A stretch of DNA of 64,000 bases. It comes from an uncultured Bacteroidales bacterium (lineage in GTDB: Bacteria > Bacteroidota > Bacteroidia > Bacteroidales > F082). The translations under genes and the position numbers were made by a program. Shown in pieces: positions 1-64,000 of this stretch (within the stretch, counting starts at the first letter, position 1; the number at the start of each line of letters is the position of its first letter). The stretch is from assembly GCA_900318085.1 (NCBI GenBank), contig ONJF01000009.1, forward strand, positions 1-64,000, in the 5' to 3' direction. The notes beneath the pieces are model-generated. The model had not been told where the DNA came from, searched no databases, and saw only the letters and a program-made list of their open reading frames with translations.

Positions 1-1
1 G

Positions 2-1132
2 ACCGAAATCAACCTGCCTTATATCATGCCTGTCAACGGTATCCCGCAGCACTTGGTCCGCACCTTGAGCCGTTCGAAGTTCGAGCAGCTGGCCGACAAA
101 CTGATCCACGACACCATCGAGCCTTGCCGTCAAGCCCTGCAAGACGCTGGTTTGACTGTCAATGACATCGACGATGTCATCTTGGTCGGTGGTTCGACCC
201 GTATCCCTGCCATCCAGAACATCGTCCGCGACTTCTTCAAGAAAGAACCTTCGAAGGGCGTCAACCCCGACGAAGTGGTGGCCATCGGTGCCTCCATCCA
301 GGGCGGCGTTCTGACTGGCGAGGTAAAGGACGTGCTGCTGCTTGATGTGACCCCGTTGAGCCTTGGTATCGAGACCCTCGGTGGCGTGATGACCAAGCTG
401 ATCGAGAGCAACACCACCATCCCGACCCGTAAGTCGGAGGTCTTCTCGACCGCTGCAGATAACCAACCCAGCGTTGAAATCCATGTGCTGCAAGGCGAGC
501 GTCCTATGGCTGCACAGAACAAGACCATCGGTCGTTTCATCCTCGACAGCATCCCGCCAGCGCCGCGTGGCATCCCGCAGATCCAGATCGAAGTCACCTT
601 CGACATCGACTCCAACGGTATCCTGAACGTAAGTGCTAAGGACAAGGCCACAGGCAAGACCCAGAGCATTCGTATCGAGGCCTCGTCAGGCTTGACCGAC
701 GCTGAAATTGAGCGTATGAAGAACGAAGCCCAAGCCAACGCCGAAGCCGACAAGAAGGAACGTGAGCGTATCGACAAGCTGAACCAAGCCGACAGCATCA
801 TCTTCCAGACCGAGAAGCAGCTGAAGGAATACGGCGACAAGCTGCCTGCCGACAAAAAGGCTGAAATCGAGGCTGCCCTCGGCAAGCTGAAGACCGCTCA
901 TCAGGCTCAAGACATCGCCGGCATCGACGCTGCCATGGCCGAGATGAACGCCATGTGGCAGAAGGCCAGCGAGGAGATGTACAAGAACGCCGGTGCCCAA
1001 GGCGGCCCGCAAGGCGGCTTCGACCCTAACAACATGGGCGGCGGCTTCCAAGGCGGCAACCCGAACCAAGGCCCGCAGAACAATGGCGGTGACGACACCG
1101 TTACTGACGCGGACTTTGAGGAGGTCAAGTAA
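2..1132 (+). CDS. dnaK: Molecular chaperone DnaK (Hsp70), C-terminal part
   Basis: The gene enters from the left edge, so the start and most of the ATPase domain are missing. About 376 residues remain of the usual 630-640. Visible are the end of the nucleotide-binding domain ([10 protein letters not shown], then [10 protein letters not shown]), the substrate-binding domain opening with [14 protein letters not shown], the alpha-helical lid rich in Glu/Lys, and a Gly/Gln/Asn-rich tail ending in DADFEEVK. DnaK binds exposed hydrophobic peptides in the cytoplasm and cycles with DnaJ and GrpE. Neither co-chaperone lies downstream; a hairpin terminator follows, so this is the end of the transcription unit. 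Confidence 0.97.
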
Positions 1133-1152
1133 GGTACTGCTTAAATCACTAT

Positions 1153-1189
1153 AAAAAAGGTGTAATCCGAGAGGGTTGCGCCTTTTTTT
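1153..1189 (+). terminator. Rho-independent terminator after dnaK
   Basis: A stem of about 15 pairs, AAAAAAGGTGTAATC against GGTTGCGCCTTTTTT with several G-U pairs, encloses a short CGAGA loop and runs into a T tract. It lies about 20 nt after the dnaK stop codon. Confidence 0.75.
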
Positions 1190-1429
1190 GTTGTGTACAT
1201 ATCCTTCCTGCACTATGGCATAGATTGTTGACTCCAACCAACACAATTTGCATATATCTGCGTTATATATATTATTGATTTATAATAATTTAAAAAAGAA
1301 TTGTATATACAATTTGTTATTTATGTTGTAAATAAATATTCGAAAATTTTTAACAAAGTTTAACAAGTTTTCTTGCAATGCTTCCAATCCAACTCCCTAC
1401 TTTTGCTGCAAATTCAAAACTCAAATATC

Positions 1430-2104
1430 ATGAATAATCAAGCAATCATCGAAAGACTTCAATACGAAGCAAAGCTATTTCTCACAAAAACAAAACTGAT
1501 GCTGAGCGGTGTATCCATCCTGCCCAAAGAAATTGAGGTGTATTATTTCAAGAAAGGAGAATTTGAGGACACTTCGGTGCATAGGAATGATTTGCAGAAG
1601 AAAAACAAAAACCATTTTTATTTACACAGGAATGGTACTTCAAAATCTGACAAGTACAAGGGTGGCAACCGTGGTGGGTTGGATTTCGTTGTTAGTGACA
1701 GCGAAAACATTTACTATTCGTATTTGATCAGAAGTGCCCAGGTTGATAACCACATGGTTATTGGTCCTCACAATGTTTTGGAAAGCATTATTGACCATTG
1801 TAAACTCGAAAAAGAAGCTGTTGAGAACGAAATCATAGAATTGATTCCAAACAATGTTTCATGTGACGTTTTGTTTTCAAAAAGAATCCATCTTGGCAAG
1901 AATGCAGGACAATTCCTTGATTGTAAATTACGAGCTGTATTGTGCGATGATTGCTTCAAAACAAGTAAATATCCTGCTAAAGGTATAATGATTGTTGATT
2001 TTCTGATTGATAAAGTCCAATCGCAACAGATGACCAAAGAACAGGCATCAAAATATGCAAAACAACAACTAGGATATATACCATATGAAATTCAAAGAAT
2101 ATGA
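1430..2104 (+). CDS. Unidentified cytoplasmic protein, coupled to a deiminase gene
   Basis: A protein of 224 residues with no signal peptide or membrane segment. I start at ATG 1430 (MNNQAIIERL); the 19 codons before it read as non-coding. The middle (HFYLHRNGT, YKGGNRGGLDFVVS, then SYLIRSAQVD and IGPHNVLES) faintly recalls the layout of 3-methyladenine DNA glycosylases of the alkylpurine type, but I do not recognise a clear family signature, so function is left open. Its stop codon overlaps the start of the next gene (ATGA at 2101-2104), so the two are probably translationally coupled. The surrounding DNA is more AT-rich than the dnaK and pyrG genes, which may indicate later acquisition. The upstream 1190-1429 is AT-rich and shows no clear promoter boxes. 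Confidence 0.6.
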   Translation: MNNQAIIERLQYEAKLFLTKTKLMLSGVSILPKEIEVYYFKKGEFEDTSVHRNDLQKKNKNHFYLHRNGTSKSDKYKGGNRGGLDFVVSDSENIYYSYLIRSAQVDNHMVIGPHNVLESIIDHCKLEKEAVENEIIELIPNNVSCDVLFSKRIHLGKNAGQFLDCKLRAVLCDDCFKTSKYPAKGIMIVDFLIDKVQSQQMTKEQASKYAKQQLGYIPYEIQRI

Positions 2105-2784
2105 TTACCGACAACCTTACTAGCGCAGTATATTTCTCTAACCTTCTGCCAAAGAAATGCCCAACCTTGAATCAGCGCATTGCTGAAGTATTGGAAGCAA
2201 ACGGAATCCCGTATGCCTACTTTACTGAAACCAAGGACATTTGGTGCCGTGATTTCATGCCCATCCAGATTGCAGAAGATCGCTTTGTATCCTATAAGTA
2301 CACACCTAATTATCTGCAAGATAAAATAGGTCTCCGTCTTCAAACCAATCCCGAAGCGGTGCTACAAGCCCAACAGAATCGTCTGACCCATGTGTTGCAA
2401 AATGCTGTCAAAGTTGACCTGATTCTGGATGGTGGTAATGTCGTGAAATGCGGCAACACCATTGTGATGACGGAAAAGGTCTTTGCCGAAAATAGGGACA
2501 AATCGCCCATTGAGGTGGATAGGATCCTGAAGGATGCTTTCCAATGCGATGTGCTGTATTTGCCCTGGGACCACCAAGAGGCCTTTGGCCACAGCGACGG
2601 AATCGTCCATTTTGCAGGTGATGGCAAAGTCCTAATAACAAACTACGGCGACATTTCACCTCGTTATTACTCACGTTTCCGTGTGGCATTGGAAAAACAC
2701 TTTGAAGTGATTCCTTTGTATTACAAAACCAAGAAGATACACGCCCGTAGCTGGGCAGATTCTTGTGCCTCAGCTTGGGCTTGA
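2101..2784 (+). pseudogene. Agmatine/peptidyl-arginine deiminase-like protein, 5' part of a frameshifted gene
   Basis: These 227 residues match the N-terminal three quarters of the agmatine deiminase/PAD-type fold: KDIWCRDFMP (W48, R50, D51; substrate-binding WxRD), LILDGGNVV (residues 108-115) and AFGHSDGIVHF with the catalytic His164 and Asp166. Enzymes of this family hydrolyse a guanidinium group to release ammonia. The frame ends abruptly after HARSWA, where relatives continue with an aromatic stretch (YxNFLQ-like). The sequence resumes in another frame as ILVPQLGLEEDEQ at 2759 onward. The catalytic Cys therefore lies in the following feature. A loss of roughly 25-30 nt of length 3n+2 near 2755 would explain both the gap and the frame change. 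A sequencing or assembly fault cannot be excluded. Confidence 0.8.
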
Positions 2785-3799
2785 AGAAGATGAGCAAGCT
2801 CTTGAACAAATCAGCAATGCGATGCCAGACTGTGAGGTTTTAGGCATCCCTGCATTGGAAGCTGTTAGAAGAGGAGGAGGTCTTAATTGTATTTCATGGA
2901 ACACCACAACCTTACAGGACGACATCTTTGAAGAATCAATTATTGGGCAAAACAATATCCAGCAAGCACCTGATGCACATGAATTATTAGAATGTGCCGA
3001 ATGCTATGAACTCGGGATAGGTTGTGAGCCGAACTTGACAAAAGCCTCTGAGCTATATGCTGAAGCTGCTGAGCTTGGGCATGACATGGCACAATTTGCT
3101 CTTGCTTTGTGCTATGAAAACGGCCAAGGCGTTGAAAAAGATTTGGCCAAAGCTGTTGAGTGGTACATCAAGTCAGCTAAGCAAGGCAACGAGCGTGCTC
3201 AATACAATCTCGCAATCTGTTATGAAGAAGGTAGTGGTGTTGAAAGAAACATGAAAAAAGCCGTACAATGGTATAAGGAATCCGCTGAGCAAGGCTTTTC
3301 ACCTGCTCAATACAACATTGCGATATGCTATATAGAAGGCAATGGAACGAGAAAAAACCTTCCGAAAGCCGTTGAGTGGCTCAAAAGAGCAGCGAAACAA
3401 GGTGAAGCACTGGCACAATACAGACTTGCAGTTTGCTACAGAAAAGGCCAGGGAGTGAAAAAAGACCTTGTAAAAGCAGCGCAACTATACAAGAAAGCAG
3501 CCATGCAAGAAGATTCTTTGGCACAAAACGACTTAGGTGTTTGCTACGAGCATGGGAATGGTGTAAAAAAAGACCCGCAAAAAGCAGCTCGTTGGTATAA
3601 AAAAGCAGCTTTACAAGGTGAAGCAACAGCACAATTCAACTATGCCGTATGCTGTGAAAAAGGTGTGGGTGTTAAACCCAACCTTGAAAAAGCCGAAATA
3701 TGGTACACATGTGCTGCAAATCAAGGCTACAAAGCCGCACAAGCGAAGTTGAAAGAGTTACAGAAAAAGATATCAGCATCTACTATTAGGTTTGAATAA
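2765..3799 (+). pseudogene. 3' part of the deiminase gene fused to Sel1 repeats
   Basis: This frame opens (GTG at 2765, likely not a true start) inside the deiminase. LGLEEDEQALEQIS and GGGLNCISWNT hold the conserved last strand with the catalytic Cys (residue 42). From about residue 70 to 335 it carries seven Sel1-type TPR-like repeats of 36 residues, each with the pattern AxxWYxxAAxQGxxxAQxxLAxCYxxGxGVxKDxxKA. Sel1 repeats usually mediate protein binding. The intact parent would have been a deiminase with a C-terminal Sel1 superhelix of about 570 residues. The repeats are uninterrupted, so damage is confined to the junction. It stands before a convergent ATPase gene. Confidence 0.75.
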
Positions 3800-3870
3800 A
3801 CTCGGGACAAGCAAATCACAAGGTTTTTGTCTGTTGAAAGCAATGAAAGCTGCTTTTGGCTATTTTCCCT

Positions 3871-5244
3871 CTATTCTCTCATCACAAACTGCGATAAAGC
3901 ATAAAGTGGATAAACCTCCACATGCCTTACAGCACCTTCTGCTTCGGCATCGATATAGTCAAACTTTCCGAAGTTCTCTAATGTGCATCGGACGGCTTGG
4001 TCCAGTTTCTTTTCACGCATGAAGTCCCAAAGGCTTTTCATGCCCCCCTGCACGCCTGCCTTCACTTCAAAAGGCAAAACCTTCATGTCCCGCGAAAGAA
4101 GGTAGTCAATCTCTGCGGTAGAGTTCTTGGCTTGCCTGACCCAATAATACAAATCGTGGTGCAGGTTTGGGGTGAGGTAGTGCAGCAGTTCAAGTCCTGC
4201 CAGCATCTCTGCCATAGGCCCTTTGTTCACTAAGTCGGCAGCCGTAGCAGTAAGGATTTGTGCAGTGATGGCACTCGTATCACCCATCGTCATATTGAGC
4301 AGTCTCAGCATCAGCCCGGTGTCGAGCAACAATATCTTGCGGATGCTTTCGTCAGACTCATCGCCTAAGGGCAAACCGTTGCCGCTGGAGTGCGTAACGG
4401 GTACCAAAATACCAGCCTTGATAAGCAGGTCAAGGGCTTTTTTCACTTCCGCTGTCTTGTATTCTCCTGGCACCCTGGAATAGACGAATTTCTTGGTGGC
4501 TTGGGTCGCAGCGCTTTTCATCGTGGCAATCAGCAGTTGCGGGTCCACTTTTTTCTTGTACTTTGGGAAGTCGGCTTCGTAACCGGTGATAATGTCGTCC
4601 TGCACTTCTTGGCACTGCAAAAAGTCATGGGTCTGCACCCATTTGACCACAGACTCAGGCATGCCACCCACCAGCATGAATGTGCGCATCAATCCAATCA
4701 ATTTCTCATGGAGAGGTGTTGGCAAAGGTGCATCGATATTGGCCTGACCGCGCGCGTCCAATAACAGTTGTTCGCCGTTGGCCAGCAGAAACTCGTCAAA
4801 AGTCATAGGGAACATATACATGGAGTGGATGCGTCCAACACCAAAGGTCGGGATTTCGTCGAGCACAAACTCAAGCAACGACCCTGCGGCAATGACATGA
4901 AGGTTGGGCATGTCTTCCTTGAAATAACGCAATGCCATAATGGCCTCTTGGCTTTCCTGTATTTCATCGATAAACAACAAGGTTTCATTGGGTACGATAG
5001 GTGTGCCGCACATGGCTGCCATCTGAGGCACTATCCGTGTTACATCCAAATCCTTCTTAAATAGGTCAATATAATTGGACTGCTTCTCAAGGTTGATTTC
5101 CACATAATACTTGAAACTCTCGCCTAAATGTCTGACGGCAGTGGATTTGCCGACCTGTCGTGCTCCACGCAGCAAGATGGGCTTGTGAATGGGACGAGTT
5201 GCCCATTCGCTCAAGTAACGGTCTATGATTCTTTCGTAATACAT
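3871..5244 (-). CDS. AAA+ ATPase with DUF4143 domain
   Basis: 457 residues, normal for this family of stand-alone ATPases common in Bacteroidota and archaea. Walker A is GARQVGKST (residues 27-35) and Walker B is LLFIDEIQ (residues 89-96, D93/E94). A sensor-1-like AAGSLLEF follows. The C-terminal half is the DUF4143 region with the nuclease-like strand EIDYLLSRDMKVLPFEVK. No substrate is known for the family, and roles in toxin-like or stress modules have only been guessed. It is monocistronic and convergent with the deiminase-Sel1 gene. Its promoter lies against an array of 33-bp direct repeats, which suggests specific transcriptional control. Confidence 0.9.
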   Translation of the reverse strand: MYYERIIDRYLSEWATRPIHKPILLRGARQVGKSTAVRHLGESFKYYVEINLEKQSNYIDLFKKDLDVTRIVPQMAAMCGTPIVPNETLLFIDEIQESQEAIMALRYFKEDMPNLHVIAAGSLLEFVLDEIPTFGVGRIHSMYMFPMTFDEFLLANGEQLLLDARGQANIDAPLPTPLHEKLIGLMRTFMLVGGMPESVVKWVQTHDFLQCQEVQDDIITGYEADFPKYKKKVDPQLLIATMKSAATQATKKFVYSRVPGEYKTAEVKKALDLLIKAGILVPVTHSSGNGLPLGDESDESIRKILLLDTGLMLRLLNMTMGDTSAITAQILTATAADLVNKGPMAEMLAGLELLHYLTPNLHHDLYYWVRQAKNSTAEIDYLLSRDMKVLPFEVKAGVQGGMKSLWDFMREKKLDQAVRCTLENFGKFDYIDAEAEGAVRHVEVYPLYALSQFVMRE

Positions 5245-5266
5245 ACAACTTCTTGATTTACGGCTG

Positions 5267-5294
5267 CAAAGATATAAAAAATGAAATTATCCAA
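5267..5294 (-). promoter_or_regulatory. Promoter of the DUF4143 ATPase gene
   Basis: On the minus strand a TATCTTTG box (5274 to 5267) is preceded by TTG (5294 to 5292) at 17 nt, matching the Bacteroidota -33/-7 layout with a slightly short spacer. The TTG belongs to the first copy of the direct repeat array, so a protein bound there could compete with sigma. Confidence 0.55.
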
Positions 5295-5373
5295 GGTAAT
5301 AATTTGCCAAAAATCGAAAAAATCCAAGGTAATAATTCGGCCAAAATCGAAAAAATCCAAGGTAATAATTTCC
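5289..5373. repeat. Three direct repeats of 33-bp period upstream of the ATPase gene
   Basis: CCAAGGTAATAATT starts at 5291, 5324 and 5357. The intervening CCAAAA-TCGAAAAAAT segment is nearly identical in the first two units and the third unit is partial. The array lies 45-130 bp upstream of the ATPase start and overlaps its -33 box. The regular three-turn spacing suggests operator sites on one helical face. Confidence 0.8.
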
Positions 5374-5421
5374 TTCTATCCGATGAAATGCGTTAAAAAA
5401 CCGCCATTGTCGCGGCTTTTT

Positions 5422-6123
5422 TCATTTACAGTTTTCCACAAACCAAGAAAACACCCTCAAACTATCACCATCCGTCTTGAACATGTACTCGGGGTGCCAT
5501 TGCACGGCACAAACGAAACGCTTGCCCACCATTTTTACCGCTTCGATGAGACCGTCAGGGGATTCGGCCATGGGTATCAAATCCTTGCCAAGGTCTTTGA
5601 TGGCTTGGTGATGCAGCGTGTTCACTTCAAGGGTGTCTTTGCCTAAAAGTCTTTGAAGGTCGCCACTCAACAAGACTTTATGCGTTGGAACGCCGTAGGG
5701 CTTGCCTTGCCTATGGACAATATCCGATGGATGCTGCGAGGGAAGGTCCTGCCAAAGTGTACCACCAAGAAACGCATTGATGAATTGTAGTCCACGGCAG
5801 ATGCCGAGAATGGCCTTGTCGGCTTGCAGGGCTTTCGACAGCAACAGCGTTTCCAACTTGTCGCGTTCGGGGCTGGGAACGACGGTTCCAGTGGAATCCT
5901 TCATTCCATAAAACTCAGGCGCGACATCCTGGCCGCCCGTAAACAGAAAACCATCACAGGTTTCCACAATGCGGTCAGCGTCAGCTTCTGACATTTCAAT
6001 AGGCAGGACGACAGGAACGCCTCCAGCCGCCTTGATGCCGTCCAGATAATCCGGCAGCATCCAAACACTCTTGCGCTCCGCATCCCATAGCGGCGTGACG
6101 CCTATAATCGGTGACTTGCTCAT
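5422..6123 (-). CDS. Class I glutamine amidotransferase, gamma-glutamyl-GABA hydrolase (PuuD) type
   Basis: 233 residues, close to the family length. The nucleophile elbow is GICRGLQ with its Cys, and the catalytic His-Glu pair is in VQWHPEYM near the C-terminus. VNTLHHQAIK is also typical. Family members hydrolyse gamma-glutamyl amide bonds, for example gamma-glutamyl-GABA in putrescine breakdown. No other putrescine genes are nearby, so the substrate is uncertain. No signal peptide, so it is cytoplasmic. It is divergent from pyrG, and a TATCTTTG box (6151 to 6144, minus strand) could be its -7 element. Confidence 0.85.
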   Translation of the reverse strand: MSKSPIIGVTPLWDAERKSVWMLPDYLDGIKAAGGVPVVLPIEMSEADADRIVETCDGFLFTGGQDVAPEFYGMKDSTGTVVPSPERDKLETLLLSKALQADKAILGICRGLQFINAFLGGTLWQDLPSQHPSDIVHRQGKPYGVPTHKVLLSGDLQRLLGKDTLEVNTLHHQAIKDLGKDLIPMAESPDGLIEAVKMVGKRFVCAVQWHPEYMFKTDGDSLRVFSWFVENCK

Positions 6124-6168
6124 GATTTACTTCATCAAAGCTGCAAAGATACTTATACTTTCGCTTTT

Positions 6169-6199
6169 TTTGTTGTTAATACCATTTTTTCTATTTTTG
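6169..6199 (+). promoter_or_regulatory. Promoter of pyrG
   Basis: TTTG at 6169-6172, 19 nt, then TATTTTTG at 6192-6199. This matches the Bacteroidota vegetative promoter consensus and lies 33 bp before the chosen pyrG start. Confidence 0.7.
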
Positions 6200-6232
6200 C
6201 CCTTTCATACAGTAACAAAAACAACTCTCGCT

Positions 6233-7813
6233 ATGACACGCTATATTTTTGTGACGGGAGGCGTGGTCTCCTCTCTTGGTAAAGGCATTATCTCGGCCAG
6301 CATTGGCAAACTACTGCAAGCCCGCGGCTACACCATCACCATACAGAAAATCGACCCCTATATCAATATTGACCCGGGAACATTGAATCCATACGAACAC
6401 GGCGAGTGTTACGTGACCGTAGACGGCACCGAGACCGACCTCGACCTAGGCCACTACGAGCGCTTCACAGGCATCCGCACCACCCAAGCCAACTCGGTGA
6501 CCACGGGTAAGATCTACAAGACCGTCATCGACAAGGAACGCCACGGCGACTACCTTGGCAAGACCATTCAAGTAGTGCCTCATATCACCGACGAGATCAA
6601 ACACCGCATCATGCAAAACACTGATGTCGACTTCGTCATCCAAGAGATTGGCGGCACCATCGGTGACATCGAAGCGGCCCCCTTCCTCGAAGCCATCCGT
6701 CAGCTGAAATGGGAACTCGGCAACCGCGCCGTCAGCGTACACCTTACCTATATCCCTTACCTTAAGGCCGCCGATGAATTGAAGACGAAGCCTACCCAAC
6801 ATTCGGTGAAAGAGTTGCAAGCCGCTGGTATCCAACCCGACGTGCTTGTGCTGCGCACCGAGAAACACCTCTCCGACAGCGTCCGCCAGAAGGTAGCCTC
6901 CTTCTGCAATGTCGACCTCGAATGTGTGGTGCAGAGCGAAGACCTGCCGAGCATCTACGAGGTGCCTGTCAACATGCAACGCCAAGGTCTTGATGCCGCC
7001 CTGCTGCGCAAATTCGGCTTGCCGGTAGGAGAGACCCCGAAGATGGAAGGCTGGCACCGTTTCTTGGAGCTGCAACGCACGGCCACCAAAGAGGTGCATG
7101 TGGGTCTGGTAGGCAAATACGACTTGCAAGACGCCTACAAGAGCATCCGCGAGAGCCTGATTTTGGCAGGCATTTACAACCATGTGAAGGTGAAGATCGA
7201 CTTCATCAACAGCGAGAACATCACCAAGGAGAACGTCGCGGAACAACTCTCAGGCGTGGCAGGCATTCTGGTATGCCCTGGCTTCGGACAACGTGGCATC
7301 GAAGGCAAGATTCTCGCGGTGGAGTATGCGCGTGTCAACAATCTGCCCGCCTTCGGCGTTTGCCTCGGCATGCAGATGATGGTCATCGAGTTCGCTCGTA
7401 ATGTGCTGGGCTACAAAGACGCTAACTCGAGCGAGATGGACGCCAACACCCCGCACAATGTCATCGACATGATGGAGGAGCAGAAGACCATTACCAACTT
7501 GGGCGGCACCATGCGTCTGGGCGCCTACGGTTGCAACCTACGCGAAGGCAGTCGCGTGGCCGAGATCTACGGCACACCACAAATCAGCGAACGCCATCGC
7601 CACAGATACGAGTTCAACAACCTTTATAAAGACGAATACGAGAAAAATGGCATGAAGTGCGTAGGCGTGAACCCCGAGAGCGACTTGGTCGAGATTGTCG
7701 AGATCCCCAGCCACCGTTGGTTCATCGGCACCCAGTTCCATCCCGAGTATTCCAGCACCGTTCTGCATCCTCATCCCTTATTTATGAGTTTCATCAAAGA
7801 AATCGCCCAATGA
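6233..7813 (+). CDS. pyrG: CTP synthase
   Basis: Converts UTP to CTP using glutamine and ATP, the last step of de novo pyrimidine nucleotide synthesis. From ATG 6233 the protein is 526 residues and opens with MTRYIFVTGGVVSSLGKGI, the invariant start of the family including the P-loop. The open frame extends further upstream, but those 54 codons are hydrophobic, cross the promoter and have no homology I can recognise. The synthase domain contains DPYINIDPGTLNPYEHGE. The glutaminase domain has GVCLGMQ (nucleophile Cys) and the catalytic HPEYSS. The downstream channel gene starts inside its stop codon (ATGA), so the two are coupled. Confidence 0.98.
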   Translation: MTRYIFVTGGVVSSLGKGIISASIGKLLQARGYTITIQKIDPYINIDPGTLNPYEHGECYVTVDGTETDLDLGHYERFTGIRTTQANSVTTGKIYKTVIDKERHGDYLGKTIQVVPHITDEIKHRIMQNTDVDFVIQEIGGTIGDIEAAPFLEAIRQLKWELGNRAVSVHLTYIPYLKAADELKTKPTQHSVKELQAAGIQPDVLVLRTEKHLSDSVRQKVASFCNVDLECVVQSEDLPSIYEVPVNMQRQGLDAALLRKFGLPVGETPKMEGWHRFLELQRTATKEVHVGLVGKYDLQDAYKSIRESLILAGIYNHVKVKIDFINSENITKENVAEQLSGVAGILVCPGFGQRGIEGKILAVEYARVNNLPAFGVCLGMQMMVIEFARNVLGYKDANSSEMDANTPHNVIDMMEEQKTITNLGGTMRLGAYGCNLREGSRVAEIYGTPQISERHRHRYEFNNLYKDEYEKNGMKCVGVNPESDLVEIVEIPSHRWFIGTQFHPEYSSTVLHPHPLFMSFIKEIAQ

Positions 7814-10449
7814 GAACCCCTTTTAAACAGAAACGCTTCCTCTTCCTGGCCGCCTTCTTGGCTATCGTGGTGCCGCTTTTTGCCATCTCTTATGGGCACA
7901 ACCTCAACCGTACCCTGCGAGTGCTGCGCAATGAATTGGAATCCGACCACCGTCAGATCGACAAGAACCGCGAACGCCTTACCGAGGATTATGAGAAGCA
8001 GCGCCAAAAGATGATTGACGTGATGAAGCAGTGCGACGAACTCTCGCTGATGCTGTATTCACAGAAACAAGGCTTTACTTTTGACGTGAGCTATGCCTTG
8101 CAGAAGGTCGCAGAGAAATATAACGAGTTCAATCAGGACCGCGGTCCATTCGACCGTATCGTGGGCAACCTCAATGTGGAGATGGAGCGCCATGCCCGCC
8201 TCATCGAGTCGCTGCGACGACTCCCTCCTGAACTCGACACCATCATCGGCATCCCCGACAGCCTGCTCATCCACTATGACACGCTCAACCCATTGTATTT
8301 CAGTGTTGCGCATCTCGAATTGGATGAGGAAGTCAAGGCCATGGCCGACTCGCTCTCCTTGATACCTTTCGTGCTTGACCAACAAGGCGAGGCCGACCGC
8401 GAACAGTGTATCTTCTATGCCGGCGAGCTGCTTAAGATGTATGCCGAGACCAAGGCCGTCGTGGTGGCCGACAGCATCCACTACTATGAGACTTTCTTGC
8501 GCTTGAAGGAAACCTACGACTATGCGCACGATTACTACCAAGTGCTGCAAAACCGCATCTTTGTGGAGGGACAGACCCCGTGGTATGCCATCTTGAAGCG
8601 TCCGGGTTATTATTGGAGACAAGCCATGGAAGATGCGAGTGAGAAATATGACAATACTTCATTGTCTTCATTATTCAAAAAGGGTAGTCTCGAACGCTCG
8701 TCCGACACGGGTTGGGAGTATTCGCTCCAAGTGTTCATCATCGTCCTGTTTGTCATCGAACTGCTGGCCATTTGGCTTGTGGTCTCGCTGCTGCTCATCC
8801 CCGTGTTCCGTTATGTCAAGCCGCTGAAGGATGTCGTAGTCAAGGAGCATCGGCGTTACATCTCGCTGCTGCTCGCTATCCTTATCACCATCATTGTGAA
8901 TTCGTTTATCGGTGGTGACGGCTTGCTCCATATTGCTGCCAGCCTCACCAAAACCTTCTTGTGGCTGTTGGCGGCTATCCTCCTCGCATTGCTTTTGAGG
9001 CTGAAACCCAAACAGGTGAAATATGGCGTCAGGCTATATCTGCCCACCTTCTGTATGGCATTGGCGGTCATCGGTTTCCGTGTGGTCTTCATGCCCAATA
9101 CGCTGATGAATTTCATCTTCCCGCCCGTGTTGGTGGCCTTCTTTGTGTGGCAGCTCTTCGCTTGTCTGCGCAACGCCAAGAAAGTCAATCGTATCGACCG
9201 TTTCCTGGGTTGGTTCTCGTTGGCGGTGACCGGTGCGGCTTTGGGTGTGGCCATTGCTGGCTACATCTTTGCCTCGCTACTTATCTTGGTGTGGTGGTAC
9301 TTCCAGTTGGCCACCATCCATGCCATCTATACCATCCTCAAACTTATCGTGCAATACCGTGAGAAACGGATGAAACCCCGCATCAATGACTACCGCTCGC
9401 GGATCAACTTCATCACAGGTCCGGGCAAGGAGACTTTGATGTTCGGTGCCACCTGGTTCTACGACTTGGTCAAGGATGTGGTGCTACCCGTGATGGGGCT
9501 GTTGTCGATCCCGTTCTGCCTCCATCTGGCCTTGGACGTGTTCGACTTCGAGGATTTGTACAACAACATCTATCACCACAACTTCGTCCAGTTGGTCAAT
9601 GACAGTGGTGCGGATACCTTCAGACTTTCGTTTCATGGAATCCTCATCCTCATCTGCCTGTTCTTCGTGTTCCGCTATATCAACCGCGCTTTGCATGCCA
9701 TCTGGCAGCAAGTCCGTTATGCGATCTTCATGAAGAAACACAACCGCAAGACCATCCGCAACAACGAAATCAACCTGTCGCTGGGCAACAGTATCATCAG
9801 CGTTTTGGTGTGGTTTACCTATGTCGTTGTCATTGTCTTGACGCTACATATCCCGACCAGTTCGTTGAGTCTCGTGGCTGGTGGTCTCTCCGCTGGTATT
9901 GGCTTCGCCCTCAAGGATACTCTGAACAACTTCATCTATGGCATCCAGCTGATGTCGGGCCGCCTGCGTATCGGCGACTGGATCGTCTGCGACGGTATTC
10001 GTGGTAAGGTCACCCACATAGGTTACCAGAGCACGGAGATTGAAACCATCGATGGGGCAGAGATGTCGTTCCTTAACGCCACATTGTTCGCCAAGAACTT
10101 CAGTAACCTCACGCGCAACCATGGTTATGAGTTCGTAAAGATTACCGTTGGCGTGGCCTATGGCACCGACATCCAACGTGTGCGTGAATTGCTGGGAGAA
10201 GCTTTGCTGACGCTGCAAGACAAAGACGCCTTTGGTCGCGATATCGTGGACTCGAAGCGAGGCATCACCGTCTCGTTGGAGGAGATGGACGACAGCGCGG
10301 TCACCCTTGCCGTGAAGCAGCAGGTGCTTGTGGCCGAGCGTGTGGGCTATATAGACCGTGCAAAAGAGCTGATCTACAATACTTTGAATGAGAACGGTAT
10401 CTCGATTCCTTTCCCGCAATGCGATGTACATCTGGTTCAGGAAGAATAA
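7810..10449 (+). CDS. Large MscS-family mechanosensitive channel
   Basis: 879 residues from ATG 7810. One N-terminal hydrophobic segment (about residues 9-26) is followed by a charged, probably periplasmic, helical region to about residue 290, then many membrane helices. The MscS core begins with LVAGGLSAGIGFALKDTLNNF (pore-lining helix) and continues into the beta domain GDWIVCDGIRGKVTHIGYQST. Such channels release solutes upon osmotic downshock. The size resembles the MscK/MscM class rather than short MscS. The start overlaps the pyrG stop by ATGA; no functional link between the two is known, but coupling is implied. Confidence 0.9.
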   Translation: MRTPFKQKRFLFLAAFLAIVVPLFAISYGHNLNRTLRVLRNELESDHRQIDKNRERLTEDYEKQRQKMIDVMKQCDELSLMLYSQKQGFTFDVSYALQKVAEKYNEFNQDRGPFDRIVGNLNVEMERHARLIESLRRLPPELDTIIGIPDSLLIHYDTLNPLYFSVAHLELDEEVKAMADSLSLIPFVLDQQGEADREQCIFYAGELLKMYAETKAVVVADSIHYYETFLRLKETYDYAHDYYQVLQNRIFVEGQTPWYAILKRPGYYWRQAMEDASEKYDNTSLSSLFKKGSLERSSDTGWEYSLQVFIIVLFVIELLAIWLVVSLLLIPVFRYVKPLKDVVVKEHRRYISLLLAILITIIVNSFIGGDGLLHIAASLTKTFLWLLAAILLALLLRLKPKQVKYGVRLYLPTFCMALAVIGFRVVFMPNTLMNFIFPPVLVAFFVWQLFACLRNAKKVNRIDRFLGWFSLAVTGAALGVAIAGYIFASLLILVWWYFQLATIHAIYTILKLIVQYREKRMKPRINDYRSRINFITGPGKETLMFGATWFYDLVKDVVLPVMGLLSIPFCLHLALDVFDFEDLYNNIYHHNFVQLVNDSGADTFRLSFHGILILICLFFVFRYINRALHAIWQQVRYAIFMKKHNRKTIRNNEINLSLGNSIISVLVWFTYVVVIVLTLHIPTSSLSLVAGGLSAGIGFALKDTLNNFIYGIQLMSGRLRIGDWIVCDGIRGKVTHIGYQSTEIETIDGAEMSFLNATLFAKNFSNLTRNHGYEFVKITVGVAYGTDIQRVRELLGEALLTLQDKDAFGRDIVDSKRGITVSLEEMDDSAVTLAVKQQVLVAERVGYIDRAKELIYNTLNENGISIPFPQCDVHLVQEE

Positions 10450-10509
10450 GATGATTGTAAAACAATCAGACGAGAAGTGTCAGTTGAAATAAAAGATAAT
10501 ATACTTGTA

Positions 10510-10642
10510 ACCATGACCAATGACTATGACCATGACTGCATCAACCCATATTGAAAGCCATAGAAAGCGTGTTGAAGACACGCCATCCTATTTACTCCAT
10601 ATGCAGTGTGGAGGTTGTCAAAATCATAGTCATGGTCATGGT
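10510..10642. repeat. Long-range inverted repeat with an internal hairpin
   Basis: ACCATGACCAATGACTAT (10510-10527) is nearly the reverse complement of ATAGTCATGGTCATGGT (10626-10642), differing by one extra base. Inside lies a perfect hairpin, GCGTGT (10567-10572) and ACACGC (10578-10583). No T tract follows. It fills most of the 263-bp gap after the channel gene, which otherwise shows nothing gene-like. Confidence 0.6.
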
Positions 10643-10712
10643 CATAATCCGTAAATCAAAAGAACTTGCAGTTTAGTATTGAACAAAAAAGAAACTCTAA
10701 AACCCCGTGAAT

Positions 10713-11804
10713 ATGAAAAAGTTACTTTTGTTATTGCCCATGATGGCATTTGCCATTGGACTATCGGCCCAGAAAAATGTGCCGCTTGACCAGATTCGCG
10801 ATGGCTGGCAATCGAAGAATCTTGAGGTGAGTGTGAATGACAAGCAACAGGCCAATATCCTGCAATTGGTCGCCGCTTTTCAGCAAGGCTGGCCTACCTA
10901 TTCAGGTGGTGAATTGTTGAAGTTTGCAAAGTCGCAGGAAAAGTATGACAACACCGATAAGGTGGTCGACTTGAAGAATGGTTTCGTGAGGTATTCGGAG
11001 GACGATCCCGAAGCGGAATCTGACGAGTATCTGGAGGCTTGCGTGTGGAACCGTAAAAACGGCCACAAGCTTTTGGCCATTACCATGTTTCATATGACAC
11101 CGTCGGAATTGGTGCTGATCTGTTTCTATGACTACGACCCGGCGACGCAAACACTAAAGCCCGAAAAGAGTCTCGCCAACTTGTTCACGCCCTCGTTCCC
11201 TAGCTATCGTTATAGGGCGTGGCTACCCCAAAAAGGCAAGAACCTCGTTGTGGAGGAATTCTTCGGAGCCATTACCATTAAGCATACTTATGGCTGGGAT
11301 GGAATGCAACCGACAAATCCTCAAGTCACCATTGACCGGTTGGGCGAATGCCAAGCCCTGTTTAACGAGGATTATTATGGCAATTTTAGCGCCCAGTTCT
11401 CCCAATATGCCATGATGGACATCGACCATGACGGAGTGCCGGAGTTGTTGTTGCAATCTGAAGACGAGTCCACTCGTGCAGCTTATAGTGTAGCGCTGAC
11501 CATCAATTTACTTGCGGGTGAAAACGGCGTGCGTTTCTTGTCGTTTTACAAAAACGCCGTATGCCACTCTGGCAGCTGTGGTGCTTTATGCCTGTCGAGC
11601 GTTTATGTCTTGTTGAGTGAGAGTTCTCCCAAGTCCTATCTCCGTGACGAGTCGGAATGGGATTACCAGCTTGATGATTACGGCGAAAGCGTTTACACCT
11701 TGGATGGAACGGAGATTTCGAAGGAAGAGGGCGAAGCGATGGTTCGTCAGTTGGGAGAGTCGTACGAACCCAAGCTGAAGTGGACAAAGTTGGCGGTGGA
11801 ATGA
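10713..11804 (+). CDS. Secreted protein of unknown function with a DxDxDG-type loop
   Basis: 363 residues from ATG 10713 (MKKLLLLLPMMAF). A GTG two codons upstream is a poorer choice. A signal peptide ends at GLSA, leaving Gln as the mature first residue. The body has no family I recognise. Near residue 235, MDIDHDGVPELLL resembles a calcium-binding loop of the FG-GAP/EF-hand kind, suggesting a beta-propeller-like or calcium-stabilised fold. Four Cys in the C-terminal third (CHSGSCGALC) could form disulfides in the periplasm. The gene stands alone upstream of the glutaminyl cyclase gene, whose promoter lies just after its stop codon. Confidence 0.7.
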   Translation: MKKLLLLLPMMAFAIGLSAQKNVPLDQIRDGWQSKNLEVSVNDKQQANILQLVAAFQQGWPTYSGGELLKFAKSQEKYDNTDKVVDLKNGFVRYSEDDPEAESDEYLEACVWNRKNGHKLLAITMFHMTPSELVLICFYDYDPATQTLKPEKSLANLFTPSFPSYRYRAWLPQKGKNLVVEEFFGAITIKHTYGWDGMQPTNPQVTIDRLGECQALFNEDYYGNFSAQFSQYAMMDIDHDGVPELLLQSEDESTRAAYSVALTINLLAGENGVRFLSFYKNAVCHSGSCGALCLSSVYVLLSESSPKSYLRDESEWDYQLDDYGESVYTLDGTEISKEEGEAMVRQLGESYEPKLKWTKLAVE

Positions 11805-11819
11805 CTTCTCGCCATCGAC

Positions 11820-11852
11820 TTTGGCAAGGTAGGCGGAAAAGTTGTACTTTTG
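11820..11852 (+). promoter_or_regulatory. Promoter of the glutaminyl cyclase gene
   Basis: TTTG at 11820-11823, 21 nt, then TACTTTTG at 11845-11852, a good Bacteroidota-type promoter lying 21 bp before the start codon. Confidence 0.7.
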
Positions 11853-11872
11853 CAGCCCAAATCGTTTTTGTA

Positions 11873-12880
11873 ATGAAGAAAAGCCTGATCATAATCGCTG
11901 TGACCCTGTTTTTGGCCTCTTGTGGCGAGAAACAACCACAAGTGACACCCACGACGAATGACAAACCCAAGAAGACCGTGGCGGTGCCGCAGTTCAATGC
12001 CGATTCTGCCTACCAGTATGTGGCACGCCAAACGGAGTTTGGCCCCCGTGTGCCTGAAACGCAAGCCCATGCCGACTGTGCAGCATGGCTCACCGCCCAA
12101 CTGGACCAGTTTGCCGACACGGTTATCGTGCAAGATTTCCGTACGCGTCTTTTCAACGGCAAGGGCATAGATGGACAAAACCTCGTCGGGGTGTTCAACC
12201 CACAGGCCAAGAAGCGCATCGTGCTCTGCGCCCACTGGGACTCGCGTCCCTATGCCGACCACGATCCCGAGGCGGCCAACACCCGTAAGCCCATCGATGG
12301 CGCCAACGACGGTGCCAGCGGTGTCGGCGTGTTGCTCGAGTGTGCCCGTCAGTTCAAGCTGCAGCCCTTGCCTGAAAACCTCGGCGTCGACATTGTCTTC
12401 TTCGACCTTGAGGATTATGGCCCGCACCAGGAGGAGGCCGAGAAGTATTATGATGACCGAGTCAACTTTTGGGCTTTGGGGTCGCAACATTGGTCGAAGA
12501 CTCCGCATGTCTATGGCTACAAGGCCTATTTCGGCATCCTTTTGGACATGGTGGGTGGTGCCAATCCTAACTTCCCGAAGGAGTATTATTCGCAAGGCTA
12601 TGCCGCTTGGGTGAGCAACAAGGTGTGGCGCAGGGCTGCCGATCTTGGTTATCGTGCACAGTTCACTAATGAACTTGGAACGATGATCAGCGACGACCAC
12701 ATCCCCATGAATGAAATCGCGGGCATCCCCACCATCGACATCATCGACCTGCATCCCGAGAGCAGCAACGAGTGTTTCCCTGAAGTCTGGCATACCCTGA
12801 ATGACAACCTTGAAAACATTGACAAGACCACTTTGGGCATGGTCGGCGATGTGTTGCTCCATGTGGTGTATGAGGAATAA
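11873..12880 (+). CDS. Glutaminyl-peptide cyclotransferase, animal type (M28 fold), lipoprotein
   Basis: 335 residues from ATG 11873. The N-terminus is a lipoprotein signal with LASCGEK (Cys17). The M28 zinc fold is present: H121-x-D123 in AHWDSRPYAD, D146 in GANDGASG, catalytic E180 and zinc-binding D181 in FFDLEDYG, and H307 in VWHTLNDNLENID. The last motif mirrors the HTxDDNEENLD of animal glutaminyl cyclase, and WALGSQHW is also typical of this branch rather than of aminopeptidases. The enzyme would cyclise N-terminal Gln of exported proteins to pyroglutamate in the periplasm. Many exported proteins in this window have such a Gln. A plain M28 aminopeptidase is the alternative. Confidence 0.85.
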   Translation: MKKSLIIIAVTLFLASCGEKQPQVTPTTNDKPKKTVAVPQFNADSAYQYVARQTEFGPRVPETQAHADCAAWLTAQLDQFADTVIVQDFRTRLFNGKGIDGQNLVGVFNPQAKKRIVLCAHWDSRPYADHDPEAANTRKPIDGANDGASGVGVLLECARQFKLQPLPENLGVDIVFFDLEDYGPHQEEAEKYYDDRVNFWALGSQHWSKTPHVYGYKAYFGILLDMVGGANPNFPKEYYSQGYAAWVSNKVWRRAADLGYRAQFTNELGTMISDDHIPMNEIAGIPTIDIIDLHPESSNECFPEVWHTLNDNLENIDKTTLGMVGDVLLHVVYEE

Positions 12881-12979
12881 AAGGAGAAAAAGGATATGCT
12901 TTTGTAAAATATCCTATCTTTGCCCCATAATAAAAAAAGAAGAACAACTTACCTATTTATTCACTAAAACCTAACAATT

Positions 12980-13453
12980 ATGAAGAAATTATTGCTTGTC
13001 TTGGTCGCAGTCTTGGGCTTGTCCTTTGCTGCCAACGCACAAAACATCGGTGGTCGCTTCGGTGGTGTCGGTACGCCACATGCCGCCGGTTTCGGTGCCG
13101 AACTGTCTTACCAGCATTATGTTGCGAATGCCAACCGCCTGGAATTTGATCTCGGTTTCAGCCGTAGCAATGACAATTACATCAACTTTGCCATTGCATA
13201 CCATTGGGTATTACCCATTGCTGGTGACTTTAGCTGGTTCATCGGTCCCGCCGTTAATCTCGGCTACTGCAACAACCATGGTTTTGGATTGGCTGCTGGC
13301 GCTCAAGGCGGTGTAGAATGGAATCCGAAAAATGCGCCCATCCAATTGGCGGTTGATTTTCGTCCAGTGTATGAGTTCGTTTTACCGGAAAATTGCGCCT
13401 ACAATGGCTTCGGCTATGGTGTGGCCTTCAGCGTCCGTTACAGGATTCACTAA
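12980..13453 (+). CDS. Small secreted beta-barrel-like protein
   Basis: 157 residues. A signal peptide ends at AANA, leaving QNIGG. The mature part alternates small and aromatic residues in short strands (ELSYQHYVANANRLEFDLGF, then INFAIAYHWVL) and ends in VAFSVRYRIH, an outer-membrane-type C-terminus. It is probably a small outer membrane barrel of about eight strands. A TATCTTTG box at 12915-12922 may be the -7 element. No partner genes; it ends at a shared terminator. Confidence 0.75.
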   Translation: MKKLLLVLVAVLGLSFAANAQNIGGRFGGVGTPHAAGFGAELSYQHYVANANRLEFDLGFSRSNDNYINFAIAYHWVLPIAGDFSWFIGPAVNLGYCNNHGFGLAAGAQGGVEWNPKNAPIQLAVDFRPVYEFVLPENCAYNGFGYGVAFSVRYRIH

Positions 13454-13471
13454 AAAGCCAACATACGCATG

Positions 13472-13502
13472 AAAAAAGGCCGCGGTTACGCGGCCTTTTT
13501 TT
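13472..13502. terminator. Bidirectional terminator between convergent genes
   Basis: GGCCGCG (13478-13484), loop GTTA, CGCGGCC (13489-13495), flanked by A and T runs so that it can work on both strands. It separates the barrel-like gene from the convergent DUF4476 gene. Confidence 0.9.
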
Positions 13503-13505
13503 GTT

Positions 13506-14234
13506 TTACAAGCCTCTGATAAACTCGTCTAACTCGCGTTTCGAGGAGTCGTAGGTGAACACCTCGTTCAGTAGGTAGTATTTGTTTGGGTCTACGCAAT
13601 AACCATAGGCAAACTTGGCAAGTTCCAGCTTGTTGCTCTCGAAGGAGAACAGTTTGCAGATGTCGGCGATTTGTTGGGCCGTCATCGGGTTGCTGCCGAT
13701 GATTTGCTTGGCGACGGTCAGTTTCGAGCTGTCGAACGACTCCTTGGAGATGAGTTGGTATGCCTCGTCATAATCACGAGGGTTCATGCCATAGGGCATA
13801 GGTGGCAAAGAAGGCTCAATGATGGGCACCTCGGGTTGCTGGACAATCAAATTCTGGATCAGTTCAGGCCTGACATGGGCTTGTGTCGTTTCCAATCCAA
13901 AGAGTTTGCCGTTTTGAATAATGCACAAGGTTTGTGGCTGGTTGAGGTCGACAAACTGTCCCACGCAACTCTGCAGTTGGTTGTCGAGCTCAACGCGGAT
14001 GTAATAACTGTCGTCCACCAGGTTTTGGATGCAGATGGAGCGTGTGGGTTGCTCGTTTTGTAGCACATCATCGACATACAGCCAGAAACGATAGTTAATG
14101 TTTCGAGGTGAGGTCACGGTCAAGGTGATGTTGCCTTGATGTCCGCCACCATGTTTGGGCCTTATCTTGATGCTTTGTGCCATGCTGGGCAGGGCCAAGA
14201 ATAAAACTAGGGCAAATAATAGGTGTTTTTTCAT
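13506..14234 (-). CDS. DUF4476 domain protein, secreted
   Basis: 242 residues. A signal peptide ends at SMA with Gln next. Residues 35-125 look like a beta-sandwich, and 155-240 form the alpha-helical DUF4476 domain (SSKLTVAKQII..., FSFESNKLELAKFAY, TYDSSKRELDEFI), in which the FxxSxKLxxAK pattern repeats. The domain is common in Bacteroidota and its function is not established. It lies downstream of the T9SS cargo gene on the same strand, separated by a 28-bp palindrome. Confidence 0.85.
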   Translation of the reverse strand: MKKHLLFALVLFLALPSMAQSIKIRPKHGGGHQGNITLTVTSPRNINYRFWLYVDDVLQNEQPTRSICIQNLVDDSYYIRVELDNQLQSCVGQFVDLNQPQTLCIIQNGKLFGLETTQAHVRPELIQNLIVQQPEVPIIEPSLPPMPYGMNPRDYDEAYQLISKESFDSSKLTVAKQIIGSNPMTAQQIADICKLFSFESNKLELAKFAYGYCVDPNKYYLLNEVFTYDSSKRELDEFIRGL

Positions 14235-14251
14235 AGCAATCTATTTTTCTG

Positions 14252-14279
14252 GTAGAGACGGTGTGCACACCGTCTCTAC
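14252..14279. repeat. Perfect 28-bp palindrome, copy 1
   Basis: GTAGAGACGGTGTG followed at once by its exact reverse complement. An identical copy is at 46067-46094. There is no T tract, so it is not an ordinary terminator. It looks like a REP-type dispersed palindrome. Confidence 0.85.
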
Positions 14280-14294
14280 AATGTTATGCAATAA

Positions 14295-16838
14295 TCATTC
14301 CACGACGAGTTTTTTAGTCACCAGGCTACCACCCAGCATCTGAATGGTGTAAACGCCTGCGGGCCAACGACTCACATCGATGGCGCGCTGGCCTTCCACG
14401 GTGAAGGTGGCCACGATTTGTCCCTGCATGTTGAGCACCATCACGCAGACAGCTCCCTTTTCGTAGTCGGTGCGTAAAGTGACTTGACCGTTGGCAGGGT
14501 TGGGATAGATCTCGGCGTTGAAAGCGGGTTCGGCATGGAATTCATGGACGCTCACCAACAAGTTCTCATCGTTGCTGAAGGTGACGACCTTGCCCGATAC
14601 GCGGAGCAGCGGGTTGTCGGGTGCGGCACACTCGGTGCAGGTCACTCCGTTGACGCAGTCGGGGTGGTTGGGGTGGCAGTAGTCGAGATAGTTCGGGTCG
14701 AACTGGTAGAACAACTCGGCCTGTCCGGCGGTGAGGTACTCCGTCAGGTCGAAGTCCCACACCATGCCGATGCTACCCGGACACCAGCCACTGCGGTTAT
14801 AGGTCCAGGTGCCGTTTTGCGGCTGGCAGCCCGCCGGATTGGGTGTACAGGTGCGCCACAGGTGTTGGTCGTATTTGTTTTGTCCGTTCACCAGGATGTG
14901 ATGTGTGGCCTCGTAGAACTCGGCGGCGTTACCCGTGTTGTAGCTGTTGTTGGCGCCGCTGCTCCAGTTATGTCCGGTGGTGGTGATTTTCAGCGTGGCG
15001 GCCTGTGCTTGTTCGCTGAAGGAATAATCCACTACGGGCACGGGTTGTTGGTTGGCGTAGTCGCCGAAGGCGTAGGTGCCAAACCAGATTTCGTCGATGT
15101 CGGCATAGAGGTAGTCGGGCGTGCCTTTGGTGAAGCTGAAGATGAGGGTGGGGTCATACCCGCTGCCGCCCCAACTCTCCATGTAAAACTCAAGTTCGAC
15201 CAATCCTTGTAATAACGAGGTGTAGTCGCTCACATCGACATCGTCGTCGCACTGCACGCCGAAGGGGGTGATATAGCGGAACAGCTCGACCCACTCGCCA
15301 CGGTAGTTGCGCACCTTGACACCGCCTACACGGTCGTAGCTGTCGCAGTTGCCATTCACGCAGGTGTGGTCGTAATGCGCCATAATCTCGCTGAAGGCAC
15401 CGACATGCGAGGGCATGGCATAGTTGCCTTTGGCGCTGTGGTGTGTCGGGTCGCAGACGAGGTCACCGTGCATGGTCACCACATCCAGATGGCTTTCGAT
15501 GTCGTTGGTCACCTCAAAGCGGTTCGTGAATGTCGTCGTCTTGTCGCCACTTTGGGTCACGCTGACGCTCATGTCGAAGTCACCAAAGCCGCTTGGGGTC
15601 CAAAAGCCGTAGTAATAGCCATTGTCGGGGTCGTCGGGATAGTCGGTCTGCAGAGCAATGTATTCTCCATTAATGGCAGCATGTACATCTGTGAACTTGA
15701 TCACCTCGGGGTGCTCGATATAGGCTGAGATGACGATCATGACGGGGTGTATCTCGTCCAAATAGACCTTGGTTCCGTCGTATGGGCGGCGGATTTTCAC
15801 CTCGGGGTCATAGGCATAGGGATCAACCACCTCAAAGCTCTTCACCACATCGGGGGCGGGCAGCCAGTTGGCATCGCCGGCTTGGGTAGCCTTCAGTTTC
15901 ACGATGCCAGTCTCGCCAGTCAGAGTCAGCACATTGCCGTTGATGGTAGCAGGACCCTCCATCATCTCGAAGGAGACGGGCAGCCCTGATGAAGCGGTGG
16001 CTTCAAGCGTAATCGGGGCGTTGAATGTCAGTTGGTTGGGAATGTCAGCCATCTCGATGAGTTGGGCATTGCCGTCGGGCTGCTGGCGCACGAGGAGGTT
16101 ATCGAATCCGCCCGTGCCACCCTGTGAGTGGAAGAAGACGCCGTCCCACACTTGGTAGTCGTTTTTGTCGCCACTGCCAGGGGTGAGGTTCATGCAGACA
16201 TTGGTGCAACCCGCCATCTGGATCCATTCGCCTTCGCAACCGGGTTTCACGAACACCGTGACGGCACCTGCGCCATCGTAAGCCGTGAAGTCGAACGACA
16301 TCTTGTAACGGGTCCAGCCGCCTTCCTCGTAATCGAAGGGGATGTTAGAGCCGTCGGGCAGACACACCTTGGCGTGGCCGCTGTCGCCTTGGCTCTTTAT
16401 GAAGAGGTAGACGCCGCCGTCAGGGTCGGTCATGCCAGGCAGGATGTGACCGTCGCCGTCGGCATCGAAGCCTACGCCGAAGAAACTGCCCCACCAGGTG
16501 CGGTTCATGTCGATCTCAAGGTCCATGATGCCGCCGTTCTGGAAGCTGAAGTTGAAGTTGGACGAGGCCTTGCGCGTAGCCGTGCGACCTACGCCGGAAC
16601 CGCCATAGGGATACCAAATAGCGAGGCTCTCGTCGGGCGCCATGTCGGAGCCGCAGACATACGAAACATCGAAGTCCTGCGACGAGGTGGCGGTTTGATA
16701 GTGCGTCATCCAGCCGTCTTGTCCGTTGAGGTTTTGCGAGCCTTCGGTGAGGCTGTTGAAGTCGTAAACATATTCCACTTGGGCCGTTCCCATAGAGGCC
16801 ATTAGGAACATTGCAGCGAGTAGGGCTAGCTTTTTCAT
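14295..16838 (-). CDS. Large T9SS-exported protein with C-terminal sorting domain
   Basis: 847 residues from ATG 16838 (MKKLALLAAM). A signal peptide ends at GTA with Gln next. The N-terminal 250 residues have a jelly-roll lectin-like look (NGQDGWMTHYQ, VYLFIKSQGDSG, FFHSQGGTGGFDNLLV). A bacterial Ig-like/MBG region follows (TFNAPITLEATASSGLPVSF), then a domain reading LDVVTMHGDLVCDP and a Cys-bearing domain (HPDCVNGVTCTECA). The last 75 residues are a type A T9SS tail (EIYPNPANGQVTL, GVYTIQML, TKKLVVE). It is expected on the cell surface or in the medium. No enzyme motif recognised, so adhesion is a guess. Confidence 0.85.
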   Translation of the reverse strand: MKKLALLAAMFLMASMGTAQVEYVYDFNSLTEGSQNLNGQDGWMTHYQTATSSQDFDVSYVCGSDMAPDESLAIWYPYGGSGVGRTATRKASSNFNFSFQNGGIMDLEIDMNRTWWGSFFGVGFDADGDGHILPGMTDPDGGVYLFIKSQGDSGHAKVCLPDGSNIPFDYEEGGWTRYKMSFDFTAYDGAGAVTVFVKPGCEGEWIQMAGCTNVCMNLTPGSGDKNDYQVWDGVFFHSQGGTGGFDNLLVRQQPDGNAQLIEMADIPNQLTFNAPITLEATASSGLPVSFEMMEGPATINGNVLTLTGETGIVKLKATQAGDANWLPAPDVVKSFEVVDPYAYDPEVKIRRPYDGTKVYLDEIHPVMIVISAYIEHPEVIKFTDVHAAINGEYIALQTDYPDDPDNGYYYGFWTPSGFGDFDMSVSVTQSGDKTTTFTNRFEVTNDIESHLDVVTMHGDLVCDPTHHSAKGNYAMPSHVGAFSEIMAHYDHTCVNGNCDSYDRVGGVKVRNYRGEWVELFRYITPFGVQCDDDVDVSDYTSLLQGLVELEFYMESWGGSGYDPTLIFSFTKGTPDYLYADIDEIWFGTYAFGDYANQQPVPVVDYSFSEQAQAATLKITTTGHNWSSGANNSYNTGNAAEFYEATHHILVNGQNKYDQHLWRTCTPNPAGCQPQNGTWTYNRSGWCPGSIGMVWDFDLTEYLTAGQAELFYQFDPNYLDYCHPNHPDCVNGVTCTECAAPDNPLLRVSGKVVTFSNDENLLVSVHEFHAEPAFNAEIYPNPANGQVTLRTDYEKGAVCVMVLNMQGQIVATFTVEGQRAIDVSRWPAGVYTIQMLGGSLVTKKLVVE

Positions 16839-16888
16839 TTTCGTTGGAGTTTTATTTGGGGACAAAAATAAAAAAAACCATGAAATAA

Positions 16889-16919
16889 TTTGCAAGTATT
16901 TGAAAATACCTTATTTTTG
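16889..16919 (+). promoter_or_regulatory. Promoter of the first DUF4249-like lipoprotein gene
   Basis: TTTG at 16889-16892, 19 nt, TATTTTTG at 16912-16919, 23 bp before the ATG. Confidence 0.65.
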
Positions 16920-16942
16920 TAGTGCCAAAAAATCGTTCTAAC

Positions 16943-18001
16943 ATGAAAACAATGCGTTTTATTCTGGTTTTTAACATCTTTGTTGCTGTTTTTTACTCAT
17001 GCAGCACTGATGTTGATCTATATGCCGAATACAAGGATGTCCCTGTGATTTATTGCATGCTTAATCCTCGGGCTGATACGAATTATTTGAAAATTACCCG
17101 TGCCTTTTGTGGTACAAATGAAGACCCCATCAATGCCAACGAGGTGGCCTTGATTTATGATTCGAGCAACTATCCGTGTAAGTTGGATGCCCGCATTATC
17201 GAGCTGGAAAGCAGGAATAGTGGCTCCTACGAGCCTACAGGCCGTGAGATTGTGCTCGACACGATGACGCTCCACAACAAACAGGAGGGCACTTTCTATT
17301 CGCCGGACCAGCTGGTCTATTACACCACAGAACCCTTCAATGCGGGTGCCGAGGGAACGCATTATAAGTACCGCCTTATGGTGATTAAGCCCGATGGTGA
17401 CACGCTCATGGCTTTGACTGGTTTGGTGGGCAATGAGGAGTTCGAGATTATTACGAACGGATTCTCGTTCGAGGAACAAGAAACCGATGCCATGAACAGA
17501 ATCATGTTTCGTGCCGATGGCGTGGCATCTCTTTATGAAGTCTCTTTGCAGTTCAACTATCGTGAGCAATTGACGGGTCAGCAGATGAAATACAAAAATG
17601 TGAATCGTACATTTGGAGTGCGAACAATCGAAGAATTCCAAAAGGTGGAGGGGAGTGAAAACGCCTATTTTTTGGGATTCTCGGCCAACTGGCTGTTCAA
17701 TGCGCTAGCCAATGCCATTGGCAGTGATACTGTTGTCGATGCCAATCATCCAAATGTAGTGCGTTATTTCGACAATTTGGTAGTCTCTATCGATGCCGCT
17801 GGCGAGGATTTGTATTATTATTATTTAGTCAGCCAGGCCAACCAAAGCAATATGACAGGTTTCATTTCCATCTATTCCAACATAACAGGAGGTCAGGGCC
17901 TGTTCTCGTCGCGTACACAAATCAAAAAGAACTGTAGGCTGTCGAGTCGGACCTTGAGGAGCCTCTATGGCAAGTCGTCATGGGGCTTTGTGGAACAATA
18001 A
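16943..18001 (+). CDS. Lipoprotein, DUF4249-like, first of a tandem pair
   Basis: 352 residues from ATG 16943. A GTG 21 bp upstream is possible but would spoil the signal. The lipobox Cys is residue 20 (FYSCSTDVDLY). The mature part is beta-rich with many Asn/Asp. Conserved pieces shared with the next gene include STDVDLYAEYKD, GTxYSPxQxVYxTxEPF and NHPxVVRYFD. The layout fits the Bacteroidota DUF4249 lipoprotein family, often found by TonB-dependent receptor genes, although none is here. Outer membrane, periplasmic-facing or surface. It is about half identical to its neighbour by eye. Confidence 0.7.
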   Translation: MKTMRFILVFNIFVAVFYSCSTDVDLYAEYKDVPVIYCMLNPRADTNYLKITRAFCGTNEDPINANEVALIYDSSNYPCKLDARIIELESRNSGSYEPTGREIVLDTMTLHNKQEGTFYSPDQLVYYTTEPFNAGAEGTHYKYRLMVIKPDGDTLMALTGLVGNEEFEIITNGFSFEEQETDAMNRIMFRADGVASLYEVSLQFNYREQLTGQQMKYKNVNRTFGVRTIEEFQKVEGSENAYFLGFSANWLFNALANAIGSDTVVDANHPNVVRYFDNLVVSIDAAGEDLYYYYLVSQANQSNMTGFISIYSNITGGQGLFSSRTQIKKNCRLSSRTLRSLYGKSSWGFVEQ

Positions 18002-18069
18002 ATGTCCAAAAATGCAATTCTGTCCGAAAAAATGCTATTTTTGCAGTTTCTAATCAAATGAACATGACA

Positions 18070-19116
18070 ATGAAAAAACTCTTTTTGTCTCTGTCGGTAT
18101 TGGCTGTTGTATTAGGCTTCAACGCTTGTTCCACCGATGTGGATCTCTATGCCGACTATAAGGATACCCCCATCATCTACGGACTTCTGGATGCTTCCGT
18201 AGACACCAACTATATTCGCATCAACAGGGCCTTCTCGGGCAGCAACGAGAACCATATCGATGCCACCGAAGTGGCTTTGATTGAAGACTCGTGCAACTAT
18301 CCCGGCAAACTGAAAGCCTATATTGTCAAATTTAGAAATGCTTACGGCAACACCTATCAGCCGACTGGCGACACGATTTGGCTTGATACCATCACCATTG
18401 ACAACAAGGAGGAGGGCGTTTTCTATTCACCGAGACAGAAGGTCTATTTTACCGATGAACCTTTTTCGGTGAATAATGGAAGCACCAAATACAAGTATAA
18501 GCTTTTCGCTCACATAAATAACGACACCATCACCTCTGAAACGGGTGTTGTCGGCGGCGAGGACTTCAAGATCATTACCCAGTCGCTTGGTTTTGTGGCA
18601 GAGGAAAGCAATCGCTCGGGACGAATCCTGTTCACCGAAGCCGATAATGCTGTCTTCTATGATGTGGCGATGACATTCTACTATAGAGAGTCTCACAATG
18701 GCGGTCCATTCGTCGACAAGGAAGTGAACTATAGGTTCGGCGTCAAGAGTGCTGATGAACTGAACAAGGAAAGCACGATGTTCTATGTCACTTTCGCAGA
18801 AAACGCCCTGTTTACTTTGCTGAAAGAAGCCATTGGCGCTGATACGGTGGTCAACCCCAACCATCCCCATGTGGTGCGCTATTTCGATGCAAAGCCCATG
18901 AGGATCACTTTGGCCGCCGGAGGCGACGAACTGTATAACTACATTCAGGTGAACCAACAGTCGGGTTTCTCGCAAAGCATCCCCGACTATACCAATATTA
19001 GCGGTGGTCGCGGCGTGTTCTCGTCGCGCGTCAACCTGGTTCAGGATGTCAGAATCTCGCCGCGCACCCAGTCTGATCTCTATGGCATCAGCGCCTGGGG
19101 ATTCCAGCAACAATAA
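18070..19116 (+). CDS. Lipoprotein, DUF4249-like, second of a tandem pair
   Basis: 348 residues from ATG 18070 (MKKLFLSLSV), chosen because it places the lipobox Cys (FNACSTDVDLYADYKD) at residue 20 exactly as in the upstream paralogue. Two in-frame ATGs 6 and 12 bp earlier are alternatives. Domains and motifs parallel the previous gene throughout, so the pair arose by tandem duplication. A TATTTTTG box at 18036-18043 suggests its own promoter despite the short gap of 68 bp. Confidence 0.7.
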   Translation: MKKLFLSLSVLAVVLGFNACSTDVDLYADYKDTPIIYGLLDASVDTNYIRINRAFSGSNENHIDATEVALIEDSCNYPGKLKAYIVKFRNAYGNTYQPTGDTIWLDTITIDNKEEGVFYSPRQKVYFTDEPFSVNNGSTKYKYKLFAHINNDTITSETGVVGGEDFKIITQSLGFVAEESNRSGRILFTEADNAVFYDVAMTFYYRESHNGGPFVDKEVNYRFGVKSADELNKESTMFYVTFAENALFTLLKEAIGADTVVNPNHPHVVRYFDAKPMRITLAAGGDELYNYIQVNQQSGFSQSIPDYTNISGGRGVFSSRVNLVQDVRISPRTQSDLYGISAWGFQQQ

Positions 19117-19136
19117 ACCAACAAACATCGTTACCT

Positions 19137-20009
19137 ATGATTCGTTCCATGACGGGCTACGGCATTGCCGAGCAGACTTACGATACCAAGAAAATCGTGG
19201 TCGAAGTCAAGACCCTCAACAGCAAGCAACTCGACCTTCAGGTGAAGCTGCCCAACGAGCTGCGCTTTGCTGAACTTGACTTCCGTAACAGCGTCGGTGC
19301 CAAGTTGCAACGCGGCAAGGTGGATGTGACCATCTCCGTCACCGATACCGACTTGACGCAGTCGTACCATATTGACCAAGACATTGTGAAGGCATACAAA
19401 GAGCAGATAGAAACCATCTCGTCCCAGTTGGGCATCGCCCCTGCTGCCGATATGGCTACACTCTTGTTTAGGATGCCGGGCATCTTCAATGTGCCTGCCG
19501 AGAACTATGATGAAGCTTTCGTGGCCAAAGTGGGTGAGACCCTCGACCAAGCCCTTGACATCGTTGACGGATTCCGCCTCCAAGAAGGCAACACACTGAA
19601 GCAGGACCTGTTGCACCGCGTGGCATTGATTCTCGATTTGCTGGGTCAGGTGGAGCCCTACGAGAAGAGCCGTCATGAAGTCATCAAGCAACGCATTACC
19701 AAGAACCTCACGGAGTTGACCACTTCTGGACAATACGATGAGAACCGCTTCGAGCAGGAGTTGATCTATTATCTCGAGAAACTTGATATTACCGAGGAAA
19801 AGGTGCGTCTGCGCCAGCATTGCAACTATTTCAACGAGAGTTGCGACGACGATCAGGCAGGCAAGAAACTCGGATTCATCGCCCAGGAGATGGGCCGCGA
19901 AATCAATACCCTTGGCTCGAAAGCTAATGAGGTGAACATCCAGAAAATCGTCGTCAAGATGAAGGACGAACTGGAGAAGATAAAAGAGCAAGTTTGTAAT
20001 ATTTTGTAA
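19137..20009 (+). CDS. yicC: YicC/YloC-family endoribonuclease
   Basis: 290 residues starting MIRSMTGYGIAEQ, the invariant family N-terminus (MxxSMTGxG). The C-terminal domain includes LRQHCNYFNES, GKKLGFIAQEMGREINTLGSKAN, the second family hallmark. Members are hexameric metal-dependent endoribonucleases acting on RNA in the cytoplasm. The order yicC, gmk, nadD is a common arrangement in Bacteroidota and suggests a housekeeping cluster. Confidence 0.93.
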   Translation: MIRSMTGYGIAEQTYDTKKIVVEVKTLNSKQLDLQVKLPNELRFAELDFRNSVGAKLQRGKVDVTISVTDTDLTQSYHIDQDIVKAYKEQIETISSQLGIAPAADMATLLFRMPGIFNVPAENYDEAFVAKVGETLDQALDIVDGFRLQEGNTLKQDLLHRVALILDLLGQVEPYEKSRHEVIKQRITKNLTELTTSGQYDENRFEQELIYYLEKLDITEEKVRLRQHCNYFNESCDDDQAGKKLGFIAQEMGREINTLGSKANEVNIQKIVVKMKDELEKIKEQVCNIL

Positions 20010-20044
20010 TAGCCCTTGGCTCCTGACGATGGGCTGTTAGCAGT

Positions 20045-20099
20045 TTTACCCCATAGTAGGAGATTGCGGATCAAGTCCGCAATGACGATTCAGGGTAAA
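20045..20099. repeat. Nested inverted repeat between yicC and gmk
   Basis: Outer arms TTTACCC (20045-20051) and GGGTAAA (20093-20099). Inner hairpin TTGCGGA (20064-20070) and TCCGCAA (20076-20082), loop TCAAG. It is followed by a short stretch repeating variants of AGCCAGAAGC. A dispersed REP-like element is likely. Confidence 0.6.
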
Positions 20100-20146
20100 G
20101 CAGCCAGAAGCCAAGAGCCAGTAGCCAGAAGCAATAAAAAACAACC

Positions 20147-20749
20147 ATGAAAGGAAAACTTCTAATCTTCAGCGCCCCATCTGGATCGGGCAAGACCACA
20201 TTGTTGAATCATGTCATGGCCAACATCCCGGAGATGGCTTTTTCGGTTTCGGCCACCACGCGTCCGCCTCGCGGCGAGGAGGTGAACGGTCGCGAGTATT
20301 ATTTCCTCACGATGGAGGACTTCAAACAGCGCGTCGAGAATGGTGAGTTCCTCGAATGGGAAGAGGTCTATCCAGGCCGTTGCTACGGCACCTTGCTTGC
20401 TGTAGTCGCCCAGATGCAGGAAGACGGCAAGCATGTGGCCTTCGATGTGGATGTGTGTGGCGGCGTGAACATCAAAAAACACTATGGCGACCAGGCCTTG
20501 TCGGTTTTCATCCAAGCCCCATCGGTGGAGGTGCTGCGCGATCGTCTTATCAAGCGCGGGACAGATTCGATGGAAGAGATTGAAAACCGTGTCGCCAAGG
20601 CCGAATGGGAGACCGAGTTTGCGCAAGGCAAGTTCGACCGCACTATCATCAACGATGACCTCGAGACTGCCAAGCGCGAGATTCTTGAGGTGGTCACGGA
20701 ATTCCTCAATGACAACCCGGTGGAGGCCGCCGACCCTGTAGTCTCGTAG
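20147..20749 (+). CDS. gmk: Guanylate kinase
   Basis: Phosphorylates GMP to GDP with ATP. 200 residues. P-loop SAPSGSGKTTLL (residues 9-20) and the GMP-binding SATTRPPRGEEVNGREYYF are plain. VFDVDVCGGVNIKK carries the following conserved segment. The last codons and stop are embedded in a short duplicated sequence shared with the nadD leader, so the exact C-terminus (DPVVS) is probably not conserved. Confidence 0.97.
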   Translation: MKGKLLIFSAPSGSGKTTLLNHVMANIPEMAFSVSATTRPPRGEEVNGREYYFLTMEDFKQRVENGEFLEWEEVYPGRCYGTLLAVVAQMQEDGKHVAFDVDVCGGVNIKKHYGDQALSVFIQAPSVEVLRDRLIKRGTDSMEEIENRVAKAEWETEFAQGKFDRTIINDDLETAKREILEVVTEFLNDNPVEAADPVVS

Positions 20750-20767
20750 TCCCGCAGTCTCGTAGTC
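20738..20767. repeat. 14-bp direct repeat across the gmk stop and nadD leader
   Basis: GTAGTCTCGTAGTC (20738-20751) and GCAGTCTCGTAGTC (20754-20767) differ by one base. The first contains the gmk stop codon and the second abuts the nadD ATG. Confidence 0.75.
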
Positions 20768-21343
20768 ATGAAAAAAATAGGCATTTACTCTGGCTCGTTC
20801 AACCCCATCCACCACGGCCATGTGATGCTGGCCAATTATTTGGTCGAGTTCTCCGACTTGGATGAACTATGGTTTGTGGTCACGCCACAGAATCCTTTGA
20901 AGAAAAAAGAGGATTTGCTGGACGACGACGAGCGTCTCAAGATGGTCCAACTTGCCATCGGCGACGATCAGCGTATTCGGGTCAGCGATGTGGAGATGCA
21001 CTTGCCAACGCCGTCCTATACCATTAATACCCTAACTGCCCTCTCGGAGCAGTACCCCGACTGTGAGTTCGTGTTCATCTGCGGCATGGACAGCCTGCAG
21101 AACCTAAAGAACTGGCGTGAATACCAGAGGATTCTCGACAACTATGAATTGCTGGTGTTCCCTCGTGAGGGTTACGATGGGGGAGAGCTCATTAATTATC
21201 CTTCGGTCACGGTGTTGAAGACCCCGATTTTGGAGATTTCGTCCACCTTCATCCGCCAATGCATCAAGGAAGGGCGTTATGTGCGGTATTTTATGCCAGA
21301 GAAGGCATACCAATACATGAAGGAACATCGGTTTTACGAGTAA
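20768..21343 (+). CDS. nadD: Nicotinate-nucleotide adenylyltransferase
   Basis: 191 residues. Transfers AMP to nicotinate mononucleotide in NAD synthesis. The nucleotidyltransferase signature is GSFNPIHHGHVMLA (HxGH-type, residues 9-22), and LEISSTFIRQCIKEGR near the end is the ISSTxIR motif. TPQNPLKKK is the usual substrate loop. Eighteen bases separate it from gmk, so co-transcription is likely. Confidence 0.96.
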   Translation: MKKIGIYSGSFNPIHHGHVMLANYLVEFSDLDELWFVVTPQNPLKKKEDLLDDDERLKMVQLAIGDDQRIRVSDVEMHLPTPSYTINTLTALSEQYPDCEFVFICGMDSLQNLKNWREYQRILDNYELLVFPREGYDGGELINYPSVTVLKTPILEISSTFIRQCIKEGRYVRYFMPEKAYQYMKEHRFYE

Positions 21344-21359
21344 GAAAAAGACATCTGAT

Positions 21360-21476
21360 AGATTCCCTTTGGGAATGGTAATTGTCATTAGTATCACTTG
21401 TGGCGTTTACAGTACGCAAGCTCCTTAAGCCGCCGCCAATAAACTATTAATGATACTCCATTCCCGTAGGGAATCT
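21360..21476. repeat. MITE-like element with 19-bp terminal inverted repeats (element A)
   Basis: Left arm AGATTCCCTTTGGGAATGG (21360-21378) and right arm CCATTCCCGTAGGGAATCT (21458-21476) pair at 17 of 19 positions. An internal GCGT...ACGC hairpin lies near the middle. The right arm ends on the first base of the rsmA stop codon complement. It encodes no protein. Confidence 0.7.
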
Positions 21477-22243
21477 CAACCAATCAAATTTGTCAAATCA
21501 ATAAACTCCTGAACCGAGAGTTGCTCGGGGCGTTTGTTGAAGACCTCGTTTTCGATGATTTCAGGGCGGAGCAGCGGGCGCAGCGAGTTGCGCATGGTCT
21601 TGCGTCGTTGGTTGAAGGCCTGCTTGACGATGCTCACAAATAGTTTCTCGTCGCAGCCCAAGTCGGTGATGGCATTGCGCCGCATCTTAATGACTGCTGA
21701 CTTCACCTTCGGGGGAGGGTTGAAGACATTCTCATGTACGGTGAAGAGGTAGTCGATGTCGTACCAAGCCTGCATCAGTACGCTCAAAATGCCATAGGTC
21801 TTGCTGCCTTCTTTGGCAGCCATTCTTTCTGCCATCTCCTTTTGCACCATACCTACCACCTCAACGACCTGTTCCTTGTATTTCAGCACTTGGAAGAAAA
21901 TCTGACTACTGATGTTGTAAGGGAAATTTCCGATGATGGCCATGTTTTGTTGCCCGAATTGGCCAAGGTCGGTGCGCAGGAAATCACCTTCAATAAGACG
22001 CTCGCCGAGCATGGGGAAATGCGCTTTCAGGTAGGCGATGGACTCCTTGTCGATTTCAATGACATGGAATTTATCCAAGATGTCATGTACCATGAATTGC
22101 GTCAGCACGCCTGTGCCAGCTCCCACCTCGATGACACTCTCCACATCGGGTGACAGTTGTTCTACAATGCGTTGGGCAATATTCTGGTCAGTCAGGAAAT
22201 GCTGGCCTAGGCTCTTCTTGGGTCTAACATCATACATTGTCAA
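21476..22243 (-). CDS. rsmA: 16S rRNA (adenine1518/1519-N6)-dimethyltransferase
   Basis: 255 residues, also called KsgA. It dimethylates two adenines in the 3' hairpin of 16S rRNA during small-subunit assembly. KKSLGQHFL opens the family, VIEVGAGTGVLTQ is the SAM-binding glycine motif, and IGNFPYNISSQI is the NxPY catalytic motif. RRKTMRNSL near the end is also typical. It is flanked on both sides by inverted-repeat elements. Confidence 0.97.
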   Translation of the reverse strand: MTMYDVRPKKSLGQHFLTDQNIAQRIVEQLSPDVESVIEVGAGTGVLTQFMVHDILDKFHVIEIDKESIAYLKAHFPMLGERLIEGDFLRTDLGQFGQQNMAIIGNFPYNISSQIFFQVLKYKEQVVEVVGMVQKEMAERMAAKEGSKTYGILSVLMQAWYDIDYLFTVHENVFNPPPKVKSAVIKMRRNAITDLGCDEKLFVSIVKQAFNQRRKTMRNSLRPLLRPEIIENEVFNKRPEQLSVQEFIDLTNLIG

Positions 22244-22253
22244 TCATTGTTTT

Positions 22254-22421
22254 AACTACAGATTTGACAGATCTTACCGATTCGTGTCTGAAAATTGTAT
22301 GTCGCAAGCTCCTGATTGTTACAGATGTACTATCTGCTGATGGTAGGAATCTGTACCAATTGGCACTTGTGCCTCTGAATTTCATTGTCGGGAATCTGTT
22401 CCATCTGTGTAATCTGTAGTT
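22254..22421. repeat. MITE-like element with 19-bp terminal inverted repeats (element B)
   Basis: Left arm AACTACAGATTTGACAGAT (22254-22272) and right arm ATCTGTGTAATCTGTAGTT (22403-22421) pair at 17 of 19 positions. It fills the gap between the rsmA start and the stop codon of the next minus-strand gene, whose TAA lies on the right arm's last bases. Confidence 0.7.
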
Positions 22422-24271
22422 TATTGCAGTTTCCTATAGTTTTTCTTCGCTTGGGCAGTATAGATACTCGTCGGGTATTCGTCAATCAACTTCTCGTAAT
22501 GCTGTTTTGCCGATTCCTTGTCCTTTAACTCGTTTTGCTCGATCATGGCGGCATGCATAAGGGCAGCATCTGCCATATAGCTGTCGGGATATTGTTCGAC
22601 AATCTGCAGGAACAGTTGTTCTGCAGTGTCGAAGTCTTTGCGGTTCTCCTCTATCTCTGCTTTGCGAAACAGGGCATGCGGCTTGCTGACATAGTTTCCT
22701 GTAGCGACGATGTCGTCGAGTATGGCGATGGCTTCGTCTTCTCGTTGTTGGTAGATCCTGTAGTCAGCGCGGGCCAAGCGGTTGAGTTCTGTACCCGTAG
22801 TGTCGGCTTCCAGGTTGTCCTTGATGACCAAAGAGAGCGTCATGGCATCGTTGGCGATGAGTTTCGAAGTGGCGGCTTTCAACACCTTCAGTTGTCCCAA
22901 GGCCCATTCATATTCTCCTATAAAATACCGTAACTGGGCATTTTTGAAACGGGCTTCATGGCCGAGTGGCTCCTCTTTTAGGCTCTTGTCGACTTGGCTG
23001 TAAAGCAGCGTGGCTTCCCATACCTCGTCTTCACGCAGGTAGATGTCGGCGAGTTTCAGCTTGAGTTCGGCTTTGTCTTGCCTGTTTCCTACGGTTTCGA
23101 TGGTCTTGGAGAGCAGTTCGATAGCTTCTTGAGAACGGCCTAGCTGATAGGTCATGATGTCGGCTTGTGTCAAGGTGAGTCGGGTCAGGTCGTTGGTGCC
23201 GACATCCTCATAAGCCTCGTCGATGCGTTTTGACAATCTTTCGTACGCCTTGTTGTCTGTGCTATTGATGGCTAGCAGCTTCATATAGTCCGCCTTGATG
23301 GTACCACATAAGGCTTGCCCATAGAAAGGGCTGCTCTTGCCTTTCTCCATAATGTAGGAGTAGCCTTGCTTGGCGATATCAAACTGCTTGTTGTTCAAAC
23401 AGATACTAGCCAGATTGTTGATTTGTGCGTCTTGGTCGTGGGTCTTGCGGTCGATGCTTTGGCTTTGGGCCAAGGCGATATCGTAGTCTTCTTGTTGCAA
23501 GGCAAACCAGACGAGGAGTTGGGCAAGTTCCAGGTTGTCGGGTTTTTCTTGGGTCCGTTTCAGCAGGGCAAGGCGCAACTCGTCGGAAATGCTGTTGTTT
23601 ACATCATAGAACATCATGGTCTGCAGGCGATTGCGGATGTTGTTGTATTGTCCTGGATGTGTCTCCAGTTCCATGAAGTAATACCGGAAAGCCTCTGGGT
23701 AGTTTGCGGTCGCCTGGTAGATGTAGGCTTGGTCCATGTAGAAGGTCTCTTTGCCTTCCAGCAAGGTGTTGCCTTTCTCAAGGACGTTCAAGGCCATATC
23801 GTATAAGCTTCGGGCTTGGAAGGCGTAGCTGAGGTTGCGGATGGTGGGAGCGTGGTCGGGAAGGTCTTTGGTCAGTTCCTTGAATTGCTTTTCAGCTTTG
23901 TTGTCGTTGCCTTGCTGTAGGTAGACATATATGAGGTCGACGGCGGTCTTGTAGTTGCTGGGATTCTTTTTGGCATAAGCCTTAAGTTCGCGTTCCGCCT
24001 TGTCATAGTCTTTCAGCGCCAGCAAGCATTCTATGTATTGCTGGAAGTAATGCGCCATCTCGGTCTTGTCGTATAGCTTTTTATAGAGGTCACGGGCTAG
24101 CTCGTATTCTTGCTCGCGATAGTATTGGCTGGCTAGCTGTTCGTCTATCTGGACTTGTTCCTTCAGTTGCGCGTTCATCCGTTTGCCTTTTGGAGCGGTG
24201 TCGATTTGTGCGTTCACCTGAAGGACGAACCCCATGAAAAGAAAAGATAGTATGGCGAAGGATCGTGTCAT
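22421..24271 (-). CDS. Secreted TPR-repeat protein
   Basis: 616 residues from ATG 24271 (MTRSFAILSFLF), preferred over an upstream codon because it begins the signal peptide, which ends at VNA before QIDTAPKG. The rest is alpha-helical with numerous TPR-like pairs (LARDLYKKLYDKTEMAHYFQQYIECLLALKDYDKAERELK; DTAEQLFLQIVEQYPDSYMADAAL). The closing repeat, HYEKLIDEYPTSIYTAQAKKNY, resembles the BamD/YbgF type. Periplasmic. Such proteins scaffold envelope complexes, but the partner is unknown. It follows the small lipoprotein gene by 14 bp, so the two form an operon. Confidence 0.8.
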   Translation of the reverse strand: MTRSFAILSFLFMGFVLQVNAQIDTAPKGKRMNAQLKEQVQIDEQLASQYYREQEYELARDLYKKLYDKTEMAHYFQQYIECLLALKDYDKAERELKAYAKKNPSNYKTAVDLIYVYLQQGNDNKAEKQFKELTKDLPDHAPTIRNLSYAFQARSLYDMALNVLEKGNTLLEGKETFYMDQAYIYQATANYPEAFRYYFMELETHPGQYNNIRNRLQTMMFYDVNNSISDELRLALLKRTQEKPDNLELAQLLVWFALQQEDYDIALAQSQSIDRKTHDQDAQINNLASICLNNKQFDIAKQGYSYIMEKGKSSPFYGQALCGTIKADYMKLLAINSTDNKAYERLSKRIDEAYEDVGTNDLTRLTLTQADIMTYQLGRSQEAIELLSKTIETVGNRQDKAELKLKLADIYLREDEVWEATLLYSQVDKSLKEEPLGHEARFKNAQLRYFIGEYEWALGQLKVLKAATSKLIANDAMTLSLVIKDNLEADTTGTELNRLARADYRIYQQREDEAIAILDDIVATGNYVSKPHALFRKAEIEENRKDFDTAEQLFLQIVEQYPDSYMADAALMHAAMIEQNELKDKESAKQHYEKLIDEYPTSIYTAQAKKNYRKLQ

Positions 24272-24285
24272 GGTATTGTTGGCGC

Positions 24286-24789
24286 CTATTGTTTGCCTTT
24301 GAGGACATTCAGTTCGTTTTGGCATGAGCCAAAGCGGTCTTTAAAATAGCTCACTTGGTTGTTTAGGAGTTCGGCATGTTTGGTCTCGTCTTCGAGATAT
24401 ATCGCTGCCAACGAGTCGGATAAGTAATGGCTTGCGATGTCGTTCCCAAGGCAGTCAAGTCTATAGAGGGTTGAGTCGATGTCGGCCTGAATCGAAGGTT
24501 GGGTAGCCTTGAATTGGTCAAGATAGGCTTTGGTGAGTTGTAGCTCTTGGAAGACTTCGTCGATGGCTTCAGGATGCATGTATTGCAAAAGCGAGTCGCA
24601 AGTGATGAAGTCGCGTTCAAGCGTTATGAATTCGTTGGCTTTGATTTGTTCAAGTGTTTTGGCGTCGGCCTTGAGTTGTTTTTTGAGGGCTTCTATTTTT
24701 TCGATATCGGTCTTGGGCTCGGTCTGGCAACCGACGAGCAGCAGCCCAACGAGCAAAACCTTCAGAAAAGAGCGTATTCTAGAAATCAT
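24286..24789 (-). CDS. Small helical lipoprotein of unknown function
   Basis: 167 residues. The lipobox is LLVGCQTEP (Cys21). The mature part is almost wholly helical and charged, with likely coiled coil around residues 30-110. It is the first gene of a two-gene operon with the TPR protein, so it may anchor or partner that protein at the membrane. A TATCTTTG box at 24819-24812 (minus strand) is a candidate -7 element. I do not recognise a family. Confidence 0.7.
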   Translation of the reverse strand: MISRIRSFLKVLLVGLLLVGCQTEPKTDIEKIEALKKQLKADAKTLEQIKANEFITLERDFITCDSLLQYMHPEAIDEVFQELQLTKAYLDQFKATQPSIQADIDSTLYRLDCLGNDIASHYLSDSLAAIYLEDETKHAELLNNQVSYFKDRFGSCQNELNVLKGKQ

Positions 24790-24851
24790 GGTCTTTTGTT
24801 TGAATGGTGCGCAAAGATACGCATTTTGACGGAAACACTTCTGTCATAGCA

Positions 24852-24886
24852 TAAAAAATCCCGACCATCATGAAGGTGGTCGGGAC
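24852..24886 (-). terminator. Terminator of the rplU-rpmA operon
   Basis: On the minus strand GTCCCGACCACC pairs with GATGGTCGGGAT around a TTCAT loop and is followed by TTTTTTA. Confidence 0.88.
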
Positions 24887-24909
24887 AAAACGGTATGCTA
24901 TGAATACGA

Positions 24910-25182
24910 TTACTCAGTGATTTGTCCTTCAACAGGAACAATGTTGACGAAGGATCTACCTTCTCTCTTCTTCTGGAATTCCACGATGCCGTCGCACAAG
25001 GCGTACAGCGTGTGGTCTTTACCCATGCCGACATTCTTGCCAGGATAGTGCCTGGTGCCGCGCTGACGGACGATGATGTTGCCAGCGATGGCGGCTTGTC
25101 CACCGAAAAGTTTCACTCCGAGTCGCTTGCTAGCTGACTCACGACCGTTCTCGGAACTACCTACACCTTTTTTGTGTGCCAT
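24910..25182 (-). CDS. rpmA: 50S ribosomal protein L27
   Basis: 90 residues with the canonical [16 protein letters not shown] start. L27 reaches into the peptidyl-transferase centre. The sequence [21 protein letters not shown] is the core motif. It lies 25 bp after rplU on the same strand, the usual operon order. Confidence 0.98.
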
Positions 25183-25207
25183 ATCTCTTTAAGTTTTTTC
25201 GGGTTGA

Positions 25208-25519
25208 TTATTCAGTGATGTTTTCAATCTGGATCTTGCTCAGATACTGACGGTGACCGTTAGAAGTCTGATATCCTTTTCTTCTCTTCTTCTTGAAAAC
25301 GATAATCTTGTTGCCTTTGAGGTGCTGCATCACCGTGGCTTCGACACTGGCGCCGGCTACCGTCGGGGCTCCCACTTTCGTCGAACCGTCGTTTCCAATC
25401 AATAACACTTTGTCGAAAGAAACCTTGCTTCCTTCTTCTTCATGCAGTCTGTTGACGAAGATTTGCTGACCCTTCTCAACTTTGAACTGTTGTCCTGCGA
25501 TTTCTACTATTGCGTACAT
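25208..25519 (-). CDS. rplU: 50S ribosomal protein L21
   Basis: 103 residues from ATG 25519 (MYAIVEIAGQQFKVEKGQ), the family start. The open frame extends 23 codons upstream but crosses the promoter. The C-terminus KRRKGYQTSNGHRQYLSKI is typical. L21 binds 23S rRNA and neighbours L20. First gene of the rplU-rpmA operon. Confidence 0.98.
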   Translation of the reverse strand: MYAIVEIAGQQFKVEKGQQIFVNRLHEEEGSKVSFDKVLLIGNDGSTKVGAPTVAGASVEATVMQHLKGNKIIVFKKKRRKGYQTSNGHRQYLSKIQIENITE

Positions 25520-25567
25520 TTCTCGATATCTTTTAATTAGATACTTTCTCTCGTTTTTTTCGGACTG

Positions 25568-25596
25568 CAAAAATACACATTTTTTCAATCGGTCAA
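25568..25596 (-). promoter_or_regulatory. Promoter of rplU-rpmA
   Basis: On the minus strand TTG (25596-25594), 18 nt, TATTTTTG (25575-25568). It lies 49 bp upstream of the rplU start. Confidence 0.55.
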
Positions 25597-25871
25597 GTTT
25601 TTCTTTTCGTTTTTCTCATCATTTTTCTGAAAAAACTATCTAATATTTTGTTAATAGTCAGATTTACAATTATATAGAATTTGCAATTAATTCTCGAAAA
25701 TGACTGAAGGCGGACCTCTTACCCCATTTTTGATGTGCTTTTTGGCCTGGTTTGGTTATGTTTTTGCGTCCAAAATTCGCTAACTTTGTTTCATTTGAGT
25801 CTTCGTCTCGTAAAAATGTGTACTTTTGCCCCGGCTTTTGCCTCGATATTAATACCTTTATTAATTAATCG
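25597..25871 (+). promoter_or_regulatory. Upstream region of the sigma/FecR locus
   Basis: An AT-rich divergent spacer of about 350 bp between rplU and the sigma gene holds no gene. Two -7-like boxes point right: TAACTTTG (25781-25788) and TACTTTTG (25821-25828). The second has TTTG at 25794-25797, 23 nt upstream, which is slightly long. The boundaries given are those of the spacer, not of a mapped promoter. Confidence 0.4.
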
Positions 25872-26414
25872 ATGAACGAAAACGAGCTTAATGTCCTGAT
25901 TGGGAAAATGAAAGCTGGCGACAGGGAGTCTTTCAACCAGATTTTCCGTCGCTTTTACCCGCCTTTGACGCGTTTCTGCATCCGTTTTGTCGGTGATACC
26001 GACACGGCTGCTGAAATTGTGCAGGACTTGTTCGTCAAGTTGTGGTCGGGCCGCGAGAAAGTGAATTTTACCACGGGTTTTGAGCCCTATATGTTGCGTG
26101 CGGTACGCAACGCTGCCATCACATTTATTAATAAAGAGCGTTCACATGCCGAGGCCAACGAGCGAGTCTTTTCAGGTGATTCCGACAATAACGATCCCTC
26201 CGAGACCTTGCAGTCCAATAACCTGGAAGCCTCTTATCGTCAAGTGTTGGCAGCGATGCCCGAAAAACGCCGCGAGGTGTTCCTCGCCAGCCGTTTCGAA
26301 GGCTTGAAATACAACGAAATCGCAGAGAAGCTCGGTGTGTCGCAAAAAACCGTCGAGGCGCACATGAGTGCCGCCATCAAGCAATTGCGGGAAGGGCTTA
26401 AAGAGTATCTTTAA
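25872..26414 (+). CDS. ECF RNA polymerase sigma factor (FecI-like, Bacteroidota type)
   Basis: 180 residues. Sigma-2 region: FNQIFRRFYPPLTRFCIRFVGDTDTAAEIVQDLFVKLW (residues 19-57). Sigma-4 region with a helix-turn-helix: YRQVLAAMPEKRREVFLASRFEGLKYNEIAEKLGVSQKTVEAHM (about 120-165). It directs RNA polymerase to a small regulon, usually including its own locus. Genes downstream (FecR-type anti-sigma factor, STN-barrel protein) indicate control by an outer-membrane signal. It is the first gene of a possible six-gene unit ending at 35562. Confidence 0.95.
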   Translation: MNENELNVLIGKMKAGDRESFNQIFRRFYPPLTRFCIRFVGDTDTAAEIVQDLFVKLWSGREKVNFTTGFEPYMLRAVRNAAITFINKERSHAEANERVFSGDSDNNDPSETLQSNNLEASYRQVLAAMPEKRREVFLASRFEGLKYNEIAEKLGVSQKTVEAHMSAAIKQLREGLKEYL

Positions 26415-26488
26415 GTCGGGACGGCCCTTTGGGCATTTGAAATGTCTCAACAGCCACAGGCTCAGCGTCCCTCATTATAAAAGCCAAT

Positions 26489-26508
26489 AAATATTTTTGT
26501 AAATATTT
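26489..26508. repeat. AT-rich hairpin between sigma and fecR genes
   Basis: AAATATTT twice (26489-26496 and 26501-26508), a self-complementary sequence that can pair around TTGT. It lies in the 165-bp gap before the FecR-type gene and may modulate read-through or messenger stability. Confidence 0.4.
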
Positions 26509-26551
26509 TCATTTTTGACTAAGGGTAAAACAAAAGTTGTTAGTCATAAAA

Positions 26552-26593
26552 ATGAATCGACAAGAAATCAACGAACAAAATGAATTCGGTTAA
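26552..26593 (+). CDS. Possible 13-codon upstream ORF overlapping the FecR start
   Basis: ATG 26552 opens MNRQEINEQNEFG and stops at TAA 26591-26593, just past the FecR ATG at 26580 in another frame. The overlap could couple or dampen FecR translation. It may also be chance, since 13 codons is short and no comparison is possible here. Confidence 0.25.
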   Translation: MNRQEINEQNEFG

Positions 26594-27605
26594 CAACAAA
26601 TATGATGCATTAATCACGAGCTACTTCGACGGGCAATGCTCCGCCGAGGAAGCTTTTGAATTGCTTTCATGGGTGGCCGAATCCGAAGACAATCGTTTGT
26701 ATTTCAAGTCGCTAAAGGATGAGCATGAGGTCTGGAGCCTTACTGACTTCGCCATGCCCGAACTTGACGAGGTGGATGTTGAAGCTGCACTTGATGCGGT
26801 CAACGCTAAGATCGATGCCCTTGAGGAGAACGCAGAACCCAATGTGGTTCAGATGCCTTGGCTGCGCCGAAACTATAAATATGTTTCCGGTGTGGCTGCC
26901 GCCCTTGTGGTAGCCTTGTTCATCGGTTTCCTGGTCAAGAATCCGTTTAATTCAACTGTCACCTACGCCTATAACGGTCAAAACGAATCAGCCTATGTCT
27001 TGCCCGATGGCACTTCCATCGATTTCAATAGCGAAGGCGTCATCAGCTATCCCAAGAGTTTTGCCAAAGATGTGCGTTCCGCCAAATTCGAAGGCACTGC
27101 CTATTTCGATGTGGCCAAAGATGAAACGCGCCCCTTCGTGCTCCATTGCGGCAATATGGATGTGGAAGTGTTGGGCACCACCTTCCTGCTCAATGCCGAC
27201 AAGGAAGCCGAACGCTATACCGTCGACCTCTATACGGGCAAGGTGATGATGACCGCTTTTGACGAAAAGGGCAACACGCTTTCGCAGGTGGAAGTCAATC
27301 CTGGCGAGCGCGGCGTGTGGAATGCCACGGAGAGCGAACTGAAGATGATGACATATTCCGAAGTGAAAGAGGATGAGCTGCAAACCAACCATGTCCTCGT
27401 GTTCGACAATGAGCAACTGTCGAAGATCGTTGAGGCTTTGGAATACATCTACAAGGTTGAAATCAACCTTAGCGATGCCTGCGCTTCCAAGAAACTCACC
27501 GCTCGTTTCTCCGATGACGAATCCATCGACGATGTACTCGAAACCATCGCTTTGGTGTCGGAAGTGACGGTCACCAAAGAGGGCGATATCTATCAGATTC
27601 GCTGA
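26580..27605 (+). CDS. FecR-family anti-sigma factor with DUF4974
   Basis: 341 residues. The N-terminal 90 residues form the cytoplasmic sigma-binding part (YFDGQCSAEEAFELLSWV). One membrane helix follows (about 97-120, VSGVAAALVVALFIGFLV). The periplasmic FecR domain holds LPDGTSIDFNSEGVISYPKSF and VEVLGTTFLLNA. The C-terminal DUF4974 domain (from about 270, EQLSKIVEALEYIYKVEINL) resembles an STN fold. Family members hold the sigma factor at the membrane until an outer membrane receptor signals. The expected partner is the STN protein encoded next. Confidence 0.93.
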   Translation: MNSVNNKYDALITSYFDGQCSAEEAFELLSWVAESEDNRLYFKSLKDEHEVWSLTDFAMPELDEVDVEAALDAVNAKIDALEENAEPNVVQMPWLRRNYKYVSGVAAALVVALFIGFLVKNPFNSTVTYAYNGQNESAYVLPDGTSIDFNSEGVISYPKSFAKDVRSAKFEGTAYFDVAKDETRPFVLHCGNMDVEVLGTTFLLNADKEAERYTVDLYTGKVMMTAFDEKGNTLSQVEVNPGERGVWNATESELKMMTYSEVKEDELQTNHVLVFDNEQLSKIVEALEYIYKVEINLSDACASKKLTARFSDDESIDDVLETIALVSEVTVTKEGDIYQIR

Positions 27606-27700
27606 TTCCATTCCATTTTACCAAGTCTTTTTTTGAGTTAAATGAGATAACTCTCGTTTTTTTGTCGTATTTTAGCGGCCTATTTTGAATTATTTTGGAT

Positions 27701-29026
27701 ATGGAATACCCTATTATTCATATAGCCGTTGATAGACAGAAAGATAAGCGAAATAGCCTATGGCTACTGCCTATTATGGCCTTGCTTGTCTTTTGTTTTG
27801 CCCTCCCAAAATCGTCTCAAGCACAATCGTTTAATCCGCTGATTTCGTTCTCGGTGGAGTCATGTACCTTGGATAAGGCTTTGGAAAAACTCTTCGCCGA
27901 CTACGAATTGAATGTGGCTTTCAGCAAAGCGGAACTGAGCAAGATACGCATTGAGAGCTATTCATGTTCCTACAAATCCGTCGAGGAGGTACTGTCGGAC
28001 CTGCTGAAAGGGACCGACTACGGCTTTAAGAAAATCGGCAAGCAATATGTAATCAAAAAGAACCAGCAACTGGTCAATGTGCCAGAGGCCACCATAACAC
28101 AACCCGCCGAACCGCATGTCGAGGTTGTCAAACCTAAAACGGACAGCGTTGTCCCAAAAGCGGGAGAGGTCATCCGTATTTTCGATACCGTTCAGGTGAT
28201 CAAAACCGTGATGCGATACGACACCGTCGTCAAGATTCAACATGAAGTGAAGACCGACACAGTGTATACTGTGAAATACCAAGGGTGGCATATTCCTTGG
28301 CCCAAGTTCCGTGACAACGGTTGGTTCATCACGCCCTCTGTGACTATGAGCTCGGCCAGTTTCAAACATGAAGGCGGTATGCCTGAACCAGAGAATGGAT
28401 CGATTGATGTGACGCCCAGTTTTGCCTATGGTGTTGGCCTCGATGGCGGCTACAAGCACAACCGCCTCAGCGTTGGCATGAACCTGTCGTACCGTTCTGT
28501 ACGCTATCGTTTTTTGCTTGAACAGACGGTATTCGATGGGGATTATTATGTCAACGACACCTTGGATACCTATTACACGGTACATCCGGCAGGCGATACT
28601 ACCTACCAATATATCTTGGATTCGACTTATGTTCCGCTGACCACGACCCAATATGCCTATCGCGATGTCAACAGGCTTGATTATTTGAGTGTCGGTCTTT
28701 TCGCCTCTTTTGATTTTGTCAAAATGGAGCATTTCCGAGCTTTCGCCAAAGCGGGTGTCTCTGTGGATTTCTTGGTTGGTTATGCTGGATCGCTCAATGC
28801 CACATCGGTGCCATTCCATGCACCAATCGCCAAAGAGCAGGTGGAACCCACCCGGATTTCTTACTATGGCGGCCTGGGTGTGGCCTTCAAAGTGGCTCAT
28901 CGCATCGAGTTGGTGCCCGAGGTCCATTACCGCCTGACCAACGGCTCGCTGTATCGTGCCGACTTCCCGTTTGACATGAAGATGCGGATGTGGAACTTCC
29001 GTTTGGGCTTGACTTATTATTTCTAA
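27701..29026 (+). CDS. STN-domain outer membrane beta-barrel protein
   Basis: 441 residues from ATG 27701. A TTG two codons upstream is a weaker start. A signal peptide with a long charged n-region ends at SSQA before QSFNP. STN domain: residues about 47-115 (FSVESCTLDKALEKLFADYELNVAFSKAEL). A Thr/Val/Lys-rich linker follows to about 185. The rest is beta-rich (VGLDGGYKHNRLSVGMNLSYRSVRYRF) and ends in WNFRLGLTYYF, the terminal aromatic of outer membrane barrels. STN domains normally sit on TonB-dependent receptors or secretins; a small barrel of about 250 residues is unusual. Signal transfer to the neighbouring FecR is inferred. Confidence 0.85.
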   Translation: MEYPIIHIAVDRQKDKRNSLWLLPIMALLVFCFALPKSSQAQSFNPLISFSVESCTLDKALEKLFADYELNVAFSKAELSKIRIESYSCSYKSVEEVLSDLLKGTDYGFKKIGKQYVIKKNQQLVNVPEATITQPAEPHVEVVKPKTDSVVPKAGEVIRIFDTVQVIKTVMRYDTVVKIQHEVKTDTVYTVKYQGWHIPWPKFRDNGWFITPSVTMSSASFKHEGGMPEPENGSIDVTPSFAYGVGLDGGYKHNRLSVGMNLSYRSVRYRFLLEQTVFDGDYYVNDTLDTYYTVHPAGDTTYQYILDSTYVPLTTTQYAYRDVNRLDYLSVGLFASFDFVKMEHFRAFAKAGVSVDFLVGYAGSLNATSVPFHAPIAKEQVEPTRISYYGGLGVAFKVAHRIELVPEVHYRLTNGSLYRADFPFDMKMRMWNFRLGLTYYF

Positions 29027-29029
29027 ACC

Positions 29030-32023
29030 ATGAGACTGTTCCAATACATACGGAATCTCCTGTTGATGCTTCTGCTAGCGTCTTGTGCGCTTATGGAGGC
29101 GCAGCACTATGTGCCCGTCAATGGCGACATCGATACGCTGATGGTCTTGCCTAGATTGGGTGGCGATTCGGTGTATTGGGTGAATGAGTCGCTGACGATT
29201 CATAACGGTGGCACATTGCGCGTGGAAGGCGGAGTGAGGATGTATTTTGGGCAGTCGACCTACCTGCGTGTCGAGGGTGGCAACCTGATGCTTGACGGTC
29301 AACCCAACGACTCGATTTATCTGCTCTGTTACGAGTTCTCACACGATTGGGCTGGCGTACAGCTCAAGAATATCGCTGAAGATGACACGGTACGCATGGC
29401 CTATGTGGAGGTGGTGGGCGCCCTGACCGCGTTGAATGCCTCCACGAGCAACAATGTAAGCATCCGCCATTGCGCTTTCAACAACTATTATGCAGGCAAG
29501 GGTATGGAACTGATTGACTGTCATAACTTCCTGGTCGATAGTTGCTCCTTCTTCCAATGCGTGTCGGGCATCGAATTGAAAGCGCGTGCCGGCGACAGCG
29601 AAGATAATGTCTTCTCTCATAATATCTTTGATCAAGGACAAATCAACATCGAGATTTCCAATGTAGCCTATGGCTACAAATGCAACCGCAACCATATCAC
29701 CGCCAATTGTTTCCAAGGTGCTGCCACCGCCATTAGTTTTGAGACGGTAGGTGGCGTGTCGGACCGCGAAGCCACCAACTATATCGAAGACAACCTCATC
29801 TCTAGTGAATTGCCTGAAGGTGGGTCTGGCTATTCGTCTTATGGCATCAAGGCGGCTATGGATACGGTTGTGGTCCGTAACAATGTGTTTTGGAGCAACG
29901 ACGAGGCCGTCAGGATGATGCGGGTGTGCCATCTCGTTATTGAGAACAACACTTTCTATGACAATGAATTGACCATTACCAACTTGTTGGCGGCGGGTTC
30001 TGTGACCTTCGTGGGTAACACCATTAGCGAGGCGAAGAAAAGGATTGTGAACTTTCCTTCAGCGTTGTCTAGAATGAACGGCAACAATTTCTTGCATTAC
30101 AAGAAAGACGCCATCCTCTTCGCCAATGTCTCGACTGACGACATCGACTTGCGTGGCAATTATTGGGATGCCGAGTCGACAGCCGAAATCGAATCCGTCA
30201 TCCTTGATAAGCATGACACGCCTTCGTTAGGTGAGATTATCTATGAAAACCAGTTGACGGAATGCGACACCACGGTTCCTATCGCGCCACCGTTTAAGGT
30301 TAAGAAGCAGTTTGTGAATAGCCGTTGGCTCATCTCTTGGGACGAGAACCTTGAGCGCGATGTCGACCATTATGTGCTGTTTTATGGTGATTTCAATTAT
30401 TATAAGTTCGCCAATCACATCGATGGTATCGCGGAGAACTCCTATGTGCTTACGCCTCAACAATCAGAGAACATTGCCGTCATGGCCTGCGACCGTGCTT
30501 ACAATCCTGATGTGTATGCCTCGGCCGGACAAAGTGCCTATGCCTTCGCTTCCTATTATCCCTATGCGGGTGCCGATAGATACATGTGCGCCCCTCAAGC
30601 AGGTTATACCATCACTGACGCCACCATTCCCTATACTTATAGCGGTTTTGTGTGGCAGACTTCAGGGACGGGCATGTTCTCCGATTCTTTGTCATTGAGA
30701 CCCATATATTATCCTTCTGAAGCCGATTTCGAGGCTGGCGAGGTGACCTTGACTTTGCGTGTTAGCGCGAACGGGACTTTGAAGACTGATGCCATGCAGT
30801 TGCAGCTCTATAAAGCTTTAAGTGTCTTTGCTGGCGATGATGGTTTCAGTGGTTTGGATCGGCCTTTGCCACTTGACCAAGCCGAAGCCTACAACTACGA
30901 CTCGCTTCGTTGGCATTCAATGGGCGATGGCCGTTTCGACGACTCGCTTTCGCTGCATCCAGTCTATTATCCAGGCGCCTTTGACAAGGAACAAGGGTTC
31001 GTTGAATTGATGCTTGAGGCCTGGTCGTTCTGCGGTTATGCTTCCGATGTGGTTCGCTTCGAGCTATTCAAGGACTATGCCTTGGAGGGGAGAACATGGA
31101 GCAACGGAGTACCTTGCCCCAACACCCAGGTGGTTGCTGCAGCCTTGAGTAATGACAATCCTTTTGTGTCGGGCTTCTATCGTACGGTCTCCGATAGTCT
31201 GGGATTCTATAGGTTCGATGCCTTGCTTCCTGATACCTATACTTTGTACGCTTTTCCCGATACCTTGGATGCCACTTCCAGTGGTTGCTATTATCTCGGT
31301 GACCTCCAGTGGAACGAATCGAATATGGTCGAAGTGGATGGCGATGTCTATGATGTGGATATCGCATTGCCTGCGAAGGAACAGGGATTCAATACGGGCA
31401 ATGGAAGTATCAGCGGTGTGTTCGACTATCCAGAATCCGATTTCCGGGCGCGCGATTTCTATTGCCAGCCTTGGCTGCGCGAGGGCGAGGATGCCGACTA
31501 TTGCACCGACGGCCTTTCAAATGTCGGTGTCCTCTTGCTTAACTCGACCAAACAACGCATAGTGGGTTTCGCCTTGACAAGAAATGACGGAGGCTTCCGC
31601 TTTAATAACTTGCCCTTTGGCACTTATCATCTGATGGCCGACCTACCACGTTATGGTCGTGGCATGTGTGAGGAAATCACGCTTTCAGTGGAACGGCCAT
31701 CGGTAACAGACTTGCACCTCTTTGTCAGTGAGGAAGGCAGGGTGGATATGCGACGCTCTGTCGATGTTGATTCACCTTCGGATTTGTTGGTGTATCCCAA
31801 TCCTGCCGAGGAAAGGGTTTCTGTCGGTGGATTGAAGATTAATGAAGAGTATAAGGTTTGTGTCTTGAATGGCTTGGGCATGATGGTCCTTCCTGAAACG
31901 ACGGTGAAAACTGATTTGTTGGGAGAGATTTCATTGCCAGTGAATGAGCTTCGTGCAGGTCTTTATTTCATACAAGTGAAAGGTCACTCGACCTTCGTAA
32001 CTACAAAATTTGTGAAACGATGA
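29030..32023 (+). CDS. T9SS cargo protein with parallel beta-helix
   Basis: 997 residues, beginning 3 bp after the STN-barrel stop. The N-terminus is a signal peptide ending at MEA before QHY; LLASCALM also resembles a lipobox. Residues 60-390 read as a right-handed parallel beta-helix with short N-rich turns (VRNNVFWSNDEAVRM, IENNTFYDNELTIT). An FN3-like unit, two Ig-like repeats sharing SLSLxPxYYPxxxD, two carboxypeptidase-regulatory-like units (SDSLGFYRFDALLPDTYTL; NDGGFRFNNLPFGTYHL), and a type A T9SS tail (LLVYPNPAEERV...GLYFIQV) follow. Surface-exposed. Carbohydrate binding or adhesion is a guess. The stop overlaps the next start (ATGA). Confidence 0.88.
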   Translation: MRLFQYIRNLLLMLLLASCALMEAQHYVPVNGDIDTLMVLPRLGGDSVYWVNESLTIHNGGTLRVEGGVRMYFGQSTYLRVEGGNLMLDGQPNDSIYLLCYEFSHDWAGVQLKNIAEDDTVRMAYVEVVGALTALNASTSNNVSIRHCAFNNYYAGKGMELIDCHNFLVDSCSFFQCVSGIELKARAGDSEDNVFSHNIFDQGQINIEISNVAYGYKCNRNHITANCFQGAATAISFETVGGVSDREATNYIEDNLISSELPEGGSGYSSYGIKAAMDTVVVRNNVFWSNDEAVRMMRVCHLVIENNTFYDNELTITNLLAAGSVTFVGNTISEAKKRIVNFPSALSRMNGNNFLHYKKDAILFANVSTDDIDLRGNYWDAESTAEIESVILDKHDTPSLGEIIYENQLTECDTTVPIAPPFKVKKQFVNSRWLISWDENLERDVDHYVLFYGDFNYYKFANHIDGIAENSYVLTPQQSENIAVMACDRAYNPDVYASAGQSAYAFASYYPYAGADRYMCAPQAGYTITDATIPYTYSGFVWQTSGTGMFSDSLSLRPIYYPSEADFEAGEVTLTLRVSANGTLKTDAMQLQLYKALSVFAGDDGFSGLDRPLPLDQAEAYNYDSLRWHSMGDGRFDDSLSLHPVYYPGAFDKEQGFVELMLEAWSFCGYASDVVRFELFKDYALEGRTWSNGVPCPNTQVVAAALSNDNPFVSGFYRTVSDSLGFYRFDALLPDTYTLYAFPDTLDATSSGCYYLGDLQWNESNMVEVDGDVYDVDIALPAKEQGFNTGNGSISGVFDYPESDFRARDFYCQPWLREGEDADYCTDGLSNVGVLLLNSTKQRIVGFALTRNDGGFRFNNLPFGTYHLMADLPRYGRGMCEEITLSVERPSVTDLHLFVSEEGRVDMRRSVDVDSPSDLLVYPNPAEERVSVGGLKINEEYKVCVLNGLGMMVLPETTVKTDLLGEISLPVNELRAGLYFIQVKGHSTFVTTKFVKR

Positions 32024-34977
32024 AAGGGCAGGCTATGAGAAAGATGATGAGGATGATGGCCGTTCTTGCCTTTCTGCTGATGGGGGTGAGATTTGCCATG
32101 GGCCAAGTCTTGGTTTATGGCGAAGTGGACGAACAAGATTGGCAAACGCCAATAGAGAATGCCATTGTGACTTTCTCTGGTGTTGATGCCATAGGTGATA
32201 CGGTGGTTTATCATCTTGCTACCGACTCCCTTGGCTATTTTTCCGACAGCATCAATGCTGGTATCTATCGGGTATGGGCTTCAGCCGATGGTTATCAGAC
32301 GGAATATCAGATGGATTCCTTGGAAGTCGAGGATGGGCAGTATTTCTCCGGATTGTATTTTGTTCTGTATGAGATCTATCACCCTGTTCGTTATGTGGCA
32401 GCACGGCAGTATATCGATGATCTGGTTCGCATCAGTTGGTCAATGAACGACCCTTTGCTGGTGGAAGACTTTGAGTCGGGTAGCTTCAGCCGTTTTCCTT
32501 GGAACAACAATATGAGTGATAATCCTTGGACTATTGATTCCCTACATGCCTACGAAGGCAATTATTGCATGAAATCGACTTGCGAGGGCGTGGAAAACGG
32601 TATGTCTCAAATTGAGGTCTCTGTTTATGTGCCCTTGGAAGGAAAGATGAGTTTCTATAGCAAGATCTCATCCGAGAGTCCTTGGGACATGGGGCGATTC
32701 TATCTTGATGGCGTCAAGAAGATGGAGTGTTCGGGCGAGGAGGAATGGACAGAGCACCAAATCGATATCACCGTGGGCGAGCATGTGTTCCGTTGGGATT
32801 ATGTCAAGGATGCAAGTACCGATCTGGGCGAAGATTGCTTCTATGTGGACTGCATCCGCTTCTTCCTCGAGGATAGTGCAAAGCTGACGCGTTCTTTCCA
32901 GTATTATGATCTATTCCGTAGCCGCTTTGAAGAGGAACCTGTGATGATGGCTTCGCATCTTACCGACACTGTGTTTATGGACATGAACTGGGGTAGTCTG
33001 CCTTGGGGACAATACCGTTGGGGTGTGAGCGCCTATTATGAGGGCAACCGAGGCAATTCTGATACCATTTGGTCAGCTTATCTCGACAAGGACATGACCA
33101 CAACGCTTGAAATCCTAGGCTCGACCAATGTCGGTTTGCCGCCTGCGGGAGCTTTGGTGACGCTCACTTCACACAATGGGCAAGGTCACGACTATCAAGC
33201 AAGCTTGGATGCCAACGGTCATATCCTCATGTCCAATGTCTACCGTGAAGAATACGATCTCCGTGTGCATCTTGACGGTTTTTGGGACTATGTCTCCGAT
33301 TCTGCACTCTCGGTTTTTGAACCTGCGCAAGTTGAAATCGAGTTGTTTGAGGCAACGAATGGCGTCGATAGTTTGTATGTCTCCTCTACAGGTTGGGCTA
33401 TCTGGTCAGTCGAGAATGCGCAAAATCGTGATTTGCAGTATTTTGAAATCATGGTGAACGGAGAGGTGGTCGGTACAACTACTGACTTTGAATATCAGTT
33501 GGATGTCACCTCCTTGGCAGAGGGTGACACCTGTATGGTTCAGGTGCGGCCTGTTTATTTTTCAGCATCTTGTGAATGGAAGTCGTGTATTTGGGTATAT
33601 CGGCCATGTTCTGATTTCGCGGGGCCCACGGCCTTGACATGGTTGTTGCATGGCGAAGCGCTGCAACTCACCTGGGAGTATCCCGAAGGTGACTTTGTGG
33701 GCGCCATGTTGATGCGCGATGGGGATTTCCTCGCTATTACCGATGCGAACACCTTCGTGGACGAGACTGTTCAGTTGCATGGAGAAGTGGAGTATTGTCT
33801 GCGACTCATCTATGATGGCCCGATGGACGGCACCTATTATTCCATGTCATGCGAGGTGTGCGCTACGGCCTCGTTCCCTGCCTATTGTGACCCGCCGGCG
33901 AAACTGGATGGAACGGTCTATTATGAAGAAGAGAATGACCATGGTGCTTTGGTTTCTTGGGGTGAACGCCCCGAGCCGGTCAACCAATGGCTGTATTTCG
34001 ATGACGGGGTTTTTAAGCGCTCGTTGGGTGGCGAAGAGCCTCGTATCTTCTGGGCCATCCGCTTCGAAGCTGAAGACTTGGCAGAATATGTAGGTAACTC
34101 GTTGAAAAAGGTATCACTCTACGATGCCGGTGCTGGCACCTATCAGTTGTGGATCTATGTGGGTGGCGATACGGCACCGCGCACCTTGGTCCGCTCCCAA
34201 AACATGTCATTGACCAATGCACAGACATGGCATGAGGAAGTCATCAGCCCGGCTTATGAAATCCCAGAAAACGAGCCGATTTGGATTGTGGTGGGCCAGC
34301 AAGGTCTTGCCCGACCAGCCGCCGCCTGCCAGGATATGGGCGATGCCAACGGGCGTTGGGTGTCGTTGGATGGCGAGACTTGGACCGATATGCACACCTT
34401 CAATATGCATTATACCTGGATGCTGCGTGCTTTCGTCACCAACCAATCAGGTCGTTGGGAAGCCATCGCCAAGGATGGCTACATCTTACAACAATACAAC
34501 CTGTATCGTTCGTTTGACAATGCGGATTACCAACTGGCAGCTTCGATACCTGCCGTTGACGGTCAACTGTATTATGAATATCGCGATAACCTTGCCGAGG
34601 AAAGTCACCCGGATGTCTATTACCGTCTGACTGCTTTTTATCAAACGGACGACGGCGAGACCTGTGAGTCGGACTTTGCCGCCTCTTTGAACGACCCTGA
34701 ACAAAACTATGTGGCCATTGATCTCACCTCGACCGACGAATACCAAGCGCTTGATTTCAAGCTCTATCCTAATCCCACCAACGGGCTCGTTACCATCGAA
34801 TTAGAGGAATTACAAAAAGTGATGGTTTACAATGCCTTGGGACAGGTTTTGATCAGCAAAGAGGCTGACGGTAATTCTTTGCAACTCGATTTGTCGGGCT
34901 TTGAAGGCGGTTTGTACTGGGTGAAAATCATATCTCAAAACAGAATAGCGGTTAAACCTTTAGTCATTTCAAAATAA
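32020..34977 (+). CDS. T9SS cargo protein with MAM/anchor-J-like domain
   Basis: 985 residues starting in the overlapping ATGA at 32020. A signal peptide with a basic start ends near FAMG before QVLVYG. Residues 25-120 are a carboxypeptidase-regulatory-like unit (DSLGYFSDSINAGIYRV). Next comes a MAM/choice-of-anchor-J-like region (EDFESGSFSRFPW ... YVDCIRFF, about 140-280). FN3-like modules follow, with a second jelly-roll-type segment near 660-800 (FWAIRFEAEDLAEYVG). The T9SS tail begins near LDFKLYPNPTNGLVTIE. Expected on the cell surface beside the upstream protein. No catalytic motif is evident. Confidence 0.88.
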   Translation: MKGQAMRKMMRMMAVLAFLLMGVRFAMGQVLVYGEVDEQDWQTPIENAIVTFSGVDAIGDTVVYHLATDSLGYFSDSINAGIYRVWASADGYQTEYQMDSLEVEDGQYFSGLYFVLYEIYHPVRYVAARQYIDDLVRISWSMNDPLLVEDFESGSFSRFPWNNNMSDNPWTIDSLHAYEGNYCMKSTCEGVENGMSQIEVSVYVPLEGKMSFYSKISSESPWDMGRFYLDGVKKMECSGEEEWTEHQIDITVGEHVFRWDYVKDASTDLGEDCFYVDCIRFFLEDSAKLTRSFQYYDLFRSRFEEEPVMMASHLTDTVFMDMNWGSLPWGQYRWGVSAYYEGNRGNSDTIWSAYLDKDMTTTLEILGSTNVGLPPAGALVTLTSHNGQGHDYQASLDANGHILMSNVYREEYDLRVHLDGFWDYVSDSALSVFEPAQVEIELFEATNGVDSLYVSSTGWAIWSVENAQNRDLQYFEIMVNGEVVGTTTDFEYQLDVTSLAEGDTCMVQVRPVYFSASCEWKSCIWVYRPCSDFAGPTALTWLLHGEALQLTWEYPEGDFVGAMLMRDGDFLAITDANTFVDETVQLHGEVEYCLRLIYDGPMDGTYYSMSCEVCATASFPAYCDPPAKLDGTVYYEEENDHGALVSWGERPEPVNQWLYFDDGVFKRSLGGEEPRIFWAIRFEAEDLAEYVGNSLKKVSLYDAGAGTYQLWIYVGGDTAPRTLVRSQNMSLTNAQTWHEEVISPAYEIPENEPIWIVVGQQGLARPAAACQDMGDANGRWVSLDGETWTDMHTFNMHYTWMLRAFVTNQSGRWEAIAKDGYILQQYNLYRSFDNADYQLAASIPAVDGQLYYEYRDNLAEESHPDVYYRLTAFYQTDDGETCESDFAASLNDPEQNYVAIDLTSTDEYQALDFKLYPNPTNGLVTIELEELQKVMVYNALGQVLISKEADGNSLQLDLSGFEGGLYWVKIISQNRIAVKPLVISK

Positions 34978-34980
34978 GCC

Positions 34981-35562
34981 ATGAAAAAAGGTATTATAGG
35001 CATAGTATTGTTATTATCAATACTTGGATTGAACGGAAAAGCAGTTGCTCAATCAAGGCTATCACTTTGTGCCAGGTTTGATGTGACTCTGCAATTGAAA
35101 AGCTATTACAATTCCTTGGATAGTATTCTCCAGACTCGTTTAGGAGACGATTTTCTTTTCCGATTCACAACCATGCCATCATTTGATCCTGAATATGCAT
35201 TACAAATAGAATCCGTTGAAGAGCAGTATTTCTTAAAGGTAATCTCGTTTGACAAAAACCTATGGTATGCAAAAGACGCTGCGGGCATCAATATAGATGA
35301 ATGCTTCGTTGAGTTGGAAAAGGAGCTTGCGGAACAAGTGTTGTATTTAAGCAAACAATTCATTGATAATAAAATAGATAGTGTTTCCGTCGGGAGCGCT
35401 ATTGATGGAGATCTGTATCAATTTGAGATAAACGAAAATGGGGTGATTTCTTGTGGGCAAATTTGGGAACCAGCCCCCGAAAGTCCTTTGGATCATTTTT
35501 GTTTATTATGTGCTCGTCTTAAGGATTGGTGTTTGACTGAAAACAAGTCTAAAAACCAATAA
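34981..35562 (+). CDS. Small secreted protein, last gene of the sigma/FecR locus
   Basis: 193 residues, 3 bp after the previous stop. A signal peptide ends at AVA before QSRLSL. The body mixes helices and strands and holds five Cys (three near the C-terminus). It is AT-richer than its neighbours. No family recognised. The tight spacing suggests it is co-transcribed with the T9SS cargo genes, so a periplasmic accessory or ligand role is possible. Confidence 0.65.
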   Translation: MKKGIIGIVLLLSILGLNGKAVAQSRLSLCARFDVTLQLKSYYNSLDSILQTRLGDDFLFRFTTMPSFDPEYALQIESVEEQYFLKVISFDKNLWYAKDAAGINIDECFVELEKELAEQVLYLSKQFIDNKIDSVSVGSAIDGDLYQFEINENGVISCGQIWEPAPESPLDHFCLLCARLKDWCLTENKSKNQ

Positions 35563-35597
35563 AAAACTGTACCTTTGCGGCCTAAAATCGGCCTACG

Positions 35598-37553
35598 ATG
35601 ATTTCAATCCAAAACCTAAGCATGCACTTCACCGGTGAGGACCTCTTCACCGATATTTCCTTCTTGATTCGCGAGAAGGACCGCATCGGCTTGGTGGGCA
35701 AAAACGGCGCGGGCAAGACCACGCTGTTGAAGCTTATCTGCGGATTGGAACAACCTTCTAAAGGAGAGGTTGTTATCCCTCAAGGCGTTACCATTGGTTA
35801 TCTGCCCCAGGAAAAGAATGTGAACAGTGCAAAGACCGTTTTGGATGAGGCGCTTTCCGCTTTCGATGAATATCACCAACTGGAATGTGACTTGGAAAAG
35901 ATGCAACAGGAACTGGCCGAACGCACAGATTACGAAAGTCCTCAATATGAGAAACTCATCGTCAGGATGAACAACTTGAACGACCGTTTGGCTTTGCTTG
36001 GTGGCGACTCCATCGAAGGTGAGGCGGAAAGGATTTTGGTCGGACTGGGGTTCGGTCACGAAGATATGCAGCGCCCTATGCGCGAGTTCAGCAATGGCTG
36101 GCAGATGCGTGTGGAGCTGGCCAAGATCCTGCTGAAAAAGCCCAACTTGCTTCTTCTTGACGAGCCGACCAACCATCTTGACATCGAGTCCATCCAATGG
36201 CTCGAAGGCTTCTTGAAGGCCTATTATGGGGCCATCCTGATGGTCTCTCACGACCGCGCTTTCTTGGACAACATCACCATCCGTACGGTGGAGATCAGCA
36301 ATGGGAAGATCTATGATTACAAGGTGCCGTATTCCGACTATGTCAGCCTGCGCGAGGAGCGCGTCGACATGCAGCGCTCGGCTTACGAGAACCAGCAGCG
36401 CGAGATCAAGAACATCGAGGCGTTCATCGAGCGTTTTCGCTATAAAGCCACCAAGGCCAAGCAGGTGCAGAGTCGTGTTAAGCTCCTTGAGAAGATGGAT
36501 GAGATTGTGGTGGATGACATCGACAGTACGGCTATACACTTTAAGTTTCCGCCTGCACCACATTCCGGCAAGGTCACACTGGAGTTGAACCATGTCGGCA
36601 AGTCTTACGGTGACCAAGTCATCCTCAAAGACATCAACCTGTTGATTCCGAGAGGGGAGAAGATTGCCTTTGTGGGACGCAACGGCGAAGGTAAGTCGAC
36701 TTTGTCTAAAATCATTTGTGGCGTACTCGATCACGAGGGCGAAGTGAAACTCGGTCACGAGGTCAAGATTGGGTATTATGCCCAGAACCAGCAGGACATG
36801 CTCGACATGAACAAGACTGTCTTTGAGACCTTGGACGATGTGGCCGTAGGCGACATGCGCCTGAAGGTAAAGGCTTTGCTTGGCTCGTTCCTCTTCCGTG
36901 GCGATGATATCGATAAGAAGGTGAAAGTGCTTTCGGGTGGAGAGAAAGCCCGTCTGTCTTTAGCAAAGATGCTCCTTTTCCCGACCAACTTGTTGGTCCT
37001 CGACGAGCCGACCAACCACTTGGACATGCTCTCGAAAGACATCCTGAAGAATGCCTTGATTCAATATGATGGCACTTTGATTATCGTTTCCCACGATCGA
37101 GACTTTCTGCAAGGGTTGACTAACAAGGTCTATGAGTTTCGCAAGCCCAACATCAAGGAGTATATTGGCGACATCTACGATTTCTTGGAACAGAAAAACC
37201 TCAACCACTTGAAGGAATTGGAAATCGCTGCCAAATCACAGCCTAAAGTTGCAGCCTTTGAGCCTGTTTCGCAAAACAAGGTCAATTATGAGCGGAAGAA
37301 GCAGATTGATGCCAAGTTGCGTAAGGTGGACAAGGAAATCCAGCGTCTAGAGGAAGCCATCGGCAAGTTGGAAGTCGAATTGGCGGAGCAAGATGCCATC
37401 ATGTCCCATCCTGACCAGCATCCCGAAATCAAGATTGACAACGACTGGTATTGGGCCTATGGCCAGAAGAAAGAGCAACTCCAAGCCTTGATGGATGATT
37501 GGGGAGAGAAGCAAGTGGAGCGCGAAGAGGTGATGTCGGAATACGAAAAATAA
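35598..37553 (+). CDS. ABC-F family ATPase
   Basis: 651 residues with two ABC cassettes and no membrane segment, the ABC-F layout. Walker A motifs are GKNGAGKTTLLK (34-45) and GRNGEGKSTLSK (near 360); LLLDEPTNHLD and LVLDEPTNHLD are the Walker B motifs; FSNGWQMRVELA and LSGGEKARLSLA are the signatures. The linker between cassettes is charged and helical. A C-terminal coiled coil (KQIDAKLRKVDKEIQRLEE) is also present, as in Uup-like proteins. ABC-F proteins act on the ribosome in translation or antibiotic protection; which applies here is not visible. A TACCTTTG box at 35570-35577 may be the -7 element. Confidence 0.93.
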   Translation: MISIQNLSMHFTGEDLFTDISFLIREKDRIGLVGKNGAGKTTLLKLICGLEQPSKGEVVIPQGVTIGYLPQEKNVNSAKTVLDEALSAFDEYHQLECDLEKMQQELAERTDYESPQYEKLIVRMNNLNDRLALLGGDSIEGEAERILVGLGFGHEDMQRPMREFSNGWQMRVELAKILLKKPNLLLLDEPTNHLDIESIQWLEGFLKAYYGAILMVSHDRAFLDNITIRTVEISNGKIYDYKVPYSDYVSLREERVDMQRSAYENQQREIKNIEAFIERFRYKATKAKQVQSRVKLLEKMDEIVVDDIDSTAIHFKFPPAPHSGKVTLELNHVGKSYGDQVILKDINLLIPRGEKIAFVGRNGEGKSTLSKIICGVLDHEGEVKLGHEVKIGYYAQNQQDMLDMNKTVFETLDDVAVGDMRLKVKALLGSFLFRGDDIDKKVKVLSGGEKARLSLAKMLLFPTNLLVLDEPTNHLDMLSKDILKNALIQYDGTLIIVSHDRDFLQGLTNKVYEFRKPNIKEYIGDIYDFLEQKNLNHLKELEIAAKSQPKVAAFEPVSQNKVNYERKKQIDAKLRKVDKEIQRLEEAIGKLEVELAEQDAIMSHPDQHPEIKIDNDWYWAYGQKKEQLQALMDDWGEKQVEREEVMSEYEK

Positions 37554-37589
37554 AATATGCGGGACGAATGAATCGCCCCGCATATTTTA
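37551..37589. terminator. Bidirectional terminator between ABC-F gene and sppA
   Basis: TAAAATATGCGGGACGA (37551-37567) pairs with TCGCCCCGCATATTTTA (37573-37589) with a single mismatch. The ABC-F stop codon is the first three bases of the stem, and both flanks give U-rich ends. Confidence 0.85.
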
Positions 37590-37606
37590 TAGTCTAGTCT
37601 CAACTA

Positions 37607-39391
37607 TTATTCGATGACCATGTCAAACGGCATTCTTGCTTGGATGCCCGTGTTCTTTTGCAGGTTCTCTATGCCTTTCACATAGTCATAATAGGCTCCT
37701 AGCTTGCTGCGCATGGCGGCATCGAGTTGGTCTTCCGTATTGTTCATCGACTCCATCATACGGGTGAAGAAGTCCTTCTGCTTGGGCATCTCTACCACCT
37801 TGTAGTCGCTGCCAAGGTTGGCCTTTTGTGCGGCATAGGCGATGGCGTCTTCCATGTCGCCCAGCTGGTCAACGAGGCCGATTTCGATGGCGTCAACGCC
37901 AGCCCAAACACGGCCTTGGCCGATGCTGTCGACATAGGTCTGACGCAGGCCACGGCCTTCGGCGACGCGGCTGGTGAACTGTTCGTATGTCTTCACCACA
38001 TTCTCCTGCAACTTGGCGTATTGGAACTCGGTGAGAGGTTGTGTTATAGAACCGAAGTCGGCGTTTTCGTTGGTCTTGGCCACATCGAAGGTCAGACCGA
38101 TTTTATCGTTGAGGAAGCCCTGGGCGTTGGGGAAGGTGCCGAACACGCCGATGGAACCCGTGAGGGTGGTGGGGTCGGCGTAGATGTAGTCAGCCTTGGC
38201 CGAGATCCAGTAACCACCCGAAGCGGCGTAGTTGCCCATCGAGACGATGATAGGTTTCACTTCCTTGGTCAGGTCGAGTTCGCGGCCGATGATGGCAGAG
38301 GCTACGGCACTGCCGCCAGGTGAGTTGACGCGGAGCACAATGGCCTTGATGTTTTCGTCTTCGCGAGCCTTGCGGATGGTCTTGCTGAGGTTCTCGGAAT
38401 AGATGTTGGCCGTTTCGTCGCCCTTGCCGTCAAAGATTTGGCCAGAGGCATAGATGATGGCCACCTCGTTCTTGCTATTGCTCTTGTCTTTGTACGACTT
38501 GGCATATTTTGCGTTGCCCACGGCATTGATGCTCTTATTGCTGCCGGTCAAGCCTTTCAGTTCGTCCAAGACTTGATCTTTGAAGTACAAGTTGTCGACC
38601 AGCCCATACTCCAAAGCCTTGTCGGCATTGAAGATGGTCTCGAGGTTGTCGGCGATCTTGTTGAGTTGTTCAACGCTGATGTTACGGTTCTGGCTGATGC
38701 CCGTAAGGATTTGTCCCCAAACAGAGCCCAGCAGCTTGTCCATCTGTTCGCGGTTGGCCTCGCTCATCTTGTCCAAGAAATAGGGCTCAACGGCGCTTTT
38801 GAAGCGGTTGTTGGGACCACGGACAATCTGCATCTCGATGTCGAGCTTGTCAAGCAGGTGCTTGTAGAACATAATCTGTGATGCCATGCCGTGCAAGTCT
38901 AAGGCACCTTCCGGGTTGAGGAAGATCTTGTCGGCGACAGAGGCAATATAATAGGCGCTTTGTGAGTAGCTCTCACCGTAGGTAACGATGAATTTGCCAG
39001 ATTCCTTGAACTCGAGGAGTTTGGCGCGAATCTCTTGTAAGGTGGCAGTCGAGGTGGGGATGCTGCTCAGTTCCAAGTAGATGCCCTTGATATTGTCATC
39101 GGTCTTGGCATGTTCGATGTTACGCAGGATGTCGTTCATGCCCGTCATGTCCTGCGACTCCATAGTGTTGAAGTTGATTCCACCAAAAGGATTGTCGGTA
39201 GTACGGTCCGGAATGGCATAGTCGAGCTTCATCTGAAGCACAGAGTTCGGCTTGACTGTAGTCGATGTCTCGGTCGGTTTCGACATAGCGGATATCATCG
39301 ATGAAACCACTCCTAACTTGATGAAGAATGTAGCTACTAAAGCGATCAATGTGCCTAAAAAGGCTGCCAATAAGACTTTTGAGAATTTCAT
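37607..39391 (-). CDS. sppA: Signal peptide peptidase SppA, 67-kDa type
   Basis: 594 residues, the long two-repeat form. A single N-terminal membrane helix (residues 5-27) anchors it, with the catalytic part outside. The catalytic Ser lies in SMGNYAASGGYWISAKAD, and the Lys-bearing strand of the first repeat is ASVADKIFLNPEGALDLHG. VNSPGGSAVAS precedes the Ser block. It degrades cleaved signal peptides in the membrane, of which this organism would produce many. Divergent from folK. Confidence 0.95.
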   Translation of the reverse strand: MKFSKVLLAAFLGTLIALVATFFIKLGVVSSMISAMSKPTETSTTVKPNSVLQMKLDYAIPDRTTDNPFGGINFNTMESQDMTGMNDILRNIEHAKTDDNIKGIYLELSSIPTSTATLQEIRAKLLEFKESGKFIVTYGESYSQSAYYIASVADKIFLNPEGALDLHGMASQIMFYKHLLDKLDIEMQIVRGPNNRFKSAVEPYFLDKMSEANREQMDKLLGSVWGQILTGISQNRNISVEQLNKIADNLETIFNADKALEYGLVDNLYFKDQVLDELKGLTGSNKSINAVGNAKYAKSYKDKSNSKNEVAIIYASGQIFDGKGDETANIYSENLSKTIRKAREDENIKAIVLRVNSPGGSAVASAIIGRELDLTKEVKPIIVSMGNYAASGGYWISAKADYIYADPTTLTGSIGVFGTFPNAQGFLNDKIGLTFDVAKTNENADFGSITQPLTEFQYAKLQENVVKTYEQFTSRVAEGRGLRQTYVDSIGQGRVWAGVDAIEIGLVDQLGDMEDAIAYAAQKANLGSDYKVVEMPKQKDFFTRMMESMNNTEDQLDAAMRSKLGAYYDYVKGIENLQKNTGIQARMPFDMVIE

Positions 39392-39450
39392 GATGTTGTG
39401 ATTTTGTTTTGATTAGGCTGCAAAAGTAATTATTTTGTTCAAACGATGGG

Positions 39451-39481
39451 TTGTTTTGTGATTTAAAAACGCTTACCTTTG
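39451..39481 (+). promoter_or_regulatory. Promoter of folK and the deoxynucleoside kinase gene
   Basis: TTG at 39451-39453, 20 nt, then TACCTTTG at 39474-39481, 17 bp before the folK ATG. Confidence 0.6.
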
Positions 39482-39498
39482 CAAAAAAATAGGCGGCA

Positions 39499-39990
39499 AT
39501 GGAATCGTGTTACGTGCTTTTCGGGTCGAACATGGGCGACAAAGAAAACATCTTTGCCGAGGCTTGCCTATTAATTAATAATAGGTGTGGAGCCATCAAG
39601 GCCGTTTCGTCTTCTTACGAGTCGGAGCCATGGGGCTTTGAGGCCGACGAGTGGTTTCTTAACCGTCTTATTGTGGTCGACACTGATTTGAACCCTGAAG
39701 CGATGCTGTGTGAGTTGTTGGCGATTGAGACTGAATTGGGCCGTGTACGTCATCCCGAAAAAGAGGGCTACACTTCGCGTACCGCCGACTTGGACATCTT
39801 GTATTTTGGTCAGCGTGTCATCGTGACACCCATATTGACGGTCCCGCATCCTCGGTTGCATCTCCGCCGATTTGCTTTGATGCCGTTGTGTGAGGTGGCG
39901 CCCGAACTGATGCATCCTGTCTTTCAGGTTACCCAGCGTGAGTTGCTACATAGATGCACCGACCAATCTATCGTTAGAGTAATGCAATGA
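39499..39990 (+). CDS. folK: 2-amino-4-hydroxy-6-hydroxymethyldihydropteridine diphosphokinase
   Basis: 163 residues. Transfers pyrophosphate from ATP to the pterin in folate synthesis. Family marks: LFGSNMGDKENIF near the start, YESEPWGFEADEWFLNRLIVV, the RHPEKEGYTSRTADLDILYF segment with the DxD-type magnesium site, and the VPHPRLHLRRFALMPL loop. It is followed 4 bp later by a deoxynucleoside kinase gene. Confidence 0.95.
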   Translation: MESCYVLFGSNMGDKENIFAEACLLINNRCGAIKAVSSSYESEPWGFEADEWFLNRLIVVDTDLNPEAMLCELLAIETELGRVRHPEKEGYTSRTADLDILYFGQRVIVTPILTVPHPRLHLRRFALMPLCEVAPELMHPVFQVTQRELLHRCTDQSIVRVMQ

Positions 39991-39994
39991 ACTT

Positions 39995-40636
39995 ATGAAC
40001 TACAATTATATCGCCATAGAAGGAACCATTGGGGCTGGCAAGACAACTTTAGCCACCCGTATTGCTGACGATTTCAACGGGAAGTTGGTATTGGAGGAGT
40101 TTGAGGGCGACAAGAATCCCTTTCTCCCCAAGTTCTACAAGGAACCCGACAAGTATTCCTTCCAGTTGGAAATGACCTTTATGGCTTTGCGCTACCAGCA
40201 GCTGAAGGACAAGCTGGGCGTGCTTGACTTGTTTCACGACTTTATCATCTCGGATTATTATGTGGCCAAGTCGTTGATTTTTTCGAAAAACAACCTTCAA
40301 GACGACGAGTACCAGCTGTTCTCACGGTTTTTCAACATCATCTTTTCCGATATGCCCAAACCCGAGTTGCTGGTCTATCTCTATTCCGACGTCGACCGGT
40401 TACAGGCCAACATCCGCAAGCGTGGGCGTAGTTACGAGCAGGAGATCAGCGATGCCTATCTCGACAACATCCAGCAGGGCTATTTCGACTTTCTGCGTCA
40501 ACAGCAAAACAATATGCGCATCTTGCTTATCGACACCAACCGTCTTGACTTTGTGGCCAACGAGAATGACTATCGCCGTATCATCGAAGTGATTGACCAG
40601 CCTTACGACATCGGACTGCATCGGGTTTCACTTTGA
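39995..40636 (+). CDS. Deoxynucleoside kinase (dAK/dGK type)
   Basis: 213 residues. P-loop IEGTIGAGKTTLA (residues 8-20), the catalytic Glu-bearing LEEFEGDKNPFLPKFY, and the DRL/RGRSYEQ segment (DRLQANIRKRGRSYEQEI) fit the deoxynucleoside kinase family that salvages purine deoxynucleosides with ATP. Exact substrate cannot be read from sequence. It forms a two-gene operon with folK and ends at a strong terminator. Confidence 0.9.
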   Translation: MNYNYIAIEGTIGAGKTTLATRIADDFNGKLVLEEFEGDKNPFLPKFYKEPDKYSFQLEMTFMALRYQQLKDKLGVLDLFHDFIISDYYVAKSLIFSKNNLQDDEYQLFSRFFNIIFSDMPKPELLVYLYSDVDRLQANIRKRGRSYEQEISDAYLDNIQQGYFDFLRQQQNNMRILLIDTNRLDFVANENDYRRIIEVIDQPYDIGLHRVSL

Positions 40637-40655
40637 TGGTTCAGTTATGTAAAAC

Positions 40656-40684
40656 AAAAAAAGCCGCTCATTGAGCGGCTTTTC
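40656..40684. terminator. Bidirectional terminator between convergent genes
   Basis: AAAAGCCGCTC, loop ATT, GAGCGGCTTTT, with A and T runs on the two sides. It serves the kinase gene and the convergent OmpA-family gene. Confidence 0.9.
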
Positions 40685-40702
40685 TGTTACTGGTGAAAAG
40701 GA

Positions 40703-42499
40703 TTATTCACAGGGAACTTCAACTTCGATAGTTCTGGTAGTGATCTTCATTTCAGGCTCGTTCACCATGATTTCGGCGCGACGAATCTGAGGCAGAATGT
40801 CCTTCTCAAGTTGTCTTTCGTAGGTGCGGCAGGCATCCTCGACAGCTTGTCTTTGGTTGCTCGAGCTGTTGATCACATTGAGGATGGCATCCTTGTCCTT
40901 AAGGTTGGAGTCTTTGACGAGTTGCTTGAAGAGCTCGATGTCTTCGCCATTGCCACCACCCTTCACAGTGATTTCAACTTTCTTGCCCTTGGCCAGATCC
41001 TTGATCTGCTTCTCGGCAGCGTTGTAACGGTTGGTGGAGAGCTCGTTGTTGTGGCCCTCTTCGCCTTCGGGTGAAGCCCAAGCTTCGATGCGGAAGTCGG
41101 TCACGCCAGCGTCCAGCAATTCCTTGAAGGCCTTGTCAGCGGCGTTGTTGAGGCTCTTTCTGTCCTTGATGTTGTACTTGTCCTTGTTGAAGAAATAGGT
41201 GCACTTGGCAACATACTTGTCAACATAGGTGGTGTCAGTGACGGTCTTGGTGGTAGTGCAAGGCCCTTTGGCCAAGACGCCGTCGGCAAGGTGTTCAGTA
41301 GCGCCACGGGTGAAGTAGGTGTTTTTCACGATCTCTTCCTGGTTGGGATAGATGGTGCCGTCGTAGACATAGAACATCGGGTCGCCCTTGAGTTCGCAGT
41401 TGGCCATTTCCTTCTGGTAAGGCATGCAGTAGTGCTTGGTGAACTCACCGCCTTCTTTGTAGTTGACGCGGAAGTCGCCTTCGCCCTTGACCTTTTCACC
41501 CACGAAGGTGATGGGGTCGATGTCGATTTGGCCACCTTCGTAAGCCAGATAAGGCTTCAGGTTCATGACGGCCTTCTTCTCGAAGTATTCACCAGGGATG
41601 GTGACGATAACGTCGAAGCAAACATTGCCATCTTCGCCTTCCTTCAGCGGGTCGGGATTAACGCGATAGGTGATCTTCTTCGACTCGCGGGCCATTCTCT
41701 CGATGTCGCAAGGATTGTTGAATTTGTAACGGAGACCCAGGTTGAACTGGCTGTACATATCCTTGTCGTTGATGATGTGCTTGTCTTCCTCGCTCTTGAT
41801 CTTGGCCACTTGGTCGAGATTGTCGGTGCCAGTGAAGAGGTAGGTGTAATCCAAGAAGATGTCGAACTTGGGGGCCACGTTGAAGGTGATCTCCATACCG
41901 GCAGGAACCGTGAAGCTCAGATCGCGCTTGCTAGCGGCTTCGGCCAAAGCGGGAGTTTCAGCGTTGTCGTCGCCATCGAGGTGCTTAACGGCATTGGCTT
42001 GGTAGTAGATACCACCGATACCGACGTGAGGCACCAGGTTGATGACTCTTCTCGGGTTGTACTTGAACATGTTGAACAGGTTGAAGGTCAAGTTCAGGTT
42101 GCCTTCAATGTAGTTCGATTGGTCAAGGCCGAGGTTGTAACGAGTGTAGTCAGGAGCGCTGTTCAACACAAGGGCTTGGTTGTGCTTGTGACCGGCATAG
42201 GTGCCGTAGCCGCCCTTGAGGTTCAAGCCAATGACTTTACCGAATTGGTAACCAATGCCAAAGTGGGCATCCCAGTTGGGCTGGAGAGCCATGGTCTTAA
42301 AGTGGTTGAAGTCATCCCAAATGCCACCATTGTAGTTGGCCAAATCGCCGTGGTAGATGGAGAGACCACCGTCGGCTTGAATGTACCAGTATCTCTCAAC
42401 CGGTTTCTTGTTGTTACCTTCCTGGGCAATCATGCTGAAAGGAAGGAAAGCCATGATGACGAGCATCAGCAGCTTCGAAATAGTCAAGTTTTTCTTCAT
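40703..42499 (-). CDS. OmpA-family outer membrane protein
   Basis: 598 residues. A signal peptide ends at MIA before QEGNN. Residues about 35-260 form a beta-barrel (YWYIQADGGLSIYHGD, FGIGYQFGKVIGLNLKGGYG). A periplasmic middle region with several Cys follows. The C-terminal part is OmpA-like: YFFNKDKYNIKDRKSLNNAA and FRIEAWASPEGEEGHNNELSTNRYNAA, the peptidoglycan-binding pattern, although extended beyond the usual length. It ends with VEVPCE. It probably links outer membrane and peptidoglycan. Confidence 0.85.
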   Translation of the reverse strand: MKKNLTISKLLMLVIMAFLPFSMIAQEGNNKKPVERYWYIQADGGLSIYHGDLANYNGGIWDDFNHFKTMALQPNWDAHFGIGYQFGKVIGLNLKGGYGTYAGHKHNQALVLNSAPDYTRYNLGLDQSNYIEGNLNLTFNLFNMFKYNPRRVINLVPHVGIGGIYYQANAVKHLDGDDNAETPALAEAASKRDLSFTVPAGMEITFNVAPKFDIFLDYTYLFTGTDNLDQVAKIKSEEDKHIINDKDMYSQFNLGLRYKFNNPCDIERMARESKKITYRVNPDPLKEGEDGNVCFDVIVTIPGEYFEKKAVMNLKPYLAYEGGQIDIDPITFVGEKVKGEGDFRVNYKEGGEFTKHYCMPYQKEMANCELKGDPMFYVYDGTIYPNQEEIVKNTYFTRGATEHLADGVLAKGPCTTTKTVTDTTYVDKYVAKCTYFFNKDKYNIKDRKSLNNAADKAFKELLDAGVTDFRIEAWASPEGEEGHNNELSTNRYNAAEKQIKDLAKGKKVEITVKGGGNGEDIELFKQLVKDSNLKDKDAILNVINSSSNQRQAVEDACRTYERQLEKDILPQIRRAEIMVNEPEMKITTRTIEVEVPCE

Positions 42500-42575
42500 A
42501 ACGCAATTGTGTTAGGTTTGTAATTAAATTAGTTGATTTATTGTCTTTGTCTTATTATTCATTCTTATTAGCGAA

Positions 42576-42603
42576 CAAAAATAGGAAATATTTCAATTGT
42601 CAA
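42576..42603 (-). promoter_or_regulatory. Promoter of the OmpA-family gene
   Basis: On the minus strand TTG (42603-42601), 17 nt, TATTTTTG (42583-42576), leaving an A/T-rich leader of about 75 nt before the start codon. Confidence 0.5.
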
Positions 42604-42668
42604 CACCAAAATGTTGATTTTTTTGCTTTTTTTTCAACTTTTTCGCCAAAAAATGGCATGAAACTGCA

Positions 42669-43202
42669 TTATTTCCTCATCAAATATAGCTGTTCGAAGG
42701 CTTTCCACATGACGATTCCGGCACAAACTGACACATTAATGGAGTGCTTGGTGCCTATTTGAGGCAACTCAATGGCCCCTTCGCAATAGGGTAGCGCTTC
42801 CTCGCTTACGCCATCTACTTCATTGCCTAAGATATATGCGGTGCGTTCGGCAAACTCGAAATCTTGCAACGGGATGCTGCCTTCCACCTGCTCTACGGCA
42901 TAAATGCGGTAGCCCTCCTCCTTCAATTGTTGGCAAGCAGCCTCGGTGGTCTCGAAATAGCGCCACTTCACGGTTTCGTCGGCTCCCAATGCTGTTTTGT
43001 GGATTTCGCGGTGGGGCGGACAGGCAGTAATGCCACATAACAACAATTCCCCGATTCGAAAGGCATCGGCGGTGCGGAAGAAAGCCCCGACATTGCTTAA
43101 GGAGCGTATGTTGTCGAGCACTATTATAATAGGTAGCTTCTCCGCCGTTTCAAAGTCTTCTTTGCTGATGCGGTTCAGCTCGTCCATACTGAGTTTGCGC
43201 AT
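42669..43202 (-). CDS. TrmH/SpoU-family RNA 2'-O-methyltransferase
   Basis: 177 residues from ATG 43202 (MRKLSMDELNRIS). The SPOUT motifs are all present: VLDNIRSLSNVGAFFRTADAF (motif 1, Asn and Arg), AYILGNEVDGVSEE (motif 2) and ELPQIGTKHSINVSVCAGIVMW (motif 3), which together make the SAM-binding knot. It methylates a tRNA or rRNA ribose; the substrate is not determined by these motifs. Divergent from mutS with about 130 bp between. Confidence 0.92.
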   Translation of the reverse strand: MRKLSMDELNRISKEDFETAEKLPIIIVLDNIRSLSNVGAFFRTADAFRIGELLLCGITACPPHREIHKTALGADETVKWRYFETTEAACQQLKEEGYRIYAVEQVEGSIPLQDFEFAERTAYILGNEVDGVSEEALPYCEGAIELPQIGTKHSINVSVCAGIVMWKAFEQLYLMRK

Positions 43203-43284
43203 GGTGTTACGATTTGGTGGCAAAATAAGCGAAAAAAGACATTCCCCTGTCAAGAAGGCGGAAAAAATTGGATGAATAGGTCAA

Positions 43285-43297
43285 TTGTTTCAAACAA
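43285..43297. promoter_or_regulatory. Small palindrome beside the mutS -7 box
   Basis: TTGTTT C AAACAA is a perfect 13-bp palindrome five bases upstream of a TAATTTTG box (43303-43310) that probably belongs to mutS. It could be an operator or chance in AT-rich DNA. Confidence 0.3.
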
Positions 43298-43332
43298 AAT
43301 GGTAATTTTGTACCCCTTAATCCGTGATTTTT

Positions 43333-45939
43333 ATGGCAGAAAAAGCGACCGAAACCCCTTTGATGAAGCAGTATTTCTCCTTCAAGGCGAAATACCCCGA
43401 TGCCATGCTGTTGTTTCGCGTGGGCGATTTTTATGAAACGTATGGCGAGGATGCCGTGAAATCCTCCGAGATTTTGGGGATTGTGCTCACCAAAAGGTCG
43501 AGTGCCATTGCCGATTCTATCGAACTTGCAGGTTTCCCTCACCACGCTTTGGATACCTATTTGCCCAAGTTGGTGCGTGCCGGACTGAAGGTGGCAGTGT
43601 GTGAGCAGCTTGAAGATCCGAAGCTGGCCAAGAAACTCGTGAAACGCGGTGTGGTGGAACTGGTGACACCTGGCGTGACCTATAGCGACAGCGTGCTGGA
43701 GCAGAAAGAGAATAATTTCTTGGCTTCCGTTCATCTTGACAAGGAAGTTTCGGGCATCGCTTTCCTCGATGTGTCAACGGGCGAGTTCTATCTGACACAG
43801 GGCTCCAACGAATACATCGACAAGTTGTTGCAAAGCTTTAATCCTTCCGAAGTGTTGCTGCAACGCAACAAACGCAAGGATTTCATCGACCTGTTTAGCG
43901 CCAAATACTATCTCACGGTCTTCGACGACTGGGTCTTCACCGACGATTATGCCAACGAGATTCTCAACAAGCATTTCCATACCGTCTCGTTGAAGGGCTT
44001 CGGTGTCGATGACTTCCCGAAGGGTATAGTCGCAGCTGGTGCTGCCATCCATTATCTGATCGAGACGCAACACGATAAACTGAACCATATCACCTCGCTT
44101 TCGCGCATCGACCAAGGACAGTATGTATGGCTCGACAAGTTCACCATTCGTAATTTGGAGCTGTTGCACACGTCCAATCTCAATGCCAAGACCTTGATCG
44201 ATGTCATCGACAAGACGGTGTCGCCTATGGGCGGACGACTGATGCGTCGCTGGTTGAGCCTGCCCTTGAAGAATAAGGAACAGATTGAAGCACGCTATGA
44301 GGTGGTGCGTTTTTTTGTGGAGCATCGCGAACAGATCCAAAAATTCCAGGATGCGATACGACAGGTGGGCGATTTGGAACGTTTGATTTCCAAGGTTTCA
44401 CTGTCGCGTGTCAACCCGAGGGAGCTGTTGCAAGTGGGTCGAGCTTTGGACCAAATCGAGGTGCTGAAAAATGCCTGTGAAGAAAGCCAACATCCTGCTC
44501 TGCAGCGTTTTGCCGAGCAGTTCAACCCCTGTGCCTCCATCCGCGAGCGTATCAAGAAAGACTTGAATCCCGATGCGCCGGCTTTGCTGTCGAAGGGTAA
44601 TTATATAGCAGAAGGTGTCGACCCAGAGTTGGATGACCTGCGCAACTTGTCGCGTTCGGGCAAGGAATACCTCATGGGCATACAACGCCGCGAGATGGAA
44701 GCCACGGGCATCACCTCTTTGAAGGTGGGTTATAACAATGTGTTTGGTTACTATCTCGAAGTTACCAATTCCCACAAGGACAAGGTGCCGGCGGAATGGA
44801 TTCGCAAGCAGACGCTGACCAATGCAGAGCGTTATATCACCGAGGAACTGAAGAAATACGAACAGAAAATCCTTGGAGCCGAGGAGAAAATTAGTGTCAT
44901 CGAACAAAGGGTCTATAATGAACTTGTCACCGCCGTGACCGAGTATGTGGAGCCCATCCAGGTGGATGCCTCCATCGTGGCTCGTATCGACTGCTTGGTG
45001 AGTTTTGCCGACATCTCGCTGAAAAACAACTATGTGCAGCCTGTCATCGACGACTCGTTTGTGTTGGATATCAAGGATGGCCGTCACCCAGTTATCGAGC
45101 AGATGATGCCGGTAGGGGAGAGCTACATCGCCAACGATGTCTACCTCGACCGCGACAAGCAGCAAATCATCATCATCACGGGCCCCAATATGTCGGGTAA
45201 GTCGGCCTTGCTGCGTCAGACAGCATTAATTGTGCTCTTGGCGCAGATGGGTTGTTTTGTGCCAGCGGCTTCAGCACGTATTGGCTTGGTGGACAAGATC
45301 TTCACCCGCGTAGGTGCCTCCGACAACATCTCGTCGGGTGAGTCGACCTTTATGGTGGAAATGAATGAGACGGCGAGCATTTTGAACAATGTGTCGTCCC
45401 GAAGCCTTGTTTTACTCGATGAAATCGGGCGTGGCACCAGCACTTACGACGGTATCAGCATCGCTTGGGCTATCACTGAGTTTTTGCATGATCATCCAGT
45501 GAGTCGCGCCAAGGTGATGTTTGCCACGCACTATCACGAACTGAACGAGATGGAGGACTCTTTTGCCCGCATCAAGAACTACCATGTTTCGGTGAAGGAA
45601 GTCGGCAACAAAGTGGTGTTTTTGCGCAAGTTGAAGCGCGGCGGCAGTGCCCACAGTTTCGGTATCCATGTGGCCGAAATGGCGGGTATGCCGCGCAAGG
45701 TCATCGAACGCGCCACGGCATTGCTTTCGGTGTTGGAGAAATCGCACACCAGTGAGGATGTGGAGAAGGCTGCGGCAAAGAAACAAGACGATGCCATGCA
45801 GCTGAGTTTCATCCAGTTGGACGACCCGTTGTTGCTCCAAATCAAGGAGGATATTCTCAACACGAACATCGACACTTTGACTCCCGTTGAGGCTTTGATG
45901 AAGCTGAATGAAATCAAAAAACTACTTTCCAAAGTATAG
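43333..45939 (+). CDS. mutS: DNA mismatch repair protein MutS
   Basis: 868 residues from ATG 43333 ([14 protein letters not shown]), preferred over a GTG three codons earlier. The N-terminal mismatch-reading motif is [16 protein letters not shown] with the Phe-x-Glu pair as F-Y-E. The ATPase holds Walker [32 protein letters not shown], Walker [17 protein letters not shown] and FATHYHEL. MutS binds mismatches after replication and recruits MutL, which is not in the window. Confidence 0.98.
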
Positions 45940-46066
45940 TTTTAGCGTAATTTTATGCTTTGGAAAGCAGAAAATGTATTGTTATTTCGCCATTTACGAC
46001 GTGGAAATAGGCCATTTGAACCGTATTCCCTTGTGGATGTTTGGGATGCTGTATTAGGATAGGATG

Positions 46067-46094
46067 GTAGAGACGGTGTGCACACCGTCTCTAC
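46067..46094. repeat. Perfect 28-bp palindrome, copy 2
   Basis: Identical to 14252-14279. It lies between the ends of mutS and the convergent membrane-protein gene, in a 171-bp gap otherwise without visible features. Confidence 0.85.
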
Positions 46095-46110
46095 AAAGAC
46101 ACCATAGGAT

Positions 46111-46692
46111 TCAAACCTTTTCCTCCAATTGCTCGATGATTTCGTCGCAAGTGGAATAGATTTTCTTTTGGCGGGAAGTAACACTCCAAATCCCTAATGG
46201 GATAAGCAATGCAAGACAGATAGCGTAAATAATAAGCCCTTGTTTTGAAAGAATCTGCGAGGCCCATAAGAAAATGGAAATGAAAGCTATCGCCGTGATT
46301 CCCCATTCAAACGTGAGCAAAATCTTATGATACTTCTTGAAATCTTTGAATTTTTTAATTGAATTGACTACATTTTCATTTGTGAAGCTATTCAAATTCA
46401 ATTTATTGAAGAGGACAAGCTGAGCGAAGAAATCAAATGCGGTTACGGCAATGGCTAAAAAGCCTAACCAAATGGGGAAGTTATACATTCTAAGGTACCA
46501 AATCAAAGCTGGGCCAAATACCATACATAATCCATCAACGACCAGGATAAAGTATTTGTTTGTGTTGACGAGACGCGTTTTGTTCCTAAGAGTTTCTTTC
46601 GTCAGTTTTTCATTGACAATGTGTTCCTTTTCCAATTTCTCATTCAGCAGGGCCAGTTGCGCCTTCATTTCTTCCAATTCCTTGTTTTCCAT
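46111..46692 (-). CDS. Coiled-coil membrane protein encoded with an ECF sigma factor
   Basis: 193 residues. Residues 1-40 are a charged coiled coil (EELEEMKAQLALLNEKLEKE-like). Four hydrophobic segments follow (about 49-66, 72-90, 124-143, 150-168). It ends in a charged helix (STCDEIIEQLEE). No signal peptide, and the N-terminus is probably cytoplasmic. It lies 12 bp after the sigma gene, the place where an anti-sigma factor is expected, but it is unlike the zinc-finger and FecR types. The cytoplasmic coiled coil could bind the sigma factor. That is inference. Confidence 0.75.
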   Translation of the reverse strand: MENKELEEMKAQLALLNEKLEKEHIVNEKLTKETLRNKTRLVNTNKYFILVVDGLCMVFGPALIWYLRMYNFPIWLGFLAIAVTAFDFFAQLVLFNKLNLNSFTNENVVNSIKKFKDFKKYHKILLTFEWGITAIAFISIFLWASQILSKQGLIIYAICLALLIPLGIWSVTSRQKKIYSTCDEIIEQLEEKV

Positions 46693-46704
46693 TGCTTTGC
46701 GTTT

Positions 46705-47187
46705 TTATTCGTTTGACATTTTCTTCAGTTGTTCCTTGATTCTGACCAATTTGACGGAGATGTTCTTGGTGGAGATGCCGATGATTTGTCCGATTTCCTC
46801 GTAACTCATATTTTCTAACCAAAGCAAGATGATGGCTCTATCGACCAGCCCTAATCTGTTGATGCGACTGTAGAGTTGCTGGATTTGCTTTGTGTCATCG
46901 TCGGTGTCGGTGAAGAGGTTGATGTCCATCGAGAGTGGCACGGTTTCCACGCGGCGTTTCTTCTTGCGCTCGGCGGTGAGGCAGGTGTTGAGGCTGACGC
47001 GCCAAATCCAAGTCTTCACGTCGCATTGCCCCTTGAACGAGTCGAAGCCTCGCCACAGGTTGATGAGCGTCTCTTGGAACAGGTCGTTCACCTCGTCCTG
47101 GTCCTTCGAGAAGAGGTAGCACACCGTGTAAATGGTGTTTTTGTGTGCTTTCACGATGTCAGTAAACTCTTTTTCTTTCTCCTTCAT
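46705..47187 (-). CDS. ECF RNA polymerase sigma factor (second locus)
   Basis: 160 residues from ATG 47187 (MKEKEKEFTDIVKAHKN). Region 2: YTVCYLFSKDQDEVNDLFQETLINLWRGF, with VKTWIWRVSLNTCL. Region 4: RAIILLWLENMSYEEIGQIIGISTKNISVKLVRIKEQL. The tandem with a coiled-coil membrane protein suggests a membrane-derived signal. The upstream 345 bp contain no gene. Confidence 0.93.
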   Translation of the reverse strand: MKEKEKEFTDIVKAHKNTIYTVCYLFSKDQDEVNDLFQETLINLWRGFDSFKGQCDVKTWIWRVSLNTCLTAERKKKRRVETVPLSMDINLFTDTDDDTKQIQQLYSRINRLGLVDRAIILLWLENMSYEEIGQIIGISTKNISVKLVRIKEQLKKMSNE

Positions 47188-47449
47188 GTCTATAGAGCTT
47201 GTCGAGGTTTGGTCGGATCGTTTGCCAATTAGACGCAAAACTCGGCGTAAAACTACAAAGAATTACACGAAAAACTCAATTCGGTTTGCGAGAAAGGAAT
47301 GTTGATGAAATGCAAATTGTTGATTTTCAACATAAATTTCCACAAATTGAACACGAATTATTCAGAAAAACAATTTATGTCAAATTCGTGACATATTCAT
47401 GGTAATTCGTGTCCAAGAAAGAAAAATGGAAATTTTTTCTCAAAATTGC
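47188..47449. other. Non-coding spacer between sigma gene and tRNA cluster
   Basis: AT-rich with no convincing gene. It contains the inverted repeat ACACGAATTA (47351-47360) and TAATTCGTGT (47403-47412) and AT-rich tracts. The sigma promoter must lie at its left end, but no clear boxes are seen there. The tRNA promoter begins at its right end. Confidence 0.5.
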
Positions 47450-47478
47450 TTGCGGTATTGAAAAAAGTTGTACTTTTG
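47450..47478 (+). promoter_or_regulatory. Promoter of the tRNA cluster
   Basis: TTG at 47450-47452, 18 nt, TACTTTTG at 47471-47478, about 55 bp before the first tRNA. Confidence 0.6.
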
Positions 47479-47532
47479 CCGCGCAATTCGCAAGCGGAAT
47501 TCTTGAAATAGAATACCGATTCGTGAAGCGAA

Positions 47533-47608
<76 letters not shown>

Positions 47609-47614
47609 CTTTTT

Positions 47615-47690
<76 letters not shown>

Positions 47691-47694
47691 CAAG

Positions 47695-47719
47695 GTCCCG
47701 AGTAAAATCGGGATTTTTT
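47695..47719 (+). terminator. Hairpin terminator between tRNA-Gly and tRNA-Leu
   Basis: TCCCGA (47696-47701), loop GTAAAA, TCGGGA (47708-47713), then six T. The short stem may only attenuate, since tRNA-Leu follows. Confidence 0.6.
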
Positions 47720-47727
47720 GTGTAAGT

Positions 47728-47812
47728 GCCTGAGTGGTGGAATTGGTAGACACGAGGGACTTAAAATCCCTTGCCCTTTAAAGGCGTGCCGGTTCGAGCC
47801 CGGCCTCGGGTA
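47728..47812 (+). tRNA. tRNA-Leu (anticodon TAA)
   Basis: 85 nt with a long variable arm (TGCCCTTTAAAGGCG), which marks a class II tRNA. Stem AGGGA/TCCCT encloses loop CTTAAAA, giving anticodon TAA. TGGTAGACACG and GGTTCGAGCC form the D and T arms. No encoded CCA (the genome reads CAA). Confidence 0.95.
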
Positions 47813-47813
47813 C

Positions 47814-47854
47814 AAACTCAACCAGTTGCTATTCAATTGGTTGAGTTTTTTTTT
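47814..47854 (+). terminator. Terminator after the tRNA cluster
   Basis: AAACTCAACCA pairs with TGGTTGAGTTT around a 13-nt loop, followed by T runs. Also able to terminate the convergent gene from the right. Confidence 0.85.
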
Positions 47855-47877
47855 GTAGCGGTTAGGCCAATTTGTTT

Positions 47878-49065
47878 CTATTCTTGCTTAAACCGCACCA
47901 ACCTCAGCGGCATACCTTCACAATTCTTCAGCACTTGAACACCATAGTAATACCCGCCGTGGCACACGAAGCGCTTTTTGGTTATGGCAAGGTCGTAGTC
48001 TTCGCATTGGAAGGAACCAGTTGAAATACTTTGTCCTTTGCTGACCGAATAGACGTGGAACGTATTTTGGCCTGCCACTTCGGCATCGCCGAAGAAAAGG
48101 ATGTTGTCGTCGTTGCCCCTGATGGCTATGGTGAACCAACCCATATTGATAGGCTCCTTGATGTGTTGGATGCCATTTTCGTAATAGGAAACCAGGTTGT
48201 TATAAAATCGAAGCACTCTCTCGTCGGTTTCTCCTGGCAACTCGTCTTTCAAGTCCTTGATTCGTGCGTTCTGCAAGGCAATCTGCTCTTCAACAGACAG
48301 GGATTGCGGTTCCCAATCCAACAGTTTTTCTGAGATTCTGTTGCCGTTGAAATCGTATGTTCTCACCAGTCCGTCTATCGGATTGGAAACGATGAGTTTG
48401 CCGTTGACTTTCGCGATTTGCCATCGGCCTTTCATGTCGTTCCTTTTGCTTTCAGTGTAAATGAAGTAACCTTTGCTTTTGAGGTCTGTATTCATGTCTT
48501 CAAACGCATCGCAAAGGATTTTCTCCTTGCCTGTTTTTGTATCCAATAGGGATACCAAGTGCCTGTATTTATTAGTCCACGATGTGCCTCCGTAGATGGC
48601 AATGTGGTAGTCGTCCAAAGCCAGCATTTCCAAGGCTTGGTATTTGATTTTAAGTTCCTTGACAATCAATCCTTTGTCGTCAAACAGGTAAACGTCGCCT
48701 GTGTTGTTAGCTTTAGTGAAATACAAGTTACCCAACTTCCCTTCCACGGGCTGGAGATTACGAGGCTTCTTGCCTTTGTCGGAAAAATATAAAGTAATGT
48801 CTTTCAAAAACTTGCCATTTGAATCAAATAGGGAATACTTATTTCTTGTGGCATGGCTGACAATGGCTTTGCCGTCATCGAAAACGATGAGTTGTTTCCG
48901 CAATCCGTTAGGACGACCGTCCAGGGTGTCATAATAGGTGTCAAAGATTTTGTTCCAATCGTTTCCCACTCCGTAGGTTTTGTCAGGAACGAGTTTGATC
49001 ACTTGTGCGTCAACTTGAAAGCAAGTTGCAATGGCTAATACAATAATGAAAAGCAAGTTTTTCAT
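47878..49065 (-). CDS. Secreted beta-propeller-like protein
   Basis: 395 residues. A signal peptide ends at VDA before QVIKLV. Repeated strands in a four-part pattern (FDSNGKFLKDITLYF, LFDDKGLIVKELKI, TYDFNGNRISEKLL) suggest a six-bladed propeller of the kind found in Bacteroidota proteins related to 6-bladed BF3164-type lipoproteins; no lipobox is present here. Periplasmic. It is third in line behind an ECF sigma and its anti-sigma factor, so it is likely under their control and may be the sensor or a target. Confidence 0.7.
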   Translation of the reverse strand: MKNLLFIIVLAIATCFQVDAQVIKLVPDKTYGVGNDWNKIFDTYYDTLDGRPNGLRKQLIVFDDGKAIVSHATRNKYSLFDSNGKFLKDITLYFSDKGKKPRNLQPVEGKLGNLYFTKANNTGDVYLFDDKGLIVKELKIKYQALEMLALDDYHIAIYGGTSWTNKYRHLVSLLDTKTGKEKILCDAFEDMNTDLKSKGYFIYTESKRNDMKGRWQIAKVNGKLIVSNPIDGLVRTYDFNGNRISEKLLDWEPQSLSVEEQIALQNARIKDLKDELPGETDERVLRFYNNLVSYYENGIQHIKEPINMGWFTIAIRGNDDNILFFGDAEVAGQNTFHVYSVSKGQSISTGSFQCEDYDLAITKKRFVCHGGYYYGVQVLKNCEGMPLRLVRFKQE

Positions 49066-49077
49066 GGCTTTGATATT

Positions 49078-49524
49078 TTAGAGATTGGTATCTGTTTCTT
49101 CTGTTTGTAAATGCATCTTGAACTCAGCAAATTCCTGTTCGGCAGAAGGTTTGTTGGCGTCGTAATCTTCGATGGTGTAATAGTCGAAGATGTAATCAGT
49201 TGGTTTGGGCTTCGACAAAAGGTTGACCAGTACCGCGATAAGTGCAATAGAACAAGCCGTCGCCAAAGAGGAGATAAGGACAATTCGGTTGACGTTCACT
49301 TCGGGTCTTGTTGCCCTACCAAAACTGAACTCTGGCACCTCGACATCATTCGGAATCAAGGTTTCCAACGACTTCTTCATTTTTCCAGAGAAAGTGCGTT
49401 GTGTTTCGACTCTTTGCCTGCACGATGGGCATTCTTTTAGGTGCATTTCCACCTTCTTTCTTTCGCTTTCCGGCAATTCATTGTCGATATAGCTTTGTAT
49501 CGTTTTGTCATTCAAATGTTTCAT
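49078..49524 (-). CDS. Anti-sigma factor with zinc-finger (ASD) domain
   Basis: 148 residues. The N-terminal HxxxCxxC zinc-binding anti-sigma domain is visible as LNDKTIQSYIDNELPESER and MHLKECPSCRQRVE. One membrane helix follows (about 85-107, IVLISSLATACSIALIAVLV). A short acidic periplasmic tail ends the protein. The start overlaps the sigma stop codon by ATGA at 49521-49524, so the pair is translationally coupled. Confidence 0.9.
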   Translation of the reverse strand: MKHLNDKTIQSYIDNELPESERKKVEMHLKECPSCRQRVETQRTFSGKMKKSLETLIPNDVEVPEFSFGRATRPEVNVNRIVLISSLATACSIALIAVLVNLLSKPKPTDYIFDYYTIEDYDANKPSAEQEFAEFKMHLQTEETDTNL

Positions 49525-49976
49525 AGCAGGTGTTTTTTGATTTTATCCATGATTCTCGACAAGGTTTTTCCGATGGAAGGTAGGTTGCGTCCCGTCATTT
49601 CCGCGATTTCCTTGTAGGAATAGCCTTCACTGTAAAGTATGACCAACGTTTGTTCCTTCTCATTGAGATGCGCTATCGCGTTGAGGATGTCGGAAGCCTC
49701 GTCTTGGGGACTTCCATTTGTTTCGGGCAAAGTGCTTTCCATCGTGACGGTTCTTGCCGTTTTCCGTTTGTAGTCGATTCCTTTATTAATGGTACTCCTG
49801 ACGAGCCAGTTTTTCGTGTCGCGAATGACTTTCTCGTTGTTCATCGCGAAATAATACGCCGTGAACACGTCTTGCACGACATCCTTTGCACCCTCCGTGT
49901 CTTGCAGCATCTTGGCCGCAATCCTGAACAGTTTCGGGTAGTAGCTTCGATATGTCTTTTCGAATTCGGGGTCCAT
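49521..49976 (-). CDS. ECF RNA polymerase sigma factor (third locus)
   Basis: 151 residues. Region 2: YYPKLFRIAAKMLQDTEGAKDVVQDVFTAYY; region 4: LVILYSEGYSYKEIAEMTGRNLPSIGKTLSRIMDKI. It is coupled to the zinc-finger anti-sigma gene. The region 4 recognition helix differs from those of the other two sigma factors in the window, so it should read different promoters. Confidence 0.93.
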   Translation of the reverse strand: MDPEFEKTYRSYYPKLFRIAAKMLQDTEGAKDVVQDVFTAYYFAMNNEKVIRDTKNWLVRSTINKGIDYKRKTARTVTMESTLPETNGSPQDEASDILNAIAHLNEKEQTLVILYSEGYSYKEIAEMTGRNLPSIGKTLSRIMDKIKKHLL

Positions 49977-50114
49977 CTTGGGAACTTTTCAATCATAAGA
50001 CGAATGAAGAGGCCGTTTTGTGACATGGGCGACTCAAAAATAAGGAAAGAAATTGCTGTGGATACAAAATCAACAAAAAGTATTACTTTTGTCCCCAACA
50101 AATTCTATCAAAAA

Positions 50115-51035
50115 ATGAAAGCAGACAAAAAAACCGTATTAATAGAGGTAAAACGCTATGTCATCATTACTTTGGCCTTGTTCGTGATGGCTTTTGGCTG
50201 GACGGCGTTCCTTATCCCCAACCATGTGCTGGGCGGTGGCGTTAGCGGTATCGCCACTTTGATTTTCTATGCCACAGGCATTTCGACGGGTATCTCCGTT
50301 TTCGTCATTAATGCCATCCTGGTGCTCATCTCACTTAAGATTTTGGGCCCCTCTTTTGGCATCAAGACGGTGTATTCCATTATCATGGCATCACTGTTTA
50401 TGTCGTTTTTGCAGCATTATATTACAGAACCAATGCTGTTGTATCAAACGGATCCTACTGCTGTGGGTGCCTTGAAACCTTTTGTCGAAGAGAAGATTCT
50501 TGCGGCCATATTGGGCGGTGGCCTAGCAGGCTTGGCCATTGGCGTGGCCTTTACTCAAGGAGGTAGCACAGGCGGCACCGACATCGTCGCAATGATGATA
50601 TGCAAATATCGCAATATCTCACAGGGTAGGGTCATCTTGCTCATCGATATTGTGATCATCTCTTGTTCCTATTTCGTCATTGAAAATGACAAGATACAAG
50701 CCATCATCTACGGTTTCATTGTAATGGGCGTGTGCAGTTCTTGTATCGACCTGGTATTGACGGGTAACAAACAGACTGTGCAAGCCTTCATCTTTACCTC
50801 TGAACCCGACAAGGTGGCTGAACGCATCGCCAATGAGATGCAGCGTGGTGTGACGATGATCAACGGCACTGGCTGGTACACCAAGCGAGAAGGCCCCATC
50901 CTGATGGTGGTGGCTCATAAGCGCGAGTCGCAGCAAATTTTAAGGATTGTGAAAGAGGAAGACCCCAAGGCATTCATGACGATGAACACCGTAATGGGTG
51001 CTTACGGTAAGGGCTTTGAGCAGATTAAGCACTAA
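50115..51035 (+). CDS. YitT-family membrane protein (DUF161/DUF2179)
   Basis: 306 residues from ATG 50115 (MKADKKTVLIEVKRYV). The frame runs about 150 codons further upstream, but this covers the antisense of the sigma gene and its promoter, so it is rejected. Five to six membrane helices from residue 14; the conserved IPNHVLGGGVSGIATLIFYATG and AFTQGGSTGGTDIVAMMICK are the duplicated core motifs. The C-terminal DUF2179 domain ends FMTMNTVMGAYGKGF. Membrane transporter-like, substrate unknown. A TACTTTTG box at 50084-50091 may be the -7 element. Confidence 0.92.
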   Translation: MKADKKTVLIEVKRYVIITLALFVMAFGWTAFLIPNHVLGGGVSGIATLIFYATGISTGISVFVINAILVLISLKILGPSFGIKTVYSIIMASLFMSFLQHYITEPMLLYQTDPTAVGALKPFVEEKILAAILGGGLAGLAIGVAFTQGGSTGGTDIVAMMICKYRNISQGRVILLIDIVIISCSYFVIENDKIQAIIYGFIVMGVCSSCIDLVLTGNKQTVQAFIFTSEPDKVAERIANEMQRGVTMINGTGWYTKREGPILMVVAHKRESQQILRIVKEEDPKAFMTMNTVMGAYGKGFEQIKH

Positions 51036-51037
51036 AG

Positions 51038-52225
51038 CTATTGGAGATAAGGTGCAAAGTATTCCGTCAACGCATTAAGAATATGCTGCGCTTTTTCTGT
51101 CGAGGCTTCGTCATCGCTCCGACCGCCCCAACGGGCGATGTCTTTTGAGTCGTAATCAGTGAAGAGATGCCATGTGGAGTTGCCCATGAAATCGTCCTTG
51201 GCTTTGTCAAGACCGAACGATTCCACCAACTTCTGTAGTTTCAAGACGTCTTCCTTGTCCATCTTGCCTTCACGATGCTGTCCTCTCTCGTCATAATAGC
51301 TGAGAGTGAAACCTTCGTCCTCCTTGATGACGTAGTATTTGATGTCGCGGAAGTCTGTGACACTATAATTATATTCAAACCTGACAAGGTTGCCGCGAAG
51401 GGGTAGCCAATGGTCGAAAAAGCCCAAAAAAGGTTCAACTTGTCCACTCACGAATGTGGTATAGTAACCTGTGAAGTCTATCGTGTCGCCTGTGTTGTAG
51501 CAAATGAAGAAGCGGTATACCGAAGCGCTGTCGTCATCGGTGGTGCGATTATATTCGTCCTTTAGGCGATACATGTTGACCAACTCTTGTAGTTCAGTCA
51601 GATAGTCTTTGCTTACAGCAACCTCCTTGTCTGTGTTGTATTCAGCATTGCGGATGAAAAGCTTGGCTTCCTGTTCGCCGCGTTCGAGGCGATACTCGAT
51701 ATCGCGTCCTTGTTTGTTTTTGCATGTGTACTGGAAGAGGTTGATTTCCTTGTTGGGGATGGGATAGTCCCTCCACTTTTGGAAATATTCCGAAATGGCT
51801 TGACGAGCCGCGTGATAGTTGTCGGGCCATGCCATATAACCGCCCGAGCCTTTGCTTTTTTCAGAACCATACTTGAAATAGAGCGACCAACTGTCACCAT
51901 CGAAGATTTCCATTTTAGGTTGGTATTTATCATGCCATTTGTGCATCTTGAACGCCTTGATGAGGGAATCCAATTCGTCAAAAATGGTGGTGTCGTCGAT
52001 GTAGAAATCTTTCTCCTCTGGGAAACCTTCGTCGATGATGATATGTATCCTACCATCTTTCTCGGTACTGACAGTGTATTTCTCTCCGGAATGCCAGACC
52101 ATCGTGTTGTGGTGGTCGAAACTAAAGTAAGTCAGGCGTTCTTTTTTCATCTCCTTTGGGTTTTGTGCAATGCAGGATGCGAGGCTACACATCAGCACCA
52201 ATAGCAATAAGTTCTTTTTCGTCAT
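51038..52225 (-). CDS. Secreted protein with two tandem related domains
   Basis: 395 residues. The N-terminus is a signal peptide with lipobox-like LASCIAQ (Cys18). Two parts look alike: DTTIFDELDSLIKAFKMHKW...WSLYFKYGSEKSKGSGG...RQAISEYFQKW (about 75-150) and DVLKLQKLVESFGLDKA...WHLFTDYDSKDIARWGG...LNALTEYFAPYL (about 320-395). Both consist of helix, strand and an acidic turn, then a closing helix. A middle part (about 190-240, YLTELQELVNMYRLKDEYN) gives a third partial copy. I do not recognise the family. Possibly lipid-anchored in the outer membrane. Confidence 0.65.
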   Translation of the reverse strand: MTKKNLLLLVLMCSLASCIAQNPKEMKKERLTYFSFDHHNTMVWHSGEKYTVSTEKDGRIHIIIDEGFPEEKDFYIDDTTIFDELDSLIKAFKMHKWHDKYQPKMEIFDGDSWSLYFKYGSEKSKGSGGYMAWPDNYHAARQAISEYFQKWRDYPIPNKEINLFQYTCKNKQGRDIEYRLERGEQEAKLFIRNAEYNTDKEVAVSKDYLTELQELVNMYRLKDEYNRTTDDDSASVYRFFICYNTGDTIDFTGYYTTFVSGQVEPFLGFFDHWLPLRGNLVRFEYNYSVTDFRDIKYYVIKEDEGFTLSYYDERGQHREGKMDKEDVLKLQKLVESFGLDKAKDDFMGNSTWHLFTDYDSKDIARWGGRSDDEASTEKAQHILNALTEYFAPYLQ

Positions 52226-52247
52226 GTTTTTTTTTGTTTTTTAGAAA

Positions 52248-52282
52248 CAATTAAGGGAAAGTCAAAGGCTTTCCCTTAATTG
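52248..52282 (-). terminator. Terminator-like hairpin after the C1 protease gene
   Basis: CAATTAAGGGAAAG (52248-52261) and CTTTCCCTTAATTG (52269-52282) pair perfectly with a seven-nt loop. The minus-strand flank is TTTC, then A-rich, so the U tract is poor. It lies just past the stop of the protease gene. Confidence 0.65.
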
Positions 52283-52298
52283 AATTTGTTAGGTGTGA

Positions 52299-53528
52299 TT
52301 ATTTGATGCCTAGCTTCTTGGCGATGTCTTTCGGCAGGGCGTCCTTGTGGACCACGATGTTCAAGGTCTTGTAGCGGACGAAAGCCTTGGAGACGTACCA
52401 AATGCCATTGTACTGGCCGGCGTCGCCCCAGCTGTTCTTCACGATGAAGTACTCGTTGCCGGTTTGGTCTTTGGCGGTGCCGTAGATGAGCATGCCGTGG
52501 TCATCGCCCGTCTCGTAGTTGTCGTAGGCGATCTGACGTTCCTTTTGTGTGACCCACTTCTGCGGGGTGGGACCATTCATGGCCTCTTTCTTGCGGTCGG
52601 CGGCACTCATACCCAGCCAGTGGGCCATGTCGCTGCCTTGGAGGTCACGGCCTTTGGCTTCGAGGTCGGGCAGCACGGCCACACCGGCCATCTTGCCACG
52701 GAGCCAACCAGCTTCGCTGACGTCGGAACCCCAAGCAATCGGGTAGCCATTGTCGATGGCGTTGTCCATCACCTGCATGAGCTCGTCGATGGGGAGGTTC
52801 CAAGCCTGACCCCAGCGCCAGTTGTCTTGCACTTCGATGACGAAGGGCTCATAGAAAGGATGGTGCGTGAACGAAGTCAGGTTGATGTAATCATTCATGT
52901 TGAGGCCCGTCGACTCGGCGAAAGTCATGGGCGTGTACTTCTTGCCTTTGTAGGTGAACTCGGTCGGAGGGACGCCAAGGTAAGCATCATAGATGCCCGC
53001 CAGGCCTTTCTTCCAAAGGGCGTTGCCGTCCTTGTCCATCTGGATTTTGCGGCTCTTGATGACACCTTCCACATAGGGGTCGGTAACAGCGGAGAGCTCG
53101 GTGAAGTTCGACAGTGAGTCGCCGTGCATGGCGCCGGCAGGCATCAGCTCGTCGGGGACGAGGCCGTAGTGCTTGATGGCATACAACACGTCACCGAAGG
53201 AACCACCTTGCGAGAAGGAGACGTCGCCGTGGGTACGGACAGCGGCTTCAGCGCGGTCGAGATAGGTCTTGTAAACGATGTACATCTCGGAGAAGTCGTA
53301 TTCGGGCTTGCCCATACGGAGCAGCTCGGCCTCGAAGAAAGCCAATGAACTGTAGCACCAGCAGGTACCAGCTTGGTTCTGGTCTTTCACGGAGGTGACA
53401 GGTAGTTCTTTAATGGTGGTAAACTTGAAGCCTTCTTCATCCTTGGCTTCTTCTTTAGCCTGCGGCTGGGCAACAACGCTGATGCTGAGCATCAATGCGG
53501 TGGCGGTTAATAGATGTTTGAATTTCAT
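52299..53528 (-). CDS. C1-family (papain-like) cysteine protease, aminopeptidase C type
   Basis: 409 residues. A signal peptide ends at VVA before QPQ. Catalytic parts: oxyanion Gln50 and nucleophile Cys56 in VKDQNQAGTCWCYS, His in ETGDDHGMLIYG, and Asn in FIVKNSWGDAG. The family resembles bleomycin hydrolase, but export to the periplasm or beyond is indicated. It has no T9SS tail. It lies downstream of a paralogue (53561) and a C10 protease on the same strand, with short gaps, so the three may be co-expressed. Confidence 0.92.
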   Translation of the reverse strand: MKFKHLLTATALMLSISVVAQPQAKEEAKDEEGFKFTTIKELPVTSVKDQNQAGTCWCYSSLAFFEAELLRMGKPEYDFSEMYIVYKTYLDRAEAAVRTHGDVSFSQGGSFGDVLYAIKHYGLVPDELMPAGAMHGDSLSNFTELSAVTDPYVEGVIKSRKIQMDKDGNALWKKGLAGIYDAYLGVPPTEFTYKGKKYTPMTFAESTGLNMNDYINLTSFTHHPFYEPFVIEVQDNWRWGQAWNLPIDELMQVMDNAIDNGYPIAWGSDVSEAGWLRGKMAGVAVLPDLEAKGRDLQGSDMAHWLGMSAADRKKEAMNGPTPQKWVTQKERQIAYDNYETGDDHGMLIYGTAKDQTGNEYFIVKNSWGDAGQYNGIWYVSKAFVRYKTLNIVVHKDALPKDIAKKLGIK

Positions 53529-53560
53529 AATGTTATGATTTAAAGATTAAGATTTTACGA

Positions 53561-54691
53561 TTAAAGACCAAGATCTTTCTTCATGGCCTTCGAAAGTGCC
53601 TCTTTGTTGAGCGTGAAGAAGATGGTGTATTGGCGCAGGTATTGTTCTGAGCAGTACCAGTAGCCTTTATAAGGGCCTCTGTCGCCCCACGAGTTCTTGA
53701 TCTTGTAGTATTTGTTGCCGTTTTGGTCTTTGGCGATACCGACAACGAGCATGCTGTGGTCATCGCCAGCATCCCAGTTGTCGTAAGCTCTCTGGTGGTC
53801 CTCGTCGGTCACCTTTTTTTCGGCGACAATCTCTTTCCAAAGCTGCTCGCTTTCGGGGTCTTCGGGAACGATGCCAATGCCTGTCTTGCCCGAGAAACCC
53901 TTGTTGCTGACGTCCTGTGCCCAACCGAGGGTGTAGCCATGCTCAAGGGCATAGTCGACGGCTTCCATCAGCTTGTCAAGGGGCAGGTTGTAGGCAGGGG
54001 TCCAGGTCCAGTTGTCGGGGATCTCAACCATGCAGGGCTTGTTGTATTCCTCGCTGGTGAACGAGCAGATCTCGATATAGTTGGCGGGGTCGATCGGATA
54101 CTTCTCCGCAAATGACTTGGGAGTGTATTTCTTTCCGTCGACGGTGAACTCTTCAGGCACTTCGCCGAGATAGGCATCCAAGACGCCTTGAATGGCTTTT
54201 GGGCCAGCGGGCGAAATCTTCTTGTTGCCGTTCTTGATGATGCCGCGGGCCACCGAACTGATGACTTCGTTCATCTCGGCGTGCATGTGGCGTTCCTCGC
54301 CGATGACCTTGCCGCTGTAGTCGGCTTCGGGCATCATGCCGTATTTGTCGATCATATAGAGCACATCGCACACCTCGCCGCCTTGGCTGAGCGTGTTGTT
54401 GCCGTGCATTCTGGTAAACTTGGCGACTTTCTCGGTCCATGCATTGCGGACGACAAACATCTCGGAGAGGTTGAACTCCTTGCCGTACATGCGGAGGATT
54501 TCCGCCTCGACGAAACCGATGCCAGCGAAGCACCAGCAGGTGCCCGAACTACCTTGGTTGTCAACGGGCGTATGCTTCACGTTGACGGTCTCGTTGATTT
54601 GGTAGACGGGTTCCTCCTTGTCTTGGGCAAAAAGCGTTGATCCGGTTCCCAACAGTAGCGCAACAGCTACCAATTTCAAGATTTTGTTCAT
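53561..54691 (-). CDS. C1-family (papain-like) cysteine protease, second copy
   Basis: 376 residues, paralogue of the downstream gene. Signal peptide ends at LFA before QDKEE. Gln46 and Cys52 lie in VDNQGSSGTCWCFAG, His in DAGDDHSMLVVG, Asn in YKIKNSWGDRG. Core motifs shared with the other copy include FNLSEMFVV and LSQGGEVCDVLYMIDKYGMMPE. Tandem duplication is likely. The gap between the two is 32 bp, and 11 bp separates it from the C10 gene upstream. Confidence 0.92.
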   Translation of the reverse strand: MNKILKLVAVALLLGTGSTLFAQDKEEPVYQINETVNVKHTPVDNQGSSGTCWCFAGIGFVEAEILRMYGKEFNLSEMFVVRNAWTEKVAKFTRMHGNNTLSQGGEVCDVLYMIDKYGMMPEADYSGKVIGEERHMHAEMNEVISSVARGIIKNGNKKISPAGPKAIQGVLDAYLGEVPEEFTVDGKKYTPKSFAEKYPIDPANYIEICSFTSEEYNKPCMVEIPDNWTWTPAYNLPLDKLMEAVDYALEHGYTLGWAQDVSNKGFSGKTGIGIVPEDPESEQLWKEIVAEKKVTDEDHQRAYDNWDAGDDHSMLVVGIAKDQNGNKYYKIKNSWGDRGPYKGYWYCSEQYLRQYTIFFTLNKEALSKAMKKDLGL

Positions 54692-54702
54692 ATTATTTTG
54701 AT

Positions 54703-57480
54703 TTATTGGATTTTAACCACTTTTTTGATTTCGTTGCGCGTGCCTGTCAATTTCAGGAAATAGGTGCCTTCTGGAAGCGAGGTCATGTCGATGGTGGCTT
54801 GGCCGTCGATGACGCTCTGGTGCATCATCTCTTGTCCCATCAGGTTGAAGACGCTGACTTCTTGCAGTCCGTCGCTTTCAAGGTATACGATGCCAGAGGT
54901 GGGGTTAGGATAGAGTATGGTCTCATTTGAGCCTTCTGTTTCATCGATAGCAGTGGTCCAGTCAACGAAGACTTCGTTGGAATGGCTGGATTCGAGGCCA
55001 TTGCTCATTCCAGTCACCGTGTAGTGGTAGGACTGGGTGGAATTGGCCGAATAGTCTATGAAATCAGTCCCTGAACTATGCCCGATACGCTCGCCATCGC
55101 GATAAATGCGATACTTTTCAGCCATTGAGGCTTCGTCCCATTGCAGGATGACACGGCCTTCATGGATGAGGAATCTGAGGTGCTGCGGGATGATTGTCTT
55201 GTTGACCGACAGGAAATACTGGTTGGGGTCGGCTTGTGTGGGGGCATAGCCAGAGGTGCAGTCAGTGTCCCTAAAATAAGCTGCCACGGCATATTCGTAA
55301 TGTTGGTCAATTTGGCCGGTGATAATGTCGGTGACTTCGGTATTGGAGGTCGATTTGACGCGCCTGAAGTTCTCGCCTCTAGTGCGGCGGTATAGGTAGT
55401 AGCCAGTAGGAGCGGGATCGGGAGCGTCCCATGATAGTTTCACTTTTGTAGGTGTTGTCATCTCATAACGGAAGTTGACGGGGGTGTCGCAAGGCGATTC
55501 GGGAATCACGTTGCAGAGGTTGGAAGCCATGGTCTCACCTTCTGCGCTAAAGGCAGTGACATAATAGTTGTGGAAGATGTCGCCCACTTCGGTGTCGGTG
55601 AAATGCGTGTCGGTGACGACAGCATAGAGGATGTTGTCGCGATAGACGTGGTAGTTGATGACACTTGGCATATCGGGTGCATTCCAGTTGAGTTCAGCAT
55701 CTTGTCCTGTGACGGTAACCGTGAGGTTAGTGGGGCCTTCGACTTCGCTGTCCTTATCGCTGCAGGTGTTGTTGAGGATATAGAAAAGACCTTTGGTGAT
55801 GTTGCCCGATGGTCCATGGTACTGGGCTTTGACGGTACCATTTTCGTTTTTGACGACAAAGCTTATGTTTTCAATGTTTTGCGTGGGTAGATTCCAGTGG
55901 ATTTCCACATGGCCGAGGGGCAGCATGATGTCACGGTCGGCATTAGAAGCATTGAGAGTGACGTCGGCTACTACGTTGCCAGCCTCATTGATGAATGACA
56001 ATGAACCTTCGTGCCAACCTTGGGCATCGGACGAACTCATCGTCACTGTCCAACGGCAGTTGGGACCAACAAGAACGTCAGGCTCGATGGCAGGTAAACC
56101 CATGGCGTTGTGGGCTACTGCATAAACTCCGTAGGTGACCATGGCGGGCATATAGTGGTCGGTGAAGGTCATATTTTGGCCAGGGGTTACATCGTTGAAG
56201 GTCTCAATGATGACGCCATCGCGAGTGATGACGATTTGATCGAGAGACGAGAGGTCGTTGAGATGGATGTTTTGGGTAGGGTTGGTCCAACTCAAAGTGG
56301 CGGAATAGTCAAAGTCGTTGCTGGCTTCCACGGTGAAGTTGTCAGGCTGCAAGGGTTGGTAGTTGTATACATCCGTCGGTACGTAGTTGATCACGGCTTG
56401 GGCCCAACCGGCATAGTCGATTTCATCGATGACGAACCAACCATCGCTGCTACCGCCCCAACCCCAGTTGAAGTGGAAGAGGTCGTTGTCATCATAGCCA
56501 TCGCACACGAAAGCGTGGCCGCCGCTATTGCTGAAGCCAGAATAGTAGACGGGCCATCCAATGTTGAATTGCTCCTTGAGCATGTTCTGCCAGTTGGTGA
56601 GAGAATACTCGTCGCGGTTCTTTAAAGAGGCATTGTTGGAATAGGAGAAGTAGTGACGAATGGCATAGGGCACATCCCATGAGTTGGCACCGCTGCCAGA
56701 GGGGGAGAATTGCATGTCGACAGACACACCGCAATGGTACATAAACAACGCTACAGCCTCAATTTCCTCTTGTGAGGCACCGGCGAGACGGTCGGGCATG
56801 TGGTCCCAATCGTAGGTGGTGTTGCCGAAATTAGCGCTTTGCATGCCATAGCCTTGGCAGTAATAGGAGTGGCTGCCCGTTCCTTGCAACGGGTGGTTCC
56901 ATCTTTTCATCACTTGGCTCATAGCAGTGGCTACACAGCCGGCATAGCAGCGGCCGCCAGAACCGCCACTGGCCTCGGGGGCGTATAGGTTATAGGGTGA
57001 GTCCTGATTCCACAGGGTGGTGCAGATGTAGTCGACACCGCGGCCACCATTACGTGAGAGCAACTTGCCGGTGGAGGTCACACTTTGCCATTCCTCGGCA
57101 GTGCGGCTGTCGAGCACGGCAGCACGACTCGTGCGTGCCTCGATGATTTTACCGAGGTAGAACTCCAACTCGGGCGACATATTTTCGGTCTCAAAAGGAC
57201 CCTCGTCAGAGTAGCCCACGATGGGACGGAAACGGTCATCGGCACTGACGATGACGAAGCCTTCCTGACCTACGTTGAAGGCATAGAAGCATACCTCGTT
57301 GCGGTCGGAGGTGCCTGTGTAGACCAACTGCAAGTCGTTGGCTCTTGAAATATGATTGAGATTGGCGCAGGCAAATTTCTGTCCAATGTCCTTGGCTTTG
57401 GCCGCATCGACGGGATGGGCGTTCAGCATGGTCACGCTGGCAAGCATGACGATAAGCATGAATAGGAGTTGTTTCTTCAT
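54703..57480 (-). CDS. C10-family (streptopain-like) cysteine protease with FN3 modules and T9SS tail
   Basis: 925 residues. The N-terminal 130 residues are the Spi/pro-peptide domain (AKDIGQKFACANLNHISR... FVIVSADDRFRPIVGY). The catalytic domain has Cys182 in RCYAGCVATAMSQVMKRW and His322 in GGHAFVCDGYDD, with FNWGWGG. From about residue 370 several FN3-like modules follow, and the last 75 residues are a T9SS type A tail (TILYPNPTSGIVYLES ... YFLKLTG). Secreted or surface protease, resembling PrtT and interpain in layout. The signal peptide ends LNA before HPV, an exception to the Gln pattern. Confidence 0.92.
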   Translation of the reverse strand: MKKQLLFMLIVMLASVTMLNAHPVDAAKAKDIGQKFACANLNHISRANDLQLVYTGTSDRNEVCFYAFNVGQEGFVIVSADDRFRPIVGYSDEGPFETENMSPELEFYLGKIIEARTSRAAVLDSRTAEEWQSVTSTGKLLSRNGGRGVDYICTTLWNQDSPYNLYAPEASGGSGGRCYAGCVATAMSQVMKRWNHPLQGTGSHSYYCQGYGMQSANFGNTTYDWDHMPDRLAGASQEEIEAVALFMYHCGVSVDMQFSPSGSGANSWDVPYAIRHYFSYSNNASLKNRDEYSLTNWQNMLKEQFNIGWPVYYSGFSNSGGHAFVCDGYDDNDLFHFNWGWGGSSDGWFVIDEIDYAGWAQAVINYVPTDVYNYQPLQPDNFTVEASNDFDYSATLSWTNPTQNIHLNDLSSLDQIVITRDGVIIETFNDVTPGQNMTFTDHYMPAMVTYGVYAVAHNAMGLPAIEPDVLVGPNCRWTVTMSSSDAQGWHEGSLSFINEAGNVVADVTLNASNADRDIMLPLGHVEIHWNLPTQNIENISFVVKNENGTVKAQYHGPSGNITKGLFYILNNTCSDKDSEVEGPTNLTVTVTGQDAELNWNAPDMPSVINYHVYRDNILYAVVTDTHFTDTEVGDIFHNYYVTAFSAEGETMASNLCNVIPESPCDTPVNFRYEMTTPTKVKLSWDAPDPAPTGYYLYRRTRGENFRRVKSTSNTEVTDIITGQIDQHYEYAVAAYFRDTDCTSGYAPTQADPNQYFLSVNKTIIPQHLRFLIHEGRVILQWDEASMAEKYRIYRDGERIGHSSGTDFIDYSANSTQSYHYTVTGMSNGLESSHSNEVFVDWTTAIDETEGSNETILYPNPTSGIVYLESDGLQEVSVFNLMGQEMMHQSVIDGQATIDMTSLPEGTYFLKLTGTRNEIKKVVKIQ

Positions 57481-57569
57481 TGTGAATATGTGTTTCTAAA
57501 AGGGCTCAAAAATAATAAAAATTTGGAAGTGCAATGCTGTAATGGAAAAGAAATCATAGAAAACAGGGG

Positions 57570-58094
57570 TTAAAGTGTGATTATCTCGTCCATACGGATG
57601 TCGAACGGCTCTGTGGGGATGGTGTCAACACATTGAAAGTCAAAGCAGATACCGATGCGTTTCACCTCCATGTGTTGGCAAAGGAAACGGTCATAGTAGC
57701 CCTTGCCGCGTCCTAATCGGTTACCTTGTCGGTCAAAGGCCACGCCAGGGACGACAATGAGGTCGAAATCACCGGTGTAAGGCTCGTTCTGCGGCTCCAA
57801 AATGTTGAAGTCGCCCACGGCAAAAGCGGTGTCCTTGCCGTATTCCACGGGGATGATGTCGTCGCCGACCACGGTGGGCAGGATGATGGTCTTCTTGAGA
57901 TGCCATTTCTCAAGGAAGGCTTGTGTCTGCACCTCATCGGGCAAGGCACTGTATAGCATTACTTTCTCGGCTTTGATGAATTCAGGATGCTGTTCCAACT
58001 TGGCTAGAATCTTCTCTGACTGATCGAGAAGTTGTTCTTTGGTATGCTGTTTTTTCAAGCCCTTGATGTAGGCTCGCAGTTCTTTTTTGTCCAT
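57570..58094 (-). CDS. 5-formyltetrahydrofolate cyclo-ligase
   Basis: 174 residues from ATG 58094 (MDKKELRAYIKGL). The open frame upstream crosses the promoter region and is discarded. Converts 5-formyl-THF to 5,10-methenyl-THF with ATP. Motifs: KVMLYSALPDEVQT, VVPGVAFDRQGNRLGRGKGYYDRFL (the ATP/substrate loop) and IGICFDFQ. TACTTTTG on the minus strand (58118-58111) may be its -7 box. Divergent from the GH16-GH20 gene. Confidence 0.93.
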   Translation of the reverse strand: MDKKELRAYIKGLKKQHTKEQLLDQSEKILAKLEQHPEFIKAEKVMLYSALPDEVQTQAFLEKWHLKKTIILPTVVGDDIIPVEYGKDTAFAVGDFNILEPQNEPYTGDFDLIVVPGVAFDRQGNRLGRGKGYYDRFLCQHMEVKRIGICFDFQCVDTIPTEPFDIRMDEIITL

Positions 58095-58188
58095 AGGGTA
58101 AAATTTGTGGCAAAAGTAAGAAACAAACTCGAAAACACATAACCGAAAAGGAAAAATCGTATTTTTACACCCGAAAAAAACGAACAAT

Positions 58189-60753
58189 TTGAGAAAGTAC
58201 TTTTTATTGTTTTTGGTGTCTCTCTGTTTTTTGGGCATGGCTGTTGCTCAAGAGAATCGCCGTTATGCTTTGATTTGGCATGACGAGTTCAATGAGAGTG
58301 TCTTGGACAAGAATGTATGGTCGAAGATTTGGCGAGGCCGGGCCGACTGGATGATCCACATGTCGTCGGATGAACGGCTATATGCCTTGGAGGAGGGCGA
58401 TCTCGTGCTTCGTGGCATGGTGAATGACTTCCTCCCGAAAGACACCGCATCATTTCTTACCGGAGGCGTGTGGAGTCGCAACCGAAAGGCCTTTGGCTTT
58501 GGCATGGTGGAGGTTCGGGCCAAGTTTGATGTGGCGCAAGGCTTTTGGCCTGCCATCTGGATGATGCCACAAGTCAACCAGTCGATAGATTGGCCCTATG
58601 GGGGCGAGATTGACATCATGGAGCATTTCAGGGACAACCCTTTTGTGAACAATACAGTCCACAGCCATTATACGGTCCACCTCGGCAAGCGCAACAGACC
58701 TTCACATGTGGCCTATCCGAAATACAACGAGGGCGAATACAACACTTATGGCATGGAACGCTTCCACGATAGTCTTGTGTTTTTTGTCAATGGCAAAAGG
58801 ACGCTCCACTATCCTCGTTACCGTAAGGGTGTCGATGGCCAGTTCCCTTTCGACTTGCAAGACTATTACCTCATCCTTGACGCCCAACTGGGCCGCGACC
58901 GCTCGCCTTACATCGACACCACCAAGTTGCCGGTGGAACTGCGCATCGACTATGTGCGCTACTATGAGTTGGATACAAAGACCGATGTGATTCCAGAACC
59001 CAAGGAATATCAACAGTATACGAGAAGAAAGTATAAGTTCAAGAAGGTGGTGGTCGATTCGAATGAAACCTTCGACAATCCCGATGAATACCGTATTGTT
59101 GTGAAACGAGGCAAAGCTACGGTTTCTGGCAATGTGGTATGGGCACAAAGTACTTTGAATCAGTTAGTTGACGAACAAGGAAAAATAGCCAACCTTGAAG
59201 TCCATGACTGGGCGGAATATCCTTTCAGAGGCTTCATGCATGACACGGGACGCAATTATCAGACTGTCAGTAAGCTGAAGGAGACAATTGATTTGATGAG
59301 TTTCTACAAACTCAACTATTTCCATTGGCACCTCACCGATTATCCAGCATGGCGCATTGAGTGTAAGGTGTATCCGCAACTCAATGACGCTCGATACCAA
59401 AGAGAAGGGCGTGATGAGGGACGATACTATACCTATGATGAGATCCGTGAGGTGATTGCGTATGCCAAAGAACGAGGCATCACCGTGGTGCCGGAGATTG
59501 ACATGCCTGGACATTCCACCTATTTTAAGAATGCCTTTGGCTTTACGATGGATTCAGAGGAAGGCCGTAAGGTGTTGGAGCGATGCCTCGATGAGTTCTT
59601 TCGAGAGATTCCGAAAAGCGACTGTCCGTACATCCATATCGGCTCCGACGAAGTTTGGATTGATGACCCAAAGGGCTTCATGCAATGGATAGAGAACTTG
59701 GTGGCAGGATACGACCGTCAGCCCATTGCTTGGGATCCGGGCTTGCCCGCTTCTGACCAGGTGATTCGTCAGATTTGGAATGAGGCAGCAGGTTCTAATG
59801 CAGCGGCGTCAACGAAGGCAGGGAAATACCTTGATTCTTTTGTCGGTTATTTAAACTATTATGACCCGATGTTGTTTACGAGTCGTTGCTTTCTACATAC
59901 GGCTGCTGCGCAAACTACGCCCGACACCACAACGGCGATGGGAGGTATCCTATGCCTTTGGAACGATGTCCGTGTAGATGATGAAGAGAACATTTCACTT
60001 CATAACGGCATGATCAACGGCATGATGGCGTTTTCTGAACGCTTCTGGAATGGTGGCGATGCTGGCGAGGTGGAGAACGAGAATCTTTTGCCAGGTCCCT
60101 TGACGGAGGCGGGCTCGCGATTGGCCAATTTTGAAGAGAAGATGGCTGTTCACCGCGACCGATTCCATCGCCACAAAATGCGTTGGGTGGCCAACTCGCA
60201 GATGGAATGGAAGGTGAAGGTCGATGATAACCAGCCGTTTTTGACTTTTGGTGGAGTGGTCGATTTAGACATGTTTTGTCAGGTGCATCGTTTTAATGTA
60301 GGAGAGCGAGCTTTAGCCGTGGCGCAGACAGTAATCATAGCCGATGCGGACACTGATGTTGAAGCTTGGATAGGCTTTTGCACACCGGCTCGTTCCAATC
60401 GCAATGGTTACGGTATTGGAAAACAAGGACAATGGGAGGGTGGCTGCCAGTGCTTCGTAAATGGGGAAGAGGTCTTGCCGCAGGAATCATGGCTTGAACC
60501 AGGAAAATATGACTACCATTTCAACACTTGGGGCAAGCCTGAAGAGGAAGAGCCATTTACCGATGAGCAGCTTTATTGGATGAGGCAACCAGTAACCATC
60601 CATTTGAATCAGGGTGAAAACCTTGTGGAAATGCGTGTGTCAAAAACCTATCATGGCTTACGCTGGAGTTTTGCATTTATGCCCGTGAAATTGCATGCCG
60701 ACGGCACCGTGACTGAAGTGTCGGGCATCCGCTATAAAAACTCTGCCGACTAA
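58189..60753 (+). CDS. GH16-GH20 fusion glycosidase
   Basis: 854 residues from TTG 58189 (read as Met; RKYFLLFLV begins the signal peptide, and no ATG is available before it). The signal ends at AVA before QENRR. Residues 25-262 are a GH16 domain with the catalytic motif GGEIDIMEHF (E140, D142, E145) and ends VRYYE. Residues 270-340 are a shortened GH20-type N-terminal domain, then the GH20 barrel: FHWHLTDYPAWR, VPEIDMPGHS and the Asp487-Glu488 catalytic pair in HIGSDEVW. The final 160 residues are a beta domain. GH16 cuts beta-linked chains internally; GH20 removes terminal GlcNAc/GalNAc. It is probably periplasmic; a mucin or keratan-type target is inferred. Confidence 0.9.
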   Translation: MRKYFLLFLVSLCFLGMAVAQENRRYALIWHDEFNESVLDKNVWSKIWRGRADWMIHMSSDERLYALEEGDLVLRGMVNDFLPKDTASFLTGGVWSRNRKAFGFGMVEVRAKFDVAQGFWPAIWMMPQVNQSIDWPYGGEIDIMEHFRDNPFVNNTVHSHYTVHLGKRNRPSHVAYPKYNEGEYNTYGMERFHDSLVFFVNGKRTLHYPRYRKGVDGQFPFDLQDYYLILDAQLGRDRSPYIDTTKLPVELRIDYVRYYELDTKTDVIPEPKEYQQYTRRKYKFKKVVVDSNETFDNPDEYRIVVKRGKATVSGNVVWAQSTLNQLVDEQGKIANLEVHDWAEYPFRGFMHDTGRNYQTVSKLKETIDLMSFYKLNYFHWHLTDYPAWRIECKVYPQLNDARYQREGRDEGRYYTYDEIREVIAYAKERGITVVPEIDMPGHSTYFKNAFGFTMDSEEGRKVLERCLDEFFREIPKSDCPYIHIGSDEVWIDDPKGFMQWIENLVAGYDRQPIAWDPGLPASDQVIRQIWNEAAGSNAAASTKAGKYLDSFVGYLNYYDPMLFTSRCFLHTAAAQTTPDTTTAMGGILCLWNDVRVDDEENISLHNGMINGMMAFSERFWNGGDAGEVENENLLPGPLTEAGSRLANFEEKMAVHRDRFHRHKMRWVANSQMEWKVKVDDNQPFLTFGGVVDLDMFCQVHRFNVGERALAVAQTVIIADADTDVEAWIGFCTPARSNRNGYGIGKQGQWEGGCQCFVNGEEVLPQESWLEPGKYDYHFNTWGKPEEEEPFTDEQLYWMRQPVTIHLNQGENLVEMRVSKTYHGLRWSFAFMPVKLHADGTVTEVSGIRYKNSAD

Positions 60754-60765
60754 TGACCCATACAT

Positions 60766-60807
60766 AAAAATGACGATGACCACTTCGAATGGAAATGGTC
60801 ATCGTCA
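60766..60807 (-). terminator. Terminator of the vWA lipoprotein gene
   Basis: TGACGATGACCA (60771-60782) pairs perfectly with TGGTCATCGTCA (60796-60807). On the minus strand the stem is followed by TTTTTA, so it terminates the gene to its right. Confidence 0.8.
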
Positions 60808-60831
60808 AAGTCGATGGTTGTCGTCGAAAAA

Positions 60832-61935
60832 TCAACGGCCGTTGTAGTTACCGCTCAAGGTCTCGATGAAGCCGTTGGCGGCGGTCTTCATGTTGACGAA
60901 ATCGCTGCCTAGTGAGCTGGAGCAGTCGAGCACAAGCATGATCATTGCGCTCTTGTATTCGTTGACGATTTGGGTGTTGCCCGAAGGTGTGAACTCGCTG
61001 TTGTATTGCCACTGCGAGGTCGACTCGAGCCAGTTCCATTGCTTCACATAGTCGGTGCTGATTTGAGCTCCATTCTGGTCGGTGAGGTTCTGGAACGAGA
61101 ACAGGTCGAAAATACCTTCGGTCGAGGCTGTCACGGCGATGCCCGACATGCATTCCAATCCGACATATTGAATGTCAGTCAGCTGGCCTTTGCCACCGTT
61201 TCTGATGTAGGTGCCCTCAATGTAGCATTGCGACTCGTTGACATCAGTCACATTGTCGAAGGTGAAACGGATTTTCGTGTTGGGCTCCTGAGCCGGAAGT
61301 TTGAGCGTGACATTATAGAAGGTGCTCTGGTTGTAAAGCTTTTGTGCGATTTGTGCGAATTGCTCGGAAGCCTCGCTCATGTTGCTCACCTCGAAGACAT
61401 TGTTTGTGGGGTCGCTCGACAATTTCTTGAGGTTGTTGCGGAAGCCTTCGATGTCGCTCACGTCCGATCCGCGCACGCCGATGGAGTAGGCCGAGATGTT
61501 GGTTCCGCCGATGAGCTCATTGTTGATTCTTGAGTTGACGGCTGCCAGGTATTCGCTGCCCGAACTGTAGCTGTCGGAAAGCACATACGACCCTTGGTCG
61601 AGGCCGTCGGTGAAGGTCACGACGGAGACATTGATGAGATTCTCCGGGATTTTGGCTGCTGCCAGACTGTTGAGGCCAGTGTTGACGGCATGATAGAGTA
61701 TGGTGCCGTTTTGCATCGAGAGGCCGTCAACGAAATTCTCAAAGTTGTGTTTCGTGTCTTGGTTGAGCAGGCCGAGTGGCATGGTGTATAGTTCGCTGTT
61801 GAACCCGACGATGCCGAGATAGAGGCCTTCCTTTGCAGGGGTGTTGTCTTCTGCCTTGGGTTTTCTGCAGCTACTGAAGGTGGTGAGGACGACTGCAAGT
61901 GCCAATACTGCCACCGATAAAATGTGTTTCTTCAT
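60832..61935 (-). CDS. Lipoprotein with circularly permuted von Willebrand A domain
   Basis: 367 residues. Lipobox TTFSSCRKP (Cys23). The metal-site parts of a vWA fold appear in an unusual order: GLYLGIVGFNSELYT (about 37-51), NGTILYHAV with Thr78, VSVVTFTDGLDQGS with Asp110, then a beta-rich insert (about 205-325), and only at the end MLVLDCSSSLGSDF with Asp337-x-Ser339-x-Ser341, followed by FVNMKTAANGFIETL. In ordinary vWA domains the DxSxS part comes first. The fold could still close around the metal because first and last strands are neighbours. Metal-dependent protein binding at the cell envelope is inferred. No operon partners. Confidence 0.8.
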   Translation of the reverse strand: MKKHILSVAVLALAVVLTTFSSCRKPKAEDNTPAKEGLYLGIVGFNSELYTMPLGLLNQDTKHNFENFVDGLSMQNGTILYHAVNTGLNSLAAAKIPENLINVSVVTFTDGLDQGSYVLSDSYSSGSEYLAAVNSRINNELIGGTNISAYSIGVRGSDVSDIEGFRNNLKKLSSDPTNNVFEVSNMSEASEQFAQIAQKLYNQSTFYNVTLKLPAQEPNTKIRFTFDNVTDVNESQCYIEGTYIRNGGKGQLTDIQYVGLECMSGIAVTASTEGIFDLFSFQNLTDQNGAQISTDYVKQWNWLESTSQWQYNSEFTPSGNTQIVNEYKSAMIMLVLDCSSSLGSDFVNMKTAANGFIETLSGNYNGR

Positions 61936-61999
61936 ATTCGATTATGTTTGTTTGCTCAATTAACGCGAGAATGTCTATAAAATTGCAAAGGCATTTAAT

Positions 62000-62248
62000 T
62001 TATTCCGCCAATGCTTGTTTGATAGCTTTGGCAAGTTGGTCGGGACAAGAGGTGCCTTTGAAGCCGCAGTGGATGCCTTCCAATTTGGCAACGACATCCT
62101 CTGCCTTCATGCCTTCCACCAAAGTGGCGACGCCTTGCGTGTTGCCGTTGCAACCGCCGTAGAACTGTACATTTTTCAAAATGCCATCCTCGATTTCAAA
62201 CTCGATGGCTTGACTGCAGGTGCCTTGGGTTTTATAAGTGTATCTCAT
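62000..62248 (-). CDS. TSCPD domain protein
   Basis: 82 residues. It has the TSCPD signature in GTSCPDQLAKAIKQAL, and two further Cys in TCSQAIEF and FYGGCNGNTQG, a pattern for metal binding. The domain also ends some ribonucleotide reductases, but this stand-alone form (TIGR03905-like) has no settled role. Its ATG shares a base with the stop of the upstream OsmC fragment (TGATG). Confidence 0.9.
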   Translation of the reverse strand: MRYTYKTQGTCSQAIEFEIEDGILKNVQFYGGCNGNTQGVATLVEGMKAEDVVAKLEGIHCGFKGTSCPDQLAKAIKQALAE

Positions 62249-62499
62249 CAGGCTTGGAAGTTCATGGTGATATTGACGATGACATCGGGGTGCAGTGAAC
62301 GTCCCACGGGGCAGCTCTCAGCAGCGGCCCAAAGCAGGGCTTTTTGCTTCTCGGTATATTCCTTTGCGGGGAAGTTGAACACGATGTCGATCTGCCCGAT
62401 GCGGCGTGGGTCGGTGTTCATGGTCTTCTTCACCGTGTAGGTGGTGCCGTCGATGTCGAATTTGTGGCCTTGTGCGCTGATGCCCATGATGGTCATCAT
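62248..62499 (-). pseudogene. OsmC-family protein, lacking its N-terminal half
   Basis: The frame reads back beyond its first ATG as YGALAGCMMTIMGIS, which is the first conserved Cys motif of OsmC/Ohr-like proteins, and ends with AAAESCPVGRSL, the second Cys motif. About 60 residues expected before YGALAG are missing; an in-frame stop lies three codons before that Tyr. Upstream is an inverted repeat element. The remaining 83 residues may be untranslated. OsmC-like proteins reduce organic peroxides through the Cys pair. Both Cys are kept, but only the downstream one lies after the available ATG. Confidence 0.65.
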
Positions 62500-62538
62500 G
62501 CAGCCGGCGAGGGCGCCATATTTGTGTTTTTAATTCGG

Positions 62539-62646
62539 AATGCTGAATGAGGAATGCTGAATGGGTGCGAAGCCCAGTGTCGCATTGCGACATTGACTCC
62601 GTCGAATACTTTGTATTTCCGCATTCATAATTCCGCATTTAGCATT
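62539..62646. repeat. Inverted-repeat element beside the OsmC remnant
   Basis: A left arm at 62539-62564 (starting AATGCTGAATGAGGAATGCT) pairs with a right arm at 62621-62646 (ending TTCCGCATTTAGCATT) at about 20 of 26 positions. In between is a hairpin TGTCGC/GCGACA. The right arm covers the deoC stop codon. It is non-coding and looks like a small dispersed element. Confidence 0.6.
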
Positions 62647-63484
62647 TATTAATTTGTTCTAATATAAGTCCAGCGAGGCGGCTTGTGCCCACGCGGAAGA
62701 GGTTCGGGTTAAGCCACTGTTCGCCGAGGATGTTTTTCACCAAATAATAATAGGTGAGGGCATCGTCCGGCACTTTCATGCCGCCAGCAGGCTTGAAGCC
62801 GACCTTCTTGCCCGTGGCCTCGTAGTATTCCTTGATGGTGTCAATCATGACGATGGCAGCGAGTGGTGTGGCGGCCACTGGCACCTTGCCAGTCGAGGTC
62901 TTGATGAAGTCGGCACCGGCGAGGATGGCGAGCTCGCTGGCTTTGCGGATGTTCTCCACGGTCTTCAGCTCGCCCGTCTCAAGGATGACTTTCAATCTGG
63001 CCTTATTTCCACAGGTTTCCTTGATGGTCTTGATTTCGTCGAAGACCTCGTCGTAGCGACCAGCGAGGAATGTGCCGCGCGAGATGACCATGTCCACCTC
63101 ATCGGCACCTTCGTTGACGCAATATTCCACCTCTTTGACTTTCAGCTCGAAGGGCATCATGCCCGAAGGGAAGGCACAGGCCACCGTGGCCACACGGATG
63201 CCACTACCTTCAAGCTGTTTCTTGGCCTGACGGATGAAGGGACTGTAGATGCAAATGGCGGGTACCGAAAGGTGCGGTTTTTGTTTCGGGAAAGCCAAGG
63301 CTTTCTCGCAAAAGTCCTTGATCTTGGCTTCGTTGTCGAAGGCTTCCAAGGTGGTGAAGTCGATGCTTTGGAAGATGGTGCGTAAGGCTTCCTTTTCGTG
63401 TCCTTTTTTCTTCTCTTCGTTGAGAATCAATGCGATGCGTTCGTTGAGCGCGGCTTCACTATGGTTGTAGGGTTTAAATTTCAT
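62639..63484 (-). CDS. deoC: Deoxyribose-phosphate aldolase
   Basis: 281 residues, slightly longer than the E. coli enzyme. Cleaves 2-deoxyribose-5-phosphate to glyceraldehyde-3-phosphate and acetaldehyde. The Schiff-base Lys lies in DFIKTSTGKVP. The conserved VACAFPSGMMPFELKVKEVEYCVNEGADEVDMVI and LKVILETGEL are typical. The last residues and stop lie in the arm of an inverted repeat. Purine or pyrimidine deoxynucleoside salvage fits with the deoxynucleoside kinase elsewhere in the window. Confidence 0.95.
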   Translation of the reverse strand: MKFKPYNHSEAALNERIALILNEEKKKGHEKEALRTIFQSIDFTTLEAFDNEAKIKDFCEKALAFPKQKPHLSVPAICIYSPFIRQAKKQLEGSGIRVATVACAFPSGMMPFELKVKEVEYCVNEGADEVDMVISRGTFLAGRYDEVFDEIKTIKETCGNKARLKVILETGELKTVENIRKASELAILAGADFIKTSTGKVPVAATPLAAIVMIDTIKEYYEATGKKVGFKPAGGMKVPDDALTYYYLVKNILGEQWLNPNLFRVGTSRLAGLILEQINKC

Positions 63485-63519
63485 AGTAGTTTGAATTTAG
63501 GCTTCAAAGATAAGCTTTT

Positions 63520-64000
63520 TTATTGGATGGAAGATAATAATGCCTCCAAATTCATCTTCATCCGCCATTTCCACTGGTTTTTGGCATTGGCTGGGACGTT
63601 GATTTGATCGTCCGCAGGGTTGGGCGACCAATTCTTTTCGTCCATGTCCAAAAGGTCTTGCAGGGGGTAGATGTTCCATTTTGAAGGGCTGTCCAAATGC
63701 TTGTCTATCACCTTTTTGAGGGTCTTGGAGGTGACTTTGCGGTCGTCGAGGTCGAGGCTGTCGAGGAATTGGCGGGTGCGGACGCGGTCTTCGGCCAGCC
63801 AGCCGCGCAAGGTGGGCATATCATGGGTGCCGGTGGTGTAGACACAGTTCTCGGGCAGGTCTTCATTCTGCACAAACTGATGGCCAAACACCTTGGGCAT
63901 GCGTTGCACCTCAAGGCTCATGATGCCCAACTCCTGCATGACTTCAGGCACACAGGCGGGAATCATGCCGAGGTCTTCGCCGCAGGCAATCATTGGTGTC
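63520..64000 (-). CDS. malQ: 4-alpha-glucanotransferase (amylomaltase), C-terminal part
   Basis: The gene runs off the right edge; only the last 160 residues are present, and the true start lies outside. MIACGEDLGMIPACVPEVM carries the catalytic region of GH77 (CGEDLG), and TTGTHDMPTLRGW holds the transition-state His-Asp. It ends WKWRMKMNLEALLSS. It transfers alpha-1,4-glucan pieces in maltodextrin metabolism. The 35-bp gap to deoC is probably a chance neighbourhood. Confidence 0.9.
   Translation of the reverse strand, partial: TPMIACGEDLGMIPACVPEVMQELGIMSLEVQRMPKVFGHQFVQNEDLPENCVYTTGTHDMPTLRGWLAEDRVRTRQFLDSLDLDDRKVTSKTLKKVIDKHLDSPSKWNIYPLQDLLDMDEKNWSPNPADDQINVPANAKNQWKWRMKMNLEALLSSIQ

Follow-up and report, generated by a model that had tools for sequence, protein, structure and literature searches.

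We have found that the locus at positions 25872-35562 (+ strand) of the window, by which we mean the whole stretch of 64,000 nucleotides that was analysed, is a real and recurrent system and a new variant of cell-surface signalling. Its transducer is, on balance, probably a closed OmpA-like eight-strand barrel and not a TonB-dependent transporter, and its probable role is the control of T9SS adhesins, a reading computed from domain make-up, predicted fold, conserved gene order and a sequence motif with its association with FecR-positive genomes and with adhesin genes. We hold more tentatively, with the doubts slightly outweighing the case for it, that a T9SS-delivered protein seated on the closed eight-strand barrel is the sensor, that the STN domain controls FecR and the ECF sigma factor, and that giant T9SS adhesins are the main output. 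The window is contig C65 of a 3.24 Mb genome and the host is a ruminant gut bacterium; the relatives used for comparison come from Bacteroidales bins, among which three derive from the abomasum of goat, buffalo and yak, and the "RUG" of the record names presumably stands for rumen.

A sequence-only reading of the same DNA had proposed six genes in one direction (sigma factor, FecR, STN-barrel protein, two T9SS cargo proteins and a small protein), and the six ORFs, with the same coordinates, and the Pfam and NCBIfam matches agree with it. The first gene (25872..26414) encodes an ECF sigma factor of 180 aa (TIGR02985, 158.8 bits against a cut-off of 126.4) and, according to the ORF calls and the Pfam/NCBIfam matches, adjoins a FecR-type anti-sigma gene as in FecI/FecR/FecA signalling. 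This gene, fecR (26580..27605), encodes 341 aa with a FecR and a C-terminal FecR_C domain. It is followed by stnB (27695..29026), encoding an STN-barrel transducer of 443 aa recognised by Pfam and by its predicted fold, by cargo1 (29030..32023, 997 aa) and cargo2 (32020..34977, 985 aa), and by a gene for a small protein of 193 aa (34981..35562) with no Pfam or NCBIfam match. The TTG start of stnB at 27695 may be wrong, with an ATG lying two codons downstream at 27701. A 3-bp gap, an ATGA overlap and another 3-bp gap join the last four genes, and the ORF ends bear out the tight packing that had been described there. Upstream of the sigma gene, on the other strand, are two genes that we label rpmA and rplU, and 35 bp 3' of the small-protein gene lies a gene for an ABC-type ATPase, which we take to be ABC-F.

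In the Pfam scan, stnB gave an STN match of 28.9 bits (cut-off 28.4), an OMP_b-brl_2 match of 26.7 bits, just below the cut-off of 27, and no match to the Plug family in its 443 residues. AlphaFold2 predicts (model pTM 0.49) an STN domain at residues ∼47-127, a linker at ∼125-200 with pLDDT below 50, which we read as a disordered tether, and a closed eight-strand, OmpA/OprF-like barrel at ∼205-443. The barrel of ∼250 residues lacking a plug that had been proposed earlier is therefore confirmed by the model, at ∼240 residues, and a truncated TonB-dependent receptor is ruled out by the predicted fold, the length and the absence of Plug. The STN segment has a true STN fold in the prediction, with 2.0 Å over 80 residues against 6ovk chain B, from the PupR complex (the chain that we take to be PupB), and structure comparison also revealed its likeness to the corresponding domains of PupA, FpvA and FecA. 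FoxA (6i97) and FpvA (2iah) are among the VIA-align matches at a whole-chain rmsd of 22-26 Å, so that only their STN part fits stnB; a family missing from these matches proves nothing. Our own STN profile gave matches at the C-terminal end of several FecR relatives as well. The ends of eight-strand barrels are periplasmic, and a barrel of the OmpA type should be too narrow for import; the trigger is then expected to act from outside, through the loops. In the alignment across families, a conserved extracellular loop at ∼284-314 is among the most conserved parts of the barrel. Residues 164-189 of the tether hold D-T pairs that are invariant or nearly so across families, with a 12-residue spacing (164, 176 and 188). 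With a small barrel in the place of a nutrient transporter, such signalling appears not to need any tie to nutrient uptake.

The arrangement recurs in other Bacteroidales, where it had been suggested that one should look for it: the order sigma-FecR-STN-barrel-cargo1 is kept in five families of the order, and the result would thus not be confined to one genus. Within the genus, FecR_C is present in 44 of 99 genomes, and among the 35 relatives examined for both features an STN-barrel was found in all 16 FecR-positive genomes and in none of the 19 FecR-negative ones. Sixteen genes adjoining STN-barrels contained Por_Secre_tail (9 genes), CarboxypepD_reg (14), beta-helix (10) or RCC1 (5) domains. 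Locus genes were called as the longest ORFs with the help of profiles, with antisense ORFs in some of the lists, and the profiles for the CTD, FecR, STN and the sigma factor derive from these same loci. Some adjacency to T9SS genes is expected because the host genome (G000, 3.24 Mb) codes for no fewer than 150 proteins with a T9SS tail, a lower bound since 150 out of 193 candidates were scored. Chance adjacency to T9SS cargo is ruled out by the gene order kept across families together with two control sets, one of 20 STN-transporter loci and one of 20 loci with STN proteins of 370-680 aa, in which we scanned the last 130 residues encoded by as many as three genes per locus, those lying downstream on the same strand. 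Por_Secre_tail was matched by none of 51 C-termini downstream of the transporters, after dropping 2 of 53 (L201) that belong to genes of a neighbouring system, and by none of the 29 C-termini, from 12 of the 20 loci, downstream of the mid-size proteins; the same C-termini gave 13 SusD matches in the transporter set and 4 DUF2807 matches in the mid-size set. CTD-labelled ORFs of the control loci L178, L192, L200, L204 and L207 lie beyond the next three genes.

Other layouts were seen in the same survey. In many families (L169-L188) sigma-FecR-STN loci encode STN proteins of ∼470-680 aa (373 in L177, truncated by the contig end), which is not long enough for a transporter. The three scanned singly matched STN and CarbopepD_reg-type domains, one of them below cut-off. 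In family f5 (L164-L168) the STN-barrel is followed by a secreted RCC1-propeller protein of 825-844 aa, which was rejected as T9SS cargo (hhalign probability of 5% between its C-terminus and the CTD). In seven further loci (L111, L112, L113, L121, L124, L081, and L082) the sigma gene adjoins a one-chain protein of Dma-like architecture, made of a short N-terminus, a hydrophobic stretch, a linker and a barrel that shares homology with the stnB barrel, though weakly in L082.

By their C-terminal sorting domains, cargo1 and cargo2 are predicted T9SS type A cargo (Por_Secre_tail at 35.5 and 49 bits, respectively, with a Pfam cut-off of 27, and TIGR04183 of NCBIfam above cut-off on both). At 985-997 aa they do not deserve the name of giants that they had been given, as likely targets elsewhere reach 2,200-3,100 aa. 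Carboxypeptidase-regulatory and sorting domains make up the recognisable part of cargo2, which in phmmer also hits giant genes in L161 (236 bits) and in L080 (64 bits), and cargo1 combines a right-handed beta-helix with transthyretin-like carboxypeptidase-regulatory domains and the sorting domain. The beta-helix is similar to that of phage tailspikes, AlgG and PL6 alginate lyases, proteins that act on polysaccharides. This likeness, together with the 16 Plug-domain matches of the genome, would fit ordinary nutrient signalling, in which the STN-barrel works beside a genomic TonB-dependent receptor and reports uptake, but the Plug search, the only one of ours bearing on SusC/SusD, gave no match on the contig of the window, no STN transporter belongs to the conserved neighbourhood and the single FecR_C match in the genome is the locus fecR, so we consider this explanation highly unlikely.

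In five families the barrel gene has cargo1 beside it, a single gene whose homology extends over almost its whole length, and as the gene that stays with the barrel it is the best candidate for its partner. A system that monitors a T9SS-delivered surface complex, as the sequence-only reading had it, may be proposed from gene order and conserved residues. The STN-barrel could instead sense the state of the outer membrane or of the T9SS alone, in a Dma-like manner, with cargo1 as a mere target in the same operon and not as part of the sensor. We regard this as rather unlikely: the barrels of the seven sigma-linked one-chain proteins are homologous to that of stnB, the one-chain layout matches that outlined for Dma2 (PMC13088901), and mid-size STN proteins do exist beside sigma/FecR genes with no T9SS neighbours, but the retention of cargo1 next to the barrel across the five families and the conservation of the barrel surface loop argue against it. 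A small-barrel transducer capped by cargo1 is probably the better description.

The small gene had been counted as a member of the system, and comparison of its slot across relatives suggests that it is probably an exchangeable cassette and not part of it. The slot between cargo2 and the ABC-ATPase gene (34850-35600) is empty (45-57 bp) in 6 of the 19 relatives compared and otherwise holds the same or other small ORFs. Its role as a component was rejected because the slot, of 620 bp, is 99% identical to that of L043 and the flanks are far less alike (56-84% on the cargo2 side and 78-96% on the ABC-gene side, per 50-bp bin). Near-identical cassettes (98-99% at the DNA level) occur in genomes with much less similar cargo2 flanks, and the exchange extends into the 3' end of cargo2.

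The evidence for the output of the system comes from a candidate ECF promoter, AAGGGTAAA-N13-GTC (26521..26545, + strand), which lies 34 nt before the fecR start; we infer that GGGTAAA-N13-GTC is the promoter of the locus sigma factor. An alignment of upstream regions placed GGGTAA-N13/14-GTC immediately upstream of fecR in 27 of the 30 genus loci (in L041 and L042 fecR was not seen, and in L093 the motif is absent), and a looser pattern is found ahead of fecR in 12 of the 19 other loci vs 1 of 40 control loci. The looser forms lack specificity, as the control sets contained 7 and 5 sites vs ∼3 in shuffled DNA, some of the control-set sites being of the TAGGGGTAAA...TTGTC form, and GGGTAA-N13/14-GTC is also found inside unrelated genes of the window. 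Because the motif was derived from regions upstream of fecR, only sites elsewhere test it. The exact AAGGGTAAA-N13-GTC occurs at two sites only in the host genome, one before fecR and the other on contig C54, 186 nt ahead of the start of a large adhesin; this ORF leaves the contig after 1,194 aa, a part in which fn3 and a sub-cut-off CarboxypepD_reg were the only matches. Across the genus we counted 113 motif sites in the 44 FecR-positive genomes vs 17 in the 55 FecR-negative ones (12 and 22 with the reversed pattern as a control), counts that, like the p-values drawn from them, overstate independence because the genomes are related by descent and some of the loci are almost duplicates of one another. 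The 113 sites comprised 40 before fecR (39 genomes), 50 before an adhesin (34 genomes) and 23 others. The exact fecR site is missing from five FecR-positive genomes, including G027 and G060, which carry divergent copies of the locus.

When sites were read singly, 27 of 41 preceded an adhesin homologue, at distances of 187-192 nt (15 sites) or 356-388 nt (4 sites), with the rest in between or with the start set too early (five starts); such large distances imply long leaders. Adhesin-domain homologues were found in at least 59 of the 60 genus genomes searched (among the matches listed, with per-genome E-values), so it is the site, and not the gene family, that follows FecR. The one full-length adhesin that was scanned, of 3,117 aa in G021, has Cleaved_Adhesin in three stretches (E 5.9e-62), CarboxypepD_reg and Por_Secre_tail. 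In other families, a second copy of the motif lies between cargo1 and a giant gene in 6 of the 9 loci with that order, and three of the four giants readable to their stop codon encode 2,245-2,564 aa with a CTD (L334, L335, and L337), the fourth (L336, genome G460) being a protein of 1,667 aa under a second motif site with no CTD seen. A third copy precedes a further large ORF in G255, and in L334 and L337 the next gene encodes an ABC-ATPase that is, by eye, that of the window. The earlier idea that the sigma factor drives surface proteins gains support from this promoter-like motif before fecR and before large T9SS adhesins and from its enrichment in FecR-positive genomes, and the predicted promoter would make the adhesin regulon directly testable. 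Our literature search found no GGGTAA promoter printed for Bacteroides.

How stnB and the cargo genes are expressed is less straightforward, because the motif lies upstream of fecR, the gene preceding stnB, and a hairpin and another element intervene in the genus. The hairpin is followed by a T run (27640..27659, + strand, between fecR and stnB) and is a candidate for a weak terminator or attenuator. Beside the T run it folds in 17 of 19 genus loci, L040 and L092 doing no better than shuffled sequences that kept base but not dinucleotide content; L048 folds no hairpin and L045 was misanchored. The second element, TTTTTGTCGTANNTTAGCGGCC (27659..27680, + strand, upstream of stnB), is a possible promoter, with one exact occurrence in the host genome and two more with 3 mismatches. 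In two relatives fecR and stnB are separated by an insert, of 6.2 kb in one (L037:3842-10000) and 3.0 kb in the other (L048:3523-6515). The larger insert holds an LRR_5 (BspA-type) protein of 1,651 aa whose match to the T9SS tail falls below cut-off, and both relatives retain the element before stnB. With a conserved element of its own after the hairpin, stnB could have an independent promoter that also serves the cargo genes; their expression may thus come from this promoter or from read-through from the sigma-dependent start.

These observations lend something to the possibility that the GGGTAA motif serves another purpose, be it for another sigma factor, in an RNA leader or as an operator, and that stnB and the cargo genes depend on a housekeeping-type promoter: the conserved element of stnB is TANNTTAGC-like, and the motif sites are far from the adhesin starts. 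We nevertheless find this unlikely, since the motif tracks FecR over the 99 genomes, against a background of near-universal adhesin homologues, and GGGTAAA-13-GTC, with its fixed layout, resembles an ECF promoter. The link between cargo and sigma genes that had been claimed therefore holds in part, with co-occurrence elsewhere in its favour and the separate upstream element of the stnB-cargo operon against it. Altogether the sequence-only interpretation is partly upheld, as of the three findings that might have overturned it, a truncated receptor and a false STN fold were not borne out and independent cargo expression gave this mixed answer.

The mechanism that we propose would start in the periplasm, where the STN domain of the transducer would rest on the STN-like C-terminal domain of FecR, a contact suggested by the PupB-PupR and FoxA-FoxR precedents. 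By analogy with these Pseudomonas pairs, the STN-barrel would either hold FecR in check or prime it. Once exported through the T9SS, cargo1 would pair with the barrel at the surface, probably by way of the loop at ∼284-314, a contact that we infer from their constant association. The stimulus could be a surface ligand bound to the cargo1 beta-helix, or the loss or arrival of cargo1 itself, and would alter the STN-FecR contact, after which FecR would be proteolysed and the sigma factor freed. The freed sigma factor would then act at GGGTAAA-N13-GTC promoters to transcribe the large T9SS adhesins as well as fecR, and in some families at least transcription would run on from fecR into stnB and the cargo genes. 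If true, this would be a dedicated surface-to-chromosome switch for T9SS adhesins.

Like the locus described here, FecI/FecR/FecA, PupR/PupB and FoxR/FoxA combine an ECF sigma factor and a FecR-type anti-sigma factor with an outer-membrane partner bearing an N-terminal STN domain (PMC9249621, PMC11637429). In Pseudomonas, the signalling domain of FoxA is reported to bind FoxR, in a predicted STN-to-STN contact that mirrors the PupB-PupR crystal complex, and to protect it from proteolysis until the signal arrives (PMC11637429). However, the FecA-type partner is a 22-strand transporter with a plug and has uptake genes as neighbours, whereas that of the locus is a predicted eight-strand barrel lacking a plug, with T9SS cargo genes beside it. 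STN/FecR signalling has mostly been described as an accessory to TonB-dependent nutrient transport, with PUMA3 (VreA/VreI/VreR) of Pseudomonas aeruginosa as the printed exception, in which a non-transporter STN partner takes part in the regulation of secretion systems and of the exoprotein gene tpsA (PMC2729926). VreA has no barrel, carries a TolA/TonB-like domain and is mostly soluble (PMC2729926), while stnB has a predicted barrel and the locus uses the T9SS route. Each half of the system has precedents; a search of mainly open-access literature, at the level of titles and abstract openings, retrieved no case in which an STN domain and a small barrel form one protein next to T9SS cargo. A surface protein with a T9SS tail has been placed upstream of an ECF sigma factor in the PorA/PorXY-SigP relay of Porphyromonas gingivalis (PMC7712824), but this relay uses a two-component system, with no FecR or STN reported in the accessible text, and targets T9SS component genes (PMC7712824), whereas the locus uses FecR and STN. 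The SM6 promoters of Flavobacterium psychrophilum consist of an ECF-type motif with a conserved CGT box before T9SS genes and a sigma/anti-sigma pair (PMC9723704); their targets include T9SS components and their motif, as far as the accessible text goes, apparently differs from GGGTAAA-N13-GTC (PMC9723704). Dma of Bacteroides thetaiotaomicron joins an outer-membrane barrel through a long disordered tether to an anti-sigma path that leads to an ECF sigma factor (PMC13088901). The locus follows the same barrel-tether-anti-sigma path, but the anti-sigma factor Dma is one chain across both membranes, made up of an anti-sigma domain, a TM helix, the tether and the barrel, whereas here the path is split into fecR and stnB and, unlike Dma, the outer protein carries an STN domain. 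The barrel homology that we found is to the Dma-like fused proteins of the seven loci. A small closed-barrel transducer, if true, would make the STN-FecR switch a module that can be driven with no import and would link FecR systems with Dma; the locus would then represent a transport-uncoupled form of cell-surface signalling, with exported cargo as part of the receptor, and a two-protein counterpart of the one-chain Dma.
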